A stretch of 64,000 nucleotides of DNA. It comes from Chryseolinea serpens. Lineage in GTDB: Bacteria > Bacteroidota > Bacteroidia > Cytophagales > Cyclobacteriaceae. Below, piece by piece: positions 1-64,000 of the stretch. Positions within the stretch are counted from its first letter, which is position 1; every line of letters starts with the position of its first letter. The DNA is taken from positions 930,001-994,000 of the forward strand of contig NZ_FQWQ01000001.1 in assembly GCF_900129725.1 (NCBI RefSeq), written 5' to 3'. The translations under genes were made by a program, and so were the position numbers. The notes under the pieces were generated by a model, which was given only the letters and a program-made list of their open reading frames with translations, did no database searches and had not been told where the DNA came from.

Positions 1-1165
1 AGTAGGCATCCTTGGTGTTCTCCTCGAAGCTGATGGCGGCACCGCGATCGGTGTCGCGCACCTCGGCACGAACCTCCTTGCCATCGGCAGTCAGGACTTG
101 CACTTTATAATTCTTACTATTCACCGACAGGACGATCTCCACTTGTCGTCGCGGGTCGATGTCGAGCGGACAGAAGCAGCATTCAGGAATGCGGAAGATT
201 TTTGCTTTGTAAACGTAGAGGCGTTTTCGAATCTTCGTAAGCGCGCAAGCCAGGCTATTCGGATCGCGTTCGCAGGCCGTGCATTTGGGTTGAAGGATGC
301 CATTGAGGGCGTCGTTGCACACAGCGCAAAGCTCAAAATTCAGAGCCCTCATCAGGCAATTGGCTTGCGGACGATAGATGCCCGTTGGCGAATAGCCACC
401 ACCCGCCCATGCGCCCACTACACCCGGAGGAGTGTCGACCGTAGTCGGAAGCGGTGTAGTGGCAGCCACAAAACTTCCCCATTTGAGGGTGGCGCGATTG
501 GTATTGATGGTGAGGTTCACCTGCCAGGGCTCCGGACCAGCATAGGCCGGTTCGACACGACCGTCGCAGAAGTAACAAGTGTATTCATCGGCGAGATGAC
601 CAACGAAGTGACCCAGTTCGTGCACGATCACCTCCTGCATGCTGGTGTTTAGCGAAGTGTATACAATGTCTCCGGCGGCACCACCGTATTGCGCGTCGTT
701 CACCAGCACATAGATGGCATCAAAGGCAGGCGCGTAGTTAGCGGCTTCCGTAACGCGTGCCGGTGTGGTGGAGTAAATAACGCGCTCGGGCGCACCCACA
801 TTGTCGCCAAACGTGCAGTTGAGTTCTGTGTTCTTGGACACGCCGGTGAGGGGATGATCGATGCCCGCCTCGGCCGAAATAACATTGACACGCCACACGT
901 TAAAAGAACAAATTTGGGTTGAATACGGCACTTTGTGCCGAAGCGCATCCACCGCCGAAAGAACGGCATTGTTAAACTTATCCTGGTCGGCTGCCGACGA
1001 GGTGAAGCCGTCGCCCACAAATACGATATCATATTTCCGCGTGGTGGAACCGTTCACCAACACCGCCGTAGCATGCGTGCCGTCGGCGTTGGTCTGTACA
1101 TTGACCGTGGCGTATGCTTGGACCATGCACAGCAAGCTGACGCAAAGAAGAAAGAGGGTTTTCAT
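1..1165 (-). CDS. Secreted M64-type zinc metallopeptidase (3' end beyond window)
   Basis: An uninterrupted minus-strand frame runs from ATG at 1165 to the window edge, about 388 residues with no stop, so the C-terminus is missing. Residues 1-19 form a signal peptide (MKTLFLLCVSLLCMVQAYA). A DIVFVGDGF stretch near residue 46 and HELGHFVGHLADEY at 182-195 match the peptidase M64 (IgA-peptidase-like) family: HExxH gives two zinc ligands and the catalytic Glu, and the trailing ADEY is characteristic. Family members are secreted proteases. A Cys-rich stretch follows (around residues 275-330), and the visible end looks like a beta-rich accessory domain. It starts 35 nt after the TIG lipoprotein on the same strand, so the two are probably cotranscribed. 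Substrate unknown. Confidence 0.85.
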   Translation of the reverse strand, partial: MKTLFLLCVSLLCMVQAYATVNVQTNADGTHATAVLVNGSTTRKYDIVFVGDGFTSSAADQDKFNNAVLSAVDALRHKVPYSTQICSFNVWRVNVISAEAGIDHPLTGVSKNTELNCTFGDNVGAPERVIYSTTPARVTEAANYAPAFDAIYVLVNDAQYGGAAGDIVYTSLNTSMQEVIVHELGHFVGHLADEYTCYFCDGRVEPAYAGPEPWQVNLTINTNRATLKWGSFVAATTPLPTTVDTPPGVVGAWAGGGYSPTGIYRPQANCLMRALNFELCAVCNDALNGILQPKCTACERDPNSLACALTKIRKRLYVYKAKIFRIPECCFCPLDIDPRRQVEIVLSVNSKNYKVQVLTADGKEVRAEVRDTDRGAAISFEENTKDAY

Positions 1166-1200
1166 AAGATTCTGCTTTTTAGGTGATTGAAAATAACGTG

Positions 1201-1863
1201 CTACTTAGCGGGAATGGCCAGCTCGGTCATCAGTGTGGCCTTGCCCTTGGTAGCCGGGGTGATCGCCGACACACGTACCTTGGCCAGATCGGTGAGCACA
1301 GGAATGTTGACGCTGAACGGCACTTCATCTTTGCGTTCCACCATACTGAAGCCCTTGCCGTCGGGCGACGGCACCTCCAGCACGCCGGGATGATCCATAT
1401 AGACAAGGGCAATAACCTCACCCTTCGTGTTGAGAAATTCCACCAACAACTTGTTCATCGTGTGGCTCTTGTCGCGAACAAAATCTTCGCGGCTTGGCTG
1501 TCGCTCCGTATACGTCACGGCGTTGCCTTTCAACGTAAACCACAAACGCTCCGCATCCGGTGCCTGCACCTCGAAGGTGGCGCTGACGGACTTGCCCCCG
1601 ACGTCTACGCTGATCGCTGTGGATTGTGGCGCTACCGCCGGAACGATAATCGAGACGATGGTGTCGGAAGCGCTTATCACAACAGCACTTTCCCCGGCAA
1701 TTTTTACGGTGGGCGTTTTCGGAAAGACACCATTTGCCACGCGCAACGTAACCATGTCGCCTGGACTGCTACTGGGGGTATCCAGGGTGATGGTTGGAGA
1801 CTTGTTGCATGCCACAGCCAGTATGGCCAGCATCAACAGGAAGAGGATGGATTTGGGTTTCAT
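1201..1863 (-). CDS. IPT/TIG-domain lipoprotein
   Basis: A 220-residue protein. I chose ATG at 1863 because it begins directly with a lipoprotein signal (MKPKSILFLLMLAILAVAC, lipobox LAVAC, Cys19); an in-frame GTG 10 codons upstream would only add a poor extension. Residues about 24-98 (TITLDTPSSSPGDMVTLRV to the VGGKSVSATFEV strand) look like one IPT/TIG immunoglobulin-like domain. The C-terminal half is beta-rich and unassigned. It is probably an outer-membrane-anchored, surface or periplasmic binding module. The M64 peptidase starts 35 nt downstream, which suggests the lipoprotein is an accessory or anchor for that protease (inference). Confidence 0.75.
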   Translation of the reverse strand: MKPKSILFLLMLAILAVACNKSPTITLDTPSSSPGDMVTLRVANGVFPKTPTVKIAGESAVVISASDTIVSIIVPAVAPQSTAISVDVGGKSVSATFEVQAPDAERLWFTLKGNAVTYTERQPSREDFVRDKSHTMNKLLVEFLNTKGEVIALVYMDHPGVLEVPSPDGKGFSMVERKDEVPFSVNIPVLTDLAKVRVSAITPATKGKATLMTELAIPAK

Positions 1864-2116
1864 ATCGAGAGAGGGTTTATAAGTATTCAACACATCACTA
1901 CCCGGTACGGGAATACTTTCGATACGATTCCAAGCATAGCCGGAAGACGGGAGCCAAAACTTTTTCGGGGTTCCTAGAGTCTGACGATACGAATATAGAG
2001 AAACGGCTGTGCTTTGTAAATACCCATTTTCATGTGAGAGGATGTCGTGAGCGGTGCGAAGTCCATCACCTCACAACAAACTGGCGTTTCAAATTCAACT
2101 GCATTACTGGCGGAGA

Positions 2117-2809
2117 TCAGTCTCTTTTCCGAAGCCAAAATGCCGTCCCGATAGCCACGCGCACACCGCTCCAGTTTACGTGAATAGCTTCATTATTACT
2201 ATTCTCAAGATAAATGTTGTCGTCATATTTGGTTTTGCCATTGACATTTATCTCGTAACCCGCTTGTGCAAAAAAGGTGAAGCGCTTCACATCGTGCTCC
2301 CACTCAACGCCAGGTTCGAAAGTGGCACCCACGGCATCGAAGCTGTAGCCGTTCCCATACGAATGACCGGTGGAGAAGTTGGTTTCTGACTTGATATCCA
2401 AAAACGTTTTGCAGACTCCTAACTTGCCATATAAGTGTAGGTGATGCCCTAGATCCCGCATGAATTTTACACCGAGGGCGACGCGCTTTAGTTGTTGTGT
2501 GGCCGCCATCGCACCGGAATAGTCGGCGTACGCAATTCTCCCTTCTGTCATCGCGTAATTAACAAAACCACCCAGCGTGATTTTACGCAGCCGAATTTCG
2601 TATCCCAATTCGCCTTGAAGCGAAGCGGAAAAACTGGTCACCGATTTTACAGGAATACCCTCGCGGATGTATCCGTCGCGGATGTCCCGCTGCAGTGCCT
2701 TCATGTCGCCCATCTGGTAGGTGCCGGCAATAACCGATCCATAAAGACGCGACTGGGCTGTTGACCAAAAAGACAGGCAAAGCAAGAAAAATAACACCAG
2801 GGATTTCAT
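2117..2809 (-). CDS. Outer-membrane beta-barrel protein
   Basis: A 230-residue protein with a signal peptide ending near residue 19 (MKSLVLFFLLCLSFWSTAQ). The rest alternates hydrophobic and polar residues with many aromatics and Gly (for example the GGFVNYAMTEG and YGKLGVCKTF strands), as in the small 8- to 10-stranded outer-membrane beta-barrels common in Bacteroidota. No catalytic motif is visible. Its ATG lies 2 nt after the stop of the upstream propeller lipoprotein gene, so the two are almost certainly translated from one mRNA and may form a surface complex. Confidence 0.75.
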   Translation of the reverse strand: MKSLVLFFLLCLSFWSTAQSRLYGSVIAGTYQMGDMKALQRDIRDGYIREGIPVKSVTSFSASLQGELGYEIRLRKITLGGFVNYAMTEGRIAYADYSGAMAATQQLKRVALGVKFMRDLGHHLHLYGKLGVCKTFLDIKSETNFSTGHSYGNGYSFDAVGATFEPGVEWEHDVKRFTFFAQAGYEINVNGKTKYDDNIYLENSNNEAIHVNWSGVRVAIGTAFWLRKRD

Positions 2810-2811
2810 GA

Positions 2812-4653
2812 TCAGTGAAGCTTTAAGGCGAAGCCGGTTTGAAGCGAAGTGAAAAGGTAATTCCCTTCCGCATAGTATTTGGGGTAGGCATACCTGCGCC
2901 GAATGGGCACCGACCGGATGGACCCGTCCCGAATGCTCAGCAGTTCGAAGGACGTTTTGGCGCTGGTGTATTCCAGCGTGTGTTCGTTGAAGCCTGGTTC
3001 TTCATTTTGCCCCGTAGAATAAGCATACCGTGTCAGTTCGGTGTCGCCGGCATAGTCGTATACGATCACCTGCGCATCGGTACTGATCAAAAGCTTTTGC
3101 TCATGCGCGAGGAAATGAACATAGCGCACGTTCGCGTAGGGCAATGTCGATTTCAATGCGTAGGAACCGCCGTTGGCGTGATAGAGTTTAGCACCCGTTA
3201 TAAAATATTGCCCGTCAGGCGAAATGTGTGCAGGGCCGGCCGATGGAACGCTGGCTACGTCCTGCCCGGTGGCAAAGTCCAGGATGTTTACATTGGCGTT
3301 CGAGCCGTTGGTCGTGTAGACAAAGAGGTTGTTGTTGCTCGCCGCCATGCCATCGAGCTGGAAACCACCGGCGGGTCCACCGTACTTCGGAAAAGTAAGG
3401 TTGCTTTGATCGATTTCTGTGATCAGGTACTCCCGGACAGCATACAGGTGGATCCCATCGGGCGACTGCATGAGGCGGGCATCGTCGTCGTAGTACGCGC
3501 TATAGGCTGTCGTGCTGTCGATGATGTTAAGATCCTTGTCCAACTTGTAGATTCCATCGGGAAAATCATTGTGGTAAAATTGCAAATTCACAAAGTAATA
3601 AACATCGTTAGCCTCGTTGTATACTACGTCTTTAAACGTGGGCACGGGAGCTCCCACGGTGAGTTGGGTAGTGATGGAAATTTTATCTTCCGGGATTTTA
3701 CCGGGATCTTCTACATCGGCATACAACACCAGCGAATAATCAGCAACTTCTCCAAAAACGGGGGCAGTTTCACCCAGGTCGATGGAGAGTTTGTCCTTGT
3801 CAATGTTTGCCGCCAGTTGCTCGGTTCCCCGCGACGCACTCATGAACTTGATGTTCTTATAGTACGGCGCCTGGTCCCACGATAATTGGAGACTATTGTT
3901 TTCGGCCGAAAGACGCATTCGCGGTTGGTATGGGAACTGGGAGAGTTGTTCGCCCGAGGGAAGAAATTTGCCACCCTGGTCGACAACCAATGTATAACCA
4001 ATCCACCCCCCCACATACGTGTGGTCTTCGAGAGTGGTTTGATTTTGGTCGGTCACGGTCAGTTCACGATAGGGGCTGAAGAGATCAGCACGGCCATCGG
4101 CTTTTCGGATCTTGTAAGCCTGGAAATCTCCATAGGGATATTTGTTCCAGCTTAGCTTAATGGTTCCATCCGCTTGCCTGATGCTGGTGATTTGGGGTTG
4201 AAAATTCTTCTTTCCAATCATCAGCACATAATGGTAACTATGTTTAAACGTTTCTAGGCCGGACTGATCCGCCAGGCTCGTGGTGCCCGACCCTACCGTA
4301 GCGGTGATCTCAAGCGCATGTGGCCCGCCCGCCAGGTTATCCGAGGTGATCGGCCGGCTACTTCCGTCATAGGGCGAAGAAATGCCGTCGATGCGTATTT
4401 CAAAACTCTTGACTTTGCCGTTGCTGAACTTGATGTAAAGATATTCGTGGTCCGTGAGCCAGAGCGTATCGACCAGCGGATAATAAGCACCGGCATAAAA
4501 CGAATAAAGTATGTCGCCGATATTTTCCTCGTGAGGCGTCGGATCGACCTGAACGAAATTATCGTCGCCACGGTCGAACATACAAGCCGACAGGCAAAGC
4601 AACAGCAGCCACGACAGGGTCCATGGTCTGCGGAAAGAATAGAATGGTTTCAT
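2812..4653 (-). CDS. Beta-propeller-like lipoprotein
   Basis: A 613-residue lipoprotein. The signal peptide ends in a lipobox (LCLSAC, Cys24 in MKPFYSFRRPWTLSWLLLL...). Residues about 40-330 look like fibronectin/Ig-type beta domains. Residues about 340-600 contain repeated strands such as YYFVNLQFYH, MQSPDGIHLYAV, NNLFVYTTNGSN and ISPDGQYFITG; SPDG turns are typical of WD40/YVTN-like propellers. Such proteins usually bind ligands at the Bacteroidota cell surface. It forms a two-gene unit with the barrel protein 2 nt downstream. No enzyme motif seen; the ligand is unknown. Confidence 0.7.
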   Translation of the reverse strand: MKPFYSFRRPWTLSWLLLLCLSACMFDRGDDNFVQVDPTPHEENIGDILYSFYAGAYYPLVDTLWLTDHEYLYIKFSNGKVKSFEIRIDGISSPYDGSSRPITSDNLAGGPHALEITATVGSGTTSLADQSGLETFKHSYHYVLMIGKKNFQPQITSIRQADGTIKLSWNKYPYGDFQAYKIRKADGRADLFSPYRELTVTDQNQTTLEDHTYVGGWIGYTLVVDQGGKFLPSGEQLSQFPYQPRMRLSAENNSLQLSWDQAPYYKNIKFMSASRGTEQLAANIDKDKLSIDLGETAPVFGEVADYSLVLYADVEDPGKIPEDKISITTQLTVGAPVPTFKDVVYNEANDVYYFVNLQFYHNDFPDGIYKLDKDLNIIDSTTAYSAYYDDDARLMQSPDGIHLYAVREYLITEIDQSNLTFPKYGGPAGGFQLDGMAASNNNLFVYTTNGSNANVNILDFATGQDVASVPSAGPAHISPDGQYFITGAKLYHANGGSYALKSTLPYANVRYVHFLAHEQKLLISTDAQVIVYDYAGDTELTRYAYSTGQNEEPGFNEHTLEYTSAKTSFELLSIRDGSIRSVPIRRRYAYPKYYAEGNYLFTSLQTGFALKLH

Positions 4654-5202
4654 TTCAGATAGGTAATCATGTCTCGGGTAACGATCTCTTCAATCGGGAG
4701 AGTCCGCCGGCTTTGCAAAGTTTCGTTAACATAAAAATTTTGATTTTCGAAAATACAAAAAAATGCGTAACCGCAAGATCATTTTTCCCAAGCATTCAGC
4801 GATATCGCTTTACGGCGAAAGGCAATCCGATATTTTTTTTTCAGAAGCAAATTGAGCGATCACGGATGGGATACATGCAAACCGTTTGATTGACCCCTGT
4901 TACCAAACAAAAAGACCCTCAACAACGAGAGGCTTATATGAAAGGTCTTGTTTTGTGCCAGGGCCGATTCATTGCCTTCAAAAAATTCATTCCTCAATGC
5001 GGTCTCTGCACTTTTGAATGCCGCGTTCAGAAATTCCAATCCACTCCGAAATCCTCCTAAATAAGGTGGCACGGTGGGACCCATTTCATACCACGCATCC
5101 GTTGACACCTCCCGTTAAATTCAATGATCGTCATGCGGGCATTTCCATTATCTTAAATTGAATATCAACAACAGGCGTTGGAGCTCAAAAAAGTAAAAAC
5201 AT
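4654..5202. other. Intergenic region, no convincing gene
   Basis: About 550 bases, AT-rich near 4730-4860, between the start of the propeller lipoprotein gene and the tRNA. A minus-strand open frame of 82 codons (4860-5108) lacks a plausible ribosome site or domain and reads like non-coding sequence. The promoter of the lipoprotein operon must lie here, but I see no clear TAnnTTTG element. Confidence 0.5.
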
Positions 5203-5235
5203 AAAAAAGCCCGAACTCAATCGAGTTCGGGCTTT
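5203..5235 (-). terminator. Intrinsic terminator of tRNA-Glu
   Basis: A perfect 12-bp inverted repeat (5207-5218 with 5223-5234, loop AATC) is followed on the minus strand by a run of six T. It sits 8 nt past the tRNA 3' end. Confidence 0.85.
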
Positions 5236-5242
5236 ATAATTG

Positions 5243-5314
5243 TAGTCCGTACGGGAATCGAACCCGTGTTACCAGAATGAAAATCTGGTGTCCTAACCCC
5301 TAGACGAACGGACC
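5243..5314 (-). tRNA. tRNA-Glu (anticodon TTC)
   Basis: A 72-nt minus-strand cloverleaf. The acceptor stem GGTCCGT pairs with ACGGACT (G-T closing pair). The D-arm runs GTCT to GGAC. The anticodon stem CCAGA/TCTGG encloses TTTTCAT, giving anticodon TTC, and the T-arm is ACGGG-TTCGATT-CCCGT. The discriminator base is A, and the 3' CCA is not fully encoded. It stands alone with its own terminator. Confidence 0.95.
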
Positions 5315-5461
5315 GTTTGGGTTTTGTGTTCTGAGTGTGAATTGACCTCTCGGTCTGTGTGTTTCTCCCGGCGTTGCCGTTAAGAGGGTGCAAATATAGA
5401 TTGACGATGTTGATTTGCAAACCTGTGCGATAAAATTTTTCTAAAACCGTATTTTATTTCG

Positions 5462-6518
<1,057 letters not shown>

Positions 6519-6540
6519 GACCGATTGTCAAATACAGGTA

Positions 6541-6573
6541 AAAGGCCGCCCCGAAAAAGGGTGGCCTTTTTCT
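6541..6573 (+). terminator. Intrinsic terminator of gap
   Basis: AAAAGGCCGCCC pairs with GGGTGGCCTTTT around a short A-rich loop (one G-U pair) and ends in a T-run. It begins 22 nt after the gap stop. Confidence 0.85.
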
Positions 6574-6677
6574 TTGGCCATCGCACCATGGGCTCCGGTG
6601 GGATGGAAAATAAAGGAAGGCCCGGGTGAAGAATTTTTATCCTGAAATTCGTTTATAACAGGGAACGTCGACCTCTG

Positions 6678-7859
6678 GTGAACAACTACTACCAAATACT
6701 AGGACTCACCCAAGCCGCGGATGCCGCGCAAATCCGGGCTGCCTATAAGCGGCTGGCCATGACCTACCATCCCGACCACAACCCCGGCAGCCGCGTGGCC
6801 GAAGAGAAGTTCAAAGAGATCAACGAAGCCTATCACACGCTCTCCGACCCGCTGAAAAAATCGCGCTACGATGCGCTGCTGAACTACGCCTTCGACGAGC
6901 AGCAACGGGCGGATTACCGGCGCGAGGAAAACAAACGCAAATACTATCGGTGGCAACAAGCCCAGCGCAAGTACTACGTCATCGACAAGGAATATTTCAA
7001 GATCCAGGCCCTGGCCTTCCTGGTCTTCATCGTCATCGCCGGTTTCTGTTTTGCCTTGCTGCACACGGCAAACTACATGATGGAAGAGCGCCGCTACGAA
7101 CACAACCTTGCCACCAGCCGGTCGCTCCGCCAGGTCGACACCCTGTTTGCCTCCGGCCGGTTCGATGATGCCTTCGCGCTCATCCAAACCCTGGGCGAAC
7201 AAGATCCCCTGGAATACCGCTTCCGTTATGCCCAGGACAGCCTCATAACCGCCCTGAAAGTGATGGCCGACGAGCGATTTGCCAACCAGGAATTCTCCGA
7301 CGCCGTAGCCCAATACCTGGTGCTGAAAAAGCACGAAGATCCCGTGCGGACCGAGACCCTCCGCCAAATTTCCATATGCGAATTCTACCTGGGGAACTAC
7401 AAGGAGTCGCTGCTGGCCATGAAGCACCTCCACAACCAGGATCCCCGGAACCTGCAGTTGGTCTACGAGATCGGGTCGCTCTACCTGGAAAAGCTGGAAG
7501 ACCCCAACGAGGCGCTGCACTATTTCACGCTGGGTAAGAAGTTGTTCAGCGAAAACCTCACCGAGGTCTATGGCCCTTCCTACCCCTTGACGATGGACCC
7601 CACGGAAGTGCCCGACATCTACTTTCATATCTTCCTGAACCGGGCCCGCACCAACATGGTGTTGAAGAACTATGAAGAAGCGATCCAGGACTGCGACCTG
7701 GCCATAACGCTGCGGCCCGGACTGGGCAATCCCTATGCCATCAGGGCCCTGGCGGCAGTGCAGCTAAAAGACTTCGACCGGGTGTGTACCGACCTGGCGC
7801 AGGCCCGGTCGTTGGGTGTTGCCGAGGCGGAAGTCCTCCGGCGTAAATACTGCCGGTAG
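6678..7859 (+). CDS. Membrane-anchored J-domain / TPR protein
   Basis: A 393-residue protein with GTG start at 6678, which begins exactly at the J-domain (NNYYQILGLTQAADAAQIR). Residues 2-65 form a DnaJ domain with the diagnostic HPD triad in YHPDHNP (about residue 32), the element that stimulates DnaK ATPase. A basic linker, rich in R/K/Y, precedes one hydrophobic segment (about 110-130, FLVFIVIAGFCFALLH). The remaining 260 residues contain TPR-like helical pairs (for example NYEEAIQDCDLAITLRPGLGNPY). The likely topology is a cytosolic J-domain and a periplasmic TPR region. It lacks the G/F and zinc-finger regions of DnaJ, so it is a specialised co-chaperone; the client is unknown. Confidence 0.85.
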   Translation: MNNYYQILGLTQAADAAQIRAAYKRLAMTYHPDHNPGSRVAEEKFKEINEAYHTLSDPLKKSRYDALLNYAFDEQQRADYRREENKRKYYRWQQAQRKYYVIDKEYFKIQALAFLVFIVIAGFCFALLHTANYMMEERRYEHNLATSRSLRQVDTLFASGRFDDAFALIQTLGEQDPLEYRFRYAQDSLITALKVMADERFANQEFSDAVAQYLVLKKHEDPVRTETLRQISICEFYLGNYKESLLAMKHLHNQDPRNLQLVYEIGSLYLEKLEDPNEALHYFTLGKKLFSENLTEVYGPSYPLTMDPTEVPDIYFHIFLNRARTNMVLKNYEEAIQDCDLAITLRPGLGNPYAIRALAAVQLKDFDRVCTDLAQARSLGVAEAEVLRRKYCR

Positions 7860-8029
7860 CGGCCGGGGGGTTGGGCAAAGCCGTTGGTTTAGGTTGAGGA
7901 AGGGAACTGCTAAACGGAGAAATCGGGGCTTGGGACCGGGAAAAATGTCAACAATCCGGTGCCCGTCGTGTTCTATAATAAATAACTGTTATTTGAGTTT
8001 CATCCTGTATTTTTGCCGAAATTACTACA

Positions 8030-8500
8030 ATGACACCGCGCGCGGAGTTTGAAAAAATGACCCCTTCCGTTATGAAGAACACCGAACACCTGGTTTCCGT
8101 CAAAAGAAGCTATTTTAATATCTTGGCGCTCTTCCTGGGCGATGAAAAGATCGAAACCCGGTTCCTGCGATGCCTCCTGAAGTGGGGCTTCCAACTGCAC
8201 CTGAACCCCGAAGACCTCAAACAGGCCGACGTGGACATCTCCAACCTCAAGTTCAACTCCATCGGCGACAAAGTCGAAAAACTGGAGGCCATCTATCACC
8301 TGGTCTACATGATCTACCTCGACGAAGTGGTGGAAGACGTGGAGCTGGAAGTGGCCACCATCTATGCCGAAGAGCTGGGCTTCAAAGCCAACGTGGTGAG
8401 CGAGCTATTTAAGTCCATCGCCACCGAGCCCTACGACGAGTCGGGCGTGCGCAACGTGCGCCAGGAGGTCATGGATTTCCTGAAGGTGTACGAGGGGTAA
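8030..8500 (+). CDS. TerB-like helical protein
   Basis: A 156-residue all-alpha protein. Acidic helices such as the one around IYLDEVVEDVELEVATIYAE, followed by EELGF, resemble the TerB (tellurite-resistance/DjlA-like) superfamily, in which conserved acidic residues bind metal. The start is uncertain. ATG at 8030 is only 14 nt after a TATTTTTG -7-like box (8009-8016), which would leave almost no leader. ATG at 8057 (after an A-rich stretch) or 8072 (MKNTEHLV) would fit that promoter better. It is cytosolic, with no signal peptide. Function unknown. Confidence 0.65.
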   Translation: MTPRAEFEKMTPSVMKNTEHLVSVKRSYFNILALFLGDEKIETRFLRCLLKWGFQLHLNPEDLKQADVDISNLKFNSIGDKVEKLEAIYHLVYMIYLDEVVEDVELEVATIYAEELGFKANVVSELFKSIATEPYDESGVRNVRQEVMDFLKVYEG

Positions 8501-8523
8501 ACGACCTCCCTGCCTGGTTTTGG

Positions 8524-9069
8524 ATGGATTTTGAACACCGTTCAGTTGAACGGCCGCTGCTTCTTTTACGAACCTTTAATGCTTATCGCATCTTGAAAAG
8601 TATATCCCTTTGCCTCCTCCTGCTCACCTCCGTGAACCTCCTTGCCCAGGAGACCGAAAAGGATTTGCACCAGTTCATCGACCGCTGGCATGAAGCCGCC
8701 AGCAAGGCCAATGCAGCCGTTTTCTTTGAGAGCATCGCCGACCACGGCGTATACATCGGCACCGACCCCAAGGAACGCTGGACCAAAGAACAGTTCGAAG
8801 CCTTCGCCAAGCCCTACTTCGACAAAGGCAAGGCCTGGGACTTCAAACCCTACGACCGCGACCTCCATGTAACATCTGATGAAAAAACTGCATGGTTTTC
8901 GGAACTTTTAACAACTTGGATGGGTGTCTGTCGCGGGTCTGGGGTGCTCCGGAAGACCAAACAAGGATGGAAAATAGAACAGTACCAGCTTTCGGTCACC
9001 GTGCCCAATGATATCATAAAGGATTTCATTACGCTGGTGGATGCGTATAATCAACACAATAAGCCCTGA
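8524..9069 (+). CDS. Secreted NTF2-like (SnoaL/DUF4440-type) protein
   Basis: Up to 181 residues from ATG at 8524. A signal peptide (LKSISLCLLLLTSVNLLAQ) begins only at the in-frame TTG at 8593, so TTG may be the real start (158 residues). The mature part begins with a helix (LHQFIDRWHEAASKANA), followed by the FFESIADHGVYIGTDP and KTAWFSELL strands typical of the NTF2-like alpha+beta cone fold used by SnoaL/DUF4440 proteins. These fold members bind small ligands or are catalytic; no active site can be assigned. It lies 23 nt after the TerB-like gene. Confidence 0.7.
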   Translation: MDFEHRSVERPLLLLRTFNAYRILKSISLCLLLLTSVNLLAQETEKDLHQFIDRWHEAASKANAAVFFESIADHGVYIGTDPKERWTKEQFEAFAKPYFDKGKAWDFKPYDRDLHVTSDEKTAWFSELLTTWMGVCRGSGVLRKTKQGWKIEQYQLSVTVPNDIIKDFITLVDAYNQHNKP

Positions 9070-9218
9070 CCCCCCGTAACTCCCCTGCCACCCGCCGCCA
9101 CCGTTGTATTTAAAGTATCCCTTACTTTTATGCTACCGATGTAGGATTTCAGTTGAATTTCTGCAGCAGTCCACGTCAATCCTTGCGACTTTTGAATCCA
9201 CATCAGACCAACCTGCAT

Positions 9219-9350
9219 ATGGCTTACATGAGAAACATCGACTACAGAGAGGTTGCCAACGCAAGACTTTCTGCCCGGTTAAGACAAGTACTGGTACTCG
9301 CGCTGGTAGTCGTTATCGGCTTCCTCGTTTCGGTGTCGGTAGTGGTATAA
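9219..9350 (+). CDS. Small single-pass membrane protein (43 aa)
   Basis: ATG at 9219 gives 43 residues: a charged N-terminus (MRNIDYREVANARLSARLR) followed by one hydrophobic segment (VLVLALVVVIGFLVSVSVVV), reaching the stop directly. The arrangement is positive-inside with a membrane-embedded C-terminus, like many uncharacterised bacterial small membrane proteins. No homolog recognised. The candidate structured RNA starts right after its stop, so the two may share a transcript. Confidence 0.45.
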   Translation: MAYMRNIDYREVANARLSARLRQVLVLALVVVIGFLVSVSVVV

Positions 9351-9359
9351 GCAGGTTAG

Positions 9360-9556
9360 GTTAACCACGACACGGTATATCTTTAAAGATAATGGGTCGC
9401 AAGACTCACCCCGCTGTATCTCAACTCCGGCCAGCGGTAAGCCTGCTGAAGGGCAGTAGGTTCTCCTGGTCGAAGTTGAATACACACAAGATTTTGTTCA
9501 TTTGTGAGAGTTAGTTAATTAGTTTCTTAGTCCCACCCCGGTGGGACTTTTTTGTT
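9360..9556 (+). ncRNA. Candidate structured non-coding RNA
   Basis: About 195 nt with no reading frame but dense complementarity. A self-complementary ATCTTTAAAGAT comes first. Then GGGTC-GCAA-GACTC forms a GNRA-loop hairpin (9394-9407). A long irregular hairpin spans 9415-9484: TGTAT pairs with ATACA, TCAACTCCGGCCAG with CTGGTCGAAGTTGA (one mismatch, one G-U), an internal loop, then AGCCTGCTG with CAGTAGGTT. An intrinsic terminator ends it. The size and long bulged hairpin would suit a 6S-like RNA, but I cannot match 6S consensus positions. The SRP RNA apical motif is absent. It could also be a structured 3' UTR of the small gene upstream. Confidence 0.45.
9529..9554 (+). terminator. Intrinsic terminator
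   Basis: AGTCCCAC (9529-9536) pairs with GTGGGACT (9541-9548) around CCCG, followed by a run of T. It ends the candidate RNA, upstream of the aminotransferase. Confidence 0.85.
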
Positions 9557-9589
9557 TTACCCCCTCCGCCTTTCTTCCTAGTTTTGAGG

Positions 9590-10783
9590 ATGGACTTTAG
9601 CCAGGACATCTTCCTCAACCATCTCGCCCAGACCACCGAGGCGCCCTATCTCATTGCCGTCGAAAAAGCCGAAGGCATCTACCTGTACGCCCCCGATGGC
9701 AAGCGCTATACCGACCTCATCTCCGGCATCGGCGTGAGCAACATCGGTCACCGCCACCCCGCCGTGGTCAAGGCCATCAAGGACCAGGTGGACAAGCACC
9801 TCCACGTGATGGTCTACGGCGAGTTCATTCAGTCCACCCCAAACCAGCTGGCCGCCAAGCTGGTGAGCCTGCTCCCCGAAAGTCTGAACTGCTGCTACTT
9901 TGTAAATTCCGGCACCGAGGCCAACGAAGGTGCCCTGAAGCTGGCCAAACGCTATACAGGCCGCACAGAGATCGTCTCCTTCCGCAAGTCCTATCACGGC
10001 AGCACCCACGGCTCCATGAGCGTGTCGGGCAATGAGATCAAGAAACAAGCCTTCCGCCCCCTGTTGCCCGACGTGCGCTTTATCCATTTCAACGTGATGG
10101 ACGACCTGGCTGCCATCACCGACCGCACGGCGGCAGTGATCGTGGAGACCATCCAGGGCGATGCCGGCGTCCGGATTCCATCCCAGGCCTACCTGCAAGC
10201 CCTGCGAAAGCGCTGCACCGACACCGGCGCCCTGCTCATCCTCGACGAGATCCAATGTGGCATGGGCCGCACGGGACGCCTGTTTGCCTTCGAACATTTC
10301 GGCATCGTCCCCGACATCCTCACCACCGCCAAAGCCTTTGGCGGCGGACTCCCCATCGGAGCCTTCATCGCCGACAAGAAGCTCATGCAAACCCTCACCC
10401 ACAACCCCATGCTGGGCCACATCACCACCTTTGGCGGCAACCCCGTATGCTGCGCCTCAGCCCTGGCCACCCTACAGGTGATCGAGGACGAAAAACTACT
10501 GGATACCGTAGAGGAAAAGGGAAAGAAATTCGAGTCCCTGTTGCGCCACCCTGCCATCAAGGAAATCCGCCGCATCGGCCTGATGTTCGCCATCGATTTT
10601 GAATCCGCCGAACTTGTGTCGCGCATCGTGGAAGAGGCGAAGAAGTTGGGGATCATTTGTTACTGGTTCCTGAGTCACCCCTACAGCTTCCGCTTAGCTC
10701 CACCGTTAACGATCACCACCGAAGAGATCGAGGCATCTTGTGACGCGATTTTAAAGGCGATTGATAACGCTTTCGAAGAATAG
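9590..10783 (+). CDS. Class III PLP-dependent aminotransferase
   Basis: A 397-residue protein from ATG 9590 (an in-frame TTG two codons upstream is unnecessary). Fold type I, class III (acetylornithine/ornithine/4-aminobutyrate group). NSGTEANEGALKLAK (106-120) is the PLP phosphate loop. LILDEIQCGMGRTG contains the Asp219 that contacts the pyridine nitrogen, and TTAKAFGGGLP contains the Schiff-base Lys248. A GNPVCCASALATL segment follows. It transfers an amino group between an omega-amino or alpha-amino acid and a keto acid in the cytosol. The substrate cannot be assigned: no arginine or GABA pathway genes are nearby. Confidence 0.88.
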   Translation: MDFSQDIFLNHLAQTTEAPYLIAVEKAEGIYLYAPDGKRYTDLISGIGVSNIGHRHPAVVKAIKDQVDKHLHVMVYGEFIQSTPNQLAAKLVSLLPESLNCCYFVNSGTEANEGALKLAKRYTGRTEIVSFRKSYHGSTHGSMSVSGNEIKKQAFRPLLPDVRFIHFNVMDDLAAITDRTAAVIVETIQGDAGVRIPSQAYLQALRKRCTDTGALLILDEIQCGMGRTGRLFAFEHFGIVPDILTTAKAFGGGLPIGAFIADKKLMQTLTHNPMLGHITTFGGNPVCCASALATLQVIEDEKLLDTVEEKGKKFESLLRHPAIKEIRRIGLMFAIDFESAELVSRIVEEAKKLGIICYWFLSHPYSFRLAPPLTITTEEIEASCDAILKAIDNAFEE

Positions 10784-10797
10784 ATCCTGGTTGCCTA

Positions 10798-11120
10798 GGA
10801 TGTGAGCCCCTTGATTGCCACCACACATTTGATCAACCCCACACCGAATACTGTTGTTGGTGGGACACCAACAACGGAGGCGACGTCCTCTTGATACGAG
10901 TGGTACATAACAATGCAATAAACAGTAAAAATCTCCACGACGAACAGAAGCTTGCCCTGGGATGTGATCTCGCTTGATGGCCCCAAACATCTGGCTAATC
11001 CCTCATCGCATGTTATCGGTGGACACCAACAACGGTGGTGACGCTCTTAAGTTATACGGCTCAAATACGACAACAACATAAAAATGAAAAATCATCATGG
11101 CAAACAAGTGTATTCCAGCT
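10798..11120. repeat. Diverged tandem duplication with palindromic core
   Basis: Two diverged copies in direct order, about 162 bp apart, start at GGATGTGA (10798 and 10960). They share TTGAT.GCC, ACAT.TG and a palindromic core. In copy 1 the core is GTTGTTGGTG-GGA-CACCAACAAC (10853-10875, perfect 10-bp arms); in copy 2 it is GTTATCGGTG-GA-CACCAACAAC (11012-11033, decayed left arm). Both are followed by GG.GG.GACG. The same core recurs at 11183, 11397 and 21276, so this is a dispersed repeat family. No protein-coding evidence. Confidence 0.75.
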
Positions 11121-11182
11121 GCACATAAATCGAAGCACCAACCATCTAAATTTTCCCGGACCTAAAAATGTGGGCCCACGCC

Positions 11183-11275
11183 GTTGTTGGTGTTTTCATA
11201 ACCAAAAACTTTTCAACCACCTCCTCCATTTCTTAGAGTTCCCCCACTGCTTATTCCCGTCATTTCACCAACAAC
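11183..11275. repeat. 93-bp repeat with inverted ends, copy 1
   Basis: Starts with GTTGTTGGTG and ends with CACCAACAAC (perfect 10-bp terminal inverted repeats). The interior (TTTTCATAACCAAAA, CACCTCCTCCA and CCCCCACTGCTTATTCCCGT) is almost identical to the copy at 11397-11488. The MITE-like shape fits a small non-autonomous mobile or REP-type element. The surrounding 10784-11504 has no credible gene. Confidence 0.8.
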
Positions 11276-11396
11276 ATTTTTCAGCTACCATCACCCTTTC
11301 AACGATACGCCCCCTCCCCCAACCCTCCACACAACCCGTTCCCAACTGATGATGCACTCCCCCATACCAGCCGCATTCTATGTGCCCTTCCCCGCC

Positions 11397-11488
11397 GTTG
11401 TTGGTGTTTTCATAACCAAAATTTTTTCAGCCTCCTCCTCCACTATTAGAGTTCCCCCACTGCTTATTCCCGTCATTTCACCAACAAC
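11397..11488. repeat. 92-bp repeat with inverted ends, copy 2
   Basis: The same ends (GTTGTTGGTG/CACCAACAAC) and nearly the same interior as the 11183-11275 copy, in the same orientation and separated from it by 121 bp. Differences are small substitutions and indels in the T-run and the pyrimidine tract. It ends 17 bp before the stop of the convergent VOC gene. Confidence 0.8.
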
Positions 11489-11504
11489 ATCTCTCCGTTA
11501 CCCA

Positions 11505-11864
11505 TCACCCCTTTATAACCTTCATCTGCTCCGGCCGCGCATGCCGCGGCTGATAAACCCCCAACTTGCCCCCTCCCGGCAAACTCAACTCCACAAGCAA
11601 CCCCCACCCTTGATCACTAACCCCACCACAAGGCACGTTCTTCCCTTTCATCTGCTGCACAAACGCTTCGATGTCATCCACCATCAGGTAGAATTCGTGA
11701 ACATTGTTGTTATCGGCTGGATGAACCGCCACCTCTGCCGGTGGCAATCCGAAAATGAGCCAGCCATGGCCTACGTCGACCTGGGGAAAACCGAGTTCTT
11801 TAAAGAAGAGCTTGTCAGCTTCGGGGTCTTTGCTGTAGATGATAATGTGAGCGCCGTTGATCAT
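11505..11864 (-). CDS. VOC-family (glyoxalase/bleomycin-resistance fold) protein
   Basis: A 119-residue protein from ATG 11864. It has two beta-alpha-beta-beta-beta units: INGAHIIIYSKDPEADKLFF and VGHGWLIFGLPPAEVAVHPA, then HEFYLMVDDIEAFVQQMKGK and GLLVELSLPGGGKLGVYQP. This is the vicinal-oxygen-chelate fold of glyoxalase I, dioxygenases and antibiotic-binding proteins. His53 and Glu57-like positions could bind metal, but ligand identity cannot be settled by eye. It resembles small orphan VOC proteins of unknown substrate. Confidence 0.85.
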   Translation of the reverse strand: MINGAHIIIYSKDPEADKLFFKELGFPQVDVGHGWLIFGLPPAEVAVHPADNNNVHEFYLMVDDIEAFVQQMKGKNVPCGGVSDQGWGLLVELSLPGGGKLGVYQPRHARPEQMKVIKG

Positions 11865-11928
11865 ATCTTTTTTATTAAAGATAGCAACTGTTCAAAGCCT
11901 GATCAATACGGGGTGTACGGCGCTCTCC

Positions 11929-12465
11929 TTACAACTTTTCGATCACCAAGTTGTGATTGGTATAAATACAGATATCGGCGGCAATGTTCAGACTCTCGCG
12001 CACGATCTCCTCGGCGCTCAGATGCGGCGCATGCTTCCTCAAGGCCAATGCGGCCGATTGTGCATACATCGAACCCGAACCAATAGCGGCCACCTGGTTA
12101 TCTGGCTCCAACACATCACCCGTACCCGAAAGGATAAGGATCTCGTCTTTGCTTGCCGTGATGAGCATGGCTTCGAGACGGCGCAGGAAGCGATCGGTGC
12201 GCCAGTCTTTGGCAAGCTCGATCGCCGCACGCTTCATGTTGCCACCGAAGGCGCTCAGCTTTTCTTCAAAACGCTCGATGAGCGTGAAGGCATCGGCGGT
12301 GGAGCCGGCAAAACCCGCGAGGATCTTGCCGTCTTGCAGGCGGCGTATCTTCTTGACATTGCTCTTGGCGATGGTGTTACCCATGGTGGCCTGTCCGTCG
12401 CCGCCGATGGCGACTTGTCCGTTGTGCAGAACGGCGATGATGGTGGTGGCGTGCATTTTTTCCAT
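11929..12465 (-). CDS. hslV: ATP-dependent protease subunit HslV
   Basis: The proteolytic core of the HslUV (ClpQY) proteasome-like machine in the cytosol. The protein has 178 residues. After a short propeptide (MEKMHA) the mature N-terminal nucleophile should be the first Thr of [19 protein letters not shown]. The [20 protein letters not shown] and [17 protein letters not shown] motifs are diagnostic. The start at 12465 could alternatively be the in-frame ATG at 12456. hslU, usually adjacent, is not in the window. The start codon is only about 13 nt past the terminator of the upstream gene, which leaves little room for a promoter of its own. Confidence 0.95.
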
Positions 12466-12477
12466 TCCGGTAGAAAC

Positions 12478-12505
12478 AAAAAGCCCCCGGATTTAACTCC
12501 GGGGG
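12478..12505 (-). terminator. Terminator-like hairpin between PDH E2 and hslV
   Basis: CCCCCGG (12484-12490) pairs with CCGGGGG (12499-12505); on the minus strand a T-run follows (12482-12478). It lies 27 nt after the E2 stop and 13 nt before the hslV start, so it probably tunes read-through into hslV. Confidence 0.75.
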
Positions 12506-12531
12506 TGGTGATAAATTTTTTATACGATGCC

Positions 12532-14172
12532 TTAAATAAGAATTCTAACGGGGTCTTCCAACAGGCCTTTGAAGGTCTTGAGGAAGGCAGCTCCCACAGC
12601 TCCGTCTACAGCGCGGTGATCGCACGACAATGTCACCTTCATCACGTTGCCCGGCACGATCTGGCCGTTCTTCACGATCGGGGTTTCCTTGATGCCACCG
12701 ATCGCCAGGATGCAGGCGTCGGGCGGGTTGATGATGGCCGTGAAGTCTTCCACGCCAAACATACCCAGGTTGGAAACGGTGAACGTGCTTCCCTCCCATT
12801 CGGAAGGCTGAAGTTTCTTATCATGGGCTTTTTGAGCCAATTCTTTCACTTCCACAGCAATGTGCGACAGGGACTTGTTGTCGGCAAAGCGCACAACCGG
12901 TACGAGCAAGCCGTCTTTCACAGCCACGGCTACGCCGATGTGGATGTGGCGGTTCTTGCGCATTTTGTCGCCCAACCAGCTCACGTTCACGTCGGGATGT
13001 TGACGCAACGCAGCGGCTACAGCCTTGATCACCATGTCGTTGAATGATATTTTCACAGGGCTGATCTCGTTGATGCTCTTGCGCGCTTCCACGGCCTTGT
13101 CCATGTTGATTTCCATGGTGACATAGAAGTGCGGGGCGCTGAACTTGCTCTCGGCGAGGCGGCGGGCAATGGCTTTGCGCATTTGCGATACCGGCACGTC
13201 CTCAAAGCTCTCTTGTCCAACCACTTGGGGCAGAACAACGGGAGCGGCAGCAGCCTGGCCGTTTTTAGCAGGAGCGCCGGTAGTGGCCGGTGCGGCGGCA
13301 GGCTTATAGTTTTCTACGTCGCGTTTCGTGATGCGGCCGTGGTCGCCGGAGCCTTCTATTTTGCCAATGTCGATTCCTTTATCTTTTGCCAGTTTCTTGG
13401 CCAGCGGCGATGCTTTTACGCGGCCGTTGGACGAATGGTCGGCGGTAACATCGGCCGTTTGTGCGGCGGGTTCTGCCTTCTTTTCGGCTTGCGCGGCAGC
13501 AGGAGCACCTGCACCAGCACCTTTGCCTTCGTTGGCTTTCAACAATGTCTTCCAGTCGGCGTCTTTTTCACCGATCACTGCCAGTACGCCGTTGACGGCC
13601 ACTGCCTTACCGGCTTCTGCGCCAATGTACAGCAAGGTTCCTGTATTGTAGGATTCGTACTCCATGGTAGCCTTGTCGGTCTCGACTTCGGCCAGGAGCT
13701 CGCCCGTTTTTACGCTGTCGCCCACTTTCTTGTGCCAGGCGGCGATGACGCCTTCGGTCATGGTGTCGCTCATCTTGGGCATGAACACGATCTCGGCTTT
13801 GATGCCGGAAGTGTCTATGGCTGTGGCGGTTGCTGTAGCAGCGGGTGCCGTTGCAGCCGCGGCGGGAGCCTCGGTCTTGCCACCGGAAGCAGCAGCGTTG
13901 GCGGCGCCGGCCAGCAAGGCGGAATAATCTTCTCCTTTATTGCCAACAATGGCCAGCACGTCGTTCACTTTCACCGCTTGTCCTTCTTGCACACCCAGAT
14001 AGAGTACCGTGCCCGAATTGAAGGATTCATAGTCCATCGTAGCCTTGTCGGTCTCGATCTCGGCCATCAACTCTCCGGATTTTACGGTATCTCCCACTTT
14101 CTTATGCCATTTGGCGACCACTCCTTCCGTCATGGTATCGCTCATTTTCGGCATTCGTATGATTTCTGCCAT
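12532..14172 (-). CDS. pdhC: Pyruvate dehydrogenase E2, dihydrolipoamide acetyltransferase
   Basis: The core of the pyruvate dehydrogenase complex; it transfers acetyl from lipoyl-lysine to CoA. The protein has 546 residues from ATG 14172; an upstream in-frame extension would precede the promoter-proximal leader and was rejected. There are two lipoyl domains, each starting MPKMSDTMTEGV, with lipoyl-Lys in ETDKATMDYES (Lys43) and ETDKATMEYES (about 168). Ala/Pro/Glu-rich linkers and the peripheral-subunit-binding domain (ASPLAKKLAKDKGIDIGKI) follow, then the catalytic domain with SFNDMVIKAVA and the active-site DHRAVDG near the C-terminus. E1 and E3 genes are not in the window. Confidence 0.93.
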   Translation of the reverse strand: MAEIIRMPKMSDTMTEGVVAKWHKKVGDTVKSGELMAEIETDKATMDYESFNSGTVLYLGVQEGQAVKVNDVLAIVGNKGEDYSALLAGAANAAASGGKTEAPAAAATAPAATATATAIDTSGIKAEIVFMPKMSDTMTEGVIAAWHKKVGDSVKTGELLAEVETDKATMEYESYNTGTLLYIGAEAGKAVAVNGVLAVIGEKDADWKTLLKANEGKGAGAGAPAAAQAEKKAEPAAQTADVTADHSSNGRVKASPLAKKLAKDKGIDIGKIEGSGDHGRITKRDVENYKPAAAPATTGAPAKNGQAAAAPVVLPQVVGQESFEDVPVSQMRKAIARRLAESKFSAPHFYVTMEINMDKAVEARKSINEISPVKISFNDMVIKAVAAALRQHPDVNVSWLGDKMRKNRHIHIGVAVAVKDGLLVPVVRFADNKSLSHIAVEVKELAQKAHDKKLQPSEWEGSTFTVSNLGMFGVEDFTAIINPPDACILAIGGIKETPIVKNGQIVPGNVMKVTLSCDHRAVDGAVGAAFLKTFKGLLEDPVRILI

Positions 14173-14229
14173 TGTCGATTGTAGATTTTTAAAAAATTCG
14201 TCTAAAAAGGTTCTGCCTTTTGAAAGGTC

Positions 14230-14260
14230 CAAAAATAGACACTAAAACATCGATTTTCAA
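14230..14260 (-). promoter_or_regulatory. Promoter of the PDH E2 gene
   Basis: On the minus strand TTG (14260-14258), 20 nt, then TATTTTTG (14237-14230), the Bacteroidota consensus. The leader to the ATG is about 57 nt. It overlaps the 3' end region of the 14264-17248 gene. Confidence 0.6.
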
Positions 14261-14263
14261 CTA

Positions 14264-17248
14264 TTAGAAACCGATATTCCCGATCAAAAATTCAACCAGC
14301 ACACCGCTGTTTTCGAACTTGTTGGCGGTGCGGTAGGTGGTGCGGAACCCGGCCTCGAACTTGGGCAAGAAGCGCATAATGTTGAAATCAAACGTTGTCT
14401 CGACGCCCACGGACTGGTAGGTAGCGTCGGTGGTGCTGTAATACACAATGTTACTGTTGGGTTTATAATAGTATTGTCGGCCCTGTCCCTGGCCAAAGTC
14501 ATAGAAGAAATTGGCCTTGATCCGTTGAATGTTCAGCAAAGGCCCGAAGGCAATGTCGGGATACCACAACGGCAAAGCATAGTTAACGGACGCCGCCCCA
14601 AAGGTTTCGTCGTTGGGGTAGCTGTAGCCGCGAGGGCGCGGAATGCGGTTGCGAAAGGCGTAAACGTCGGTTTCGATGCTCTGGTAACTCTTTTGATACC
14701 CCACGCGTCCGTATAAGAAATGGTGCTTAGCCAGACCAGGGAAATATAAAGTGGACCGCACGGCAAACAGGTTTCCATAAAAATCTCCGCCGAAAGGCGT
14801 GCTATACCAATCGACATCGAGCGTCTGCCCCCACCGGTAAAGAAAATCGCGCTGGCTGCGTTTCAGGACATTGGTAAACGAAAGGTTGAACCGGTTGTAA
14901 TACATCGTTCCGTTATTCAACTGGTCCTTGTACAGGAAAACCAACGAGTCAGACACAGGGGTGATGCGGTTGGGACCTTGATAGACAATGGTGTTGTCGC
15001 GCGATACGGTGTTGACAAAGTTCGTGGTCTTGGTAAAGCCGGCGGCATTGCCCACAGTCAACGTGCGACTGTATTTGGAGCGGGTGAGCAGGAACGGCAA
15101 GCGCAGCCCCACCTCTGCCCCGGTTTCATTCCATGTAAACTTCTGCTTATTATTAAAGTCCGTCTTTTCCTCCTTGCGGCTTCCTGTCGTAGCATTCACA
15201 TCGATGATCGGATACAACCCCTGATAGCTCACACCCGTATTCCAGTACGACGTCTTTTCATTGATGTCGTAGAGGTATCCTACATTGATCGACGTCGTGC
15301 TCAGGATATCGCTCGACACAATGCCCGCATTGATCTGGGCCAGGTTGTTGGTCACAAACGGTCCCCAGCTATAGGGGTTGATGATGCCTTTCAGTTTGGA
15401 ATACTTTTTTACAGGGAGCTGTGTCTGCGGGATGGTGTCCAGCAATCCGCCATGATGCTCCTGGTCGGCCAATGCCTGGTACAGCGGCTTCACGGCGGGT
15501 GGTGCCTGCATGCTGTACGGTTTCCATGAAGCCGGATCGAACGGTGCTTTCACCACATCCAATCCATCGCGGTTTTGATCGCTGTAATACAGTGTCTTTC
15601 CATCCGCCGAAACGGAAGGGTTATACGCCGCGTACTTGCTGGACGTTACCTGGTAGCGCATTTTCGTTTCGATGTCGAGCGCATAGATATTGTCGATGCC
15701 GCTCACGGGCGAGTTGAACAACACATACTTGCCTTGCATCACGGGCGAGCCCACATTTTCGCGGCTCATGGGCAACAGGTCGGTGCCGGTGCCGCTCGCG
15801 GGGTCGATCAGGGAGATGGTCTTCCCCGCAGCTGTATTTTTCAAGACCACAATGCTTCGGCCATCGGCCGACCACCGCGGCATGGCGAAGAAATAGTTCT
15901 CGGGATTGTCCAGGGTTTTCATGACGCGGCCCGACGCCACATCAAGAAGCACGATGGAATTTTTATAGTCGTTATCGGAGCGTATCGCCACCACGGTTTG
16001 ACCATCCGGCGAAATCGCCGCCCCACTCAGGCGTTCGTGCTGTCCCGCGAGCACGCGGCGCTGGCCGATGGCGCGGTCATAAATTTTTATAAGCGAATAG
16101 TTCCGTACGCCCCAGCGGGGATCATAGCCATATTCACTCCAAACGATCTTGCCATGGGCCGCCGATAACATACCGGCATCATTGATGAAGCCCGGCACAA
16201 AAATGCGTTCCTCGTGACCGTCCTTCAGCAACACAAACTCTTCAATGTTGCCGATGCCCCGCTTCATAGCGATGACGCCATCGTCGCCTGCCGCTTGCGG
16301 ATAAAGAAAGTCGGTATAAGCCTGGGATGTCCGGGGATTTATTTTCTCGAAGGGCGTGAGCTGAAGCTGGTCGATCTGTTGCTGCCACTCCTTTTTCAGA
16401 TCGGTAGCCATTTCGCGGTAAAGCTTCGTCACGTACATGCCGCTCTTGTTGTGGATGGCATTCGAGAAGGCAAACGGAATGAACGGAACATTCCACGAGC
16501 GTCCCGTGATCTTCCCCCAAATGTCAGGGTCGTTCGTGCGGCGCCGCAGATAGCTGATCATGTGATAGCCCAGCACATAGTGGTTCGGGATATTGTTCTT
16601 ATACGATCGCAGGTATTGCTTGTGATAGTTGAAGGTGCGTCCCTCCATCAGGTTGGTCTTGAACACCAGCCCGAAGTTGGGAATGCGTCCCCGGCCGCTG
16701 TGCGTAAAGGCTGTTTCCGTCGCCACGGCATCGCCCTCCCAAAACCATTGGGGCGCCGCTAGCTGTGCCCAGGCGGCCAACGTGGTGTTGCCAAATAAAT
16801 AATACATGGCCCGGTTGAAGCCACGGGTGGCATGCTGATACTGAACCACGTGCCGGTATTCGTGCGACATCAACAGGTTGAGCCAGTCGTTGGTGCCCAG
16901 AAAATTGTAGTCCTGGGGTGGCAGCGTAAAGAATTCCGAATGTCGTGGCAGGATGGTCACGAAGCCATTGGAGACCGACGATTGGTTTTGCAACACAATG
17001 GAGATCTTGCGCGGCGAAGAACCCATGCTTTTCGCCTCCGGTTCATGTATGCGCTCCAGCGTGTTGGCCACCCGCTGCGCTTGCTCGTCAAAACCTATGG
17101 GGTACAGCACCCGGAAATGTGCCGTGTTCACCTGCCGCCATTTGATGCTGGTGGGGTTGGTCTCCAGTACCGCGGGGGGCGTTGTGTATTGCCCATAAAG
17201 TTGGCCGCAGCCACACGCTATAAAAAGGGAAAGCAGAATTCTCTTCAT
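14264..17248 (-). CDS. Exported gluzincin (peptidase MA-like) / beta-propeller / barrel protein
   Basis: A 994-residue protein with a signal peptide (MKRILLSLFIACGCGQLYGQ). Residues about 40-260 form a peptidase MA-like zinc domain: HEYRH at 129-133 (zinc His pair and Glu) and WFWEGDAVATE with Glu171 as a plausible third ligand. Residues about 280-580 contain TolB/PD40-type propeller repeats (ISPDGQTVVAIRSDNDYK, WSADGRSIVVLKNTAAGK, VSADGKTLYYSDQNRDG). Residues about 620-994 look like an outer-membrane barrel ending in Phe (LVEFLIGNIGF). It is probably a surface- or periplasm-facing protease with a substrate-binding propeller. Not in an obvious operon. Confidence 0.75.
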   Translation of the reverse strand: MKRILLSLFIACGCGQLYGQYTTPPAVLETNPTSIKWRQVNTAHFRVLYPIGFDEQAQRVANTLERIHEPEAKSMGSSPRKISIVLQNQSSVSNGFVTILPRHSEFFTLPPQDYNFLGTNDWLNLLMSHEYRHVVQYQHATRGFNRAMYYLFGNTTLAAWAQLAAPQWFWEGDAVATETAFTHSGRGRIPNFGLVFKTNLMEGRTFNYHKQYLRSYKNNIPNHYVLGYHMISYLRRRTNDPDIWGKITGRSWNVPFIPFAFSNAIHNKSGMYVTKLYREMATDLKKEWQQQIDQLQLTPFEKINPRTSQAYTDFLYPQAAGDDGVIAMKRGIGNIEEFVLLKDGHEERIFVPGFINDAGMLSAAHGKIVWSEYGYDPRWGVRNYSLIKIYDRAIGQRRVLAGQHERLSGAAISPDGQTVVAIRSDNDYKNSIVLLDVASGRVMKTLDNPENYFFAMPRWSADGRSIVVLKNTAAGKTISLIDPASGTGTDLLPMSRENVGSPVMQGKYVLFNSPVSGIDNIYALDIETKMRYQVTSSKYAAYNPSVSADGKTLYYSDQNRDGLDVVKAPFDPASWKPYSMQAPPAVKPLYQALADQEHHGGLLDTIPQTQLPVKKYSKLKGIINPYSWGPFVTNNLAQINAGIVSSDILSTTSINVGYLYDINEKTSYWNTGVSYQGLYPIIDVNATTGSRKEEKTDFNNKQKFTWNETGAEVGLRLPFLLTRSKYSRTLTVGNAAGFTKTTNFVNTVSRDNTIVYQGPNRITPVSDSLVFLYKDQLNNGTMYYNRFNLSFTNVLKRSQRDFLYRWGQTLDVDWYSTPFGGDFYGNLFAVRSTLYFPGLAKHHFLYGRVGYQKSYQSIETDVYAFRNRIPRPRGYSYPNDETFGAASVNYALPLWYPDIAFGPLLNIQRIKANFFYDFGQGQGRQYYYKPNSNIVYYSTTDATYQSVGVETTFDFNIMRFLPKFEAGFRTTYRTANKFENSGVLVEFLIGNIGF

Positions 17249-17372
17249 CGGTTCTTGTTTTTACAACTTACTGCGAAGGACCTCACACCGCGCACCAAGC
17301 TCTTTAAGGTTTCGTTAAGCTTTCGCATAACCCTGCGCCCAAATTACTACAATAACGCTTTGACGCAAAATA

Positions 17373-17409
17373 AGAAAGCTCCACCCCCTTTAACGGGATG
17401 AAGCTTTCT
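17373..17409 (-). terminator. Terminator of the TonB receptor / DUF4249 operon
   Basis: AGAAAGCT (17373-17380) and AGCTTTCT (17402-17409) pair, with inner CCC/GGG pairing; on the minus strand TATTTT follows. It lies 26 nt past the DUF4249 gene. Confidence 0.7.
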
Positions 17410-17434
17410 ACCTTATCTGAAATGAGACGAACGC

Positions 17435-18268
17435 CTACTCTTCCACGACAATCGAGGCGGAGTTTATGGCACTGGCCTGGAAGAACCCTAAGGCACCGTT
17501 GCTGAGGTTGGTGCGCGAGTTGGCCGGGGGTTGGTTGAACATCCCGCCGTCGTTGTTGAGGAGCTTTTGAAGATCGTCATAGAAAACATACCCCGTGCGG
17601 CTCAGGCTGTAGGCCTCGATGGTGGCCTTGTCGCCAGGCGCGTAGAAGATGGGGGTGGATATGCCGTTGATGCTTTCACCCAGGGCTTCGTCGTCGGTGT
17701 AGTAGATGTCGGTGTCGTTATACAACTTCAGCGAATCGTTGCGATAGAATTTGAAGAGATAGTAATCCTTGCTGGGGTGGGGCTCCTTGGCATAGATGAG
17801 CACCTCGTAGAATTTGTTGTAGGTCTTGGGATCGTCCTTCTCGTCATCGTCGATCCGGTAGGCCAGCGAATCCACGGAAGTGACGGGGTACAGGTGATCG
17901 TCGGCCTCGTAGATTTCGCCATCCACATCCACCCGCAGGTGGTAGTCCTTTCCGATCACACCCATAAAAGGTGTTTGCGGCAGATAGTAGCCGACGCTAT
18001 CGGCTTTGTTGTTGGGGTTGTGAATGAACATCACCTCGTTGCCGTCGCTGTCTTTTACCGAAACGGTGGCATTGGTGATTTTCGGAAGGGCACCGGTCTG
18101 ATAGAAGTCAACCGAACGCGAAAGCTTCACATATTGGTATCCCGCCCGGTTGGTCACTTGTCCTTCAATGATGACGCGCGACTGGCTTTCGTTCAGGTTA
18201 AGATGGATGGGTCTGTCGCACGAGACAAACACGATGGCAAAAAGGAGTACAAAAAATATATTTTTCAT
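17435..18268 (-). CDS. DUF4249 lipoprotein
   Basis: A 277-residue lipoprotein with a lipobox (FAIVFVSC, Cys17). RVIIEGQVTNRAGYQYVKLSRSVDFY and NATVSVKDSDGNEVMF match the start of the DUF4249 family, and the end (residues about 240-277) is the usual FYDDLQKLLNNDGGMFNQPP-type segment. DUF4249 proteins are paired with TonB-dependent receptors across Bacteroidota and are thought to be surface lids or ligand-capture proteins. It starts 10 nt after the receptor gene, confirming an operon. The ligand is unknown. Confidence 0.85.
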   Translation of the reverse strand: MKNIFFVLLFAIVFVSCDRPIHLNLNESQSRVIIEGQVTNRAGYQYVKLSRSVDFYQTGALPKITNATVSVKDSDGNEVMFIHNPNNKADSVGYYLPQTPFMGVIGKDYHLRVDVDGEIYEADDHLYPVTSVDSLAYRIDDDEKDDPKTYNKFYEVLIYAKEPHPSKDYYLFKFYRNDSLKLYNDTDIYYTDDEALGESINGISTPIFYAPGDKATIEAYSLSRTGYVFYDDLQKLLNNDGGMFNQPPANSRTNLSNGALGFFQASAINSASIVVEE

Positions 18269-18278
18269 AGGACGAAGT

Positions 18279-20636
18279 CTAAAATTTGATGTTGTAGGTA
18301 ACCGAAGGAAGAATAGGAAACAGGTAGATCATGCGGGCTTCTTTGGTATAGCCATCGCCGATGGTGTCGCCGTCTTTGTTCTTGGTCACGCGGGTGTAGA
18401 TGGTGAACGGATTCTGGCGGTTGTAAGCATTGTACACAGCAAACACCCAGGTACCCTTGAACCGTCGACCTTCGTTCTTTCTGGGCGAATAGGTGGCCGA
18501 CAGGTCAAGACGATGGAAGGCGGGCAACCGATAGCCGTTCCGACTGGTAACAATGTCGGGGTTGTAGCTCTGGAATTGGTACTTTCCTTCCGCCAGCGTG
18601 ATGGGGCGGCCGGTGCTATAGCTAAAGGTGGCTCCGAACGTCCAACGGGCACTGTAGTCGTAGGCGGCCTGGATGTTCACCACATTGCGGCGGTCATAGT
18701 TGGCGGGAAATTCCTGGCCTTGGTTGACGCCGGGGATCTTGCGCATGGTTTTCGACCACGTGTAGCCTACCGATCCGGTCAGCCTGCCCTCCTTTTTGTT
18801 CAGCAACAACTCTAAGCCATACGAATAGGATTTGCCCTGGCGGAATTCGGTGGAGAGATCCTGGTTGAAGAAGATGTCGGCGTTGTCGGCAAAGTCGGTC
18901 ACGTCCTTCATGCTTTTGTAATACGCTTCCGCGGAAAACTCTAACATGTTGTCTTTAAAGTTCCGGAAGTATCCCGCTGCCACCTGGTCGGCAAGCTGCG
19001 GTTTGAGGTAAGGGCTGCTGGGATTCCATGTATTGAAAGGCACCGGCACTGTACCCGCTGCGATGAGGTGGGTGTTCTGCACCATTCTATTATAAGACAC
19101 TTTCACCGATTGGCCTTCGCCGAGCATATAGCGCGCAGCGGCACGAGGCTCCAGGTTCACATAGGTCTTGATATTCTGCCAGGCACCGTAGTGTAGGGTA
19201 TCGGTGCGTACGGGCCGGGAGTTGTCCTGGGGATCGGTATACTCATAGATGTCCGTCGCTCCCAGGTTTTGGAAGATGGATAAACGCAGACCATAATCCA
19301 GCGTAATGCGGTCGGTCAGGCGTTGTTGGTTGCTGATGTAAATGCCGTGGTCGAGGGCATACATTTTCTGAAGGTTGACCTCTTCGAACATAGAGCCTTC
19401 GGTGTTGGGCGCGATCCTGCCCGGCGAAAATCTTCTACCGGTGATGTGGTACCCAAACGTGAGGTCGTTGTTGGTGTTGATAAAATAAGAAAGGTCGTTC
19501 TTAACACTCAGTTCCTCCAGGTTCGATGTCCACTTGAAGCCCTGCACGGGATCTTTCAACTCCAGTTTGTAATCGAAGTTGCTGACAATGATGGAAGTGT
19601 TGGAAAACAAACGTTCATTGAACAAGTGGTTCCAGCGAAAGGTAGCCGTACGGTTGCCCCACGCAAAACCAAATTGATTGCCAAAATTGAACACGTCGCG
19701 TCCACTATAGAAGGCGGCGAAAAAGCGGTTGTTGTTATTGCCCTTCCAGTTCACCTTGGCGTTCACGTCGTAAAAATGTACGAGATTGTCGTTGTTGGCC
19801 GCCCTGAGGAACAAGTCAACATACGAGCGTCGGGCCGAGACGATGAACGAAGCTTTGTCCTTCACCAACGGTCCCTCTACCATGATCCGGCTGGCCATGG
19901 TGCCGATGCCGCCCGTCACACCCAGTTTCTTGTTGTTACCGTCTTTGGTGCGCACTTCGAGGATGGACGAAAGGCGTCCGCCAAAGCGCGCGGGGATCCC
20001 GCCTTTATAGAGTTCGGAGTCTTTAATAACATCGGCGTTGAAAACCGAGAACAAGCCGAACAAGTGCGAAGGGTCATAGATCGGCGCTTCATCGATCAGG
20101 ATCAGGTTCTGGTCGGCGCTACCACCGCGCACATAAAAGCTCGAGGTACCTTCGCCGGCGGTGATCACACCGGGCAACATCTGGATGTTTTTGATAATGT
20201 CTACTTCGCCAAACAGGGCGGGCAATTTGCGCACGCGGTTCATGTCCAGCGTGTTCTTGCTCATTTGCAACGACACCACATTCTCGTCCACACGCTTGTC
20301 GGTGACGGTGACCTCCTGCATCACGGTGGTCTCGCTCAACATGTCCACATTGCGTTCCACATCACCCTGCAGATCGACGGTGACGGTTTGGACGGCATAG
20401 CCCACATAGCTGAATTGAATTTCGTAGGTACCTTTGGGAAGGGTCAGGGAATAAAAACCGTAAGGGTTGGTCACGGTGCCTGCGCTCATTTTCGGGATGT
20501 AGACCGTAACACCGATAAGTTCCTCACCATTAGAGACATCGCGTACATAACCATTGAGGGTAACTTTTTCCTGGCCGAGGGCCACAACGCTGATGAGAAA
20601 GAAAACGGCAAAACTTAAACTAAAACTTCTGATCAT
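18279..20636 (-). CDS. TonB-dependent outer-membrane receptor with CarboxypepD-like N-domain
   Basis: A 785-residue protein starting at ATG 20636, where a clean signal peptide begins (MIRSFSLSFAVFFLISVVALG); an in-frame start 11 codons upstream would bury it. Residues about 24-105 are a carboxypeptidase-regulatory-like beta domain (VTLNGYVRDVSNGEELIGV). A plug domain follows (GEVDIIKNIQMLPGVITAGE, FYVRGGSADQNLILIDEAP). A 22-strand-type barrel fills the rest. The length is at the short end for SusC-like proteins and there is no SusD, so it belongs to the DUF4249-partnered receptor group. It imports an unknown ligand using TonB energy. Confidence 0.9.
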   Translation of the reverse strand: MIRSFSLSFAVFFLISVVALGQEKVTLNGYVRDVSNGEELIGVTVYIPKMSAGTVTNPYGFYSLTLPKGTYEIQFSYVGYAVQTVTVDLQGDVERNVDMLSETTVMQEVTVTDKRVDENVVSLQMSKNTLDMNRVRKLPALFGEVDIIKNIQMLPGVITAGEGTSSFYVRGGSADQNLILIDEAPIYDPSHLFGLFSVFNADVIKDSELYKGGIPARFGGRLSSILEVRTKDGNNKKLGVTGGIGTMASRIMVEGPLVKDKASFIVSARRSYVDLFLRAANNDNLVHFYDVNAKVNWKGNNNNRFFAAFYSGRDVFNFGNQFGFAWGNRTATFRWNHLFNERLFSNTSIIVSNFDYKLELKDPVQGFKWTSNLEELSVKNDLSYFINTNNDLTFGYHITGRRFSPGRIAPNTEGSMFEEVNLQKMYALDHGIYISNQQRLTDRITLDYGLRLSIFQNLGATDIYEYTDPQDNSRPVRTDTLHYGAWQNIKTYVNLEPRAAARYMLGEGQSVKVSYNRMVQNTHLIAAGTVPVPFNTWNPSSPYLKPQLADQVAAGYFRNFKDNMLEFSAEAYYKSMKDVTDFADNADIFFNQDLSTEFRQGKSYSYGLELLLNKKEGRLTGSVGYTWSKTMRKIPGVNQGQEFPANYDRRNVVNIQAAYDYSARWTFGATFSYSTGRPITLAEGKYQFQSYNPDIVTSRNGYRLPAFHRLDLSATYSPRKNEGRRFKGTWVFAVYNAYNRQNPFTIYTRVTKNKDGDTIGDGYTKEARMIYLFPILPSVTYNIKF

Positions 20637-20733
20637 TGGGTAATTGGGTTGGTTTTGTGTTTCAGACAACCGACCCCTTCCTTACCCCTATCGGAAAAGA
20701 AAATAAATTGGATCGTCCCCGAAGCAGCACCTC

Positions 20734-20767
20734 TTCTGACGGATATGCGCACAAATAGTTACTTTTG
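20734..20767 (+). promoter_or_regulatory. Candidate promoter of the 41-aa membrane protein
   Basis: TTCTG (20734-20738), 21 nt, then a perfect TACTTTTG (20760-20767), matching TAnnTTTG; the -33 element is one base off. The start codon is 46 nt on. Confidence 0.45.
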
Positions 20768-20812
20768 AGGCGCATTAATTACAATCTTGTCACAAAATCA
20801 CCCAAAAATTTA

Positions 20813-20938
20813 ATGTTTCGAAAGTTAAGAGAACTTTACCGGGAGTATAAACCATATGTGCGGGTCGATCTCATTATGTATGGAGTGCTGATCCTGGCGA
20901 TCATCTTATATTTTATTTTTGCAAGCGTTTTTGGATAA
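20813..20938 (+). CDS. Small single-pass membrane protein (41 aa)
   Basis: ATG TTT CGA at 20813 encodes 41 residues: a basic amphipathic start (MFRKLRELYREYKPYVRVD), then one transmembrane segment (MYGVLILAIILYFIFASVFG) and TAA. A good TAnnTTTG element lies 46 nt upstream and A-rich sequence precedes the ATG. The basic N-terminus should be cytosolic. No recognised family. It is divergent from the TonB receptor gene. Confidence 0.6.
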   Translation: MFRKLRELYREYKPYVRVDLIMYGVLILAIILYFIFASVFG

Positions 20939-21275
20939 GATTCGTCACGTCGCGGGCACAAGCTTTCTAAAACCTACGCCAGAAATCCAAGACATCCCGA
21001 AACGAAACGTGCAAAGACTGTAGTACCACGACCCAAACTCAAATCCATCCCAGCACGAATCAACAGATCATAGACGCTCCGATAGCCACCGTCCCAATTC
21101 CCCCGCGCGCCGACCTTGATAGAGACAACATTCGTCATGGATACGTACTTGGCGGCAAAACCCGCCAAACAAAAATCGAGTGGGTAGCGCTCATATAAAA
21201 AGGCCATCATCAAACCCACCCCAATCGGCCACAAATCACAAAACCACACCCCCATCACGACGTCACCCCACACCC

Positions 21276-21300
21276 ACTTGTTGGTGTCCCACCAACAAGT
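21276..21300. repeat. Palindrome copy of the GTTGTTGGTG family
   Basis: ACTTGTTGGTG-TCC-CACCAACAAGT, perfect 11-bp arms. On the minus strand it reads like the core at 10853-10875, with GG.G..GACGTC downstream as there. The surrounding 20939-21611 otherwise shows no convincing gene; a 117-codon minus-strand frame over it has biased, repeat-derived composition. Confidence 0.75.
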
Positions 21301-21611
21301 ATTTCCGACCCCAAACCACAAAACCACACCAAGTCATGACGCGCCCATTCAACAATATCCTCCCTCCCGAATCAACAACACATAAGAAAACACCACAAAA
21401 AAAAGAGCCGTCATCAAGGCGGAGATGACGGCTCGTAACCGAAGGGAAAATTTTTGTTGGATGCTTGAAAGCAGATTGCTCTACCTTGCACACCGCGCTT
21501 CTTCACATGCTTGAAAGATATTTTCGTATACCTTTCCCACGTTCCCTCCGAGTTTCTTTTACAAGAGAGAGTATTTAAAATCGTTTACAGGTCTTGCAGG
21601 TCCACCACCAC

Positions 21612-21677
21612 CTAGGCGAGGGTAAGCAAAGCATAGGTCAATAACAGACCGGCAGCAATTCTTAGTAATGTTTTCAT
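21612..21677 (-). CDS. Putative 21-aa hydrophobic microprotein
   Basis: ATG at 21677 encodes MKTLLRIAAGLLLTYALLTL plus one Ala, then TAG: a K/R start and one hydrophobic helix. It follows the 56-residue gene by 12 nt and could be the last gene of the YtxH unit. At this length the frame could be chance; the sharp transmembrane pattern and the position are the only support. Confidence 0.3.
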   Translation of the reverse strand: MKTLLRIAAGLLLTYALLTLA

Positions 21678-21689
21678 AGTCTCCGATCA

Positions 21690-21860
21690 TTAAAAGGTTC
21701 GTAGTATCTTCATCAAATCAATGATCTCTTGCCGGCTCTTCCCGACACGACGTTCCAGTTCTTCATCCTTTTTTGCATTGACACTGACCTGCGTGGCCGG
21801 CTGTGCGGCTATTGCGCTGGACAGGGATGGCTGAAAAGCATTCTTTAACAGTCGCTTCAT
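21690..21860 (-). CDS. Small hypothetical protein (56 aa)
   Basis: ATG at 21860 encodes 56 residues. An Ala/Ser/Gln-rich first half (KNAFQPSLSSAIAAQPATQV) is followed by a charged helix (KKDEELERRVGKSRQEIIDL) that ends at a TAA stop. The second half looks like an amphipathic or coiled-coil segment. It starts 29 nt after the YtxH-like gene on the same strand, so it is probably cotranscribed with it. No family recognised. Confidence 0.5.
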   Translation of the reverse strand: MKRLLKNAFQPSLSSAIAAQPATQVSVNAKKDEELERRVGKSRQEIIDLMKILRTF

Positions 21861-21889
21861 AAGAGAGTGCAGATTGGGAGCGTACGAAC

Positions 21890-22183
21890 TTAGAGCTTGA
21901 TGTTTTCTTTCAAAGAATCGATGGCCGTCTTGCCGTTGCCGGCATAGCGCTCTATTTTTTTATTATAGCCTTTACGCAGGCTGTCCAGGTAGTCGGTGGC
22001 CATGTCGAGAGCTTCCTGGCTGTATTTCTTTGTTTTTTTCTTCAACTGTTTGCGGGTAGCGCTTCCGCTGCTGGGGGCGACCAGCAAGCCGGTGGCCGTG
22101 CCAATGGCTGTTCCCAGCAGGAACGCGCCCACTACTTTCATGGTGGTATTGAGGGTGATTCCGTTTTGATCTATCAGTTTCAT
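21890..22183 (-). CDS. YtxH-like protein
   Basis: A 97-residue protein from ATG 22183 (MKLIDQNGITLN). One Gly/Ala-rich hydrophobic segment (VVGAFLLGTAIGTATGLLVAP, about 15-35) is followed by SSGSATRKQLKKKTKKYSQE and a charged helical tail. This GxxxGxxxGxLxAPxSG arrangement is the YtxH family signature. YtxH proteins are small membrane-associated proteins linked to general stress in Bacillus, of unknown mechanism. It is first in a run of small genes (21860, 21677). Confidence 0.8.
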   Translation of the reverse strand: MKLIDQNGITLNTTMKVVGAFLLGTAIGTATGLLVAPSSGSATRKQLKKKTKKYSQEALDMATDYLDSLRKGYNKKIERYAGNGKTAIDSLKENIKL

Positions 22184-22389
22184 AGCAATAATGCGTTTGT
22201 TCAATACTTTCTTGCGGAGGAGAATACAAATAATGATGCCAAGGCGGTCCTTGTTTTTATAAATTACTTACACACAATAACTTACAAACGATCAAAGAAA
22301 AATTACAGGAGGTAGCGCGCGGGAAAAATTTCCACAGATTGTTGATTTATCTTTCAGAATTGCTCAAAACCTTACACACATCCGCAAAC

Positions 22390-22420
22390 AAAAAAAGCCC
22401 CGCCGATGAAGACGAGGCTT
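22390..22420 (-). terminator. Terminator after the 45-aa membrane protein
   Basis: On the minus strand AAGCCTCG pairs with CGGGGCTT (one G-U) followed by seven T. It lies 58 nt past the stop of the gene at 22478-22615. Confidence 0.75.
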
Positions 22421-22477
22421 GGTCAGTTTCTTTTATCCGGCGCATCAGTTCGCGAGCGCCGGTCCGTACGCGCCAGC

Positions 22478-22615
22478 TTACCGGGAGTTAGAGCGTTCGA
22501 AGGGATTCTCATCACCTTTCGGTTTTGGAAAAAGGATCTTGCTTAGTTTGTAAGCGATAATGATGAATACACCGTAGGTAAGCATCGCGCAAAAGACAAT
22601 CAGGAGTGGGTTCAT
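22478..22615 (-). CDS. Small membrane protein (45 aa)
   Basis: ATG at 22615 encodes MNPLLIVFCAMLTYGVFIII, then AYKLSKILFPKPKGDENPF and a short polar end. One transmembrane helix (residues 3-21) is followed by a short basic/acidic tail that should be cytosolic. It has its own terminator. The ENPFER tail is a plausible conserved end, but I recognise no family. Confidence 0.55.
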   Translation of the reverse strand: MNPLLIVFCAMLTYGVFIIIAYKLSKILFPKPKGDENPFERSNSR

Positions 22616-23004
22616 GGAATAGGGGTTCTTATTCGTATGCTTATGCGATAACGAAAATTGATGCCAGCGAAAAGACCACGGCCCATTATCAAATCAAAAA
22701 GTAATCTTTAACCAAAAGAAATATGCCTCCTTGCCTATGCTGGTGAGGTTTTTTGAGTGGCCACGACTTTTTTAAGGGAGGAAAGAACGGCACACCCGCC
22801 TTCGCTGAAAAACCCAATTCGAGAAAGAAGGCACCCTTTGAGCAGGGGTTTCATCCCAGTACGGGAGCATCCAACCAAGTCCAACCCTGCATAATCTTCT
22901 CGACCAACCCAGTTCAACCCAGGTGCGCCGGATCGCGACGCGCATTCTTTCCCATTTGACTACAGTCAAAATTCTTCGATATTTCGAAATTCATTAACCT
23001 TTCC
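22616..23004. other. Intergenic region with palindromes before the ACMSD-like gene
   Basis: About 390 bases between divergent genes. Open frames over 22735-22969 lie on both strands, have no plausible translation signals and look like chance. The recognisable structure is the pair of palindromes at 22955-22988. Confidence 0.5.
22955..22988 (+). promoter_or_regulatory. Candidate promoter/operator of the ACMSD-like gene
   Basis: TTTGACT-AC-AGTCAAA (22955-22970) is a perfect 7-bp inverted repeat. It is followed by TTCGA-TATT-TCGAA (22975-22988). The TTTG inside the first arm is 21 nt before TATTTCGA, a degenerate TAnnTTTG, so a repressor bound to the palindrome would cover the -33 box. The ATG is 16 nt after the second palindrome. 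Confidence 0.4.
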
Positions 23005-24012
23005 ATGCTGAAGATCGACAGTCACACGCACATCCTTCCGAAGAAACTACCGAACTGGAGTGACAAGTTTGGCTACGGCGATTTCATCTACGTGCAGCAC
23101 CACAAACGCGGCTTTGCCAAAATGATGCGGGGCAACCAATTTTTCCGGGAAATCAAAGAGAACGCCTGGAATCCGGAACTGCGCATCCGCGAGTATGAGA
23201 AGTTTCACACCCAGGTGCAGGTGGTCTGCACCATCCCGGTCATGTTCTCCTATTGGGCCAAGCCATTCGACGGTCTGGAGATCTCGCGCTTCCTGAACGA
23301 CCACCTGGCCGAATTAATAGTGAAACATCCCAAAAACTATTTGGGCCTGGCCACCATCCCTATGCAGGACACCGAACTGGCCATCCAGGAACTGGAGCGC
23401 AGCAAAGGCATCGGCTTGAGCGGCGTGCAGATCGGTTCCAACATTAACGACCTCAACCTGAATGAAGAACGTTTCTTTCCCATCTTCGAAGCCTGCGAAA
23501 AACTCGGTATGGCCTTGCTGATCCACCCCTGGAACATCATGGGCGAAAAGAACATCCAGCGCTATTGGCTGCCCTGGCTGGTGGGCATGCCCGCCGAAAC
23601 CTCGCGGGCCATTTGCTCCATGATCTTTGGCGGAATTTTTGAAAGACTCCCAAAGCTGCGCGTTAATTTTGCACATGCCGGCGGCTCGTTTTTGTCCACC
23701 CTGGGGCGGATCCAACACGGCTTCGATTGCCGTCCCGACCTGGTGGCCATCGACAACAACGTGCCCCCGAAAAACTACCTGGGCAAATTCTGGGTCGACA
23801 GCGTGACGCACGACCCGCTCATGCTCGAATACGTGCTGAAACTGCAAGGCTCCAAACGGATCACCCTGGGCTCGGACTATCCTTTCCCTTTAGGTGACCT
23901 GGAAATTGGAAAGTTCATAGAAGAAATGAAACTTGACCCCGGAATAACCGAAGACATTTTTTACCGGGCCGCATTGGAGTGGCTCGATTTGCCAAAAGAA
24001 AGATTTACCTGA
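23005..24012 (+). CDS. ACMSD-like amidohydrolase
   Basis: A 335-residue amidohydrolase-superfamily protein. The metal residues of 2-amino-3-carboxymuconate-6-semialdehyde decarboxylase are all present: HTH at 7-9, His174 (LLIHPWNIMG), His224 (NFAHAGGSFL) and Asp291 (LGSDYPFP). The length matches ACMSD. ACMSD decarboxylates the kynurenine-pathway intermediate ACMS, but no other kynurenine genes lie nearby, so a related decarboxylase or hydrolase is possible. Start at ATG 23005. Its TGA overlaps the next ATG by one base (TGATG), so the two genes are translationally coupled. Confidence 0.85.
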   Translation: MLKIDSHTHILPKKLPNWSDKFGYGDFIYVQHHKRGFAKMMRGNQFFREIKENAWNPELRIREYEKFHTQVQVVCTIPVMFSYWAKPFDGLEISRFLNDHLAELIVKHPKNYLGLATIPMQDTELAIQELERSKGIGLSGVQIGSNINDLNLNEERFFPIFEACEKLGMALLIHPWNIMGEKNIQRYWLPWLVGMPAETSRAICSMIFGGIFERLPKLRVNFAHAGGSFLSTLGRIQHGFDCRPDLVAIDNNVPPKNYLGKFWVDSVTHDPLMLEYVLKLQGSKRITLGSDYPFPLGDLEIGKFIEEMKLDPGITEDIFYRAALEWLDLPKERFT

Positions 24013-24629
24013 TGCGTTACCTCCTCCTACTCCTTCTAACCGCCCTCGCCTACCAGACCAGTTTCGCACAGAGCAAAGTGGACGAATACCTGATGCAGCA
24101 AGAGCAACTGAAAAAGACCCAGCTCCTGCGCGAACTCGACAGCGGCGTCTATTTCATGGACAACGGCGACTACGTCACAGCCGACGTCAAATTCCAATAC
24201 GTGCTCGACCACATCAAGAGTGTGCCCTCCGACCTCACCTTCTTCTTTGGAAAGAATTCGTTCTTCCTTGGCAAGTACAAACAGAGCATCGACTGGCTGA
24301 ACAAATACATTCAACTGAAAGGCACCAACGGCCAGTATTCCCAGGAAGCCGTGCAATGGCAGAAAAAGGCGGAAGTCGAGTATGTCAAACAAAAAACGCA
24401 AGACCCGAAAGTAGTGGGCAACATTCTGTCCACGAACTATGACATCGATTGTGGGCCCGGGGGGAAAGTTATTTGCCCCGTTTGCAAGGGCGAACACGTG
24501 GTGGTGAAAAAGGCCGCCTTTGGCAACACCTATAAGACGTGTGCCTACTGCGACGAGCATGGGTTGCTCACTTGCGTGGAGTACAACCAATTACTCCGCG
24601 GACAACTCAAGCCCAAAAACGCCGAGTAA
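24012..24629 (+). CDS. Secreted TPR-like protein with CxxC pairs
   Basis: A 205-residue protein from ATG 24012, overlapping the upstream stop by one base. Signal peptide MRYLLLLLLTALAYQTSFAQ. Residues 25-150 are helical (DYVTADVKFQYVLDH, YKQSIDWLNKYIQLKG), resembling one or two TPR units. The C-terminal part has two CxxC pairs, VICPVCKGEHVV and TCAYCDEHG, which could form a zinc ribbon or a disulfide/redox site; a Cys also occurs at DIDCGPGG. I recognise no family. Coupling to the ACMSD-like gene suggests related use, but the partner is cytosolic and this one exported, so the link may be only transcriptional. Confidence 0.65.
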   Translation: MRYLLLLLLTALAYQTSFAQSKVDEYLMQQEQLKKTQLLRELDSGVYFMDNGDYVTADVKFQYVLDHIKSVPSDLTFFFGKNSFFLGKYKQSIDWLNKYIQLKGTNGQYSQEAVQWQKKAEVEYVKQKTQDPKVVGNILSTNYDIDCGPGGKVICPVCKGEHVVVKKAAFGNTYKTCAYCDEHGLLTCVEYNQLLRGQLKPKNAE

Positions 24630-24660
24630 AACCGCATTTTCCGCTTTGACGGAGAAGCGT

Positions 24661-24668
24661 TACCTTTG
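24661..24668 (+). promoter_or_regulatory. Candidate -7 element of trhO
   Basis: TACCTTTG matches TAnnTTTG exactly and lies 29 nt before the trhO ATG; the correctly spaced -33 box is poor (TTTC). Confidence 0.4.
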
Positions 24669-24697
24669 CCGCCGATTAACCTGCAATTAATCGCATC

Positions 24698-25729
24698 ATG
24701 GCATTGTATAACCGCGTAAACGGCCGCGTCCTCAAGGAGAAAATGCGCGCCGAGACCCAAAAACGGGTCACCATCTCTTTCTATAAATACCACCACATCA
24801 CCGACCCCGCCGTCTTTCGCGACCAGCTCTACCTGGGCCTGGAAGCCATGGAAGTGCTCGGCAGGATCTACGTGGCCACCGAAGGCATCAATGCCCAGAT
24901 CAGCGTTCCCGAGGAAAAAACAGAAACGTTCCGCGCCTATCTCTACAGCATCTCATTCCTGAACAACATCCGCCTTAACATCGCCGTACAAGATGACGGC
25001 AAGTCGTTCTTCAAACTCAAGATCCTCGTCCGCAAAAAGATCGTAGCCGACGGCCTCGACGACAGCACCTTCGACGCCTCCAAGACCGGTGTCCACGTCA
25101 ATGCCAAAGAGTTCAACGCACTGGCCGAGGACCCCAACACGATCATCGTCGACATGCGCAACCATTACGAAAGTGAAGTCGGCCATTTCAAAAACGCCAT
25201 CCTCCCCGACGTCGACACGTTTCGCGAGGAATTGCAACTGGTGGAAGACCTCATGAGAGAACAGAAAGACAAGAACCTGCTCATGTATTGCACCGGCGGC
25301 ATCCGCTGCGAGAAGGCCAGCGCCTGGATGAAACACCAGGGATTCAAGAACATTTTCCAGCTCAACGGCGGCATCATCGAATACGCCCGCCAAGTAAAGC
25401 AGGAAGGCATCGAAAACAAATTCATCGGCAAGAACTTCGTCTTCGACGAGCGCCTCGGCGAACGCATCACCGACGACATCATCGCCCTCTGCCACCAATG
25501 CGGCCAACCCTGCGACGACCACGTCAACTGTAAAAACGACGGCTGCCACCTCCTCTTCATCCAATGCAAAGCCTGCGCAGAAAAATACAACCAATGCTGC
25601 AGCGAAGAATGCCAACACATCCTCACCCTCCCCGAAGAAGCCCAAAAAGAAATCCGCAAAGGCGTGAACAAAGGACGCCAGGTCTTCAAAAAAGGCCGCT
25701 CCGAAAACATCCTACATAAACCCGAATAG
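24698..25729 (+). CDS. trhO: tRNA uridine-34 hydroxylase TrhO (rhodanese-like YceA)
   Basis: An oxygen-dependent hydroxylase forming 5-hydroxyuridine at tRNA position 34, in the cytosol. The protein has 343 residues, typical for TrhO/YceA. The N-terminal acylphosphatase-like domain holds FYKYHHI and GRIYVATEGINAQISV. The rhodanese domain contains IIVDMRNHYESEVGHF and the active-site loop LMYCTGGIRCEKAS (Cys198). The Cys-rich C-terminal domain (CHQCGQPCDDHVNC, QCKACAEKYNQCCSEEC) probably binds zinc. Monocistronic with a TAnnTTTG box upstream. Confidence 0.95.
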   Translation: MALYNRVNGRVLKEKMRAETQKRVTISFYKYHHITDPAVFRDQLYLGLEAMEVLGRIYVATEGINAQISVPEEKTETFRAYLYSISFLNNIRLNIAVQDDGKSFFKLKILVRKKIVADGLDDSTFDASKTGVHVNAKEFNALAEDPNTIIVDMRNHYESEVGHFKNAILPDVDTFREELQLVEDLMREQKDKNLLMYCTGGIRCEKASAWMKHQGFKNIFQLNGGIIEYARQVKQEGIENKFIGKNFVFDERLGERITDDIIALCHQCGQPCDDHVNCKNDGCHLLFIQCKACAEKYNQCCSEECQHILTLPEEAQKEIRKGVNKGRQVFKKGRSENILHKPE

Positions 25730-25826
25730 GCGCAGCCATGCACAGTCTCCCGCCTCGGGGACTGTGCTATCTCGAATATAACCTGGACGCTAAATAATCC
25801 CGGGCTTATATGTATTTTACCCCCCC

Positions 25827-26363
25827 ATGAAACCCAACTCCATCGCCCGCATCGGCATCATTAACGTCTCGGACCGCGCCAGCCAAGGCATCTACGAAGA
25901 CATCCCCGGCAAAGCCATCGTCGAAACCCTCACCGAATACCTGACCAGTCCCTGGGAAAAAGAATACGCCGTTGTGCCTGACGAACAGGATCTTATCGAG
26001 CAAACCCTCATCGAAATGGCCGATGTGAAAGGATGCTGTCTCATTATTACATCCGGTGGAACCGGTCCAGCCCTTCGCGACGTGACACCCGAGGCCACGG
26101 AAGCGGTCTGCAACAAGCTTATGCCTGGATTTGGGGAGCTGATGCGAGCAAAAAGTCTTACATACGTGCCAACGGCTATTCTTTCGCGCCAGACCGCCGG
26201 CATCAGGAACCGAACTTTAATTGTAAATTTGCCAGGGAAGCCAAAAGCCATCCGGCAATGCCTGGAGGCCGTCTTTCCGGCGATACCGTATTGCATCGAC
26301 CTGCTGGAGGGACCATTCATCGAGTGTAATGATCAGATAATTAGGGTATTTAGACCCCAGTAA
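25827..26363 (+). CDS. mog: Molybdopterin adenylyltransferase (MogA type)
   Basis: Adenylates molybdopterin before molybdate insertion in molybdenum-cofactor synthesis. The protein has 178 residues. It aligns along its whole length with E. coli MogA: IGIINVSDRASQGIYED at the start, PDEQDLIEQTL with Asp52, the SGGTGPALRDVTPEA active-site loop with Asp85, MPGFGELMR, and PYCIDLLEGP near the end. No other moa/moe genes are nearby. ATG 25827 follows a C-rich stretch with no obvious ribosome site, normal for this phylum. The M23 peptidase starts 15 nt downstream. Confidence 0.92.
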   Translation: MKPNSIARIGIINVSDRASQGIYEDIPGKAIVETLTEYLTSPWEKEYAVVPDEQDLIEQTLIEMADVKGCCLIITSGGTGPALRDVTPEATEAVCNKLMPGFGELMRAKSLTYVPTAILSRQTAGIRNRTLIVNLPGKPKAIRQCLEAVFPAIPYCIDLLEGPFIECNDQIIRVFRPQ

Positions 26364-26378
26364 TTAAATTACGACTTT

Positions 26379-27359
26379 ATGGCACGCATCAAATACTACT
26401 ACGACACGGAAACGTGCAAATACGAGCGGGTGAAGACCCGCACCAGCGATGTTGTTTTAAATGCCTTGGGACTTCTCTCCCTCACCGTTGCCATGGCCGT
26501 AGGTCTGCTCATTCTCTACAGCAACTACTTCGAATCTCCCAAAGAACTCATCCTCCAGAACGAAGTGAAGGAGCTCGAATTCTATTACGACAAAATGACC
26601 AAGGAAGTAGAGTCGCTCAGCTCCATTCTCGAGAACGTGGAACACCGCGACGATAACATTTACCGCGTGGTGTTGGGCGCCGAGCCCATCGAAAAATCCA
26701 TCCGCCATGCCGGCGTTGGGGGTGTGGATCGTTATGCCGAGTTGAAGGAAAAAGACTTTTCACGCAAAGAGATCGTCCTCAGCCTGAACGAGAAAGTGGA
26801 CCAGCTCCGCCGCAAGATCTATATTGAATCCAAGTCACAAGACGAAGTGGTGTTGTTGGCCGAGAAGAAGGAAAAACTGTACGCCGCCATCCCCGCCATC
26901 CAGCCCATCTCGAACAAGCAACTCGTCGCGATCGCTTCCGGTTTCGGATGGCGTACGCACCCCATCTACAAAGTAAAGAAAATGCACACCGGTATCGACT
27001 TTGCCGCTTCGATCGGTACGCCCATTTATGCGACTGCCGATGGCACCGTGGCGGTGGCCGAAGTGAAATTTAGCGGCTATGGCAAGATGGTGGAAATCGA
27101 CCACGGCTTTGGCTACCGGACACGGTATGCGCACATGCACGATTTCAAAGTGCACCTGGGGCAAAGCGTAAAGCGTGGCGACCTCATCGGTTTTGTGGGT
27201 AACACGGGCCTCTCCACGGCGCCGCACTTGCACTACGAAGTTTTCATCAAAGGTGTCCAGGTGGATCCTGTTCACTATTTCTACAACGATCTTTCGGCCG
27301 CCGAATACGAAAAAGTGTTGGAGCTTTCTTCGATCGAAAACCAGTCGCTGGGCATGTAA
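26379..27359 (+). CDS. Membrane-anchored M23 peptidoglycan endopeptidase
   Basis: A 326-residue protein that cleaves peptide cross-links of peptidoglycan in the periplasm. The N-terminus is cytosolic and basic. One membrane helix (about 29-48, ALGLLSLTVAMAVGLLILYS) is followed by a coiled-coil region (about 52-170, LQNEVKELEFYYDKMTKEVE). The LytM/M23 domain follows, with all zinc/catalytic residues: His203/Asp207 (HTGIDFA), AHMH near 252-254, and His283-X-His285 (APHLHYEV). The coiled-coil plus intact LytM layout resembles cell-shape/division endopeptidases. It starts 15 nt after mog and ends at a strong terminator. Confidence 0.92.
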   Translation: MARIKYYYDTETCKYERVKTRTSDVVLNALGLLSLTVAMAVGLLILYSNYFESPKELILQNEVKELEFYYDKMTKEVESLSSILENVEHRDDNIYRVVLGAEPIEKSIRHAGVGGVDRYAELKEKDFSRKEIVLSLNEKVDQLRRKIYIESKSQDEVVLLAEKKEKLYAAIPAIQPISNKQLVAIASGFGWRTHPIYKVKKMHTGIDFAASIGTPIYATADGTVAVAEVKFSGYGKMVEIDHGFGYRTRYAHMHDFKVHLGQSVKRGDLIGFVGNTGLSTAPHLHYEVFIKGVQVDPVHYFYNDLSAAEYEKVLELSSIENQSLGM

Positions 27360-27381
27360 CCATATTTCTGTCGCCAGACAA

Positions 27382-27423
27382 AGAAAACCCGGCGTGTCGC
27401 ACATGCCGGGTTTTCTTTTTTTT
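27382..27423 (+). terminator. Strong intrinsic terminator
   Basis: AGAAAACCCGGC pairs with GCCGGGTTTTCT around a partly paired loop (GTGT/ACAT), followed by more than seven T. It ends the mog-M23 unit. Confidence 0.9.
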
Positions 27424-27456
27424 AGTCTACCTTCGTTGTATCGTAATTCTTGTCTC

Positions 27457-28407
27457 ATGTCCAGGCTGTTTACCCGATCGCTGACCCCCCTCTTTGTTTT
27501 CTTTTTTCTATCCAGCGCATGGTCGCAAGGCTGTAGCGATGCGGGCTTTTGCACCATGGGGGCCATGAAGCCCGATCAGCCCTACAGCAAAAAGATCGCG
27601 TTGAAGCTGCGTTCCATGGAGATCAGCTTCTACCGGGGCACCACCACGCTCACGCCGATCGTTTACGTGGCCACAGCCGATCTCAATTTCAGCCTCAACA
27701 CCAAGACCTCCTTCCAGGTGAAGCTTCCCTACCAGGCCGTGAAGGGCCGGCTGGCCACCACGCAGGGCATGGGCGACATCTCCCTTTGCCTGACGCGCAA
27801 CATCTTCTCTTCCGAAAAGTATGACATCAACTTTTCCGTTGGAGGCAAGCTTCCCACAAACAATTCCAACAAGCACGACGAAGAAGGCAATCCCTTGCCC
27901 ATGTACTACCAAACCAGTTTGGGCACCTACGACTTCATCACGGGCATTTCCCTCATCAGCCGGAAATGGCTCTTTGCCACCGGGGTCCAGATCCCGTTCA
28001 ACCGCAATGGCAACCAGTTCCTCTGGTCCAACTGGAACCCCGACAGTTCCCCCGATGAATTGGCCTACGTACATGAATATTCGCCGGCCAAGGAATTGCG
28101 CCGTGGCACCGACGTAATGCTCCGCATTGAGCGAAGCTTCCGGTTCTCAAGACTGAACTTCACGGTGGGCATGCTGCCCATCTACAGGATCTATCACGAC
28201 GAGTTCACCGACGCCACCGGCCAGCGCGTCCGCCCCGACGGCGGCATGGGATTGGCCTTGTCTGCCACCGGCACGGTGGGCTACAGTTTCAATGTGCGCT
28301 CGGGCATCAAGGCGTTGGTAGCCCATAAGATCGTTAACCGCGAATACCGGGGAGACGGTCTCACGCGTGAGCTTGTGACTACGTTCGGCTACTACTATCG
28401 CTTCTGA
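27457..28407 (+). CDS. Outer-membrane beta-barrel protein next to CHAT protease
   Basis: A 316-residue protein starting at ATG 27457, where a signal peptide begins (MSRLFTRSLTPLFVFFFLSS, cut near AWSQ); longer in-frame starts run back into the terminator and the M23 gene. The mature part is strand-rich with a terminal aromatic (TFGYYYRF), e.g. VYVATADLNFSLNTKTSF and LFATGVQIPFNRNGNQF, as in phenol-channel-like barrels. The N-terminus has CSDAGFCTMG, a short Cys loop. It is followed after 5 nt by the TPR-CHAT gene, so the two are cotranscribed and probably function together at the envelope. Confidence 0.78.
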   Translation: MSRLFTRSLTPLFVFFFLSSAWSQGCSDAGFCTMGAMKPDQPYSKKIALKLRSMEISFYRGTTTLTPIVYVATADLNFSLNTKTSFQVKLPYQAVKGRLATTQGMGDISLCLTRNIFSSEKYDINFSVGGKLPTNNSNKHDEEGNPLPMYYQTSLGTYDFITGISLISRKWLFATGVQIPFNRNGNQFLWSNWNPDSSPDELAYVHEYSPAKELRRGTDVMLRIERSFRFSRLNFTVGMLPIYRIYHDEFTDATGQRVRPDGGMGLALSATGTVGYSFNVRSGIKALVAHKIVNREYRGDGLTRELVTTFGYYYRF

Positions 28408-28412
28408 TCGCC

Positions 28413-31094
28413 ATGAGAAAATATCTATTGTTGCTTGTCTTTCTGGGCACCGGGTCGCTTGCCGTGGCTCAGAAACTAAAAACCATCGATTCGCTTTTCT
28501 TTGATTCGCGCTATGACCAGGCGCTGCCGGTGATCGAAGCCAATTTAAAAGTCGCGCGCACGGCAGAGGAACGCTCCATCCTGGAAAACAAGAAGGCGGA
28601 GGCGCTGATCCGTGGCGGAAAATTCGCGGAAGCAGAAAAACAATTGAAGTTCCTGGCCGCGCAACCCGCGTCGGCCTATCAGCAGGCCATTACACAAACG
28701 AACTACGGTTTATTGTACCTGTACCAGGGCCGAAACGATCTCTCGCTAGAGGCCCTTCAAAATGCGTTACAGGACTTTGAGAAAGATCACAAAGAAAACA
28801 GTCTCGACGCTGCCCTCGCTTTATCGCATTTGGGCAACCTGTATCGCACCACCGGCAAATACACCCAGGCCGAAGAACACCTGGCCCGCGCGTTGGCCAT
28901 CCGCCAAAGTTACCTGCGCGAAGACAACGAGTGGATCGCTGCCTCTTACAATGACCTCGGGTTGATCTACAGCATTACCGATCCCGACAAAGCCTTAACC
29001 TATTACGAAAAGGCATTGACCATTTACCAGAAGCTGCACGGCAAGGACCATCCCAAGATCGCCCTCACCAACACGAACACGGGTTTCGTCTACCGGCAGA
29101 TGGAATTGTATGGCGACGCCGTGAACAACCTGGAGTCGGCACTGAAGACCTGGGAGAAGATCTATCCCCAACCCCACCCCACCAAAGCGTTTGTGCTGTT
29201 CAGCCTCGGCGAAACCTATTTGAAGATGGGCGACCGCAAAGCGGCACAAGGTTACTACGATCGCGCGCTGGCCATGTACGAGAGCAGCTATGGCAAGAAA
29301 CACCCCGAACGCGCCTCCGTACTCAACGCCATGGGTAGTCTGAAACTGACCGATGGCAAGTTCGACGAAGCGCTCGCCGACTACCAGCAGGCCATGCAGG
29401 CGAACGTGCGCGGCTTCGAAAACAACGACCTCAACCAAAACCCGCCGCTGAAAGATTTCTACAACGGCAACACGCTGCTGTATTCCCTCATCGACAAAGC
29501 CCAGGCCCTGGAAGCACGCTACTATGGAAAGACACTAAAGCTTGCCGAGATGGAGCTGGCCGTAAAAACCCTCCAGCGGGCCGACTCCCTCATCGACCGT
29601 CTGCGGCAACAGATCGCCAACGAGAACGACAAGATCGCCCTGGGGGCCGTGGCAAATGATATCTATGCCGCCGGGGTTCGCATTGCCCAGGAGACCAGCG
29701 TGATCGCCCTGCACAAAAAGAAATGGCAGGCCCTGTCGTTCTATTTTGCAGAGAAGAGCAAGTCGGCCGTGTTGCTGGAGGCCATCTCGGATGTGAACGC
29801 CAAGTCATTTGCTGGCATCCCGGAAGCGCTGCTGGAGGAAGAGAAAAGCCTGAAGTCGGCGATCGCCCTCACGGCCCAGCAATTGGCTCAGAAGCCGACC
29901 GAATCGGAAGAGCGTTACCTGCGCGAAACGGCGTTCAATCTGAACCGAAGCTACGAGGCATTCACGAAGCAGCTCGAGACAAAATTCCCGGAGTATTACA
30001 ACTTGAAATTCAACACCGCGTCGCCCTCCATCACCGAGTTGCAATCGCGTATGGACGCCCACACGGCCATCCTCAGCTATTTTACGGACGACAAGAATCA
30101 TCACCTCTACATTTTCCTGGTCACCCAAAAGCACTTCAGCATTGTGGATCATGCGGTGCCCAAAGAATTTGACAAGTACATTACCGGGCTGCGCAACAGT
30201 TTATTCTTTAACGAGATCGAAACCTACAAGACCGCAGCACATGCGTTGTCCTCCCTGCTCATTCCGCCGCACATTCCCTCCAGCATCACCGACCTCGTTG
30301 TGCTTCCCACGGGCCGGCTAGGCATCATTCCCTTCGAAACCTTGGTGACCACGAAAATTAAAACGACCGATACGTATGCCACGCTCCCCTACCTGTTAAA
30401 GCGCTACGCGGTGCGGTATGAATTTTCGGCTTCGCTGATCTTACAGAAAGCGGCGATGAAGCCACCGACGGAAGCTTCCATCTTTTTATGCGCGCCGGTC
30501 ACCTTCAATCCGCAGGATCACCTGGCCGAACTTCCCGGAACGGAGTCGGAAGTGAATGCGATCTCAAAATTATTTGGCGCACGCAACTTCAGAAGCGCCG
30601 TCTGCACACGCGACCAGGCCGATGAAAAAGTAGCCAAGTCCGACGCCCTGAAAAGTTACAGCTACCTGCATTTCGCAACCCACGGGATAGTGGACGAAAA
30701 CAACCCGGAACTTTCGCGCATCTTCCTGCGCTCGGCCACTGGCACCGAGGATGGCAATTTGTTTACGGGAGAAATCTACAACCTGCAATTGAACGCCAAC
30801 CTGGTGACGCTCTCGGCTTGCCAGACCGGGCTTGGAAAAATTTCAAAAGGTGAAGGCGTGATCGGATTATCGAGGGCACTCGTGTATGCGGGTGCAAAAA
30901 ATATCATGGTCTCGTTTTGGAGCGTGGCCGATGAATCGACGGCCGAACTGATGCAGGATTTCTACAAGACCTTGCTGGAACATCCGGGCACAAACTTCAG
31001 CCAAAACCTGCAACAGGCGAAGTTGGATTTGCTGAAAACAGGCAAATTTGAGTCCCCGTATTATTGGGCTCCTTTTATCTTGATCGGGTATTGA
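28413..31094 (+). CDS. Exported TPR-CHAT (caspase-like) protease
   Basis: An 893-residue protein with a signal peptide (MRKYLLLLVFLGTGSLAVAQ). Residues about 30-400 contain tetratricopeptide repeats, with kinesin-light-chain-type units such as YEKALTIYQKLHGKDHPKIA. A helical linker follows (400-600). Residues about 640-893 form a CHAT domain, a clan CD caspase-like peptidase: catalytic His757 in HFATHG and Cys803 in LSACQTG, with GEGVIGLSRALVYAGA and SPYYWAPFILIG closing the fold. Most described TPR-CHAT proteins are cytosolic (HetF, Craspase); this one carries an export signal and sits 5 nt after a barrel gene. Both catalytic residues are present, so it may be active. Substrate unknown. Confidence 0.9.
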   Translation: MRKYLLLLVFLGTGSLAVAQKLKTIDSLFFDSRYDQALPVIEANLKVARTAEERSILENKKAEALIRGGKFAEAEKQLKFLAAQPASAYQQAITQTNYGLLYLYQGRNDLSLEALQNALQDFEKDHKENSLDAALALSHLGNLYRTTGKYTQAEEHLARALAIRQSYLREDNEWIAASYNDLGLIYSITDPDKALTYYEKALTIYQKLHGKDHPKIALTNTNTGFVYRQMELYGDAVNNLESALKTWEKIYPQPHPTKAFVLFSLGETYLKMGDRKAAQGYYDRALAMYESSYGKKHPERASVLNAMGSLKLTDGKFDEALADYQQAMQANVRGFENNDLNQNPPLKDFYNGNTLLYSLIDKAQALEARYYGKTLKLAEMELAVKTLQRADSLIDRLRQQIANENDKIALGAVANDIYAAGVRIAQETSVIALHKKKWQALSFYFAEKSKSAVLLEAISDVNAKSFAGIPEALLEEEKSLKSAIALTAQQLAQKPTESEERYLRETAFNLNRSYEAFTKQLETKFPEYYNLKFNTASPSITELQSRMDAHTAILSYFTDDKNHHLYIFLVTQKHFSIVDHAVPKEFDKYITGLRNSLFFNEIETYKTAAHALSSLLIPPHIPSSITDLVVLPTGRLGIIPFETLVTTKIKTTDTYATLPYLLKRYAVRYEFSASLILQKAAMKPPTEASIFLCAPVTFNPQDHLAELPGTESEVNAISKLFGARNFRSAVCTRDQADEKVAKSDALKSYSYLHFATHGIVDENNPELSRIFLRSATGTEDGNLFTGEIYNLQLNANLVTLSACQTGLGKISKGEGVIGLSRALVYAGAKNIMVSFWSVADESTAELMQDFYKTLLEHPGTNFSQNLQQAKLDLLKTGKFESPYYWAPFILIGY

Positions 31095-31119
31095 TTTTGG
31101 GGATTTTTTATTCTGCCCG

Positions 31120-31153
31120 TACAGTAGTTTGTGCGGTTAACACAACTACTGTA
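31120..31153. repeat. Imperfect palindrome after the CHAT gene
   Basis: TACAGTAGTT (31120-31129) pairs with AACTACTGTA (31144-31153), with inner GTG/CAC continuing the stem past a one-base bulge. There is no T-run on either side, so it is either a protein-binding site or a transcript-end stabilising hairpin. Confidence 0.5.
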
Positions 31154-31316
31154 TGGTGCAGATAAAACACATGTGAACGCTATGGCAAAAAGCTTTTTCA
31201 CTGTGTGGAGAGAACTTTAAAGTAAGGGCATAAGTTCGACTTTTCCTAAAGAATTTCTGAAACTTTGTGAACCCTGAAAAAATGGCTTTTTTGCGGGGCC
31301 AAATTTGAAGGACCAT

Positions 31317-31350
31317 GACATTTCTTCATTTCGGAAATGCGTCTTTTTTT
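31317..31350 (+). terminator. Terminator-like hairpin before pcm
   Basis: GAC-ATTTC pairs with GAAAT-GC-GTC around a 9-nt loop, followed by TTTTTTT. It lies 223 nt after the CHAT stop and could end that operon's transcript. Confidence 0.45.
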
Positions 31351-31425
31351 AGTTAATTTATTGATTTACAGTGGTTTGAATTGTTATCCACAATCCATCC
31401 ACAATCTGATTTTTTTTGAGAAAGT

Positions 31426-32079
31426 ATGTACGAAGACAATTACAGGCAGCGGGGATTGCGTCAAAAACTGGTGAAAAAACTGGCCGAAAAAGGCATCAAA
31501 GATGAGGCGGTTTTGGCGGCCATAAACCGGGTTCCGAGACACGTTTTTTTTGAGAATGCACTGCTCGATCACGCCTACCAGGACAAGGCTTTTCCGATCG
31601 GTGAAGGCCAGACCATTTCACAACCCTACACCGTCGCCTTTCAAACCGAAAAGCTCGACATCAAGCCCGGCGACAAGGTGCTGGAGATCGGCACAGGGTC
31701 GGGTTACCAGGCTTGCGTTTTGCTGGAATTGAAAGCCAAAGTATACACCATCGAATACAACCGGAAGCTCTACGACACCGTCCGCGAGATGCTCCCCTCG
31801 CTCGGCTACAAACCTTATTTCTTTTATGGCGATGGTTCAAAAGGCCTTCCTCAAAAAGCACCGTTCAACAAGATCATCGTGACCGCTGGCGCACCCGTTG
31901 TGCCCACCGCCCTGACCGAACAACTCGCCGAAGACGGCATCCTGGTCATTCCCGTAGGGGATCGCGAAAAGCAAGTGATGCTCCGCATTCAGAAAAAAAA
32001 TGGCAAGCTGATCAAAGAAGAGTACGCCAATTTTGCATTCGTTCCACTGCTCGGTGAGCAGGGATGGAAAGAGAAATGA
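31426..32079 (+). CDS. pcm: Protein-L-isoaspartate O-methyltransferase
   Basis: Methylates isoaspartyl residues using S-adenosylmethionine so that damaged proteins can be repaired. The protein has 217 residues, typical length. RVPRHVFFEN and AYQDKAFPIGEGQTISQPYT are the family's N-terminal signature, VLEIGTGSGYQACVLLEL the SAM-binding motif I, and NKIIVTAGAPVVPTAL the downstream motif. It is normally cytosolic and no signal peptide is present. ATG at 31426 follows GAGAAAGT. It stands alone, and a large inverted repeat lies downstream. Confidence 0.95.
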   Translation: MYEDNYRQRGLRQKLVKKLAEKGIKDEAVLAAINRVPRHVFFENALLDHAYQDKAFPIGEGQTISQPYTVAFQTEKLDIKPGDKVLEIGTGSGYQACVLLELKAKVYTIEYNRKLYDTVREMLPSLGYKPYFFYGDGSKGLPQKAPFNKIIVTAGAPVVPTALTEQLAEDGILVIPVGDREKQVMLRIQKKNGKLIKEEYANFAFVPLLGEQGWKEK

Positions 32080-32303
32080 AGATGTGTTAAGAAATAAGCA
32101 AGCGCGCGATAAATATGTGAGTACGGTGTCAGCGATGTAAAAAAGGCAGCACGGCTGGCTGATAGAGAATAATAAGTCGAGCCCTTGAAGAAGCGTAAGG
32201 AGTAGTTGAACGATGGAGTAAAAAGACAATCCGCTATCTGTTAAACCTACAGCAGGACGAACACAAAAGCGCTAACTTGTTTAGGACGGCGCAAATTTTA
32301 ATA

Positions 32304-32563
32304 ACGTCCCCAAGCCCGTAGGGCTTTCCCATCATAACCCCGGGTGCAACCCGGGGCAGCGAACAATTCCTAATTAACCCCAGCGGGGTTACCTTTTTAG
32401 GCTCCCCCCTTTCCTATACCAAAGCGCTTCAATAAAGGGATTGTTCATCGACGCCATGATGCGCACCCCAAAAGAGAACCCCTACGGGGTTGATTCACGT
32501 TTTGCGTCTACCCCTGGTTGCACCCGGGGTTATGATCGGGAAGCCCTACGGGCTTGGTGACGC
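32304..32563. repeat. Large inverted repeat (BIME/MITE-like) between convergent genes
   Basis: Left arm about 32304-32399, right arm about 32470-32563, spacer about 70 bp. Each arm is a chain of smaller palindromes in mirrored order: AAGCCCGTAGGGCTT, a shared ATCATAACCCC, CCCCGGGTGCAACCCGGGG (right arm has one change), then AACCCC(A/T)GCGGGGTT-like and T-rich sequence. Arms are about 85% alike by eye. It occupies most of the 560-base gap (32080-32640) between pcm and thrC, which converge, so it may also act as a two-way transcription stop. Confidence 0.75.
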
Positions 32564-32640
32564 ATTTGAGCGTGTCGCATTTGGACGCAGCGAATGGAAG
32601 GGACCTAGCTCAACTACTCCTTCAAAAAAAAATCCATTTG

Positions 32641-33945
32641 CTAAAACTTCGTTAAAAGAAAATCCTTGAACGCTGCAAACTCCTTCGTTGCCGGAATCGT
32701 CTTCTTTTTTCCTTGCATGAACTTTTGCAATGCCGGTGGGATCTCGATAGTTCGACCTAAAGTGTCCTCCACCACTTCCTTGAATTTTGCCGGGTGTGCT
32801 GTTTCCAGGAAAATGCCCGTCACATCTTCTTTGGTTTCCTGTACGTATTTCTTTAACCCCAGATAGCCGATCGCGCCGTGAGGGTCCATGATGTAACCCT
32901 GGCCCGCGAAGACTGCACGCATGGCCTGCTGTGTTTCTTCGTCGCTAAAAGCATAGCCGCGAATGTCTTTGGAAAGGGCTTCGAAGTTCTTTCCGAACAA
33001 CTCCAGCATCCGCACAAAGTTGCTGGGGTTGCCCACGTCCATGGCGTTGCTGATGGTTTGCTGCGACGGGCGGGGACGAAACGTTTGGGTCTTCAAATAT
33101 TCAGGGACCACGTCGTTGCTGTTGGTCGCGGCGATGAAGCGGTGTATCGGCAGGCCCATACGCTGCGCGAGCAATCCGCCGGTGATGTTGCCGAAGTTTC
33201 CGCTGGGGATGGAATAGACCACCGGTTTTTTCAACGCCTGCACCTTGGCAAAGGAATAGAAGTAATAGAACGACTGTGGGATCAGTCGCGCGATGTTGAT
33301 GGAGTTGGCCGAGGTGAGAAAGAATTTCTTTTTCAGATCGGCATCCAAAAACGCCTGCTTCACCAGATGTTGGCAATCGTCGAACGTGCCCTCTACTTCC
33401 AGGGCCGTGATGTTCTGTTCCAGGGTGGTGAACTGCTTTTCCTGGATCTCGCTCACTTTGCCAGACGGATATAAGACCACCACGCGCGTTCCCGGCACGC
33501 CCAGAAAGCCGTTGGCCACGGCACTACCCGTATCGCCTGAAGTTGCGGCCAGGATCACAATCTCCTGGTGTTGCTGTTTTGCAAAATAGCCCAGCAACTG
33601 GGACATAAACCGCGCGCCAAAGTCTTTGAAAGCTAGCGTGGGACCATGAAACAACTCCAGCGAATAAACCCCCTCCTCTACTTTCACCACGGGTGCATCA
33701 AACTGCAGCGTATGTTTTATGATGCGTTGCAATTCCTCTTTCGGAATATCGTCACCGATGATGGCTTGTGCCACGGTGAAGGCCATGTCTTCAAAGGAGA
33801 TTCCCGGAAGGGCATCAAAGAATGCTTTTGGCAACACGGGGATACGCTCGGGCATATACAGTCCGTTGTCGGGTGCAAGACCTTGTGTGACGGCCTGGCG
33901 GAGGTCTACTTTGAGGGAGGGGTTATTGGTGCTGTAAAATTTCAT
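32641..33945 (-). CDS. thrC: Threonine synthase
   Basis: Converts O-phosphohomoserine to threonine (PLP enzyme, last step of threonine synthesis). The protein has 434 residues. Y-S-T-N at the start (MKFYSTNNPSLKVDLRQAV) and the PLP-lysine motif FHGPTLAFKDFGARFM are typical, as are ILAATSGDTGSAVANGFLG (phosphate/substrate loop) and SIPSGNFGNITGGLLA. Third gene of the thrABC operon, 53 nt after thrB; the operon ends at the inverted repeat. Confidence 0.96.
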   Translation of the reverse strand: MKFYSTNNPSLKVDLRQAVTQGLAPDNGLYMPERIPVLPKAFFDALPGISFEDMAFTVAQAIIGDDIPKEELQRIIKHTLQFDAPVVKVEEGVYSLELFHGPTLAFKDFGARFMSQLLGYFAKQQHQEIVILAATSGDTGSAVANGFLGVPGTRVVVLYPSGKVSEIQEKQFTTLEQNITALEVEGTFDDCQHLVKQAFLDADLKKKFFLTSANSINIARLIPQSFYYFYSFAKVQALKKPVVYSIPSGNFGNITGGLLAQRMGLPIHRFIAATNSNDVVPEYLKTQTFRPRPSQQTISNAMDVGNPSNFVRMLELFGKNFEALSKDIRGYAFSDEETQQAMRAVFAGQGYIMDPHGAIGYLGLKKYVQETKEDVTGIFLETAHPAKFKEVVEDTLGRTIEIPPALQKFMQGKKKTIPATKEFAAFKDFLLTKF

Positions 33946-33998
33946 TCCTGTTTTTTAATGTTTACGAATGTCTCCATTCGAAGGGATACTATTCTTTT

Positions 33999-34928
33999 CT
34001 AGGCGACAACGCGGGCTCCCGCATCGTTGATCTTGGATACGAAGACGTCGCTCTTCAGTTTCATGGACTCGAATTGTTGTTGCAAGGCTTTGCCCACGCG
34101 TTCGGCGATGCTGTACTCTGTGCTCAGCGAAAAGATCGTCGGCCCGGAGCCGGAGATGCCGCAACCCAGCGCGCCGTTTCTCAACGACTCGGCCTTGATA
34201 TTCTCAAAGCCTGGGATGAGTGCTGCGCGAATCGGCTCGGCCACCACGTCGTGCAGGGAGCGCATGATCAGTCCATAGTCGGGTTTCATCAGGCCCACCA
34301 CCAGGCCGGCAATGTTGCCCCACTGCGTGATGGCATCCTTCATGGGAATGGAGGCTTTCAATACTCTTCGTGAATCTTCGGTCTTCAACTCCAGGTGGGG
34401 ATGTACCAGCGTGCAGTAGAGGTTGGGTGGTGTGGGGATCTTGGCCACGTCGAGGGGAGCATAGCCACGGATCAACACAAAGCCGCCTAGTAGTGAAGGC
34501 GCCACGTTGTCGGCGTGGGCCGAGCCACAGGCGATGCGTTCGGCTTCCATGGCAAAGGGCAACAGTTGCTCTCGCGAAAGCGGGTTGTCATACAGGTGGT
34601 TGATGGCCACCAACGCTGCCGCGGAACTCGCCGCGCTGGAGCCCATGCCGCTGCCCAGGGGCAACTTCTTGTGCAACACGATCTCCGCGCCTTGTTCGCT
34701 GCCAATCGACTCCAGGAAGGCTTCCACAGCCACTCCCGCCGTGTTGCTGCTGGCGTGCAGGGGAAGTCTTCCCCCATCGCCGGTGATCTGTTTAATGACC
34801 ACTCCCGGTGTTGACGTGAGCGTGATGATCACTTCATCGGCGGGCGCTTCAACGGCAAAACCGAAAATGTCGAACCCGCACGATACGTTGGCCACGGTGG
34901 CGGGGGCTAATGCTTTTATGGATTTCAT
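33999..34928 (-). CDS. thrB: Homoserine kinase
   Basis: Phosphorylates homoserine to O-phosphohomoserine with ATP. A GHMP kinase of 309 residues, the normal length. The P-loop-like ATP motif is PLGSGMGSSAASSAAALVA (about 91-109), preceded by the KALAPATVANVSCGFDIFGF N-terminal segment and followed by the C-terminal GHMP domain with GCGISGSGPTIFSL. Middle gene of the thr operon, 50 nt after thrA. Confidence 0.96.
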   Translation of the reverse strand: MKSIKALAPATVANVSCGFDIFGFAVEAPADEVIITLTSTPGVVIKQITGDGGRLPLHASSNTAGVAVEAFLESIGSEQGAEIVLHKKLPLGSGMGSSAASSAAALVAINHLYDNPLSREQLLPFAMEAERIACGSAHADNVAPSLLGGFVLIRGYAPLDVAKIPTPPNLYCTLVHPHLELKTEDSRRVLKASIPMKDAITQWGNIAGLVVGLMKPDYGLIMRSLHDVVAEPIRAALIPGFENIKAESLRNGALGCGISGSGPTIFSLSTEYSIAERVGKALQQQFESMKLKSDVFVSKINDAGARVVA

Positions 34929-34978
34929 GGGTTGATCGATGGGGTCTTAAAGTTTGTATCTGGTTTGTATGGCGATCG

Positions 34979-37426
34979 CTATTTGGCATAGTGACCAATG
35001 CGGATCACATCCGCAAAAACTCCTGCCGCCGTCACCTCCGCACCGGCACCGGGACCGCGGATCACCATGGGGCGGTCGTGGTAGCGCTCCGTGGTGAGCA
35101 AGATGATGTTGTCGCTGCCCGACAGGGAGTAGAACGGATGCTTGCCTTCTACGGATCCCAGTTGAATCTTCACCACACCGTTGTCCAGCACGGCCATGTA
35201 GCGCAACTTCTGATTCTTGTCGGCTGCTTTCTTGCGCAGCGCCTCAAATTCAGCGTCGTGTTTTTCCAGGCGTTTCATGAACTCGTCGATGGAGATATCT
35301 CCCTGGCACGATTCGGGCACGAGGTTTTCCACTTTGATGTCGCCCAGTTCCATGCTCAGGCCGGTTTCGCGGGAGAGGATAAGGATCTTGCGGGCCACGT
35401 CCATGCCGTTGAGGTCGTCGCGCGGATCGGGTTCGGTATAGCCTTTGGCTTTTGCTTCTTTCACCACGTCGCTGAATTTTGTTCCCTCCTCAAAGGAGCT
35501 GAAGATATAGTTCAGCGTTCCGCTCAGCACAGCCTCTATGCGCAATACTTTGTCGCCGCTCAACAACAAGTCGTTCATGGTGTTGATCACGGGCAATCCC
35601 GCGCCAACATTGGTTTCGTAAAGGAACTTCGCACCGCGTTGAAACGCCGTCGCCTTCAACTTCTGGTATTCTTCCATGGAAGAGGAGTTCGCTTTTTTAT
35701 TCGGTGTCACGATGGAGACGTTTGCCGACAGGATGGCTTCATAAAAAGCGGTCACATCCGGGCTCGACGTGCAGTCCACAAAAATGCTGTTGGGCAAATT
35801 CAGCGAAAGCATCTTGTCATAGAACGCCTGCATGCTCATGTCTTCGCCTTCTTTCACCAGCCGGTCAACGGCGGTGGTCAGCGTGAGGCCATCTTCTTCG
35901 AAAAGCATCTTGCGGCTGTTGGCCACAGCGACCACGTTCACTTCCAGCCGGTTCTCTTTGGCCAGCTTGGCAAATTGTTCGTTGATCATCGCCAGCAAGG
36001 CTTTACCGATCAGCCCGGTGCCTACCAGGTATACATTCAAGAGTTTGCGATCGGACAGGAAAAATGCTTCGTGCAAAGCATTCAGCGCTTTTGCAGCGTC
36101 CACTTGAGGGATCACGGCCGAGATGTTGCGCTCGGACGATCCTTGTGCGATGGCCACCACGTTCACGCCGTTTTTCCCCAACGCACTGAACATACGTCCG
36201 CTGGTGCCCGGGCTGTGCTTCATGCCATCGCCCACAACGGCGACGATCGACAGATCGGTCTCCACCGGGATCTCGTCGATTTCTTCGTTGCGGATCTCGT
36301 ATTGAAATTCTTTTTCGATGGCCGCCTTGGCGCGGTGAGCATATTCATTTTCAACGGCAAAGCAGATCGAGTGCTCCGACGAGGCCTGGCTGATGAGGAT
36401 CACGTTCACGTTCTCGCGGGCCAGTGTGGCGAACAAGCGCATGGAGGCGCCCACCACACCCAACAGTCCGCTTCCCTGCAAACTGAGCAGGCTCACCCCG
36501 TTCATCGACGAGATGCCTTTGATCATTTTACCATTCTTCGATTCCGCGTGGATCACGGTGCCTTCGAAGGTGGGGTTGAAGGTGTTCTTGATCCAGATGG
36601 GGATCTTGTTCACCATGGCGGGTTGCATGGTGGCCGGGAAGATCACCTTAGCACCGAAGTGCGAAAGCTCCATAGCCTCCTCGTAGCTCATCTGTGGCAC
36701 GGTGAAGGCTTTCTTTACCTTGCGCGGATCGGCGGTCATCATGCCATCGACGTCGGTCCATATTTCCAGGTCGGTGGCGTGCAGGGCGCCGGCGAAGATG
36801 GCGGCGGTGTAGTCGGAGCCGCTGCGGCCCAGGGTCGTGGTCTCGCCGCTTTCGGAGGTGGCCACAAAGCCGGTGATGATCTGGACGTCCTGGTGGTGTT
36901 TGAAGTATTCAGCGATCAGCTTGTTGGTCGTAACAAAGTCAACCTTGGCATAGCCGAAGTGGCCGTCCGTGCGGATCACTTTGCGGGCATCGAGGAACTC
37001 GGCGGCATGGCCGCGGTCTTTGAACGCTTCGGCAATGATGTAGGCAGAAAGGCGTTCGCCAAAGCTCATCACGTAGTCTAACGTGCGCGGTGTACGCTCT
37101 TTCACGAGGTATACGCCATGCAGCACGTCTTCCAACTCGTTCATCATAAACTTGACCTGGGCGAGGATGCCGCTTTGGCGCTGGATGTTGATGAGTTCGC
37201 GCACCGCTTCGAGGTGTCGCTTCTCCAACTCGGCCAGCTTGGTCTTGTATTCCAGGTTGCCTTGCAGGGCGAGGTGGCTCACTTGAATGAGCCCATCGGT
37301 GACGCCGCCAAATGCCGAGAACACAATGGCAATGTCGCCCGTGAGGAGAGGTTTTACGATTTCGATAACCGACTGTATCCGGGCAGGAGTGGCAACCGAT
37401 GAGCCACCGAATTTCAGGACCTTCAT
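34979..37426 (-). CDS. thrA: Bifunctional aspartokinase / homoserine dehydrogenase
   Basis: Catalyses the first and third steps of the aspartate-to-homoserine route. The protein has 815 residues, as in E. coli ThrA/MetL. Aspartokinase domain: MKVLKFGGSSVATPARIQSV at the start and TTLGRSGSDYTAAIFAGAL. Two ACT regulatory domains are around 310-460 (VSLLSLQGSGLLGVVGASMR, IVAVVGDGMKHSPGTSGRMF). Homoserine dehydrogenase domain from about 465: Rossmann VYLVGTGLIGKALLAMI, with TNVGAGLPVINTMNDLL and the EPDPRDDLNGMDVARK catalytic segment. Feedback inhibition by Thr is expected from the ACT domains. A Thr/Ile-rich leader peptide precedes it. Confidence 0.97.
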   Translation of the reverse strand: MKVLKFGGSSVATPARIQSVIEIVKPLLTGDIAIVFSAFGGVTDGLIQVSHLALQGNLEYKTKLAELEKRHLEAVRELINIQRQSGILAQVKFMMNELEDVLHGVYLVKERTPRTLDYVMSFGERLSAYIIAEAFKDRGHAAEFLDARKVIRTDGHFGYAKVDFVTTNKLIAEYFKHHQDVQIITGFVATSESGETTTLGRSGSDYTAAIFAGALHATDLEIWTDVDGMMTADPRKVKKAFTVPQMSYEEAMELSHFGAKVIFPATMQPAMVNKIPIWIKNTFNPTFEGTVIHAESKNGKMIKGISSMNGVSLLSLQGSGLLGVVGASMRLFATLARENVNVILISQASSEHSICFAVENEYAHRAKAAIEKEFQYEIRNEEIDEIPVETDLSIVAVVGDGMKHSPGTSGRMFSALGKNGVNVVAIAQGSSERNISAVIPQVDAAKALNALHEAFFLSDRKLLNVYLVGTGLIGKALLAMINEQFAKLAKENRLEVNVVAVANSRKMLFEEDGLTLTTAVDRLVKEGEDMSMQAFYDKMLSLNLPNSIFVDCTSSPDVTAFYEAILSANVSIVTPNKKANSSSMEEYQKLKATAFQRGAKFLYETNVGAGLPVINTMNDLLLSGDKVLRIEAVLSGTLNYIFSSFEEGTKFSDVVKEAKAKGYTEPDPRDDLNGMDVARKILILSRETGLSMELGDIKVENLVPESCQGDISIDEFMKRLEKHDAEFEALRKKAADKNQKLRYMAVLDNGVVKIQLGSVEGKHPFYSLSGSDNIILLTTERYHDRPMVIRGPGAGAEVTAAGVFADVIRIGHYAK

Positions 37427-37469
37427 GTAAAAATTATGGTTTGAGATGATGATTTCAACTAGACTACTA

Positions 37470-37547
37470 GGGTGACCAGTTCATCCAACTCCTGGAGGTG
37501 GACACTAATCGGCATGGCTGGGGTATGGGATCACGTACGGGTCACCC
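37470..37547 (-). promoter_or_regulatory. Predicted translational attenuator of the thr operon
   Basis: In the thr leader RNA (minus strand), GGGTGACC (37547-37540) is exactly complementary to GGTCACCC (37477-37470). The first arm contains the leader peptide's TGA stop. A ribosome that finishes the peptide covers this arm; one stalled on the Thr/Ile codons upstream leaves it free to pair. Competing stems (CTCCAGGAG, AGTT/AACT) lie between. No T-run follows, so the output may be ribosome access, Rho or a more distal stop, not a classic terminator. Confidence 0.5.
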
Positions 37548-37649
37548 CGTAATGATGGTAATGGTAGAAATGGTGATGATGGAAGGGCAAGCCGGAGCAG
37601 CCTTTGTGATAAAGGAGCCGCTGAAAGGTATGGTGAAAGTCGCTTGCAT
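37542..37649 (-). CDS. thrL: thr operon leader peptide
   Basis: A 35-residue frame, ATG at 37649 after an A-run, TGA at 37544-37542, 115 nt before thrA. It has 7 Thr and 8 Ile; the last 12 residues are IITISTITIITG (6 Ile, 4 Thr), strikingly like the E. coli ThrL regulatory run ISTTITTTITITTG. Classic ThrL stalls ribosomes when charged tRNA-Thr or tRNA-Ile is scarce, raising thrABC expression. The TGA falls inside a stem arm that can pair downstream. A weak promoter (TACTTTG at 37697-37691) precedes it. The symbol is by analogy only. Confidence 0.7.
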   Translation of the reverse strand: MQATFTIPFSGSFITKAAPACPSIITISTITIITG

Positions 37650-37847
37650 TTTTTTGACGCACCGAAATAATGAAATGATCCACTTGATTGCAAAGTATTT
37701 TTTATGATTTTTGCACGAACTAACGGTTAGTAGTGCGTTGGCAACGTTTGAAATGAAATTTCGAGACACGCCAAGCCTGTTCAGACCCCAAAGTTTGTTC
37801 ATCACGACTGCTTCCGTCCGGTTTTGTTTCATTGCTTATCCTGATCC

Positions 37848-38375
37848 ATGTCCCGAAAGAAAAAATTTCCCCGTGAGTCCTTTGTCAGCATGACGGAGCT
37901 TGTTTTGCCCAACGATACCAATACCCTGAACAACCTGATGGGTGGAAGGCTCATGCACTGGATGGACATTGTGTCGGCCATTTCCGCGCAGAAGCACTCC
38001 AACAGCACGGTGGTCACCGCATCGGTGGACAACATCTCGTTCAAACACCCTATCCGGTTGGGCAACGTGGTCACCCTGAAGGCGAAAGTGACGCGGGCCT
38101 TCAACTCCTCCATGGAGGTGCGCATCGACGTGGAGGCCGAAGATGTTCCCAACGCCCACAAGTTCGAGAGCAACGCGGCCTACTTCACCTTTGTGGCCCT
38201 CGATCCCCAGGGAAAAACGAGAGACGTTCCCGAAGTGGAGCCCGAAAATGACGAGGAGCGCGCTTTATATGATGGAGCGCTTCGCCGCCGGCAGCTGCGC
38301 CTCATTCTTTCCGGCAGAATGAAACCATCGGAAGCCAAAGAACTCAAGTCCATTTTTGATATCAGCGAATCATGA
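37848..38375 (+). CDS. Hotdog-fold acyl-CoA thioesterase
   Basis: A 175-residue single-hotdog thioesterase of the YciA/acyl-CoA hydrolase group; hydrolyses acyl-CoA in the cytosol. The LPNDTNTLNNLMGGRLMHWMD segment contains the family's Asn and Gly residues around the central helix; VVTASVDNISFKHPIRLGNVV is the characteristic strand pair with the catalytic-region Asp. The C-terminal 40 residues (ENDEERALYDGALRRRQLRL) form a helical tail seen in the family. It overlaps the next gene by ATGA and is divergent from the thr operon. Confidence 0.9.
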   Translation: MSRKKKFPRESFVSMTELVLPNDTNTLNNLMGGRLMHWMDIVSAISAQKHSNSTVVTASVDNISFKHPIRLGNVVTLKAKVTRAFNSSMEVRIDVEAEDVPNAHKFESNAAYFTFVALDPQGKTRDVPEVEPENDEERALYDGALRRRQLRLILSGRMKPSEAKELKSIFDISES

Positions 38376-38758
38376 CCACCCCATCGTCTTCCCTCGAAAG
38401 TCTTTACCAGGAGGAGCTATACAGCCTGCCCAGTCCCGTGCTGTTCATCCTAAACCAGCCCTGGGAAAGCATTTCCGAACCCGACAAGACCGTGCTCACC
38501 AAAATGATCGGTGCCCTGCGGCTCTCCCTGGCGTCGGTGCGCATCATCACCCGCCCGGAGTTCACCCTGGCCGACATCTCGGCCTATGCGCCCACGAAAG
38601 TGATCGCGCTGGGTGCCCGCTTCAAAGCATCACCCGACCTCTATAAGCACCTATCCCAGGACGGTGTTTCCGTTGTAGCCGGCGACGCCTTGCCCGCGCT
38701 CGACGATGTTAAAAAGAAGAACCTGTGGCTGGCCTTGCGACAGATGTTTGGCGTGTGA
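38372..38758 (+). CDS. Uncharacterised protein, possibly HolD-like
   Basis: A 128-residue protein with ATG inside the upstream ATGA overlap, so translationally coupled to the thioesterase. It is soluble and alternates strands and helices: YSLPSPVLFILNQPWESI, RLSLASVRIITRPEF, KVIALGARFK, SVVAGDALPALDDVKKKNLW, ending LALRQMFGV. The short compact fold with a Trp-rich C-terminal helix reminds me of DNA polymerase III psi (HolD), which has a similar size, a DLPAL-like segment and terminal W..Q residues. That resemblance is weak and untested. It may simply be a conserved protein upstream of hppA. Confidence 0.55.
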   Translation: MTTPSSSLESLYQEELYSLPSPVLFILNQPWESISEPDKTVLTKMIGALRLSLASVRIITRPEFTLADISAYAPTKVIALGARFKASPDLYKHLSQDGVSVVAGDALPALDDVKKKNLWLALRQMFGV

Positions 38759-38810
38759 TCGTGTGTGCCTGTACTTTTTTTGATTAAGATACCGCATCGG
38801 GTACGGGACT

Positions 38811-38841
38811 TTTGCGGGTTTGCGTCCTTCTCCTATATTTG
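38811..38841 (+). promoter_or_regulatory. Promoter of hppA
   Basis: TTTG (38811-38814), 19 nt, TATATTTG (38834-38841): a textbook Bacteroidota promoter. The leader to the hppA ATG is about 70 nt. Confidence 0.75.
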
Positions 38842-38913
38842 CGGTTCTTTAAAAATGTCATGGCGCCTAACCGCTTGATTTTTACGAAGTAAACTACATC
38901 CTAAATTATAACC

Positions 38914-41085
38914 ATGAACAGTATTCTATATCTTATCCCGGCCTTTGGAGTTGTTGGGCTCATCGTTATGGCCATTAAGTCCGCCTGGGTCAAAAAACAA
39001 GATCCCGGAACTGCCACCATGCAGGAATTGGCTGGCTACATCGCCGATGGTGCCATGGCCTTTCTGCGGGCCGAGTGGAAGATCCTGGGTTACTTTGCCG
39101 TTATCGCCGCCATTCTTTTGGGATGGTCCGGAACGTTGGTAGCAGACTCCTCGCCGCTGATTGCCGTTTCGTTCCTGCTCGGTGCCGTGCTTTCCGCCTT
39201 CGCGGGATACATTGGCATGAAGATCGCCACCAAAGCCAACGTGCGCACTACACAAGCCGCCCGCACCAGCCTGGCACAAGCCTTGAAAGTATCGTTCACC
39301 GGTGGTTCGGTGATGGGTATCGGAGTAGCCGGATTGGCCATCCTTGGTTTAGGAAGCTTGTTCATTGTTCTCTTCCAGATCTTCGTACCTGAAGGCGCTG
39401 CCATCAACGGCATTGAAATGAAACGCGCGATCGAAGTGCTCGCAGGCTTCTCGCTGGGCGCTGAGTCTATCGCCTTGTTCGCCCGGGTAGGCGGCGGGAT
39501 CTATACAAAAGCTGCCGACGTTGGTGCTGACCTCGTGGGCAAAGTAGAAGCCGGCATCCCCGAAGACGACGTTCGCAACCCCGCCACCATCGCCGACAAC
39601 GTAGGTGACAACGTGGGGGACGTAGCCGGTATGGGGGCCGACTTGTTCGGTTCCTATGTGGCCACCATCCTCGCCACCATGGTGTTGGGTCAGGAGATCG
39701 ATGCCTCGGCCGATAAGTTCGGCGGCCTCTCTCCCATCCTGTTGCCCATGATGATCGCCGGTCTCGGCCTCATCTTCTCCATTGTAGCCACGTGGTTTGT
39801 CCGTATCAAACAAGAAACCGATAGCGTGCAAAACGCCTTGAACATCGGCAACTGGTCCTCTATTATTATGACGGCCATCGCTTCTTATTTTGCTGTACAC
39901 TACCTGCTCCCTGAAACCCTTGTTCACCGCGGCACCGCGTTCACATCCAACGATGTGTTCATGGCCATTATCGTCGGTCTCGTGGTGGGAACATTGATGA
40001 GCCTTATCACTGAATATTATACGGCCATGGGCAAGCGCCCTGTGCTCTCTATTATCCGTCAATCCGGAACCGGCCATGCCACCAACATCATCGGCGGTCT
40101 TTCCGTGGGCATGGAATCGACCGTGTTGCCGATCATTGTGTTGGCCGCAGGTATCATTGTCTCTTTTGAATTTGCAGGCTTGTATGGTGTATCCATCGCC
40201 GCCGCCGGCATGATGGCAACCACCGCCATGCAGTTGGCCATCGACGCCTTCGGTCCCATCGCCGACAACGCCGGTGGTATCGCCGAAATGAGCCAGCTTC
40301 CTGAAGAAGTACGTCACCGCACCGATAACCTGGATGCTGTTGGTAACACGACCGCTGCCACCGGAAAAGGTTTTGCCATCGCTTCTGCTGCCTTGACTTC
40401 ATTGGCATTGTTCGCCGCCTTCGTGGGCATCTCCGGCATCACCGCTATTGACATTTACAAAGCTCCCGTATTGGCCGGCCTGTTCATCGGCGGCATGATC
40501 CCGTTCATCTTTTCTTCGCTGGCAATTGCGGCCGTAGGTCGTGCAGCGATGGACATGGTGAATGAAGTGCGGAGACAATTCCGCGAAATTCCGGGCATCA
40601 TGGAATACAAATCCAAGCCTGAGTATGAAAAGTGCGTGGCTATCTCCACCAAAGCCTCCATCCGCGAAATGATCGCTCCCGGCGCTATTGCCCTGCTGGT
40701 GCCCGTGATCGTGGGTTTCACCTTTGGTCCCGAAGTACTGGGTGGTGTGTTGGCCGGCGTAACGGTTTCCGGCGTGCTGATGGGTATGTTCCAATCCAAC
40801 GCCGGTGGCGCATGGGACAATGCCAAGAAATCTTTTGAGAAAGGCGTGGAGATCAACGGTCAGGTTTATTACAAAAAATCCGAGCCCCACAAAGCGTCTG
40901 TAACGGGCGACACGGTGGGCGATCCTTTCAAGGATACCTCCGGTCCTTCGATGAACATTCTGATCAAGCTGACCTCGATCGTCGCGCTGATCATTGCACC
41001 CCATATTTCGCACCACGATCACGCAGCAGCGAAAGCCGTGGAGACAAAGCCTGTGGTGGAGAAAGTGACCACGGTAGCTCCCTAA
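38914..41085 (+). CDS. hppA: Ion-pumping membrane pyrophosphatase, K+-dependent type
   Basis: Couples pyrophosphate hydrolysis to H+ and/or Na+ transport across the inner membrane. The protein has 723 residues with about 16 hydrophobic helices. The catalytic loops are intact: [40 protein letters not shown], and [13 protein letters not shown] followed by [19 protein letters not shown]. In the last segment Ala occupies the position that is Lys in K+-independent enzymes (GNTTAA versus GNTTKA), so this should be the K+-dependent subclass. Na+ versus H+ specificity cannot be read safely. It has its own promoter and terminator. Confidence 0.95.
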
Positions 41086-41111
41086 GCTCCAAAGAAAACC
41101 ATTGATCGAAG

Positions 41112-41139
41112 AGCCCCGGTAATGCCGGGGCTTTTTTTT
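41112..41139 (+). terminator. Terminator of hppA
   Basis: AGCCCCGG (41112-41119) and CCGGGGCT (41125-41132), loop TAATG, then seven or more T. Confidence 0.9.
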
Positions 41140-41206
41140 ACCCCCCTGGTCCCCTTTGAAGGGGGGCGTCATTTTATTTAGTGCTGGGTTATTACTATTT
41201 TTTAGC

Positions 41207-41620
41207 ATGAAAATGATCTTACCATTGATGCTGGTTGCTTTTTCAAGCCAGGCACAGTCTATTGTAGGAAAGTGGAAAACCATCGATGAAAATACAGGGG
41301 AAGCCAAGTCGGTAGTAGATATCTTTGAACGCGGGGGCAAGTTCTACGGGAAGATCGTGAGGCTCTTTTCGGAGAGCGACCCTGATCCTGTGTGCGACAA
41401 ATGTGACGAGGAAGACCCCCGGTTTCGCAAAAAGGTCATCGGCATGGAGATCCTCCTGGACTTGGAGCGTCATGGCGAGGAGTTTTCAGAAGGGACCGTT
41501 TTGGACCCTGAGGATGGAAAAGTTTACCGGTGTAAACTATGGCTGGAGGGTAAAAACCTGAAGATCAGAGGATACTGGGGGCCGTTTTTTCGAACCCAAA
41601 CGTGGGAGAAGGCGTCCTGA
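41207..41620 (+). CDS. DUF2147 secreted protein
   Basis: A 137-residue protein. ATG 41207 is preferred because the signal peptide starts there (MKMILPLMLVAFSSQAQS); longer in-frame starts add a second hydrophobic stretch. The mature protein opens SIVGKWKTIDENTGEAKSVV and FYGKIVRLFSESDPD, the DUF2147 signature, followed by DPVCDKCDEEDPRFRKK with a CxxC pair and LEGKNLKIRGYWGPFFRTQTW at the C-terminus. DUF2147 is a lipocalin-like beta protein of unknown ligand, in the periplasm. Confidence 0.85.
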   Translation: MKMILPLMLVAFSSQAQSIVGKWKTIDENTGEAKSVVDIFERGGKFYGKIVRLFSESDPDPVCDKCDEEDPRFRKKVIGMEILLDLERHGEEFSEGTVLDPEDGKVYRCKLWLEGKNLKIRGYWGPFFRTQTWEKAS

Positions 41621-41709
41621 AAAGCAAAAAGTCAGCCAATTCGGTAAAAATTACAGCATAAGAAGGGTTACTAAGCCGCTAAAACATGGTATTCAGGTCG
41701 AACTCCAAC

Positions 41710-42249
41710 ATGAACGAGAAAGAGATCTTTGAGCGCATTTGCAAAGGCGATGAGAAGGCTCTCGAGTTCCTGTATCAGAAATATTACCGGATGATGACCA
41801 AGCTAGTCATCTCCAACAGCGGCACGGAGGAGGAAGCCCGCGACATATACCAGGACGCCCTGGTGGTGTTCTGGCAAAAAGCAACCTCGGGCAACCTGGT
41901 GTTGACCTCGAAAATGAGCACCTACATCTACAGCATCTGTCAGAACCTGTGGAGAAAAGAGCTCGATCGAAAAAAACGCCTCTCCAATGAAGAAAAAGAC
42001 GGCTCTGTTACGTTGGATACAGATACGGCCGAACGTGAGAAGATCATTGCCAAGTGCATTGACCAATTGGGCGAAACCTGCAAGAAGGTGTTGATGTTCT
42101 ACTACTTTGAGGAGATGTCGATGCAGGATATCGCAGACAAACTTGGCTTCGCCAACACCGACACCGCGAAGACAAAAAAGTATAAGTGTAAAAAGAAATT
42201 AGATGACCTTGTCAAAGCCCAGTATACGGAGCATGACTTTTTAGATTAG
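41710..42249 (+). CDS. ECF-type RNA polymerase sigma factor
   Basis: A sigma-70-family regulator of 179 residues from ATG 41710 (MNEKEIFERICKGDEKALEF). An in-frame ATG at 41686 would add eight unlikely residues (MVFRSNSN). Region 2: LYQKYYRMMTKLVISNSGTEEEARDIYQDALVVFW, with the DIYQDAL core-binding motif. Region 4: CKKVLMFYYFEEMSMQDIADKLGFANTDTAKTKKYKCKKKL, a helix-turn-helix. The target promoter is unknown. A membrane protein that could be its anti-sigma factor starts 5 nt downstream. Confidence 0.9.
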   Translation: MNEKEIFERICKGDEKALEFLYQKYYRMMTKLVISNSGTEEEARDIYQDALVVFWQKATSGNLVLTSKMSTYIYSICQNLWRKELDRKKRLSNEEKDGSVTLDTDTAEREKIIAKCIDQLGETCKKVLMFYYFEEMSMQDIADKLGFANTDTAKTKKYKCKKKLDDLVKAQYTEHDFLD

Positions 42250-42254
42250 GACTT

Positions 42255-43109
42255 ATGGTATCAGAAAAAGATTTTGAAACGCTGGATCACTACGTGGGCA
42301 ACCGCCTGAACGCGCAAGAGAAAGCCGCCTTTGAACAGCAGCTCGCCAACAACGCCGAGTTGCAGCAGGCGCTGACCGTTCAGGAGCAGATTGCCGGTGG
42401 TCTACGCAAGGCACGCGCCGCAGAGTTGAAGCAGCTGTTGAAGAATGTGCCGGTTTCCACCCTACCCACCCAGCCCTCGCTGCTGGGCCGCATCGGCCTC
42501 TGGGCAGCTGCTGCCGGTGTAGCAGGCAGTGGTCTGTACTTCTACCTCAACCAGGACGATGCCAAGGCCGTACCGGCCACCTCGCCCACCACGGAGATAA
42601 AACAGGACGTTACTGCAGTAGAACCGGCGCCCCAAGCGGAGGCCGTCCAGGTACCGGCAGAAACCCAGTCCAACTCCAACGCCTCGAACAAGACGGAACC
42701 CGTAGCCCCGAAAACAGCCACGGATAAAGCAGAAGAGAAAACGACCGAACGCAATACCATCGAGGCATACGATCCCAGTGCTGAAACCGAAAACAGCAGT
42801 GCTTCCACCGCTACCGCGGACGAATCGCCCCGCACCTCCACACGTTCTACGATCGTGGCCGAAACGGATGTCACCAACAAGAAATACCACTTTCACTACC
42901 AGTTCAAGGAAGGCAAGTTGTTCCTTTACGGAATTGAAAAGAACCTCTATGAGATCATGGAGTTCTTCGCCGACAACAAGCGGACGATGTTCCTCTACTA
43001 CAAAGACAACTACTACCTGCTGAACGACGAAAACGATAAAGTCAGATCACTCACGCCGATCAAAGATCCGGCCCTGGTGAAACGACTCAATGCTTCGAGA
43101 GGTCATTAA
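42255..43109 (+). CDS. Putative transmembrane anti-sigma factor
   Basis: A 284-residue protein starting 5 nt after the sigma factor. The cytosolic N-terminus (1-75; LDHYVGNRLNAQEKAAFEQQ, LQQALTVQEQI) resembles the helical anti-sigma region of Bacteroidota FecR-like and zf-HC2-less regulators. One membrane helix (about 79-97, LLGRIGLWAAAAGVAGSGLY) follows. Then comes a low-complexity Ala/Thr/Pro/Glu-rich periplasmic stalk (100-205) and a C-terminal beta-rich domain (YHFHYQFKEGKLFLYGIEK). No CxxC/HxxxC zinc motif is visible. The sigma pairing is inferred from position only. Confidence 0.75.
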   Translation: MVSEKDFETLDHYVGNRLNAQEKAAFEQQLANNAELQQALTVQEQIAGGLRKARAAELKQLLKNVPVSTLPTQPSLLGRIGLWAAAAGVAGSGLYFYLNQDDAKAVPATSPTTEIKQDVTAVEPAPQAEAVQVPAETQSNSNASNKTEPVAPKTATDKAEEKTTERNTIEAYDPSAETENSSASTATADESPRTSTRSTIVAETDVTNKKYHFHYQFKEGKLFLYGIEKNLYEIMEFFADNKRTMFLYYKDNYYLLNDENDKVRSLTPIKDPALVKRLNASRGH

Positions 43110-43134
43110 CTAATTTTAGACCCTCTCCAATCCC

Positions 43135-43163
43135 AAAGCCCCGCCCCGCGCGGGGCTTTTTAT
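43135..43163 (+). terminator. Terminator of the sigma/anti-sigma operon
   Basis: AAAGCCCCGC (43135-43144) pairs with GCGGGGCTTT (43150-43159), followed by TTAT. Confidence 0.85.
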
Positions 43164-43228
43164 TTTCAGTTCACATGCCCAAAAGCCCGTTCATCCGGCC
43201 CGCCCGTTAACCGCTTCCGCAGCCTCGG

Positions 43229-43255
43229 TTGATTCGGGATTTTCTTCTACCTTTG
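43229..43255 (+). promoter_or_regulatory. Candidate promoter of ftsX
   Basis: TTG (43229-43231), 16 nt, TACCTTTG (43248-43255). The -7 box is exact; the spacing is slightly short. The ftsX ATG begins 10 nt after the -7 box, so the mRNA would have almost no leader. Confidence 0.5.
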
Positions 43256-43264
43256 CCCATTCGC

Positions 43265-44149
43265 ATGGAGAAAACGAAACACAAAAAGAAATTGGGAGGC
43301 TACCCCGCCGTGGGCGTGGTGATCAGCATCACGCTGGCCCTGCTCGTGACCGGCGTTTTTGGAATCCTCGTCATGTACTCGCAGGAACTGGAAGACCAGA
43401 TCCGCCAGAACATCCGCATGCAAGTCTATCTGAAATCCAACCTCACGGAGACCCAGCGCCTCCAGATCGAAAATAAGCTCCTGTCGCAATCCTACGTGGA
43501 CAAAGCACACGGCCGCGGTGTGGAATACGTTTCCAAGGACGAGGCCGCCAAGAAATTCATTGCCGAAACGGGCGAGGACTTCGTGAAATTCATCGGCGAG
43601 AATCCCCTCCGCGATGCCTACCTGGTGAGCATCGACCGCAACTATCACTCGCTCACGGAAATGGAGAAGATCAAGAGCGACATCAAAAAAATGAACGGCG
43701 TGTTCCAGGTGTTCTATGTGGAGGCCCTGATCGACTCCGTGAACAGCAATGTGACCAAGATCGGGTTGATCCTGATCGGGCTCATTGCCGTTTTGCTGGT
43801 CACCGTGGTCTTGCTGATCAACAACACCTTGCGCATTGCTTTATTTTCGCAGCGCTTTCTCATCCGCAGTATGCAATTGGTGGGTGCCAAGAAATGGTTC
43901 ATCCTTCGCCCCTTTCTCGTGCGGGCGGCCGGCTATGGCATGCTTTCCGGATTGATTGCTGCCGCGCTGTTGTGGAGCTTGTCCAACTATGCGCAATCCA
44001 AGATCGCCGATTTGTCTATTCTTCACAGTCAAAATTCATTTCTCACCCTGCTGGGCTTTCTGCTGGTGCTGGGCATGATCGTAGCCGTGTGCAGCACGTT
44101 CTTCTCGATCCGTCGTTACCTGAGAATGTCTTTGGACCAACTATACTGA
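43265..44149 (+). CDS. ftsX: Cell-division ABC transporter permease FtsX
   Basis: The membrane partner of FtsE in the divisome, controlling septal peptidoglycan hydrolases. The protein has 294 residues from ATG 43265 (MEKTKHKKKLGGYPAVGVVI); an upstream in-frame start would lie before the promoter. Topology: helix 1 (about 18-38, SITLALLVTGVFGILVMYS), a periplasmic domain (40-165; QIRQNIRMQVYLKSNLTETQ), then three helices in the FtsX C-terminal region (IGLILIGLIAVLLVTVVLLI, YGMLSGLIAAALLWSL, FLLVLGMIVAVCSTFFSI). ftsE is not in the window. First gene of a conserved Bacteroidota cluster with DUF3098, uppP and truB. Confidence 0.92.
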   Translation: MEKTKHKKKLGGYPAVGVVISITLALLVTGVFGILVMYSQELEDQIRQNIRMQVYLKSNLTETQRLQIENKLLSQSYVDKAHGRGVEYVSKDEAAKKFIAETGEDFVKFIGENPLRDAYLVSIDRNYHSLTEMEKIKSDIKKMNGVFQVFYVEALIDSVNSNVTKIGLILIGLIAVLLVTVVLLINNTLRIALFSQRFLIRSMQLVGAKKWFILRPFLVRAAGYGMLSGLIAAALLWSLSNYAQSKIADLSILHSQNSFLTLLGFLLVLGMIVAVCSTFFSIRRYLRMSLDQLY

Positions 44150-44165
44150 AAAACTGAAACCACTC

Positions 44166-44369
44166 ATGGAAAGCAAACTTCCCTTTGGAAAAAAGAATTA
44201 TCAACTCATGATCGCCGGTGTGCTTGCGCTGGTCATCGGATTTATCGTCATGAGCATCGACAAACAACAACACGGCTTTGGCTTCCTGGGCCTCACGCTG
44301 GGACCCATCATTGTGATGGGCGGGTTTGCCCTCGAGATTTGGGCCATTCTTCACAGGCCCACCAAATAG
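44166..44369 (+). CDS. DUF3098 membrane protein
   Basis: A 67-residue protein with two transmembrane helices (LMIAGVLALVIGFIVMSID and FGFLGLTLGPIIVMGGFALE). LPFGKKNYQLMIAG at the start is the DUF3098 signature, and the gene sits between ftsX and uppP as elsewhere in the phylum. It starts 16 nt after ftsX. Function is unknown; a division or envelope role is inferred from context. Confidence 0.88.
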   Translation: MESKLPFGKKNYQLMIAGVLALVIGFIVMSIDKQQHGFGFLGLTLGPIIVMGGFALEIWAILHRPTK

Positions 44370-44428
44370 TTTTCGCAGGCCCCTCGCCCATACTAAACTA
44401 AACGGCAACCCTACAACCCGTCGCTGCT

Positions 44429-45244
44429 ATGACCATTTTTCACGCCATCCTGCTGGCCATCATTGAAGGGCTTACAGAATTTTTACCGATTTCTTCAACA
44501 GGCCACATGATCATCGGCTCTTCGCTGATGGGTATTGCCACCGATCCGTTCACCAAGATGTTTACGGTAGCCATCCAGCTCGGCGCCATTCTGTCGGTTC
44601 TCGTTTTGTATTGGAGGAGATTCTTTCCGAAGGGAAAGACCCTCAAAGAACTGCTACCTTTTTATTTCAAGTTGCTCGTGGCCTTTATTCCTGCTGGCGT
44701 CTTGGGATTGCTGCTCAATGACTATATCGACGCGCTATTGGAACGCGTAGACGTGGTAGGTTATATGCTCGTCGCAGGCGGTGTCTTCTTTCTTTTTGTC
44801 GACAACATATTCCGTGAAAGCGAAAATGCACCCGACCGGGAGATCACCTTTCCCACGGCTTGGAAAATCGGATTCTTTCAAATCATTTCCCTGGTACCCG
44901 GTGTCTCGCGCTCGGCAGCCACCATCATCGGTGGTTTAGCTCAAAAATTGAATAAGAAATCGGCGGCAGAGTTCTCATTCTTTCTTGCGGTGCCCACGAT
45001 GTTTGCTGCTACCGGGTACAAAATTCTCAAGTTCTATATAGGCGGCGGAACATTTGGCTCGCATGAGATCACCCTGCTGGCCGTGGGCAACATTGTGGCC
45101 TTTCTGGTAGCGATCCTGGCCATCAAATCGTTCGTCACTTTCCTGACGCGCCACGGCTTCAAGCTCTTTGGATACTATCGCATTGCGGCGGGCGCGCTCA
45201 TCCTGATCCTGTATTACCTCGGGGTTGGTCTTACCGTCGTTTGA
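44429..45244 (+). CDS. uppP: Undecaprenyl-diphosphatase (BacA/UppP)
   Basis: Recycles undecaprenyl pyrophosphate to the monophosphate lipid carrier for peptidoglycan and glycan synthesis, in the inner membrane. The protein has 271 residues and about 8 helices. The two signature motifs are intact: [17 protein letters not shown] (residues about 11-27, catalytic Glu/Ser/His) and [17 protein letters not shown] (about 153-169, catalytic Arg). Overexpression of such enzymes is known to give bacitracin resistance. It lies 59 nt after DUF3098 and 2 nt before truB. Confidence 0.96.
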
Positions 45245-45246
45245 TC

Positions 45247-45957
45247 ATGGACGCGCAAGCTGCCGATCCGGGTCGCATCCTGCTGGTGAACAAGCCCCTG
45301 AAGTGGACCTCGTTCGACGTGGTGAACAAGCTGCGCTATAAGCTTAAAATCAAAAAGATCGGGCACGCCGGTACGCTGGATCCACTGGCCACGGGATTGC
45401 TCATCATTTGCGTGGGCAAAATGACCAAGCGCATCGAAGAATTCATGGGACAGGAGAAGGAATACACCGGCACCTTCATCATCGGGCAAACCACGCCCTC
45501 CTACGACCTGGAGACGGAAGTGTCGGAACAAAAAGACATCCGCGGCATCACCCCCGAAATGATCCAGGCCGCCGCGCACTCGCTGACCGGTGTGTTACAA
45601 CAATTGCCTCCTCAACATTCTGCTATCCGCGTCGGCGGAAAAAGAGCGTATGAATTTGCCCGCGCGGGGAAATCCATCGAACTGACACCCCGAGAAATAG
45701 AGATCCGGGAATTTGAGATCACGGGCATGCAATTACCCGAAGTTCATTTTAGGATTGTGTGTACCAAAGGCACGTACATTCGCAGCATGGCCCGCGATTT
45801 TGGTGATGCCCTGCACGTAGGCGCCTACCTTTCGGCACTTTGCCGCACGCGTATCGGCGAATTCAGGCTTGCGGATGCTGTTGCCATAGAGGATGTGGAG
45901 CCCATGCCACCCAAAGACGCTTCAGGCGATGCGATGGCGGTCAACCCTCTTGACTAG
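45247..45957 (+). CDS. truB: tRNA pseudouridine-55 synthase
   Basis: Converts U55 of the tRNA T-loop to pseudouridine. The protein has 236 residues from ATG 45247, 2 nt after uppP; an in-frame TTG just before it overlaps the uppP stop. NKPLKWTSFDVVNKLRY (motif I) and KKIGHAGTLDPLATGLLII (motif II) contain the catalytic Asp45. PPQHSAIRVGGKRAYEFAR, KGTYIRSMARDFG and LCRTRIGEFRL follow. It lacks a C-terminal PUA domain, matching the shorter bacterial form. Last gene of the ftsX cluster. Confidence 0.96.
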   Translation: MDAQAADPGRILLVNKPLKWTSFDVVNKLRYKLKIKKIGHAGTLDPLATGLLIICVGKMTKRIEEFMGQEKEYTGTFIIGQTTPSYDLETEVSEQKDIRGITPEMIQAAAHSLTGVLQQLPPQHSAIRVGGKRAYEFARAGKSIELTPREIEIREFEITGMQLPEVHFRIVCTKGTYIRSMARDFGDALHVGAYLSALCRTRIGEFRLADAVAIEDVEPMPPKDASGDAMAVNPLD

Positions 45958-45966
45958 ACGCCCGGT

Positions 45967-47109
45967 CTACGCTTTCTGTAATACCTTTTTTATGATCTCC
46001 ACCACCAGGCTTCGGTCGGCTACGGGCAAATTGGATCCCGAAGGCAAGCACAGTCCCTGATCGAAAAGTCTGTCGGACACGCCGTTGACATAGGATGGTG
46101 CATCTTTGAACACCGGTTGCGCGTGCATCGGCTTCCACAGCGGACGGCTTTCGATGTTTGCGGCTTCCAACGCCAGGCGAATGTCTTCGCGGGTAACGCC
46201 ATGGGTACCCGCCGGGTCGATCAGCATCGTGGTGAGCCAGCGGTTGCTGAAACTGTGTTCCGGCTCTGGCAGAAAATACAAGCCGGGAATAGACCCAAGC
46301 TCGCGGGTATAGTATTCAAAATTTGCTCTCCGTTGGCGCACGCGTTCATCCAGGACCATCATTTGGCCCCGGCCAATGCCTGCACAAATGTTGCTGAGGC
46401 GATAGTTGTAGCCGATCTCGCTGTGTTGATAGTGCGGTGCAGGATCACGCGCCTGTGTGGACAGGAACCGGGCCTTTTTTATCCAGGCTTCGTTTTCCGA
46501 CACTAACGCGCCACCACCCGATGTCGTGATGATCTTATTCCCGTTGAACGAATAGATCCCGAAGTCGCCAAACGTGCCCAGGCGCTTGCCTTTATAGGTG
46601 GCTCCCAGAGCCTCGGCTGCGTCCTCGATCACGGGAATCTCGTGGCGGCGGGCCACGGTCATAATATCTTCAATACGGGCTGGAGTGCCATAGAGGTGCA
46701 CAGCGATGATAGCCTTGGGTTTTCTGCCGGTCTTGCGACGACGATCGGCGATGGCTTCCTCGAGCAACGCCGGGTCCATGTTCCAGGTCGACGTCTCGGA
46801 ATCCACAAACACGGGTGTAGCACCCTGATACGCAATGGGATTACAAGATCCTGAAAAAGTAAAGCTTGAGCAGATTACCTCGTCTCCGGGTTTTACATCG
46901 AGCAGGATCAGGGCCAGGTGGATGGCCGCCGTGCCGGAACTGAGGGCTGCGCAGTGGGGGATGTTGTTATACTTGGCCAGGGCCTCTTCAAATGCTGGGA
47001 TATGGGGACCAACGGGCGAGACCCAATTGGTCTCAAAGGCCTCTGTTACAAACCTGGCTTCGGCTTCTCCCATGTGAGGAGAAGACAGCCACACTTTATC
47101 TTTTATCAT
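45967..47109 (-). CDS. DegT/DnrJ/EryC1-family sugar aminotransferase
   Basis: A 380-residue PLP-dependent aminotransferase acting on nucleotide 4-keto sugars for glycan or O-antigen synthesis (family knowledge). SSGTAAIHLALILLDVKPGD (57-76) is the cofactor loop. IEDAAEALGATYKGKRLGTFGD contains the Asp/Ala PLP-ring contacts. FNGNKIITTSGGGALVSE contains the Schiff-base Lys192. The C-terminus (ALEAANIESRPLWKPMHAQP) has the substrate-binding His/Trp-rich stretch. PglE, EpsN and perosamine synthases are the nearest types; I cannot choose. It ends 10 nt from the convergent truB end. It follows PorP by 53 nt and could help decorate the adhesin. Confidence 0.9.
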   Translation of the reverse strand: MIKDKVWLSSPHMGEAEARFVTEAFETNWVSPVGPHIPAFEEALAKYNNIPHCAALSSGTAAIHLALILLDVKPGDEVICSSFTFSGSCNPIAYQGATPVFVDSETSTWNMDPALLEEAIADRRRKTGRKPKAIIAVHLYGTPARIEDIMTVARRHEIPVIEDAAEALGATYKGKRLGTFGDFGIYSFNGNKIITTSGGGALVSENEAWIKKARFLSTQARDPAPHYQHSEIGYNYRLSNICAGIGRGQMMVLDERVRQRRANFEYYTRELGSIPGLYFLPEPEHSFSNRWLTTMLIDPAGTHGVTREDIRLALEAANIESRPLWKPMHAQPVFKDAPSYVNGVSDRLFDQGLCLPSGSNLPVADRSLVVEIIKKVLQKA

Positions 47110-47162
47110 ACGGGGCGTAAATATACGTGTTCCACCTTAAAACCCCAGGGTCGCAGGTTGAA

Positions 47163-48170
47163 TCACCAAATTTGCTGGCTGAGGCGCTTGGTGTTGTTCA
47201 ACCGCAGGGCGATCACCAGTTCGTGGCTTCCGCTGCTGAACTGCTGCATGCCTCCGGACGATACTTCATAGGAATACGAAGCGCCGAGCTTTTCATTCAG
47301 GTTGAACCCAACGGTGCCCACAATGCTCTTTATATCGCGATAGGTGACACCAAACCACAGTTTCTGCTCCAGGTATACTTTCACATTGTAGTCGATCAGA
47401 AACTTATTGTCTTCCTGCATCAACACCAACACACTCGGCTTGATGTCGACGGCCGGGCTGACGGGAAAGGACACGCCGGCTTGCGCCGAGCCTTTATAGA
47501 ACTGATCGCTAAACGCTGCCTCCGAGGTTTTGAGGACAGAATTCACCAGCGGCAAGTATGACACCCCAAAATAGTAGCGCGGCCCATATACCATGATGCC
47601 TGCTCGTACATTGAGATTGGTGTGGTTCGCGCCGTTGGCCACCAAGTCCTGGTAAAACTGATCGGGTTGTGCGTTTATGCCCAGGTATAATTTACTGACG
47701 TCGATCTTCGTGTTGTCGATGAGCACGCTGAGGCCGGTAGACAGCATGGCCTTTTTCCCTACCGGGTAGTGAAACGCATATGTGATGCCACCGCCAAGCC
47801 GTTTCATGACGCCGATGTTTTCGTTGAACACGTTTATGCCCAGGGCCTGAATGCTCTTCTTGATGCCGGGTACCTCTTCGTTCTTTTTCTGCGGATCGAC
47901 GGTTCCCGTGCGGGTCGAGTTCATGTTCAGGTCCAACGGTTCTTTGATGCGCACCGTATAGGCGAGGTTAATAAACTTCGGCGCATTTTTTCCAAAGCCG
48001 GCCCATTGATAGCGATAGCCCAGCTTCAGGTCCTGGTATCCCTCCACGCCCGCAAAGGCCGGGTTGAACATGGACATGAACTGAAATCCCTGGTTGCTGT
48101 TGGGCACGTACTGCGCCCTCGCCGTGGAAATCGTGAGACACAAAAGCACGATCGGTAAAAATCTTCCCAT
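47163..48170 (-). CDS. PorP/SprF-family type IX secretion outer-membrane protein
   Basis: A 335-residue protein with a signal peptide (MGRFLPIVLLCLTISTARAQ). YVPNSNQGFQFMSMFNPAFAG and YQDLKLGYRYQWAGFGKNAP are the hallmark PorP/SprF start. The rest is strand-rich with a C-terminal barrel end (LGASYSYEVSSGGMQQFSSG to LSQQIW). In Flavobacterium, SprF is needed for surface localisation of the giant adhesin SprB, which carries a type B C-terminal domain. Here it starts 6 nt after exactly such an adhesin, so the two are a dedicated pair. Confidence 0.93.
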   Translation of the reverse strand: MGRFLPIVLLCLTISTARAQYVPNSNQGFQFMSMFNPAFAGVEGYQDLKLGYRYQWAGFGKNAPKFINLAYTVRIKEPLDLNMNSTRTGTVDPQKKNEEVPGIKKSIQALGINVFNENIGVMKRLGGGITYAFHYPVGKKAMLSTGLSVLIDNTKIDVSKLYLGINAQPDQFYQDLVANGANHTNLNVRAGIMVYGPRYYFGVSYLPLVNSVLKTSEAAFSDQFYKGSAQAGVSFPVSPAVDIKPSVLVLMQEDNKFLIDYNVKVYLEQKLWFGVTYRDIKSIVGTVGFNLNEKLGASYSYEVSSGGMQQFSSGSHELVIALRLNNTKRLSQQIW

Positions 48171-48176
48171 TTCTTC

Positions 48177-51100
48177 TTAGCGTAAAATGGTTACGGTCCC
48201 CTTATAGCGAACCTTGTTGAATTTCAAGTCTATGGTATAGAAGTAGGTGTCCACCGGCAATACCTCGCCGTTGTATGTTCCATTCCAATGCGTGTCGAAC
48301 CCCTGTGTACGAAACAGCAATGTGCCTCTTTTGTTGTATACGCTTACCTCGGCATCCTGGTATTGGTCCGTGCCGTTGGCCGAAGAGATGACCCAGGTTT
48401 CGTTGGCCTGGTCGCCGTTGGGTGTGAAGGCCGTTGGAATGTCCAGGTCCCGGAAGTTGTAGATCAAGGTAATGACGCGGTCCTTCGTTTCGCTAAAGCT
48501 CTTGCCATCGGTCAATGTGACGTATACGGTACGCGAATCCAGGATAATGTCCACCGCATTGATATAGTTGTATTTGACGGAGCGTATGGCGTCCCTGTAT
48601 TCCCTGGCGGTTGCTTTGCCTGTGAGGCTCAGCACGCCGGAGTTTGGATTGAAGGTGCCTTTGATGTTGGTGGTGTTGGTGAAGAGGAGCATTTCGTTCA
48701 GCAACCGGTAGTTCTCCTGGCGGAATCCAATTTCTGCTCCTGTGAGGTCGTCTTTATCGGGATCGTAGGCGTCGAATTGGGGTGAGAAGGCTACGGGCAC
48801 CTCGGTGCCTAGTTCGTACTTCAGGGTATCCGATTCTATGAAGGTGATGACCGGTGGATCGTTCTCCGGTTTTACGTCAATTGCCACATGCGTATCGGCA
48901 AGACTATAGAGAAATCCATCGCTCGCCATCCACCGCAGCGTGTCGGCTCCCGTGGAGTCTTGTTGGGGTAAGTATTTCAGGGTCGACAACAAACCGGCTG
49001 AGATCTTGTCGCCTTGCGCGACCGGTGCGTTGTTCACGGTCAGGCGGCCGCGCTGGGGAAGTTGGGTGATCTGAATCTCGACAATGGGATTGCCGTCGGC
49101 ATCCGAATAGGCGGCGGCAAACTGGGCGATCGTGAAGGGATAGGGCGTATCCTCCGGGGTGCTCACGGCAAACGGTTTTAGCACCGGGCGCGAATTCACT
49201 ACGAGTTTGTAGGCCTGGTCCACCAGTGTTGCCGACCCATCCTTAGCCTGCAGTTTGATGTCCACCGGGCCGGAGGCGGTCAGCGGCGGCGTGCCTGCCA
49301 GTCTTGCTTTGCCATTTCCCAACAACGTAAACGTGACCCACGACGGTTTGGTGGGTGCCGTGAGCGTGATGGCGTCACCCTCGACGTCGGTCACTTCCAC
49401 GATGTATTCGTAAGGCTTGCCGGCCTCGGTCAGCACAATGGGTTGTGAGGTGAACACCGGCAGGTCATTCACGGGGGTGATGGCGAGATTAAAGACTTGC
49501 GTGACAAAGTTGACGTTCGGCGCCGGTGTGCCCGGGCCATCGTCTTGCACACGAACCGTGAATTGCGCCGTGCCATTGGCGTTGGCTTTTGTTTTTACCT
49601 TCAACGTCCCCGTGGCTTGCGGACTGGTGTACACTACTTCCAGGATCTCGAACAATTCGGGTTTGTTGGTAGATGCCGTAACGGTCAGCACCTGGTCCTC
49701 TCCTCCCCCCGTTGAAATACCTGCGAGCGGAATGAGCTGAAGATCGGCATCTTCCAAAATGGGCCCGTAGGCGATCGGGTTGAGCGTTGGTGCATCGTTC
49801 ACCGGGTTGACGGTGATGGTGAAGGTGGTTGAATGCTCCGCAAAACCTGTGTCCAGTATCTTCACCGTGATGGTGGCCACACCGAAAGCATCGGGCAGTG
49901 GTTTGAACGCAACGGTTGCCGTGGTGGCTGTTCCGTTGTAGGTGAAGGTGGGTTGAGGGATCAGGGCTGTATTGTCAGAGACCACCGTCAACGAAAGTTG
50001 CTGGCTGGCTTCGAGCGGACCGGCGGATATGTTTTGGATGGTGAAGGTCTGTGTCGCCGCGTCTTCGGTGATGGTGATGTTGTTGAGCGGATCGAAGCTT
50101 GGTGGATCGTTGACGGGGGTCACGGTCACCTGCAGCGGGAAGACGTTGCTGTTGGCTGTGCCGTCGTTCACCCGCACGTTGACCGCCAAGTTTCCTGAGA
50201 AATTTGCCGCAGGGGTTATGGTATTATCCGGTGCCGCTGTGTAGTTGGTGCCAGCCAGCACGGTGAGTTTAAAGTCGTCGGGATAGTTGCTGTCGGCGTC
50301 CGTCACTTTGAGGTCCGTGAAGGCAATCACGCGTGTGGCATCTTCGGCTATGGTCACCGGGTTTTGGCCGGTGATGGTCGGCGCGTCCGCATCGTCGGTG
50401 ACGGTGATCTTCAACGGAAAAACAGCGCTGGTCGCAGCGCCATCCGACACTTGTATATTCACCGTCAATACACCATTGAAATCCAACGACGGCGTGATCT
50501 TCGGGCCCGCCGATACCGTATAATTGGCACCCGCCGTGACGATCATCGTAAAGCCGGTGGGATAGGTATTGTCTACATCGCTAACCGTCAGGTTTGAAAA
50601 GTCCAGGATCAGGGGCGTGTCCTCTATCGTAAACAAAGGCACCTGCCCGGTGATGGTCGGTGGGTCGTTCACGGGTTTCACGGTTACGGACGCGTTGAAG
50701 GTGCCACTGGATGATGTCCCATCGCTCACGGTTACCGGCACCGTCAGCACACCGTTGAAGTTCGATGCCGGCGAGATTTGATTTGTTCCCGAGAGCGTAT
50801 AGTTAGTGCCAGCCCCAACCGAAAGAATAAAGCCTGACGCATTATCGGGATCTGAGATGTTGAAGTTTGCCACCACCAGCGTCAGCGGGGTGTCTTCGTT
50901 CGTGGAAAGTGTTCCCTGGCTGTTGATCACGGGCGGATCGTTGACAGGGTTCACGGTCACCTGCAGGTTGAACGGCGCACTGTCCACCGTGCCATCGTTC
51001 ACTTTGACTTTGACCGTAAGCGTTCCATTGAAGTTCAGCGACGGCGTCACTGTATTCCCGGAAAATGTGTAGCCTGTTCCCGCCAATACGGTCAGCGTCA

Positions 51101-54100
51101 TATCCGCCGTGGTATTGTCCGGGTCGGTCACCGTGACGTTGGCCAGCACGATGGTGATGGGATTGTCTTCATTGACTGCCAAGGCCTGCTGTCCGGTGAT
51201 CACCGGCGGATCGTTCGTTGCGTTCACCGAGATCTGCAAATTGTAGAACGGACTGTTTGCCGTGCCGTCGCTTACAAACACTTTCACCAGCAACGTACCG
51301 CTGAAGTTGGGTGCCGGTGTCACCACATTTCCGGAAACGGAATAATTTGCTCCCGCCAGTACGAAGAGCGTGAAGTCGTTGGGATAGGTGTTGTCGGGGT
51401 CCAGCACTGTCAGCTGCGAGAGTGTGAGCGGTATGGGTTGGACTTCCGCGATGGTCAACGGCACCTGACCCGTGATCTGTGGCGCATCATTTACCGGTGT
51501 CACGGTGATGCTGGCATTGAAGACGGCACTGGAACTTGTTCCGTCGCTCACGGTGACGGGTACGGTCAGGGGGCCGTTATAATTTGTTGCGGGAGTAACC
51601 GTCAGGCCGGATACGGTATAGTTTGATCCCGATCCTACACTGAGTGAAAAGCCGGTCGTGTTGTCGATGTCGGTCACGGTGAATTGCGACAGTTGCAGGG
51701 TAATGGAGCCGTCTTCGGCCACCGTCAGCGGCGACTGCGCCGTGATGACCGGAGGGTCGTTGACGGGGGTGACCGTGATCTTCAGCGGGAACACGGCGCT
51801 GTTGGCGGTGCCATCGTTCACCAGCACATTTATGGTCAGAATGCCGGTAAAATTCGCGGCGGGCGTCACGGTAGCGCCCGACAAGGTATAGTTGGCCCCC
51901 GCTCCTACCGTCATCGTAAAGCCTGTAGGGAAAGCGTTGTCAGGGTCGGTCACCGCCAGGGCTGTGATGGGGATCGTGTAGGCCGTTTCCTCCGGTGTGG
52001 AAAGGGTTGCCTGGCCGTTGATGACGGGCACATCGTTCACCGGGGTGACTGTTACCTGCAGCGGAAATGATGCGCTAACCGCCGTACCGTCACTCACATG
52101 TACATTCACCGAAAGGGTCCCGTTAAAATTCAATGCCGGCGTGATGGTGTTGCCGGAAAAAGTATAACTGGTGCCCGCTTCGACCACCAGGGTAAACGTT
52201 GTGTTGTCGGGATCGGATACCGTAACATTGGCCAACGCGATGAGCTTCGGTGTATCCTCGGCCGTTGACACGGCCACCTGACCCGTGATGACTGGAGCAT
52301 CGTTTACCGGTGTAACCGTAACGGACAAACCAAACGTAGGGCTATCCGCATCGCCGTCGTTTACCTTCACATTGACGGTAAGGGTACCGTTAAAATTCAA
52401 GACCGGTGTGATGGTGTTCCCGGAAGCAGTATAGTTGGTGCCGGGCAACACGGTGAGCGTAAATCCGCCGGGATATGTGTCGTCCGGATCGGTGATGAGC
52501 ACGTCCGTTACCTGGATGAGCCGGCTTTGATCTTCCGCCATGGAAACCACATTCTGACCGGAAATGACCGGGGGATCATTCACCGGCACAACGTTCACCT
52601 GCAACGGGAACGTCCCGCTGCCGGCGGCGCCATCGCTGACGCTGACGTTCACAGAAAGGGTGCCGGAGAATCCAGCGTTTGGCGTTATCGTGTTACCGGC
52701 CACCGCATAGTTTGCACCGGCCGCTACCGACAACGTGAAGCCAGTCGGGTATGAATTGTCTACGTCACTTACCAACAAGTCCGAAAACTGGATCGTCCTG
52801 GCTTGACTTTCGTTGATCGTTACCGTGTTTTGTCCCGTAATGCTCGGCGGGTCGTTCACGGGCGTCACCGTGACCGCTACACCAAAAGGACTGCTATCTG
52901 CATCACCGTCATTTACTTTTACATTTACCGTAAGGGGACCGTTGAAATTCAATGCGGGCGTCACGACGTTACCTGCGAAGGCATAATTTGTTCCGGGAAG
53001 CACCGTGAGGGTGAAGCCGCCGGGATAGGTATCGTCCAGGTCCAGGATGAGTACGTCGGTCACCACCATGGTGCGGGTCTGGTCTTCCAACATGGAGACA
53101 GCGTTCTGCCCGATGATCACGGGTGGATCGTTGACCGGTCCGACCGTCACATTCAGGTCGAAGACATTGCTGGACGCAGTACCGTCGCTTACCTGGACCT
53201 TTACGATCAGGGTTCCGGAAAAGCCAAGCGCCGGCGTGACGAGATTACCCACCGCAAGATAGTTGGCTCCGGGCAGCACGGAAGTGGTGAAGCCGGCAGG
53301 ATAGGAATCGTCGGGGTCGGATATGATCAGGTCCGTCGTGGCTACGGTGAACGGAATATTCTCCAAGGTGGAGACCGGATTCTGGCCCGTGATGACTGGA
53401 GTATCGTTGACAGGGGTCACGTTGATCTTCAAGGGATACGAGGTGCTGACGTTGACGCCGTCGCTCACTTGAATGTTTACGGTGAGCATCCCGGTAAAAT
53501 TCAGATTTGGTGTAACAACATCGCCACTGGCCGTGTAGTCGCTACCAGGTGAGATGATGACCGAGAAATCGGCGGGAACATTATCAGGGTCGGAAATGGT
53601 GAGGTCGCTGATCTGGACGGTCACCGGCGTTTCTTCCGCCGTGTTGATCACATTTTGGCCGGTGATGTCGGGGGGATCGTTCACGGCGTTCACCACCACG
53701 TTGAGGTTGAAGGGAGCACTTTCGTTGGTCCCGTCGTTCACTTCCACACTCACGGGCAAGGGGCCGCTAAAATTAAGTTGGGGAGTGATCGTGGTACCAT
53801 TGACGGAGTAGTTGGAACCGGCGTTTACGATCAATGAGAAATCAGTCGGATACGTATTGTCGGGGTCTGCCACCACCAGGTTGGTGAGGTCGATGCTGAG
53901 GGGCTGGTCTTCGTTTACCGGCACAGGATCCGGGGTCTGCCCGGTGATGGTGGGTGGATCGTTCACGGCATTCACCACCACGTTCAGGTTGAAGGGAGCA
54001 CTTTCGTTGGCCCCGTCGTTCACCTCCACGCTCACAGGCAAAGGACCGCTAAAATTGAGATCCGGTGTGATCGTGGTGCCGCTGACGGAGTAGTTGGTAC

Positions 54101-54311
54101 CCGCATTTACGGTCAGCGAGAAATCATCCGGGTAAATATTGTCGGCGTCGTCCACCACCAGGTTGGCGAGGTCGATAACGAGGGGTTGGTCTTCATCAAC
54201 CGGCACAGGGTCAGGGTTTTGACCTGTAATTACCGGAACGATTTGGCCGTAGTTGAGCCCGGTTAGGGCACAAAATAGTAGAGAAAGTAAGATTTGGCGT
54301 CGAAAACGCAT
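48177..54311 (-). CDS. Giant repeat adhesin with type B T9SS C-terminal domain
   Basis: A 2,044-residue surface protein. The signal peptide ends near residue 22 (MRFRRQILLSLLFCALTGLN). From residue about 25, fifteen cadherin-like repeats of about 92 residues each start V(N/V)DPP.ITGQ and carry ED.P, D.DN.YP..F.L.V..G.NY..SG, FNG.L.V.V.V.DG and F.L.V.V.PVNDPP; acidic D.DN and NDPP loops are typical Ca2+ sites between such domains. Five more divergent Ig/cadherin-like units follow (about 1,380-1,900). The end (about 1,955-2,044) is a CHU_C/gliding-motility-type CTD: LDIPTAFTPNGDQANETW, then VSVYNKRGTLLF and YKGTVTILR. Exported by Sec, then T9SS. PorP/SprF follows after 6 nt. Confidence 0.93.
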   Translation of the reverse strand: MRFRRQILLSLLFCALTGLNYGQIVPVITGQNPDPVPVDEDQPLVIDLANLVVDDADNIYPDDFSLTVNAGTNYSVSGTTITPDLNFSGPLPVSVEVNDGANESAPFNLNVVVNAVNDPPTITGQTPDPVPVNEDQPLSIDLTNLVVADPDNTYPTDFSLIVNAGSNYSVNGTTITPQLNFSGPLPVSVEVNDGTNESAPFNLNVVVNAVNDPPDITGQNVINTAEETPVTVQISDLTISDPDNVPADFSVIISPGSDYTASGDVVTPNLNFTGMLTVNIQVSDGVNVSTSYPLKINVTPVNDTPVITGQNPVSTLENIPFTVATTDLIISDPDDSYPAGFTTSVLPGANYLAVGNLVTPALGFSGTLIVKVQVSDGTASSNVFDLNVTVGPVNDPPVIIGQNAVSMLEDQTRTMVVTDVLILDLDDTYPGGFTLTVLPGTNYAFAGNVVTPALNFNGPLTVNVKVNDGDADSSPFGVAVTVTPVNDPPSITGQNTVTINESQARTIQFSDLLVSDVDNSYPTGFTLSVAAGANYAVAGNTITPNAGFSGTLSVNVSVSDGAAGSGTFPLQVNVVPVNDPPVISGQNVVSMAEDQSRLIQVTDVLITDPDDTYPGGFTLTVLPGTNYTASGNTITPVLNFNGTLTVNVKVNDGDADSPTFGLSVTVTPVNDAPVITGQVAVSTAEDTPKLIALANVTVSDPDNTTFTLVVEAGTSYTFSGNTITPALNFNGTLSVNVHVSDGTAVSASFPLQVTVTPVNDVPVINGQATLSTPEETAYTIPITALAVTDPDNAFPTGFTMTVGAGANYTLSGATVTPAANFTGILTINVLVNDGTANSAVFPLKITVTPVNDPPVITAQSPLTVAEDGSITLQLSQFTVTDIDNTTGFSLSVGSGSNYTVSGLTVTPATNYNGPLTVPVTVSDGTSSSAVFNASITVTPVNDAPQITGQVPLTIAEVQPIPLTLSQLTVLDPDNTYPNDFTLFVLAGANYSVSGNVVTPAPNFSGTLLVKVFVSDGTANSPFYNLQISVNATNDPPVITGQQALAVNEDNPITIVLANVTVTDPDNTTADMTLTVLAGTGYTFSGNTVTPSLNFNGTLTVKVKVNDGTVDSAPFNLQVTVNPVNDPPVINSQGTLSTNEDTPLTLVVANFNISDPDNASGFILSVGAGTNYTLSGTNQISPASNFNGVLTVPVTVSDGTSSSGTFNASVTVKPVNDPPTITGQVPLFTIEDTPLILDFSNLTVSDVDNTYPTGFTMIVTAGANYTVSAGPKITPSLDFNGVLTVNIQVSDGAATSAVFPLKITVTDDADAPTITGQNPVTIAEDATRVIAFTDLKVTDADSNYPDDFKLTVLAGTNYTAAPDNTITPAANFSGNLAVNVRVNDGTANSNVFPLQVTVTPVNDPPSFDPLNNITITEDAATQTFTIQNISAGPLEASQQLSLTVVSDNTALIPQPTFTYNGTATTATVAFKPLPDAFGVATITVKILDTGFAEHSTTFTITVNPVNDAPTLNPIAYGPILEDADLQLIPLAGISTGGGEDQVLTVTASTNKPELFEILEVVYTSPQATGTLKVKTKANANGTAQFTVRVQDDGPGTPAPNVNFVTQVFNLAITPVNDLPVFTSQPIVLTEAGKPYEYIVEVTDVEGDAITLTAPTKPSWVTFTLLGNGKARLAGTPPLTASGPVDIKLQAKDGSATLVDQAYKLVVNSRPVLKPFAVSTPEDTPYPFTIAQFAAAYSDADGNPIVEIQITQLPQRGRLTVNNAPVAQGDKISAGLLSTLKYLPQQDSTGADTLRWMASDGFLYSLADTHVAIDVKPENDPPVITFIESDTLKYELGTEVPVAFSPQFDAYDPDKDDLTGAEIGFRQENYRLLNEMLLFTNTTNIKGTFNPNSGVLSLTGKATAREYRDAIRSVKYNYINAVDIILDSRTVYVTLTDGKSFSETKDRVITLIYNFRDLDIPTAFTPNGDQANETWVISSANGTDQYQDAEVSVYNKRGTLLFRTQGFDTHWNGTYNGEVLPVDTYFYTIDLKFNKVRYKGTVTILR
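50095..54240 (-). repeat. Fifteen tandem about 276-bp repeats inside the adhesin gene
   Basis: Coding repeats for the 92-residue cadherin-like units, seen as recurring gaTCGTT(C/G)AC(G/C)GG..TC-type blocks about every 270-280 bases. The first two units (about 53,690-54,230) are nearly identical in DNA and protein; others differ more. Such arrays can change copy number by recombination and are easily collapsed in short-read assemblies. Confidence 0.85.
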
Positions 54312-54638
54312 ATTCGCAAACTGTAGACCGACAAAAATAAAGAAATTTCTGAACTGTATGCTGCCGAAACTTTAAAGGTAACTTTCTATTTTGGCCATTA
54401 CCGCACTAAAAAACAGCATTTTAGCCTTGCAGCCCTTTATTTGGAGGATTAGGCATGGGCAAGTGGCTGATAATGTAGGATATGTGCTAAATATTGGAAT
54501 TTTCCTTGCAATAAAACCTTCACAACGTTGCGTCGGAACAGCTGCCCGAACGGGCTTTGGGGATGCGGTCGCCTAGTGGTTTTCGGTGGCCTGAAATCAC
54601 GGAACACCTATAAATTCACAGAACTCTTTCCACGCGGC

Positions 54639-54668
54639 TTGCCTAATTCGCGATCTCCTCTAATTTTG
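54639..54668 (+). promoter_or_regulatory. Promoter of yebC
   Basis: TTG (54639-54641), 19 nt, TAATTTTG (54661-54668), an exact Bacteroidota consensus. The ATG is 24 nt on. The 54312-54691 gap is otherwise empty apart from a TATTTTTG box (54339-54332, minus) that may serve the adhesin gene, without a clear -33 element. Confidence 0.7.
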
Positions 54669-54691
54669 CCACACTCAAAAAACGAATAACC

Positions 54692-55399
54692 ATGGGCCGC
54701 GTATTTGAAAAACGAAAACATAAGATGTTCGCACGCTTTGACCGGATGGCCAAAGCTTTTTCGCGCATCGGTAAAGACATCGCCATCGCCGTGAAACATG
54801 GGGGGCCCTTGCCCGAGAACAATCCCAAGCTGCGGATGTGTATTCAAAACGCGCGGGGTGTGAACATGCCTAAGGACCGCGTGGATGCAGCCATCCGCCG
54901 GGCTTCTTCAAAAGAGGAAAAGGATTTTCAGGAAGTAGTATACGAGGGCTATGCACCACACGGTGTGCCCATTGTCGTGGAATGTGCCACGGATAATCCC
55001 ACCCGCACGGTGGCCAACATACGCCTCGCCTTCAGCAAGAACGGGGGCGCCATGGGCAATTCCGGATCGGTAGCCTTCATGTTCGAACGCAAAGGCGTTT
55101 TCAAGTTCGAACCCTCCAAACTCAACCTCGACGAATACGAACTCGACCTCATCGACGCCGGCGCCGAGGACATCGAGCGCGGGGATGAAGACACGATTGT
55201 CTACACCAAATTCACTGAGTTTGGCCACATGGCTAAATTCCTCGAATCCAAAGGCCTGGAAGCCAAAAGCTCTGAGCTCCAATACGTGCCCACCACCACC
55301 AAAGAACTACCCGAAGACCAACAGGACGAAGTACTCAAATGCGTGGAAGCCCTGGAAGCCGACGACGACGTGCAAAACGTCTATCACAACCTGGCCTGA
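54692..55399 (+). CDS. YebC/PmpR-family (TACO1-like) protein
   Basis: A 235-residue protein of the YebC family, associated with transcription control (PmpR) and with easing ribosome stalling (TACO1/YebC). HKMFARFDRMAKAFSRIGKDIAIAVKHGG at the N-terminus, ENNPKLRMCIQNARGVNMPK, then YEGYAPHGVPIVVECATDNP and NGGAMGNSGSVAFMF are strongly conserved. The C-terminal acidic end (LPEDQQDEVLKCVEALEADD) is complete. It has a clear promoter and is monocistronic. Which of the two roles applies here cannot be told. Confidence 0.94.
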   Translation: MGRVFEKRKHKMFARFDRMAKAFSRIGKDIAIAVKHGGPLPENNPKLRMCIQNARGVNMPKDRVDAAIRRASSKEEKDFQEVVYEGYAPHGVPIVVECATDNPTRTVANIRLAFSKNGGAMGNSGSVAFMFERKGVFKFEPSKLNLDEYELDLIDAGAEDIERGDEDTIVYTKFTEFGHMAKFLESKGLEAKSSELQYVPTTTKELPEDQQDEVLKCVEALEADDDVQNVYHNLA

Positions 55400-55419
55400 T
55401 CCAACCGGTCTACAAAATA

Positions 55420-57396
55420 CTATCGCTTTGAAATGGGCGAAGCTTTCACCGTGAGGCTATCGCCGATCATGCGGTTATTGTACTGTTGCAGAATGGCCTT
55501 CATTTTTGTTTCCAGGGAATCCTGTACGGGAAGCTTCTGATCCAGCTGGTTCGTCTTCAGCATTTTATCCGTTTTGAAATTGAAAAGTCCCACAGACTTG
55601 TTGCCGTCGTATTGTAACAGGTGATCACCCTCCACGAGCTGGTAGACGTTGTCTTTATAGTTGAACGAAAAAGGCTCTTCACTGTCGTGGAAGGCATCGC
55701 GTCCGAAGGCTACATAAGGTTGATCATAGTGCAGGTAGCCCAACACCGTGGGCATGATGTCGATCTGTTGAACGATATGCTGTTGGTCATAGCCGGCCAG
55801 CGAGTTGTCGGGTTTGAAAAAGATGACGGGGATCTTGTAGAAGCCCAGGTCGGTGCGGCCGTCGGGAAATTCGATTTCGGATGAGGTGTGATCGGCGGTG
55901 ATGACAAAGAGGGTGTTCTTGTACCACGGCATGGCCGACGCCTTCCGGAAGAATTTCTTCAACGCAAAGTCGGTGTACTGGATGCATTTGTGGATCACCA
56001 TCGGCCCGCCCTTGAAAACACCTTCGTATTCCTCCGGGACCTTGAACGGGTGATGCGACGACACGGTGAACAAAGACGACATGAACGGCTGTTGGAACTC
56101 ATTCATCTTGTCGGCATAGAACTCCAGGAATTTGTCGTCCCAGATGCCCCAGATGCCGTCGTAATCGGCGTCGTTGTTGTATTCGGTCTTTCCATAATAT
56201 TCTTCCACACCGGCGATGTTCATGAAGGCCTGAAAGCCCATGGATCCATTGGGCGCCCCGTGAAAGAAGGCGGTGTGATATTGCTTCTCCTTTAGCAGCG
56301 ACGCCAGGCTGTTGATCCGGTTCCCCGAATAGGGCGAAAGAAAATACGGCACGCCCAGCGAAGGTATGCTGGCCACCACCGACGGCAACCCGTCGATGGA
56401 CTTGCGGCCGTTGGCAAAGGAATATTCGTAGGTGCGGCTGTGTTGGATAAGCGAGTCGAGGAACGGAGTGTACCCCCCATGCCCCCCTTCCTTATCTTTG
56501 TTGAAGAAGCCGAAGAATTCCTTGGAGAAACTTTCCAGGATGATCACCACCACGTTGTCGGGACGAAAGGCTGCAGTGTCGTGCGGGTGATGTACGGGTG
56601 TGTAGAGGTCTGCTAATTCATGATCCGAAAAATAGTGCAGGGGCACGAGCTTGGTTTTGCCCAGCGTTCGCAGGAGTGCAAACGGCGTGTTGAGTACGAT
56701 GCTGATGTCGCGGGGGTCTTTCACATATTCACCCGCATTGCTCAGCGTGATGGGGCGCGTGCTTTCACCAAAACCGCCGCGAATGCCGCCGACCACACCC
56801 AAAGCGATCAAGGGTATGGCGAGGCCGCCCAGCGTATAATAAGCGACCCGGTTCTTCAGTTGAGGGCCGGTGATCTTCACGGTGTTATAGAGGCACACCA
56901 TCACCGCCAGCAACGCCACCAGGAACAGCGTGGCGTACCAATAGTCGATAACAAAGCGCATCCACAATCCGGCGAGGTTGGTCTCGTTGTCGAATTGGCG
57001 AAACACATCGGCGGTGGTGCGGCGCAAGGTGAAGCGGTAGTAGATGAAGTCGGCTACGTTCATGGCCAGGGCCACGCCATTGGTGACGAAGAAGATGTAT
57101 TTCAGGGTCTGCTGATAATAGCGGTTGAAACGCCAATCGACCGGGAGGATCATGAGCAGGATGAACAGGAGGTTGAGATAGAGCGCCGTGACCAGGTCAA
57201 AACGCAGGCCGCCCGCCATGAGCCGCACGAAATTCGCGATGGTCATGTCGGGAAAGAAATTTATATTGAATAAGTAAAAGAACACCCGGCAAACGCTGAG
57301 CAGGAACATGACCAATAACAGGCGAAGGGCTAGCGCGGTGTACAGGTTGGTCCGCCAGCGATAGCCGGCAAAGAAATTCTGGGCGGGTATTTTCAT
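55420..57396 (-). CDS. LTA-synthase-like membrane sulfatase-fold phosphotransferase
   Basis: A 658-residue protein with five N-terminal membrane helices (about 20-205) and a periplasmic alkaline-phosphatase/sulfatase-fold domain (about 280-600). VVVIILESFSKEFFGFFNK contains the metal-ligand Glu288. The position of the LtaS nucleophile Thr is in ANGRKSIDGLPSVVAS, where Ser333 would serve. FVITADHTSSE contains the metal Asp/His pair, and SSHHPFKVPEEYEG a further His site. LtaS makes lipoteichoic acid in Gram-positives; in Gram-negatives the fold transfers phosphoglycerol or phosphoethanolamine to glycans or lipids. Convergent with yebC. Substrate unknown. Confidence 0.85.
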   Translation of the reverse strand: MKIPAQNFFAGYRWRTNLYTALALRLLLVMFLLSVCRVFFYLFNINFFPDMTIANFVRLMAGGLRFDLVTALYLNLLFILLMILPVDWRFNRYYQQTLKYIFFVTNGVALAMNVADFIYYRFTLRRTTADVFRQFDNETNLAGLWMRFVIDYWYATLFLVALLAVMVCLYNTVKITGPQLKNRVAYYTLGGLAIPLIALGVVGGIRGGFGESTRPITLSNAGEYVKDPRDISIVLNTPFALLRTLGKTKLVPLHYFSDHELADLYTPVHHPHDTAAFRPDNVVVIILESFSKEFFGFFNKDKEGGHGGYTPFLDSLIQHSRTYEYSFANGRKSIDGLPSVVASIPSLGVPYFLSPYSGNRINSLASLLKEKQYHTAFFHGAPNGSMGFQAFMNIAGVEEYYGKTEYNNDADYDGIWGIWDDKFLEFYADKMNEFQQPFMSSLFTVSSHHPFKVPEEYEGVFKGGPMVIHKCIQYTDFALKKFFRKASAMPWYKNTLFVITADHTSSEIEFPDGRTDLGFYKIPVIFFKPDNSLAGYDQQHIVQQIDIMPTVLGYLHYDQPYVAFGRDAFHDSEEPFSFNYKDNVYQLVEGDHLLQYDGNKSVGLFNFKTDKMLKTNQLDQKLPVQDSLETKMKAILQQYNNRMIGDSLTVKASPISKR

Positions 57397-57556
57397 GCAG
57401 TCTCGTCAGGCAAAATAACAGTTGCGAAGTAATGCAAAATTTAAAGAATTTTAACGCCGAATTAACAGCTCAAAAAACCAATGAACGGCTGGATTAGCCG
57501 CAATTAAAGCCTAAATGCTTACTTTAAGGACATTTTTTAATCACCAGCGGCCCATA

Positions 57557-58444
57557 ATGAGCAAGTTTTGTATCGTTAGTCTATTGGTTTTCAGCAGTCT
57601 GTCCGTGTGGGCGCAACAATACTCCATGTCCCTGGGTGTTTTCACCGGCACTTCCGTCGCCTTTAGCAACGACCAGGGTATCAACAACGATCCGCGATAC
57701 AAAGGCCGCTACGAATTAAAGTTCGCTCCCATCGGCGTCAATTTCGGAATGGACTATGAACGCTTCGGCTTTATGGTGAGCCCGGGGCTGATCAACATCG
57801 GGCAAAATTATTATGTTATCAACACCGTAGGCGGGCAGGATGGTCTTCGCAAGATCAACCTGAAGTATCTGAACATTCCCGCGACGATCAAAGTGCACAT
57901 GCTCAATTTGTCGTTCTTCAAGTTCAGCGCGGTGGCCTCGATCAGTGCATCGTATCTGCTGGATGGAAAAGATGAGGTTTCCCACAGCGCCACCAAACTC
58001 ACCTTCTCGCCCAACGTGTACCCTATCCTACCCCCGGACTATGAAGTGCAGTATGACGGCGTGAAAGTGCCGGCGGTGGACAACTATGTGATCAATTCCA
58101 AACAGGACTACCGCCCCATGCAGGTCTTTGTTGCCGCAGGGTTCCGCTCCGACTGGGATGTGTCGGATCACTGGCGGGTGTCGTTTGATTTCCGGGTGAA
58201 CTATGGGTTATTTGATCCGCGGACCGATGCTTACCTTGCTAAGCTTAACACCAACTCTACCCTATACGATCTGCCAGGCGCCCGACGCGATATGTTTGCG
58301 CAGCTGACGTTTGGGATTTCGAGGTATCTTGATTTTGAGAAGGGTGATGTGGAGCGGGCTAAGAGTTTGAAGGGGAACCACAAGATGTATAAACCTAAGA
58401 AGTATCCGGGGCAGAAGATCAGGAGTTCAAGGCCGAAGGGGTAG
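57557..58444 (+). CDS. Outer-membrane beta-barrel protein with basic C-terminal tail
   Basis: A 295-residue protein; ATG 57557 is chosen because the signal peptide begins there (MSKFCIVSLLVFSSLSVWAQ). Strand-rich mature part (YSMSLGVFTGTSVAFSNDQG, ELKFAPIGVNFGMDYERFGF, FFKFSAVASISASYLL, RVSFDFRVNYGLFDPRTD) as in OmpA-type or PorT-like barrels. Unusually, about 35 lysine/arginine-rich residues (DVERAKSLKGNHKMYKPKKY onward) follow the last strand (FGISRYLDF) and would reach into the periplasm, perhaps to peptidoglycan. Divergent from the sulfatase-fold gene. Confidence 0.75.
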   Translation: MSKFCIVSLLVFSSLSVWAQQYSMSLGVFTGTSVAFSNDQGINNDPRYKGRYELKFAPIGVNFGMDYERFGFMVSPGLINIGQNYYVINTVGGQDGLRKINLKYLNIPATIKVHMLNLSFFKFSAVASISASYLLDGKDEVSHSATKLTFSPNVYPILPPDYEVQYDGVKVPAVDNYVINSKQDYRPMQVFVAAGFRSDWDVSDHWRVSFDFRVNYGLFDPRTDAYLAKLNTNSTLYDLPGARRDMFAQLTFGISRYLDFEKGDVERAKSLKGNHKMYKPKKYPGQKIRSSRPKG

Positions 58445-58579
58445 TTTCGTTGCCAGGCGGATGATTTCATTCAGCACATCCATTCTGTTTCGATTCCACA
58501 AAAATTGGCAACTTTCCCACCAAGCTCATGCGCTTCACAAATTCTTCGTAAGGTGGGCATTCAAATTCCTCTATTGCAG

Positions 58580-60340
58580 TCATTCGTAGTTCCAAGGACT
58601 CTCCTCAATGTAGTTTAACCTGCTTTCGAGTAAATCTTTTTCCGCAATCTCATTTTTTATTTCTTTTATTAGCGAATCGTATAGGGGAGAATAGTGCCTT
58701 CTAAGGGATCTATATATTGTCGCTAGATTTTCCATCCTGACACCATTTTCTTTCTTTGAAAGCTCTTTCAAAACGGCAAGACATTCCTGGTCCTTGTAGC
58801 TTGCCAGTGCACGAACATAATATTCATCAATCCAAATATCGCCTTGCATTTCACGCGACGCACAGGCGATTAAATCTTGTTTGAAAGCTTTGTCGGGGAA
58901 ATTCTCAATGGCTTTGAAAAAGACCTTATAGCCGCCATAGTGAACATTAAAGCGATCAAGCTCAAATCCAGTTCTTATAAATTCAATGTCCTCCGGTTTG
59001 CAATAGGCGGACAATGCGATAAGTCCGAATTTATCTTTAAGACCATTGCGTACCATTGACTTGATCAACGAATAGTCTTCTAACACTGGCTTATGAAAAA
59101 TTAAGATCTCTTCCAGTACATTCAAATGCGTGTACTTGGTCAAAATCAATTTTTTAAGAGTATCCTTTTGAGCGTTGTTGAATTCCTTGATCGTGTACTC
59201 CAACATCAGGTCGGCGGGACAAACCTCGTATCCAAAATCGCTCGTCATCTGCATCATCCTGGTAGTGTCTTTTAAATTATCGACAACAACCTGAAACAGA
59301 CCGCCCGCTTTGCGATAGGCGAGCGCTCCCAAAGCATACGTTCGAATGTAAGGATGATTCGATTTCAGCAACGATCTAAGGTCCTCTATCCTGGCCGTAT
59401 CTCTTAAGAAAAGATATGGCATAGGCTCTTTGTCCAATTGCCATAGTTGAGGTGAAGTTGACGGTCTCTTTCCTTTGCTGTCTTGAAGCGCCCGGTAAGT
59501 TCTCCCTTTGAAGACTACCATATCGTCTTGATAGAACGCCATCGCCTCGTCCCAGAGCGGAAAAGTCGACCCATAGCCGGAATCTTCATCATAAAGAACA
59601 ATGCCATTATCAAATGCTTGCTGACCCTTTATCTCTGCGAGTCTTACGGAAAGGATAGAGTCATAGCTTCGCTGGGCATAACATTGCTGCGAACCCATAG
59701 TAACGAACATGATTATCACGTTTGTTAGTCTCATTATCAAAATATTTACCGGTCTGGAGTTACAAAGGTCTTTATTGTCTTCCCTTCTATTCTTATTTGT
59801 TTCAGTTCTCCATTGCACAATCGTGTAAACAAGTCCGCCAATAAGTCCGTTCAGCCCGCCCAAATAGCTAAAATTGTGCATGGAGCCAACTTGGATGAAG
59901 CTTGCAAAATCTACCAAGTTGTCGGGTAGGTACCAATTTGCAAATTCTGCCCTTGGCTTGCTCGCCAGGTAAATATGCCCATAGGCGAGTCCGATAAGCC
60001 CGGTGGCAAAGGCAATTAGAACGGTAATAAGAAACGCTTTGAGCGTCACCTTAAGCATTGTCCGCCAGTCTCTGTGGATTAGTCCAACAAGTCCGAGGAC
60101 TGCTCCAATCGGTATCCCCATCCACCAGGTTGCCCGCAGTCCCACTGCCGCGACTTCTATTCTTGGATTTGGAAAGATCGCCTCGCTCCCCAGGTCCATG
60201 AGACCAAATTGGTAAAACTTGAATTTTGTATAGTATTCCGGGGAAATCGTGTAGGTCAATTGGTCGTGAAGTATTCCATAGAGCCCGGCGAGTAAACACG
60301 AAATGGCAACTAAGATTATCAGTGTCAGGAGTTTGTTCAT
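58580..60340 (-). CDS. Membrane domain fused to a secreted HEAT-like protein
   Basis: A 586-residue reading frame that looks like two proteins. Residues 1-180 contain about four membrane helices (LLTLIILVAISCLLAGLYGI, WWMGIPIGAVLGLVGLI, VTLKAFLITVLIAFATGLIG, GGLNGLIGGLVYTIVQW). After a polar linker (TETNKNRREDNKDLCNSRPV), residues 204-225 read as a complete signal peptide (MRLTNVIIMFVTMGSQQCYA). The rest (225-586) is alpha-helical with repeat-like LRSLLKSNHPYIRTYALGAL and DKFGLIALSAYCK units resembling HEAT repeats. A lost stop codon could have joined two genes, or ATG 59731 could be an independent internal start. Function unknown. Confidence 0.7.
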   Translation of the reverse strand: MNKLLTLIILVAISCLLAGLYGILHDQLTYTISPEYYTKFKFYQFGLMDLGSEAIFPNPRIEVAAVGLRATWWMGIPIGAVLGLVGLIHRDWRTMLKVTLKAFLITVLIAFATGLIGLAYGHIYLASKPRAEFANWYLPDNLVDFASFIQVGSMHNFSYLGGLNGLIGGLVYTIVQWRTETNKNRREDNKDLCNSRPVNILIMRLTNVIIMFVTMGSQQCYAQRSYDSILSVRLAEIKGQQAFDNGIVLYDEDSGYGSTFPLWDEAMAFYQDDMVVFKGRTYRALQDSKGKRPSTSPQLWQLDKEPMPYLFLRDTARIEDLRSLLKSNHPYIRTYALGALAYRKAGGLFQVVVDNLKDTTRMMQMTSDFGYEVCPADLMLEYTIKEFNNAQKDTLKKLILTKYTHLNVLEEILIFHKPVLEDYSLIKSMVRNGLKDKFGLIALSAYCKPEDIEFIRTGFELDRFNVHYGGYKVFFKAIENFPDKAFKQDLIACASREMQGDIWIDEYYVRALASYKDQECLAVLKELSKKENGVRMENLATIYRSLRRHYSPLYDSLIKEIKNEIAEKDLLESRLNYIEESPWNYE

Positions 60341-60361
60341 ATCAATCGTCGCCCGTATGGA

Positions 60362-61579
60362 CTACTTCACGCCGCCAAGATCCTTCTTCAAATTCTCAAT
60401 ATTACTTACCGAATCCTCGTTTTCTGGAAATATTTTCACAGACTTCTCGTAATATCCCAGGGCTTTCTTCTTATCTCCCCTACTTTTCCAGTACTGTCCC
60501 ATATTCGCGAACGCACTAGAGCTGTTCGGGTAGTTGTCCAAATTCATTTGAAAGAACCCTTGCGCCACGTCATATTTTCCAAGCGACAGATATATGCTGC
60601 CCAAAAATTGGGTTATCCTTTCAGGCGGCAAAAACGTAACGCCCAACTCTTGGGATAGTTGCTGGTATTGTGATTTTACCTGGTCAGCCGTGGAGATCGT
60701 GCTATAGTCGGCCCTGTATTTCTCGAAAATAAATCTAAGGGCATCGTACTCGCTAATGAGCGCAACCGATGAGTGGTCATCGTCGGGGTAGAATTTATAC
60801 TTCCATCGCAAGCCTGATTTATTTCGTGTCTCAAGAAACGTCGCGAATTCCTTTATGGCTTCAAAATGAGGGTTACTCGAATCCCAGCTCCTAAGTGAAT
60901 TCGCCTGCGCCAGGTACAAAGACCTTCCCTTCAAATTTGCGGTATTAAAATAGTCACGTCTCTGTTTAAGCAACAATTGGTTGTCCCACCACAAACTCGG
61001 GTCGATCGCTACATAGGCATTAAAAGCCTGCGGTATGGTGCAAAGGGCGTGAAGGACCGCAAGTCCACCGAAAGAGTGACCTATTAAGATCCGGTAAGGA
61101 AAAGTTCTAAAGGTCGATTCAATTTTTGGGGCAAGTTCGCTGGTTATAAATTTCAAAAAGTTATCCGTGCCGCCACTCGGCTGAAAAAAATCATAGTCTT
61201 TACCGTCCACTCCCTTTGTTGAATGCGTTGGATTGAGCTCCCTAACGCGATTTGTATTCGGTATGGCCACTATGATCATTTCAGGTACCACAAATGTCTG
61301 GTTTATCCCGGAACCTAAAATTTGAATGAGTCCACTCAAGGAATGGAAATTCAAGTCGCCGTCCAGGACATACAACACTGGAAATTGCTGCGCTTGAAAA
61401 TATTTATCCGAATAGTTGGGCGGCAGGTATATCCATACGTCCCGGGTCTCATTCAAGACCTCGGAATGTATTGACATCTTTTGCCCGATTTTTAAAATTG
61501 GCTCATTGTCCTGGCAAAACGATACCAATGGGTACAAAGCAAGAAATAAGAGGAATGCCGTTTTAGAGTGCTTCATCAT
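60362..61579 (-). CDS. Secreted esterase (alpha/beta-hydrolase, esterase D/IroE-like) with TPR tail
   Basis: A 405-residue protein; ATG ATG at 61579/61576. Signal peptide (MMKHSKTAFLLFLALYPLVS, FCQ). The alpha/beta-hydrolase domain (about 30-290) shows VWIYLPPNYSDKYFQAQQFP, VLYVLDGD and the nucleophile elbow RILIGHSFGGLAV with Ser169; a DDDHSSVALISEY segment near residue 260 supplies the His. This is the putative-esterase family that includes enterochelin/ferri-siderophore esterases. The C-terminus (about 300-405) has two TPR units (FLGSIYLSLGKYDVAQGFF and MGQYWKSRGDKKKALGYYEK). Catalytic residues look intact; the substrate is unknown. It begins the unit that runs into the 60340 gene (21 nt gap). 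Confidence 0.85.
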   Translation of the reverse strand: MMKHSKTAFLLFLALYPLVSFCQDNEPILKIGQKMSIHSEVLNETRDVWIYLPPNYSDKYFQAQQFPVLYVLDGDLNFHSLSGLIQILGSGINQTFVVPEMIIVAIPNTNRVRELNPTHSTKGVDGKDYDFFQPSGGTDNFLKFITSELAPKIESTFRTFPYRILIGHSFGGLAVLHALCTIPQAFNAYVAIDPSLWWDNQLLLKQRRDYFNTANLKGRSLYLAQANSLRSWDSSNPHFEAIKEFATFLETRNKSGLRWKYKFYPDDDHSSVALISEYDALRFIFEKYRADYSTISTADQVKSQYQQLSQELGVTFLPPERITQFLGSIYLSLGKYDVAQGFFQMNLDNYPNSSSAFANMGQYWKSRGDKKKALGYYEKSVKIFPENEDSVSNIENLKKDLGGVK

Positions 61580-61639
61580 AGTGTGTCATTAGTACAATCC
61601 TAACGCTTAAATAGAATGGTGAATGCCAAGCTACCGCGA

Positions 61640-62101
61640 TTAACTATCACTTCGTTGGCGGCCATCGCCGCCGTTTTCCACATTTTCCTTTATTGTTAGC
61701 ATCGTCGTTTTCCAATAGAATTCCAAATGCTTTCGAATGGTGTCAGTCGGAAAGTTTTCGATGGTCAGGTTCAATCGGGTATGATTCTCAATCGGAGTTA
61801 AGATAAATTCAAGTATGGAGTAGTTTTCTTGCTTATCCGGAAGCCTGGAAACTGAACTCAAATGGCTATAGCTCAATCTTCTTTCCTTCTCATATTTAAG
61901 AACAATGCCTTTATTCTCGAATTTTGTGTGATGAAATCCTCGAATAAGGACCGGTGTTTCGATCCCCCAACTGGCATGCACCTCTAATCCCATCTCCGGA
62001 TCCCCCATCCATTTTGTCATTCGTTCGGGCACAGTAAGAGCAGACCATACTTCGGCCGGTGAGGCGTTTATTGTAACCGCGTTAGAAAATCCATCCATCA
62101 T
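61640..62101 (-). CDS. SRPBCC/AHSA1-like protein
   Basis: A 153-residue START-fold protein. AVTINASPAEVWSALTVPER and KWMGDPEMGLEVHASWGIET at the N-terminus, EFILTPIENHTRLNLTIENF in the middle and a long C-terminal helix (LEFYWKTTMLTIKENVENGG) are typical of the AHSA1/polyketide-cyclase-like SRPBCC superfamily, whose members bind hydrophobic ligands or, in AHSA1, Hsp90. No signal peptide, so cytosolic. Ligand unknown. Start: two adjacent ATG codons at 62101 and 62098. Confidence 0.8.
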   Translation of the reverse strand: MMDGFSNAVTINASPAEVWSALTVPERMTKWMGDPEMGLEVHASWGIETPVLIRGFHHTKFENKGIVLKYEKERRLSYSHLSSVSRLPDKQENYSILEFILTPIENHTRLNLTIENFPTDTIRKHLEFYWKTTMLTIKENVENGGDGRQRSDS

Positions 62102-62129
62102 TACGGGGCGCTTTCTTTATCCATGTGAC

Positions 62130-62516
62130 TTATAGTCCATCCTTATTTATCCATGCCGAAAAATCCCGTCGGTGCGCATAAACAAATGCAACGAACACCA
62201 ACAGTGAAAATAGCTGTATTCCCAACATTACCTCCGCGTCCAGCGCCGCAAACTTAAATCCGCCGCCGATGATCATAATTGTTGGCGTGAAGGCGACGAT
62301 GTTTAGCAGCCCCAACACTAACGTCACCCCGAGAATTATATTTGAAATCCGCTTATTCAGAAAATAGGTTACTAAGACGATCGCTGTCAGCCCATAGGCC
62401 ATCCTATGTTGACGTGTCAAAATTACATTAGTCGTCAAAACAATCATTGCCGTGTAGATCAGCGCGGCTACTATAAGTCCCAACGGAAATAGTTCTTTGA
62501 TTTTTTGTCCATTCAT
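62130..62516 (-). CDS. Four-helix membrane protein, unknown
   Basis: 128 residues from ATG 62516; the in-frame TTG nine bases upstream adds only MAH. Four hydrophobic segments (FPLGLIVAALIYTAMIVLTT, MAYGLTAIVLVTYFL, IILGVTLVLGLLNIVAFT, VMLGIQLFSLLVFVAFVYA) and a charged C-terminal end (HRRDFSAWINKDGL) that should be cytosolic. No family recognised. It precedes the SRPBCC gene on the same strand by 28 nt and may be cotranscribed with it. Confidence 0.6.
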   Translation of the reverse strand: MNGQKIKELFPLGLIVAALIYTAMIVLTTNVILTRQHRMAYGLTAIVLVTYFLNKRISNIILGVTLVLGLLNIVAFTPTIMIIGGGFKFAALDAEVMLGIQLFSLLVFVAFVYAHRRDFSAWINKDGL

Positions 62517-62619
62517 GTGTGCCAAAGTTTTATTCGACGCTATGCGCTATGCTAGTAAATTAAACCTACAAATACTCAACTCCTCGGCAATGAATTATGC
62601 GCATTGGTCAGATGTTTAT

Positions 62620-63072
62620 TCACTTCCCATCCTCCAAAAGGTCCATAAGGGCCCGTCCATAAAGTGTACGAAATACAGCCTCTTGCTCTCCCTTTTGTAT
62701 TGAGATGGTTTGGTGATGACCGCCGTATACCGGCGAGTTCATTGGGTGAGAAGCTCTATCAAGTTGCCATAAAAAAACTTGTTTTGAAAAATTGAGGATC
62801 TTGTCGCTTTTTCCATCGGTCATATCAATGATATAGGAAAGTACTCTTATACTATCGGTTCCCACCCACAGCGTTGATGCAATCGTGTATGTCCCATTGT
62901 GTTGATTGATTATTCTGACACTCACCATTTCATTTTTGCTATCTGCGATATATTTCTTTAATAAGGCTACTGATTCTGAAATCGGATCAATTTGTTGGAT
63001 TTGCCGGCGCGCGCTGGAGAATCCACAGAAAAGGATGACAGAAATGATTAAAACAAATGGCGTGCTTCTCAT
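62620..63072 (-). CDS. Secreted hypothetical protein
   Basis: 150 residues from ATG 63072 with a signal peptide (MRSTPFVLIISVILFCGFSS). Mature sequence: VALLKKYIADSKNEMVSVRI, then HNGTYTIASTLWVGTDSIRV and ILNFSKQVFLWQLDRASHPM, beta-rich with no catalytic motif. It sits among small minus-strand secreted genes of similar AT-rich composition. Not recognised. Confidence 0.6.
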   Translation of the reverse strand: MRSTPFVLIISVILFCGFSSARRQIQQIDPISESVALLKKYIADSKNEMVSVRIINQHNGTYTIASTLWVGTDSIRVLSYIIDMTDGKSDKILNFSKQVFLWQLDRASHPMNSPVYGGHHQTISIQKGEQEAVFRTLYGRALMDLLEDGK

Positions 63073-63157
63073 ATCTCAGTAGCCGGCTTGAGCGGGACAA
63101 AGCTATGGTTCTTTGAATTTCCAGAAGACTTCATCTTTACATTATTTAAAAACCAAA

Positions 63158-63484
63158 CTACAAATTCAGAATCTCCTTGAATTTTTCACAACGCTTTTCC
63201 AATTTTTTCCAAAGCCTATCTCGAATGGCTACGATTTGTTCTACCGTGATCCCTTCATCCTTCATTTTATACTCTTTTCTTAACCCCTCCATGTCGGTTG
63301 CCATGCCCTGTCCAAGGCAAGCATTTATGGAGTCCTTCACATGAACATTTTCAGCCATGATTGGGATCTTTATTTCGAGACATTTGCAAATTTCATTGCT
63401 TACTCTGTCGGAGCTTTTTTGTCCATAGGAAATGGTCCCCATTGACAAAAGAATAATGCTAATGGTCCAAACTTTTAACGTCAT
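63158..63484 (-). CDS. Small secreted Cys-containing helical protein
   Basis: 108 residues from ATG 63484 with a signal peptide (MTLKVWTISIILLSMGTISY, GQ). The mature 86 residues are mostly helical with a CKC motif (NEICKCLEIKIP), a Cys in DSINACLGQGM and one near the end (LEKRCEKFKEIL). The four cysteines could form disulfides in the periplasm. It resembles the small lipid-free helical secreted proteins common in Cytophagales; function unknown. Confidence 0.6.
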   Translation of the reverse strand: MTLKVWTISIILLSMGTISYGQKSSDRVSNEICKCLEIKIPIMAENVHVKDSINACLGQGMATDMEGLRKEYKMKDEGITVEQIVAIRDRLWKKLEKRCEKFKEILNL

Positions 63485-63554
63485 GGTGATCTATCCTGGT
63501 TAAGTGTCTTGATTTAACGGTTGGCTCACAAACAACTCTTGTTGATTACTGCAA

Positions 63555-64000
63555 TTACACTTTAATCAACGTGAATTTTGTTTTCTTATTCGCCGTCATG
63601 ACCCCCGAGGCTACTAACGTCATAATGCCGTCGTAAGAAATCCAACGCCCCTTGTCAATGGAGAACTCCGCAAGCGCTTGATGTGTTAACTTCATCATTG
63701 TTTCTGTTTGCTCACCCCCGTTGCCCAACTTCGACATAGAAAAATTTCCTTTTACGTACTGTACGATATCATATTTCAGAACCGCTATATTCTCTCCTTG
63801 AATTTTCTTGATCTCCACCAAGGTTACTTTATTGAGATTATAAGAGCTGTCACAGTCAAAATTTTCATCGTTGGAGATTAAATTAACATCCAGTTTCCAA
63901 GTATCGCCCACCTGAACAGGCTTGGTCGGTAGCTCAAAAAATATTGAGATCAAATTCTTTTGATTGGTCTTTGTCCAGAAACTGTGTATTCCCCCCGTTT
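63555..64000 (-). CDS. Secreted beta-rich hypothetical protein, DUF6263-like (5' end beyond window)
   Basis: A minus-strand frame open to the window edge; the 3' end is at 63555. The visible 148 residues include FFELPTKPVQVGDTWKLDVN, ENIAVLKYDIVQYVKGNFSM, then AEFSIDKGRWISYDGIMTLV at the end. The G.TW motif, beta composition and length resemble DUF6263-type periplasmic proteins, but I cannot confirm this. The apparent internal start (TTG 63953) is not needed because the frame continues upstream. Confidence 0.6.
   Translation of the reverse strand, partial: TGGIHSFWTKTNQKNLISIFFELPTKPVQVGDTWKLDVNLISNDENFDCDSSYNLNKVTLVEIKKIQGENIAVLKYDIVQYVKGNFSMSKLGNGGEQTETMMKLTHQALAEFSIDKGRWISYDGIMTLVASGVMTANKKTKFTLIKV

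Follow-up and report, generated by a model that had tools for sequence, protein, structure and literature searches.

Among the closest described systems is the threonine attenuator of Escherichia coli, thrL, a Thr/Ile-responsive leader upstream of thrABC. Its Rfam family is Thr_leader, which we take to be RF00506. E. coli thrL carries a NusA-responsive pause, thrL1; in the part of PMC9291695 that describes it, mutations in the 5' arm that were predicted to disrupt the hairpin barely altered the pause. In the attenuated leaders hisL, trpL, and leuL, a protector or pause hairpin lies just upstream of a pause (according to parts of PMC9291695 and PMC12288461), and NusA-stimulated and known hairpin-stabilized pauses are placed 10-13 nt downstream of the hairpin (in part of PMC12288461). 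Among the Bacteroidota, a leader-peptide element is known as Bacteroid-trp RNA (RF01692), which appears in a table of PMC2864571 (as excerpted). In Flavobacterium psychrophilum, there are hints of leader-peptide attenuation ahead of amino-acid operons, and hisG has a conserved 5' element with no Rfam hit; the section of PMC9723704 that deals with attenuation is silent on thrA, on a stop-codon hairpin, and on a box. In the passages of PMC4833913 and PMC2965389 that we searched, nothing concerns an element with a stop-codon hairpin and a box. In the literature that we searched, which came mostly from outside the subscription journals, there was little on the amino-acid attenuators of Bacteroidota and no recognizable description of a stop-codon hairpin followed by CAUAU. 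The most relevant earlier survey is probably that of Lopatovskaya et al. from 2010, which may already have predicted thr leaders in Bacteroidetes.

The thrABC operon in our window (the whole 64,000-nt stretch of Chryseolinea serpens DNA that was analyzed, from a genome of 8.36 Mb) has a leader that resembles thrL in its position and its codons. Unlike thrL, it combines a hairpin at the leader's stop codon (P1) with a CAUAU-type box, and it has no U-run terminator. It would be a new architecture among ribosome-mediated attenuators. It also differs from hisL, trpL, and leuL, in that P1 usually encloses the stop codon and a conserved box occupies the place of the predicted pause. The Thr_leader model had no match here, either at its gathering score or among matches with E ≤ 5. 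Bacteroid-trp RNA had no matches in this genome, and the thr leader contains no Trp; the ten Bacteroid-trp loci that we viewed have WWW leaders, a U-run terminator at the end of the element, and, by eye, no stop hairpin with CAUAU.

All parts of the operon are on the minus strand. thrA (34979-37426) encodes a bifunctional aspartokinase-homoserine dehydrogenase of 815 amino acids (AA_kinase, ACT_9, NAD_binding_3, and Homoserine_dh in Pfam). It is followed by thrB (33999-34928), a homoserine kinase with GHMP_kinases_N that we named from its position in the operon, and by thrC (32641-33945), a threonine synthase with Thr_synth_N and PALP. Among the matches listed, the nearest named relatives of this thrA are from Ohtaekwangia koreensis, a Cyclobacteriaceae MAG, and Chryseosolibacter indicus, and very near records may have been left out; this would place the genome in or near the Cyclobacteriaceae. 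The leader peptide ORF (37542-37649, minus strand) has 35 codons plus a stop; it starts with ATG at 37649, encodes MQATFTIPFSGSFITKAAPACPSIITISTITIITG, and has the Thr/Ile-rich end IITISTITIITG. There are 7 Thr and 8 Ile codons, 10 of them within the last 12, and 115 nt separate the TGA stop (37544-37542) from the ATG of thrA at 37426. An earlier note on this DNA had given the same positions and counts. The leader lies within the 421-nt region that separates thrA from a divergent gene of the 4HBT thioesterase family (37848-38372, plus strand).

The -7 promoter element of Bacteroidota is TAnnTTTG. A promoter-like TACTTTG (37691-37697, minus strand) lies 48 nt upstream of the leader's ATG; it is a weak candidate whose spacer is one base shorter than that of the consensus. 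Among leaders whose stop codon is enclosed by the short stem P1 (class A), 25 of 66 had TAn(n)TTTG 8-75 nt before the ATG, compared with 8.2 expected from shuffling, which is also weak evidence. A generic scan for promoters and terminators found none. The short ORF, rich in codons for the operon's product, lies between this weak promoter motif and the first gene.

We collected 200 thrA upstream regions, of which 185 were distinct over the last 200 nt and 184 were long enough to score. For each, we scored the best frame with its end 30-260 nt upstream of thrA, counting Thr in its last 14 codons. At least 4 Thr were present in 86/184 regions (vs. 1.9% of dinucleotide shuffles), and at least 5 in 72/184 (vs. 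0.14%). The conservation that the earlier note had proposed to look for is thus found in the recurring Thr-rich end, and the frame itself is kept in relatives. Subsequent counts use 93 leaders, from a slightly wider criterion; three frames were dropped although they passed the Thr criterion (L082, L114, and L194), and three were added by eye because P1 was present (L007, L054, and L056). By these criteria, 92 of the 185 distinct regions have no Thr leader, and many of these come from the family's more distant members. The last 14 codons hold 4.9 Ile and 4.5 Thr in this genome's own clade (14 leaders), versus 1.4 Ile and 5.5 Thr in 36 other class A leaders of Cyclobacteriaceae. Ile is thus as frequent as Thr in this clade while Thr dominates elsewhere, which fits dual Thr/Ile sensing here. 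Judging from these comparisons, the leader frame is real and conserved, and it is probably regulatory.

The core of P1 is ACGGG-GUGA-CCCGU (37537-37550, minus strand), with the UGA stop in its loop and extended pairing over 37530-37556. Its conserved pairing joins the stop-proximal GGG to the CCCGT directly 3' of the stop. P1 encloses the stop in 70/93 leaders (67/90 without the three that were added by eye), versus 11% when the 25 nt 3' of the stop were shuffled. The 70 leaders include 38 distinct sets of arms and loop, and all three stop codons occur. Different groups have different arms: ACGGG/CCCGU, ACAACCC/GGGUUGU, UACCCC/GGGGUA, UUACCCU/AGGGUAA, ACAAUCCGC/GCGGAUUGU, and CAUGCCC/GGGCAUG. 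The swap between groups from GGG/CCC to CCC/GGG would be hard to explain except by covariation. We counted covariation in an alignment (A9) of the 22 thr and his leaders that model R2 found; R2 was given 55 loci and missed the other 33 at E ≤ 2. In A9, 99.2% of the cells in P1 are paired (at most 64% in slid versions), both sides changed at 6/6 pairs, and the covariation score is 0.72, versus 0.16 when shuffled; because A9 was fitted to its model, it favors the named structures, and because its sequences are related, these counts are not independent events.

About 10 nt past the core of P1 is the box, here the variant CAUAC (37523-37527, minus strand), followed by CCC (37520-37522). An exact CATAT at +14 to +29 of the stop was found in 47/70 class A leaders (vs. 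2.3% of shuffles), or 62/70 if near variants are included; 8/70 have no box. In those 62, the box starts 9.6 +/- 1.0 nt past P1, and it spans about 10-14 nt after the hairpin. Where P1 encloses the stop, the spacing varies about equally relative to either element (standard deviation of 1.12 from the stop and 1.03 from P1). Only leaders with P1 before the stop separate the two, and we examined eight. In six of these (L110, L115, L117, L118, L149, and L156), the hairpin runs up to the stop codon, and the box lies 7-10 nt past P1 and just 7-9 nt past the stop; the hisG leader L243 of genome G007 also has P1 before the stop, with the box at 9 nt. L031 and L136 have P1 before the stop and no box. 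As the spacing is kept in these leaders, the box seems to be tied to the hairpin rather than to the stop codon. In L118, L149, and L156, we also noticed downstream GCC-GGC-GCC triplets, which by eye form two mutually exclusive 3-bp hairpins.

The unit of P1 and box is also found upstream of hisG. In the final scan, a His frame was present in 17/23 hisG upstream regions; 8 of the 17 leaders have a classical terminator alone, 4 have P1 and the box (L243, L245, L247, and L251, with a weak terminator-like match in L245 as well), and 5 have neither. L252 also fits P1 and box by eye (there the scan chose a different frame); L246 has the hairpin but lacks the box. Model R3 gave 7 matches in 38 relatives, 6 at hisG and 1 at thrA. 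Six of the seven are sequences from its own training alignment, A9, and only the hisG leader L300 of G024 is independent; read by eye, it ends in VHHAHHSS and continues with AUUCCUCC-UAA-GGAGGAAU and then CAUAUCGCCC. Two genomes, G024 and G006, have the unit at both hisG and thrA (thrA loci L018 and L010). G014 is mixed, with the U-run type of leader described below (class B) at thr (L022) and class A at his (L251). In 99 genomes of the class, the single R3 match with E ≤ 0.1 (L295) has no leader frame, and we judged it to be spurious. So, R3 alone does not show that the unit is widespread.

Other leaders have the textbook arrangement, which we call class B: Thr codons, and then a leader end that can pair with the 5' arm of a terminator with a U-run. 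Several Sphingobacteriaceae have class B, as do a few others. In the Sphingobacteriaceae thr leaders that were read in detail, GGAGGAAG complements CUUCCUCC of the terminator (by eye). The Thr leaders L159, L163, L180, L189, L196, L022, and L083 carry a U-run terminator of the classical kind and no stop hairpin. The hisG and trpE leaders of our own genome are of class B too (MRNAINNSNHHHHHVKHTMRGTAVS and MIKFTNIAWWWHRSGSDM, respectively). A His leader, HHHHHVKH (L248, G000:C10), lies upstream of hisG at 1696008, and a Trp leader, WWW (L321, G000:C10), lies upstream of trpE at 463191; a U-run terminator follows each. At trpE, UGAACAG near the stop complements CUGUUCA of the terminator (by eye). 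Across the trpE loci of this genome and its relatives, a Trp frame is present in 27/30, with a terminator in 26 of the 27 (the frame of L328 is doubtful). A hairpin-plus-box match at one of the 27, L314, was judged spurious. Since terminators are kept at hisG and trpE in this genome and at the relatives' trpE, the absence of a U-run from the thrA leader cannot be put down to the organism. One genome thus retains classical U-run terminators for trp and his and has a stop hairpin and box for thr, a contrast that offers a natural test of the ways in which a ribosome on the leader could control an operon without a U-run terminator. The earlier note had expected a readout other than an obvious poly-U terminator, and this agrees with our results: our thr leader has no U-run, and just 9/70 class A leaders have one.

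Beyond the box is a third structure, P3. Here it has a divergent form, GAUUAGU-GUCCA-(C)CUC-CAG-GAG-(U)UGGAU-GA-ACUGGUC (37474-37510, minus strand), with no U-run after it. In A5, an alignment of the family with 47 matches (46 distinct), both sides changed at 6/6 pairs of P3, and 94.2% of all cells are paired, versus 87.1% when shuffled, though A5 was fitted to its model and so favors the named structures. P1 is practically invariant within A5. The 5' arm of P3 has an alternative partner in the C-rich RNA past the box, and we call this pairing P2. This shared-arm pair of P2 and P3 exceeded the shuffled 95th percentile in 27/59 sequences; our genome has no clear P2. Two choices bear on these counts: the MAFFT alignments A2, A3, A6, and A7 mis-registered P1 or P3 and were excluded from counting, and the seed alignments A4 (9 sequences) and A8 (6) were picked for clean registration, which favors the named structures. 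Model R1 gave 47 matches over 84 loci, without our own leader (L002), and nothing below an E of 0.6 over 40 loci of other groups. In 59 relatives, all six R1 matches with E < 1e-3 sit at thrA, and none is in our genome. Neither R1 nor R3 scores this genome's copy. At gathering score, Rfam models matched just one tRNA in the window and nothing at 18 related loci, and we judged five low-scoring snoRNA matches to be chance.

We propose that the leader probably acts as a ribosome-mediated sensor of Thr and Ile for thrABC, in which the ribosome releases a pause at P1 and the box, and P3 sets read-through. Sensing of Thr (and here also Ile) by the leader ribosome is likely: given that the leader's codons match the operon's product, a shortage of charged tRNA would slow the ribosome at the Thr/Ile codons. 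An unslowed ribosome would reach and melt P1, which holds the leader's own stop. The simplest reading of P1 with CAUAU about 10 nt on is a hairpin-stabilized pause of RNA polymerase that the arriving ribosome releases; we infer a pause because known and NusA-stimulated hairpin pauses sit 10-13 nt past the hairpin and because thrL has a NusA-responsive pause. How the RNA past the box folds (into P3, frequently with P2 as an alternative) would then set how much transcript reaches thrA, so that the readout would be premature loss of transcription. Sequence comparisons support the leader, P1, the box, P3, and the reuse of P1 and box at hisG. More tentatively, P1 and box may form a widespread, reusable module of Bacteroidota, in which a hairpin melted at the leader's stop and a fixed CAUAU about 10 nt on would control transcription of thr and his operons without an intrinsic terminator, via a ribosome-released pause or a recruited elongation factor.

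Several observations count against this proposal. The thrL1 pause was barely altered by mutations predicted to disrupt its hairpin, and by eye the box looks unlike the E. coli pause consensus. The second segment of P2 lies about 25 nt past the stop enclosed by P1. The footprint of a terminating ribosome does not reach that far, so the control of P2/P3 by P1 is sterically unexplained. Terminator-like U-runs are found after just 9/70 class A leaders, the box is missing from 8/70, and 92/185 regions have no Thr leader. In our genome, P3 is divergent, the box is CAUAC, and the copy is invisible to R1 and R3.

The same unit could instead be a site for a trans-acting factor, such as a NusG-like antiterminator or an RNA-binding protein, to which the leader ribosome would gate access as it melts P1. 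Formation of P1 under starvation would in that case mean ON, as in class B, where a stalled ribosome would leave the stop-proximal RNA free. The combination of a hairpin whose sequence is free with a box that hardly varies in sequence or spacing suggests a defined signal, for a pause or for the binding of a factor, and the reuse of the unit at two operons and the lack of a U-run terminator in most of these leaders are consistent with a factor. But these features also fit a pause, and we consider the factor doubtful.

A classical two-state attenuator seems unlikely. The earlier note had suggested the logic of thrL together with a matching stem; in the two-state reading of it, upon stalling, the stop-proximal GGGGUGACC would pair with a distal arm, GGUCACCC (37470-37477, minus strand), and this pairing alone would decide the outcome. 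The two arms, GGGTGACC (37540-37547) and GGTCACCC (37470-37477), are indeed present and fully complementary, and their pairing competes with P1 and the outer part of P3. In our genome, the long stem has a pair probability of 0.33, its fold is 1.4 kcal/mol above the best one, and 1% of shuffles match the pairing, so it is possible as an alternative fold. Class B leaders do have a stop-proximal arm that is complementary to the terminator (by eye, at trpE and at thr in Sphingobacteriaceae). However, the distal partner is not kept even within the genus: GGTCACCC is missing from L005 and L007 and has one mismatch each in L003 and L004, and in L004 the change breaks one pair of the long stem while the outer P3 stays paired (by eye). 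The pairing is matched by 3% and 10% of shuffles in the two nearest relatives and by at least 13% in the other 11 of the clade; p ≤ 0.05 was reached in 2/14 of the clade (our genome included) and in 1/56 other class A leaders. Nor is there a terminator-like U-run. Of what the earlier note had suggested, the conserved Thr/Ile-codon leader upstream of thrABC is supported, and the stem that it named is not; the stems that covary are P1 and P3.

Slightly less probable still is translational control, in which the leader would alter access to the start of thrA rather than transcription. Although it would suit the absence of U-run terminators from most class A leaders, P3 ends 47 nt upstream of the ATG in our genome. 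Also, with a simulated ribosome absent, at the stop, or 12 codons upstream, the thrA start region had median unpaired probabilities of 0.59, 0.60, and 0.59 across 70 leaders. This constancy speaks against masking of the start site. A chance low-complexity frame with no regulatory role would fit the fold of the 261-nt leader as a whole, which is no more stable than shuffles (z of -0.11), but is scarcely credible given the conservation of the Thr-rich end, the frequency of P1, and the covariation of P1 and P3.

The P3 of our genome's clade (37474-37510 in the window; L003-L007, L036, and L045-L047) holds a conserved UCCAGGAG. The AGGAG in P3 resembles a Shine-Dalgarno sequence, though the start of thrA is about 50 nt or more downstream. 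Upstream of ilvD, we found no leader in the regions from our own genus; in relatives, the regions L256, L267-L269, L271, and L273 contain Ile/Val-rich frames, mostly with terminator-like sequence (by eye).
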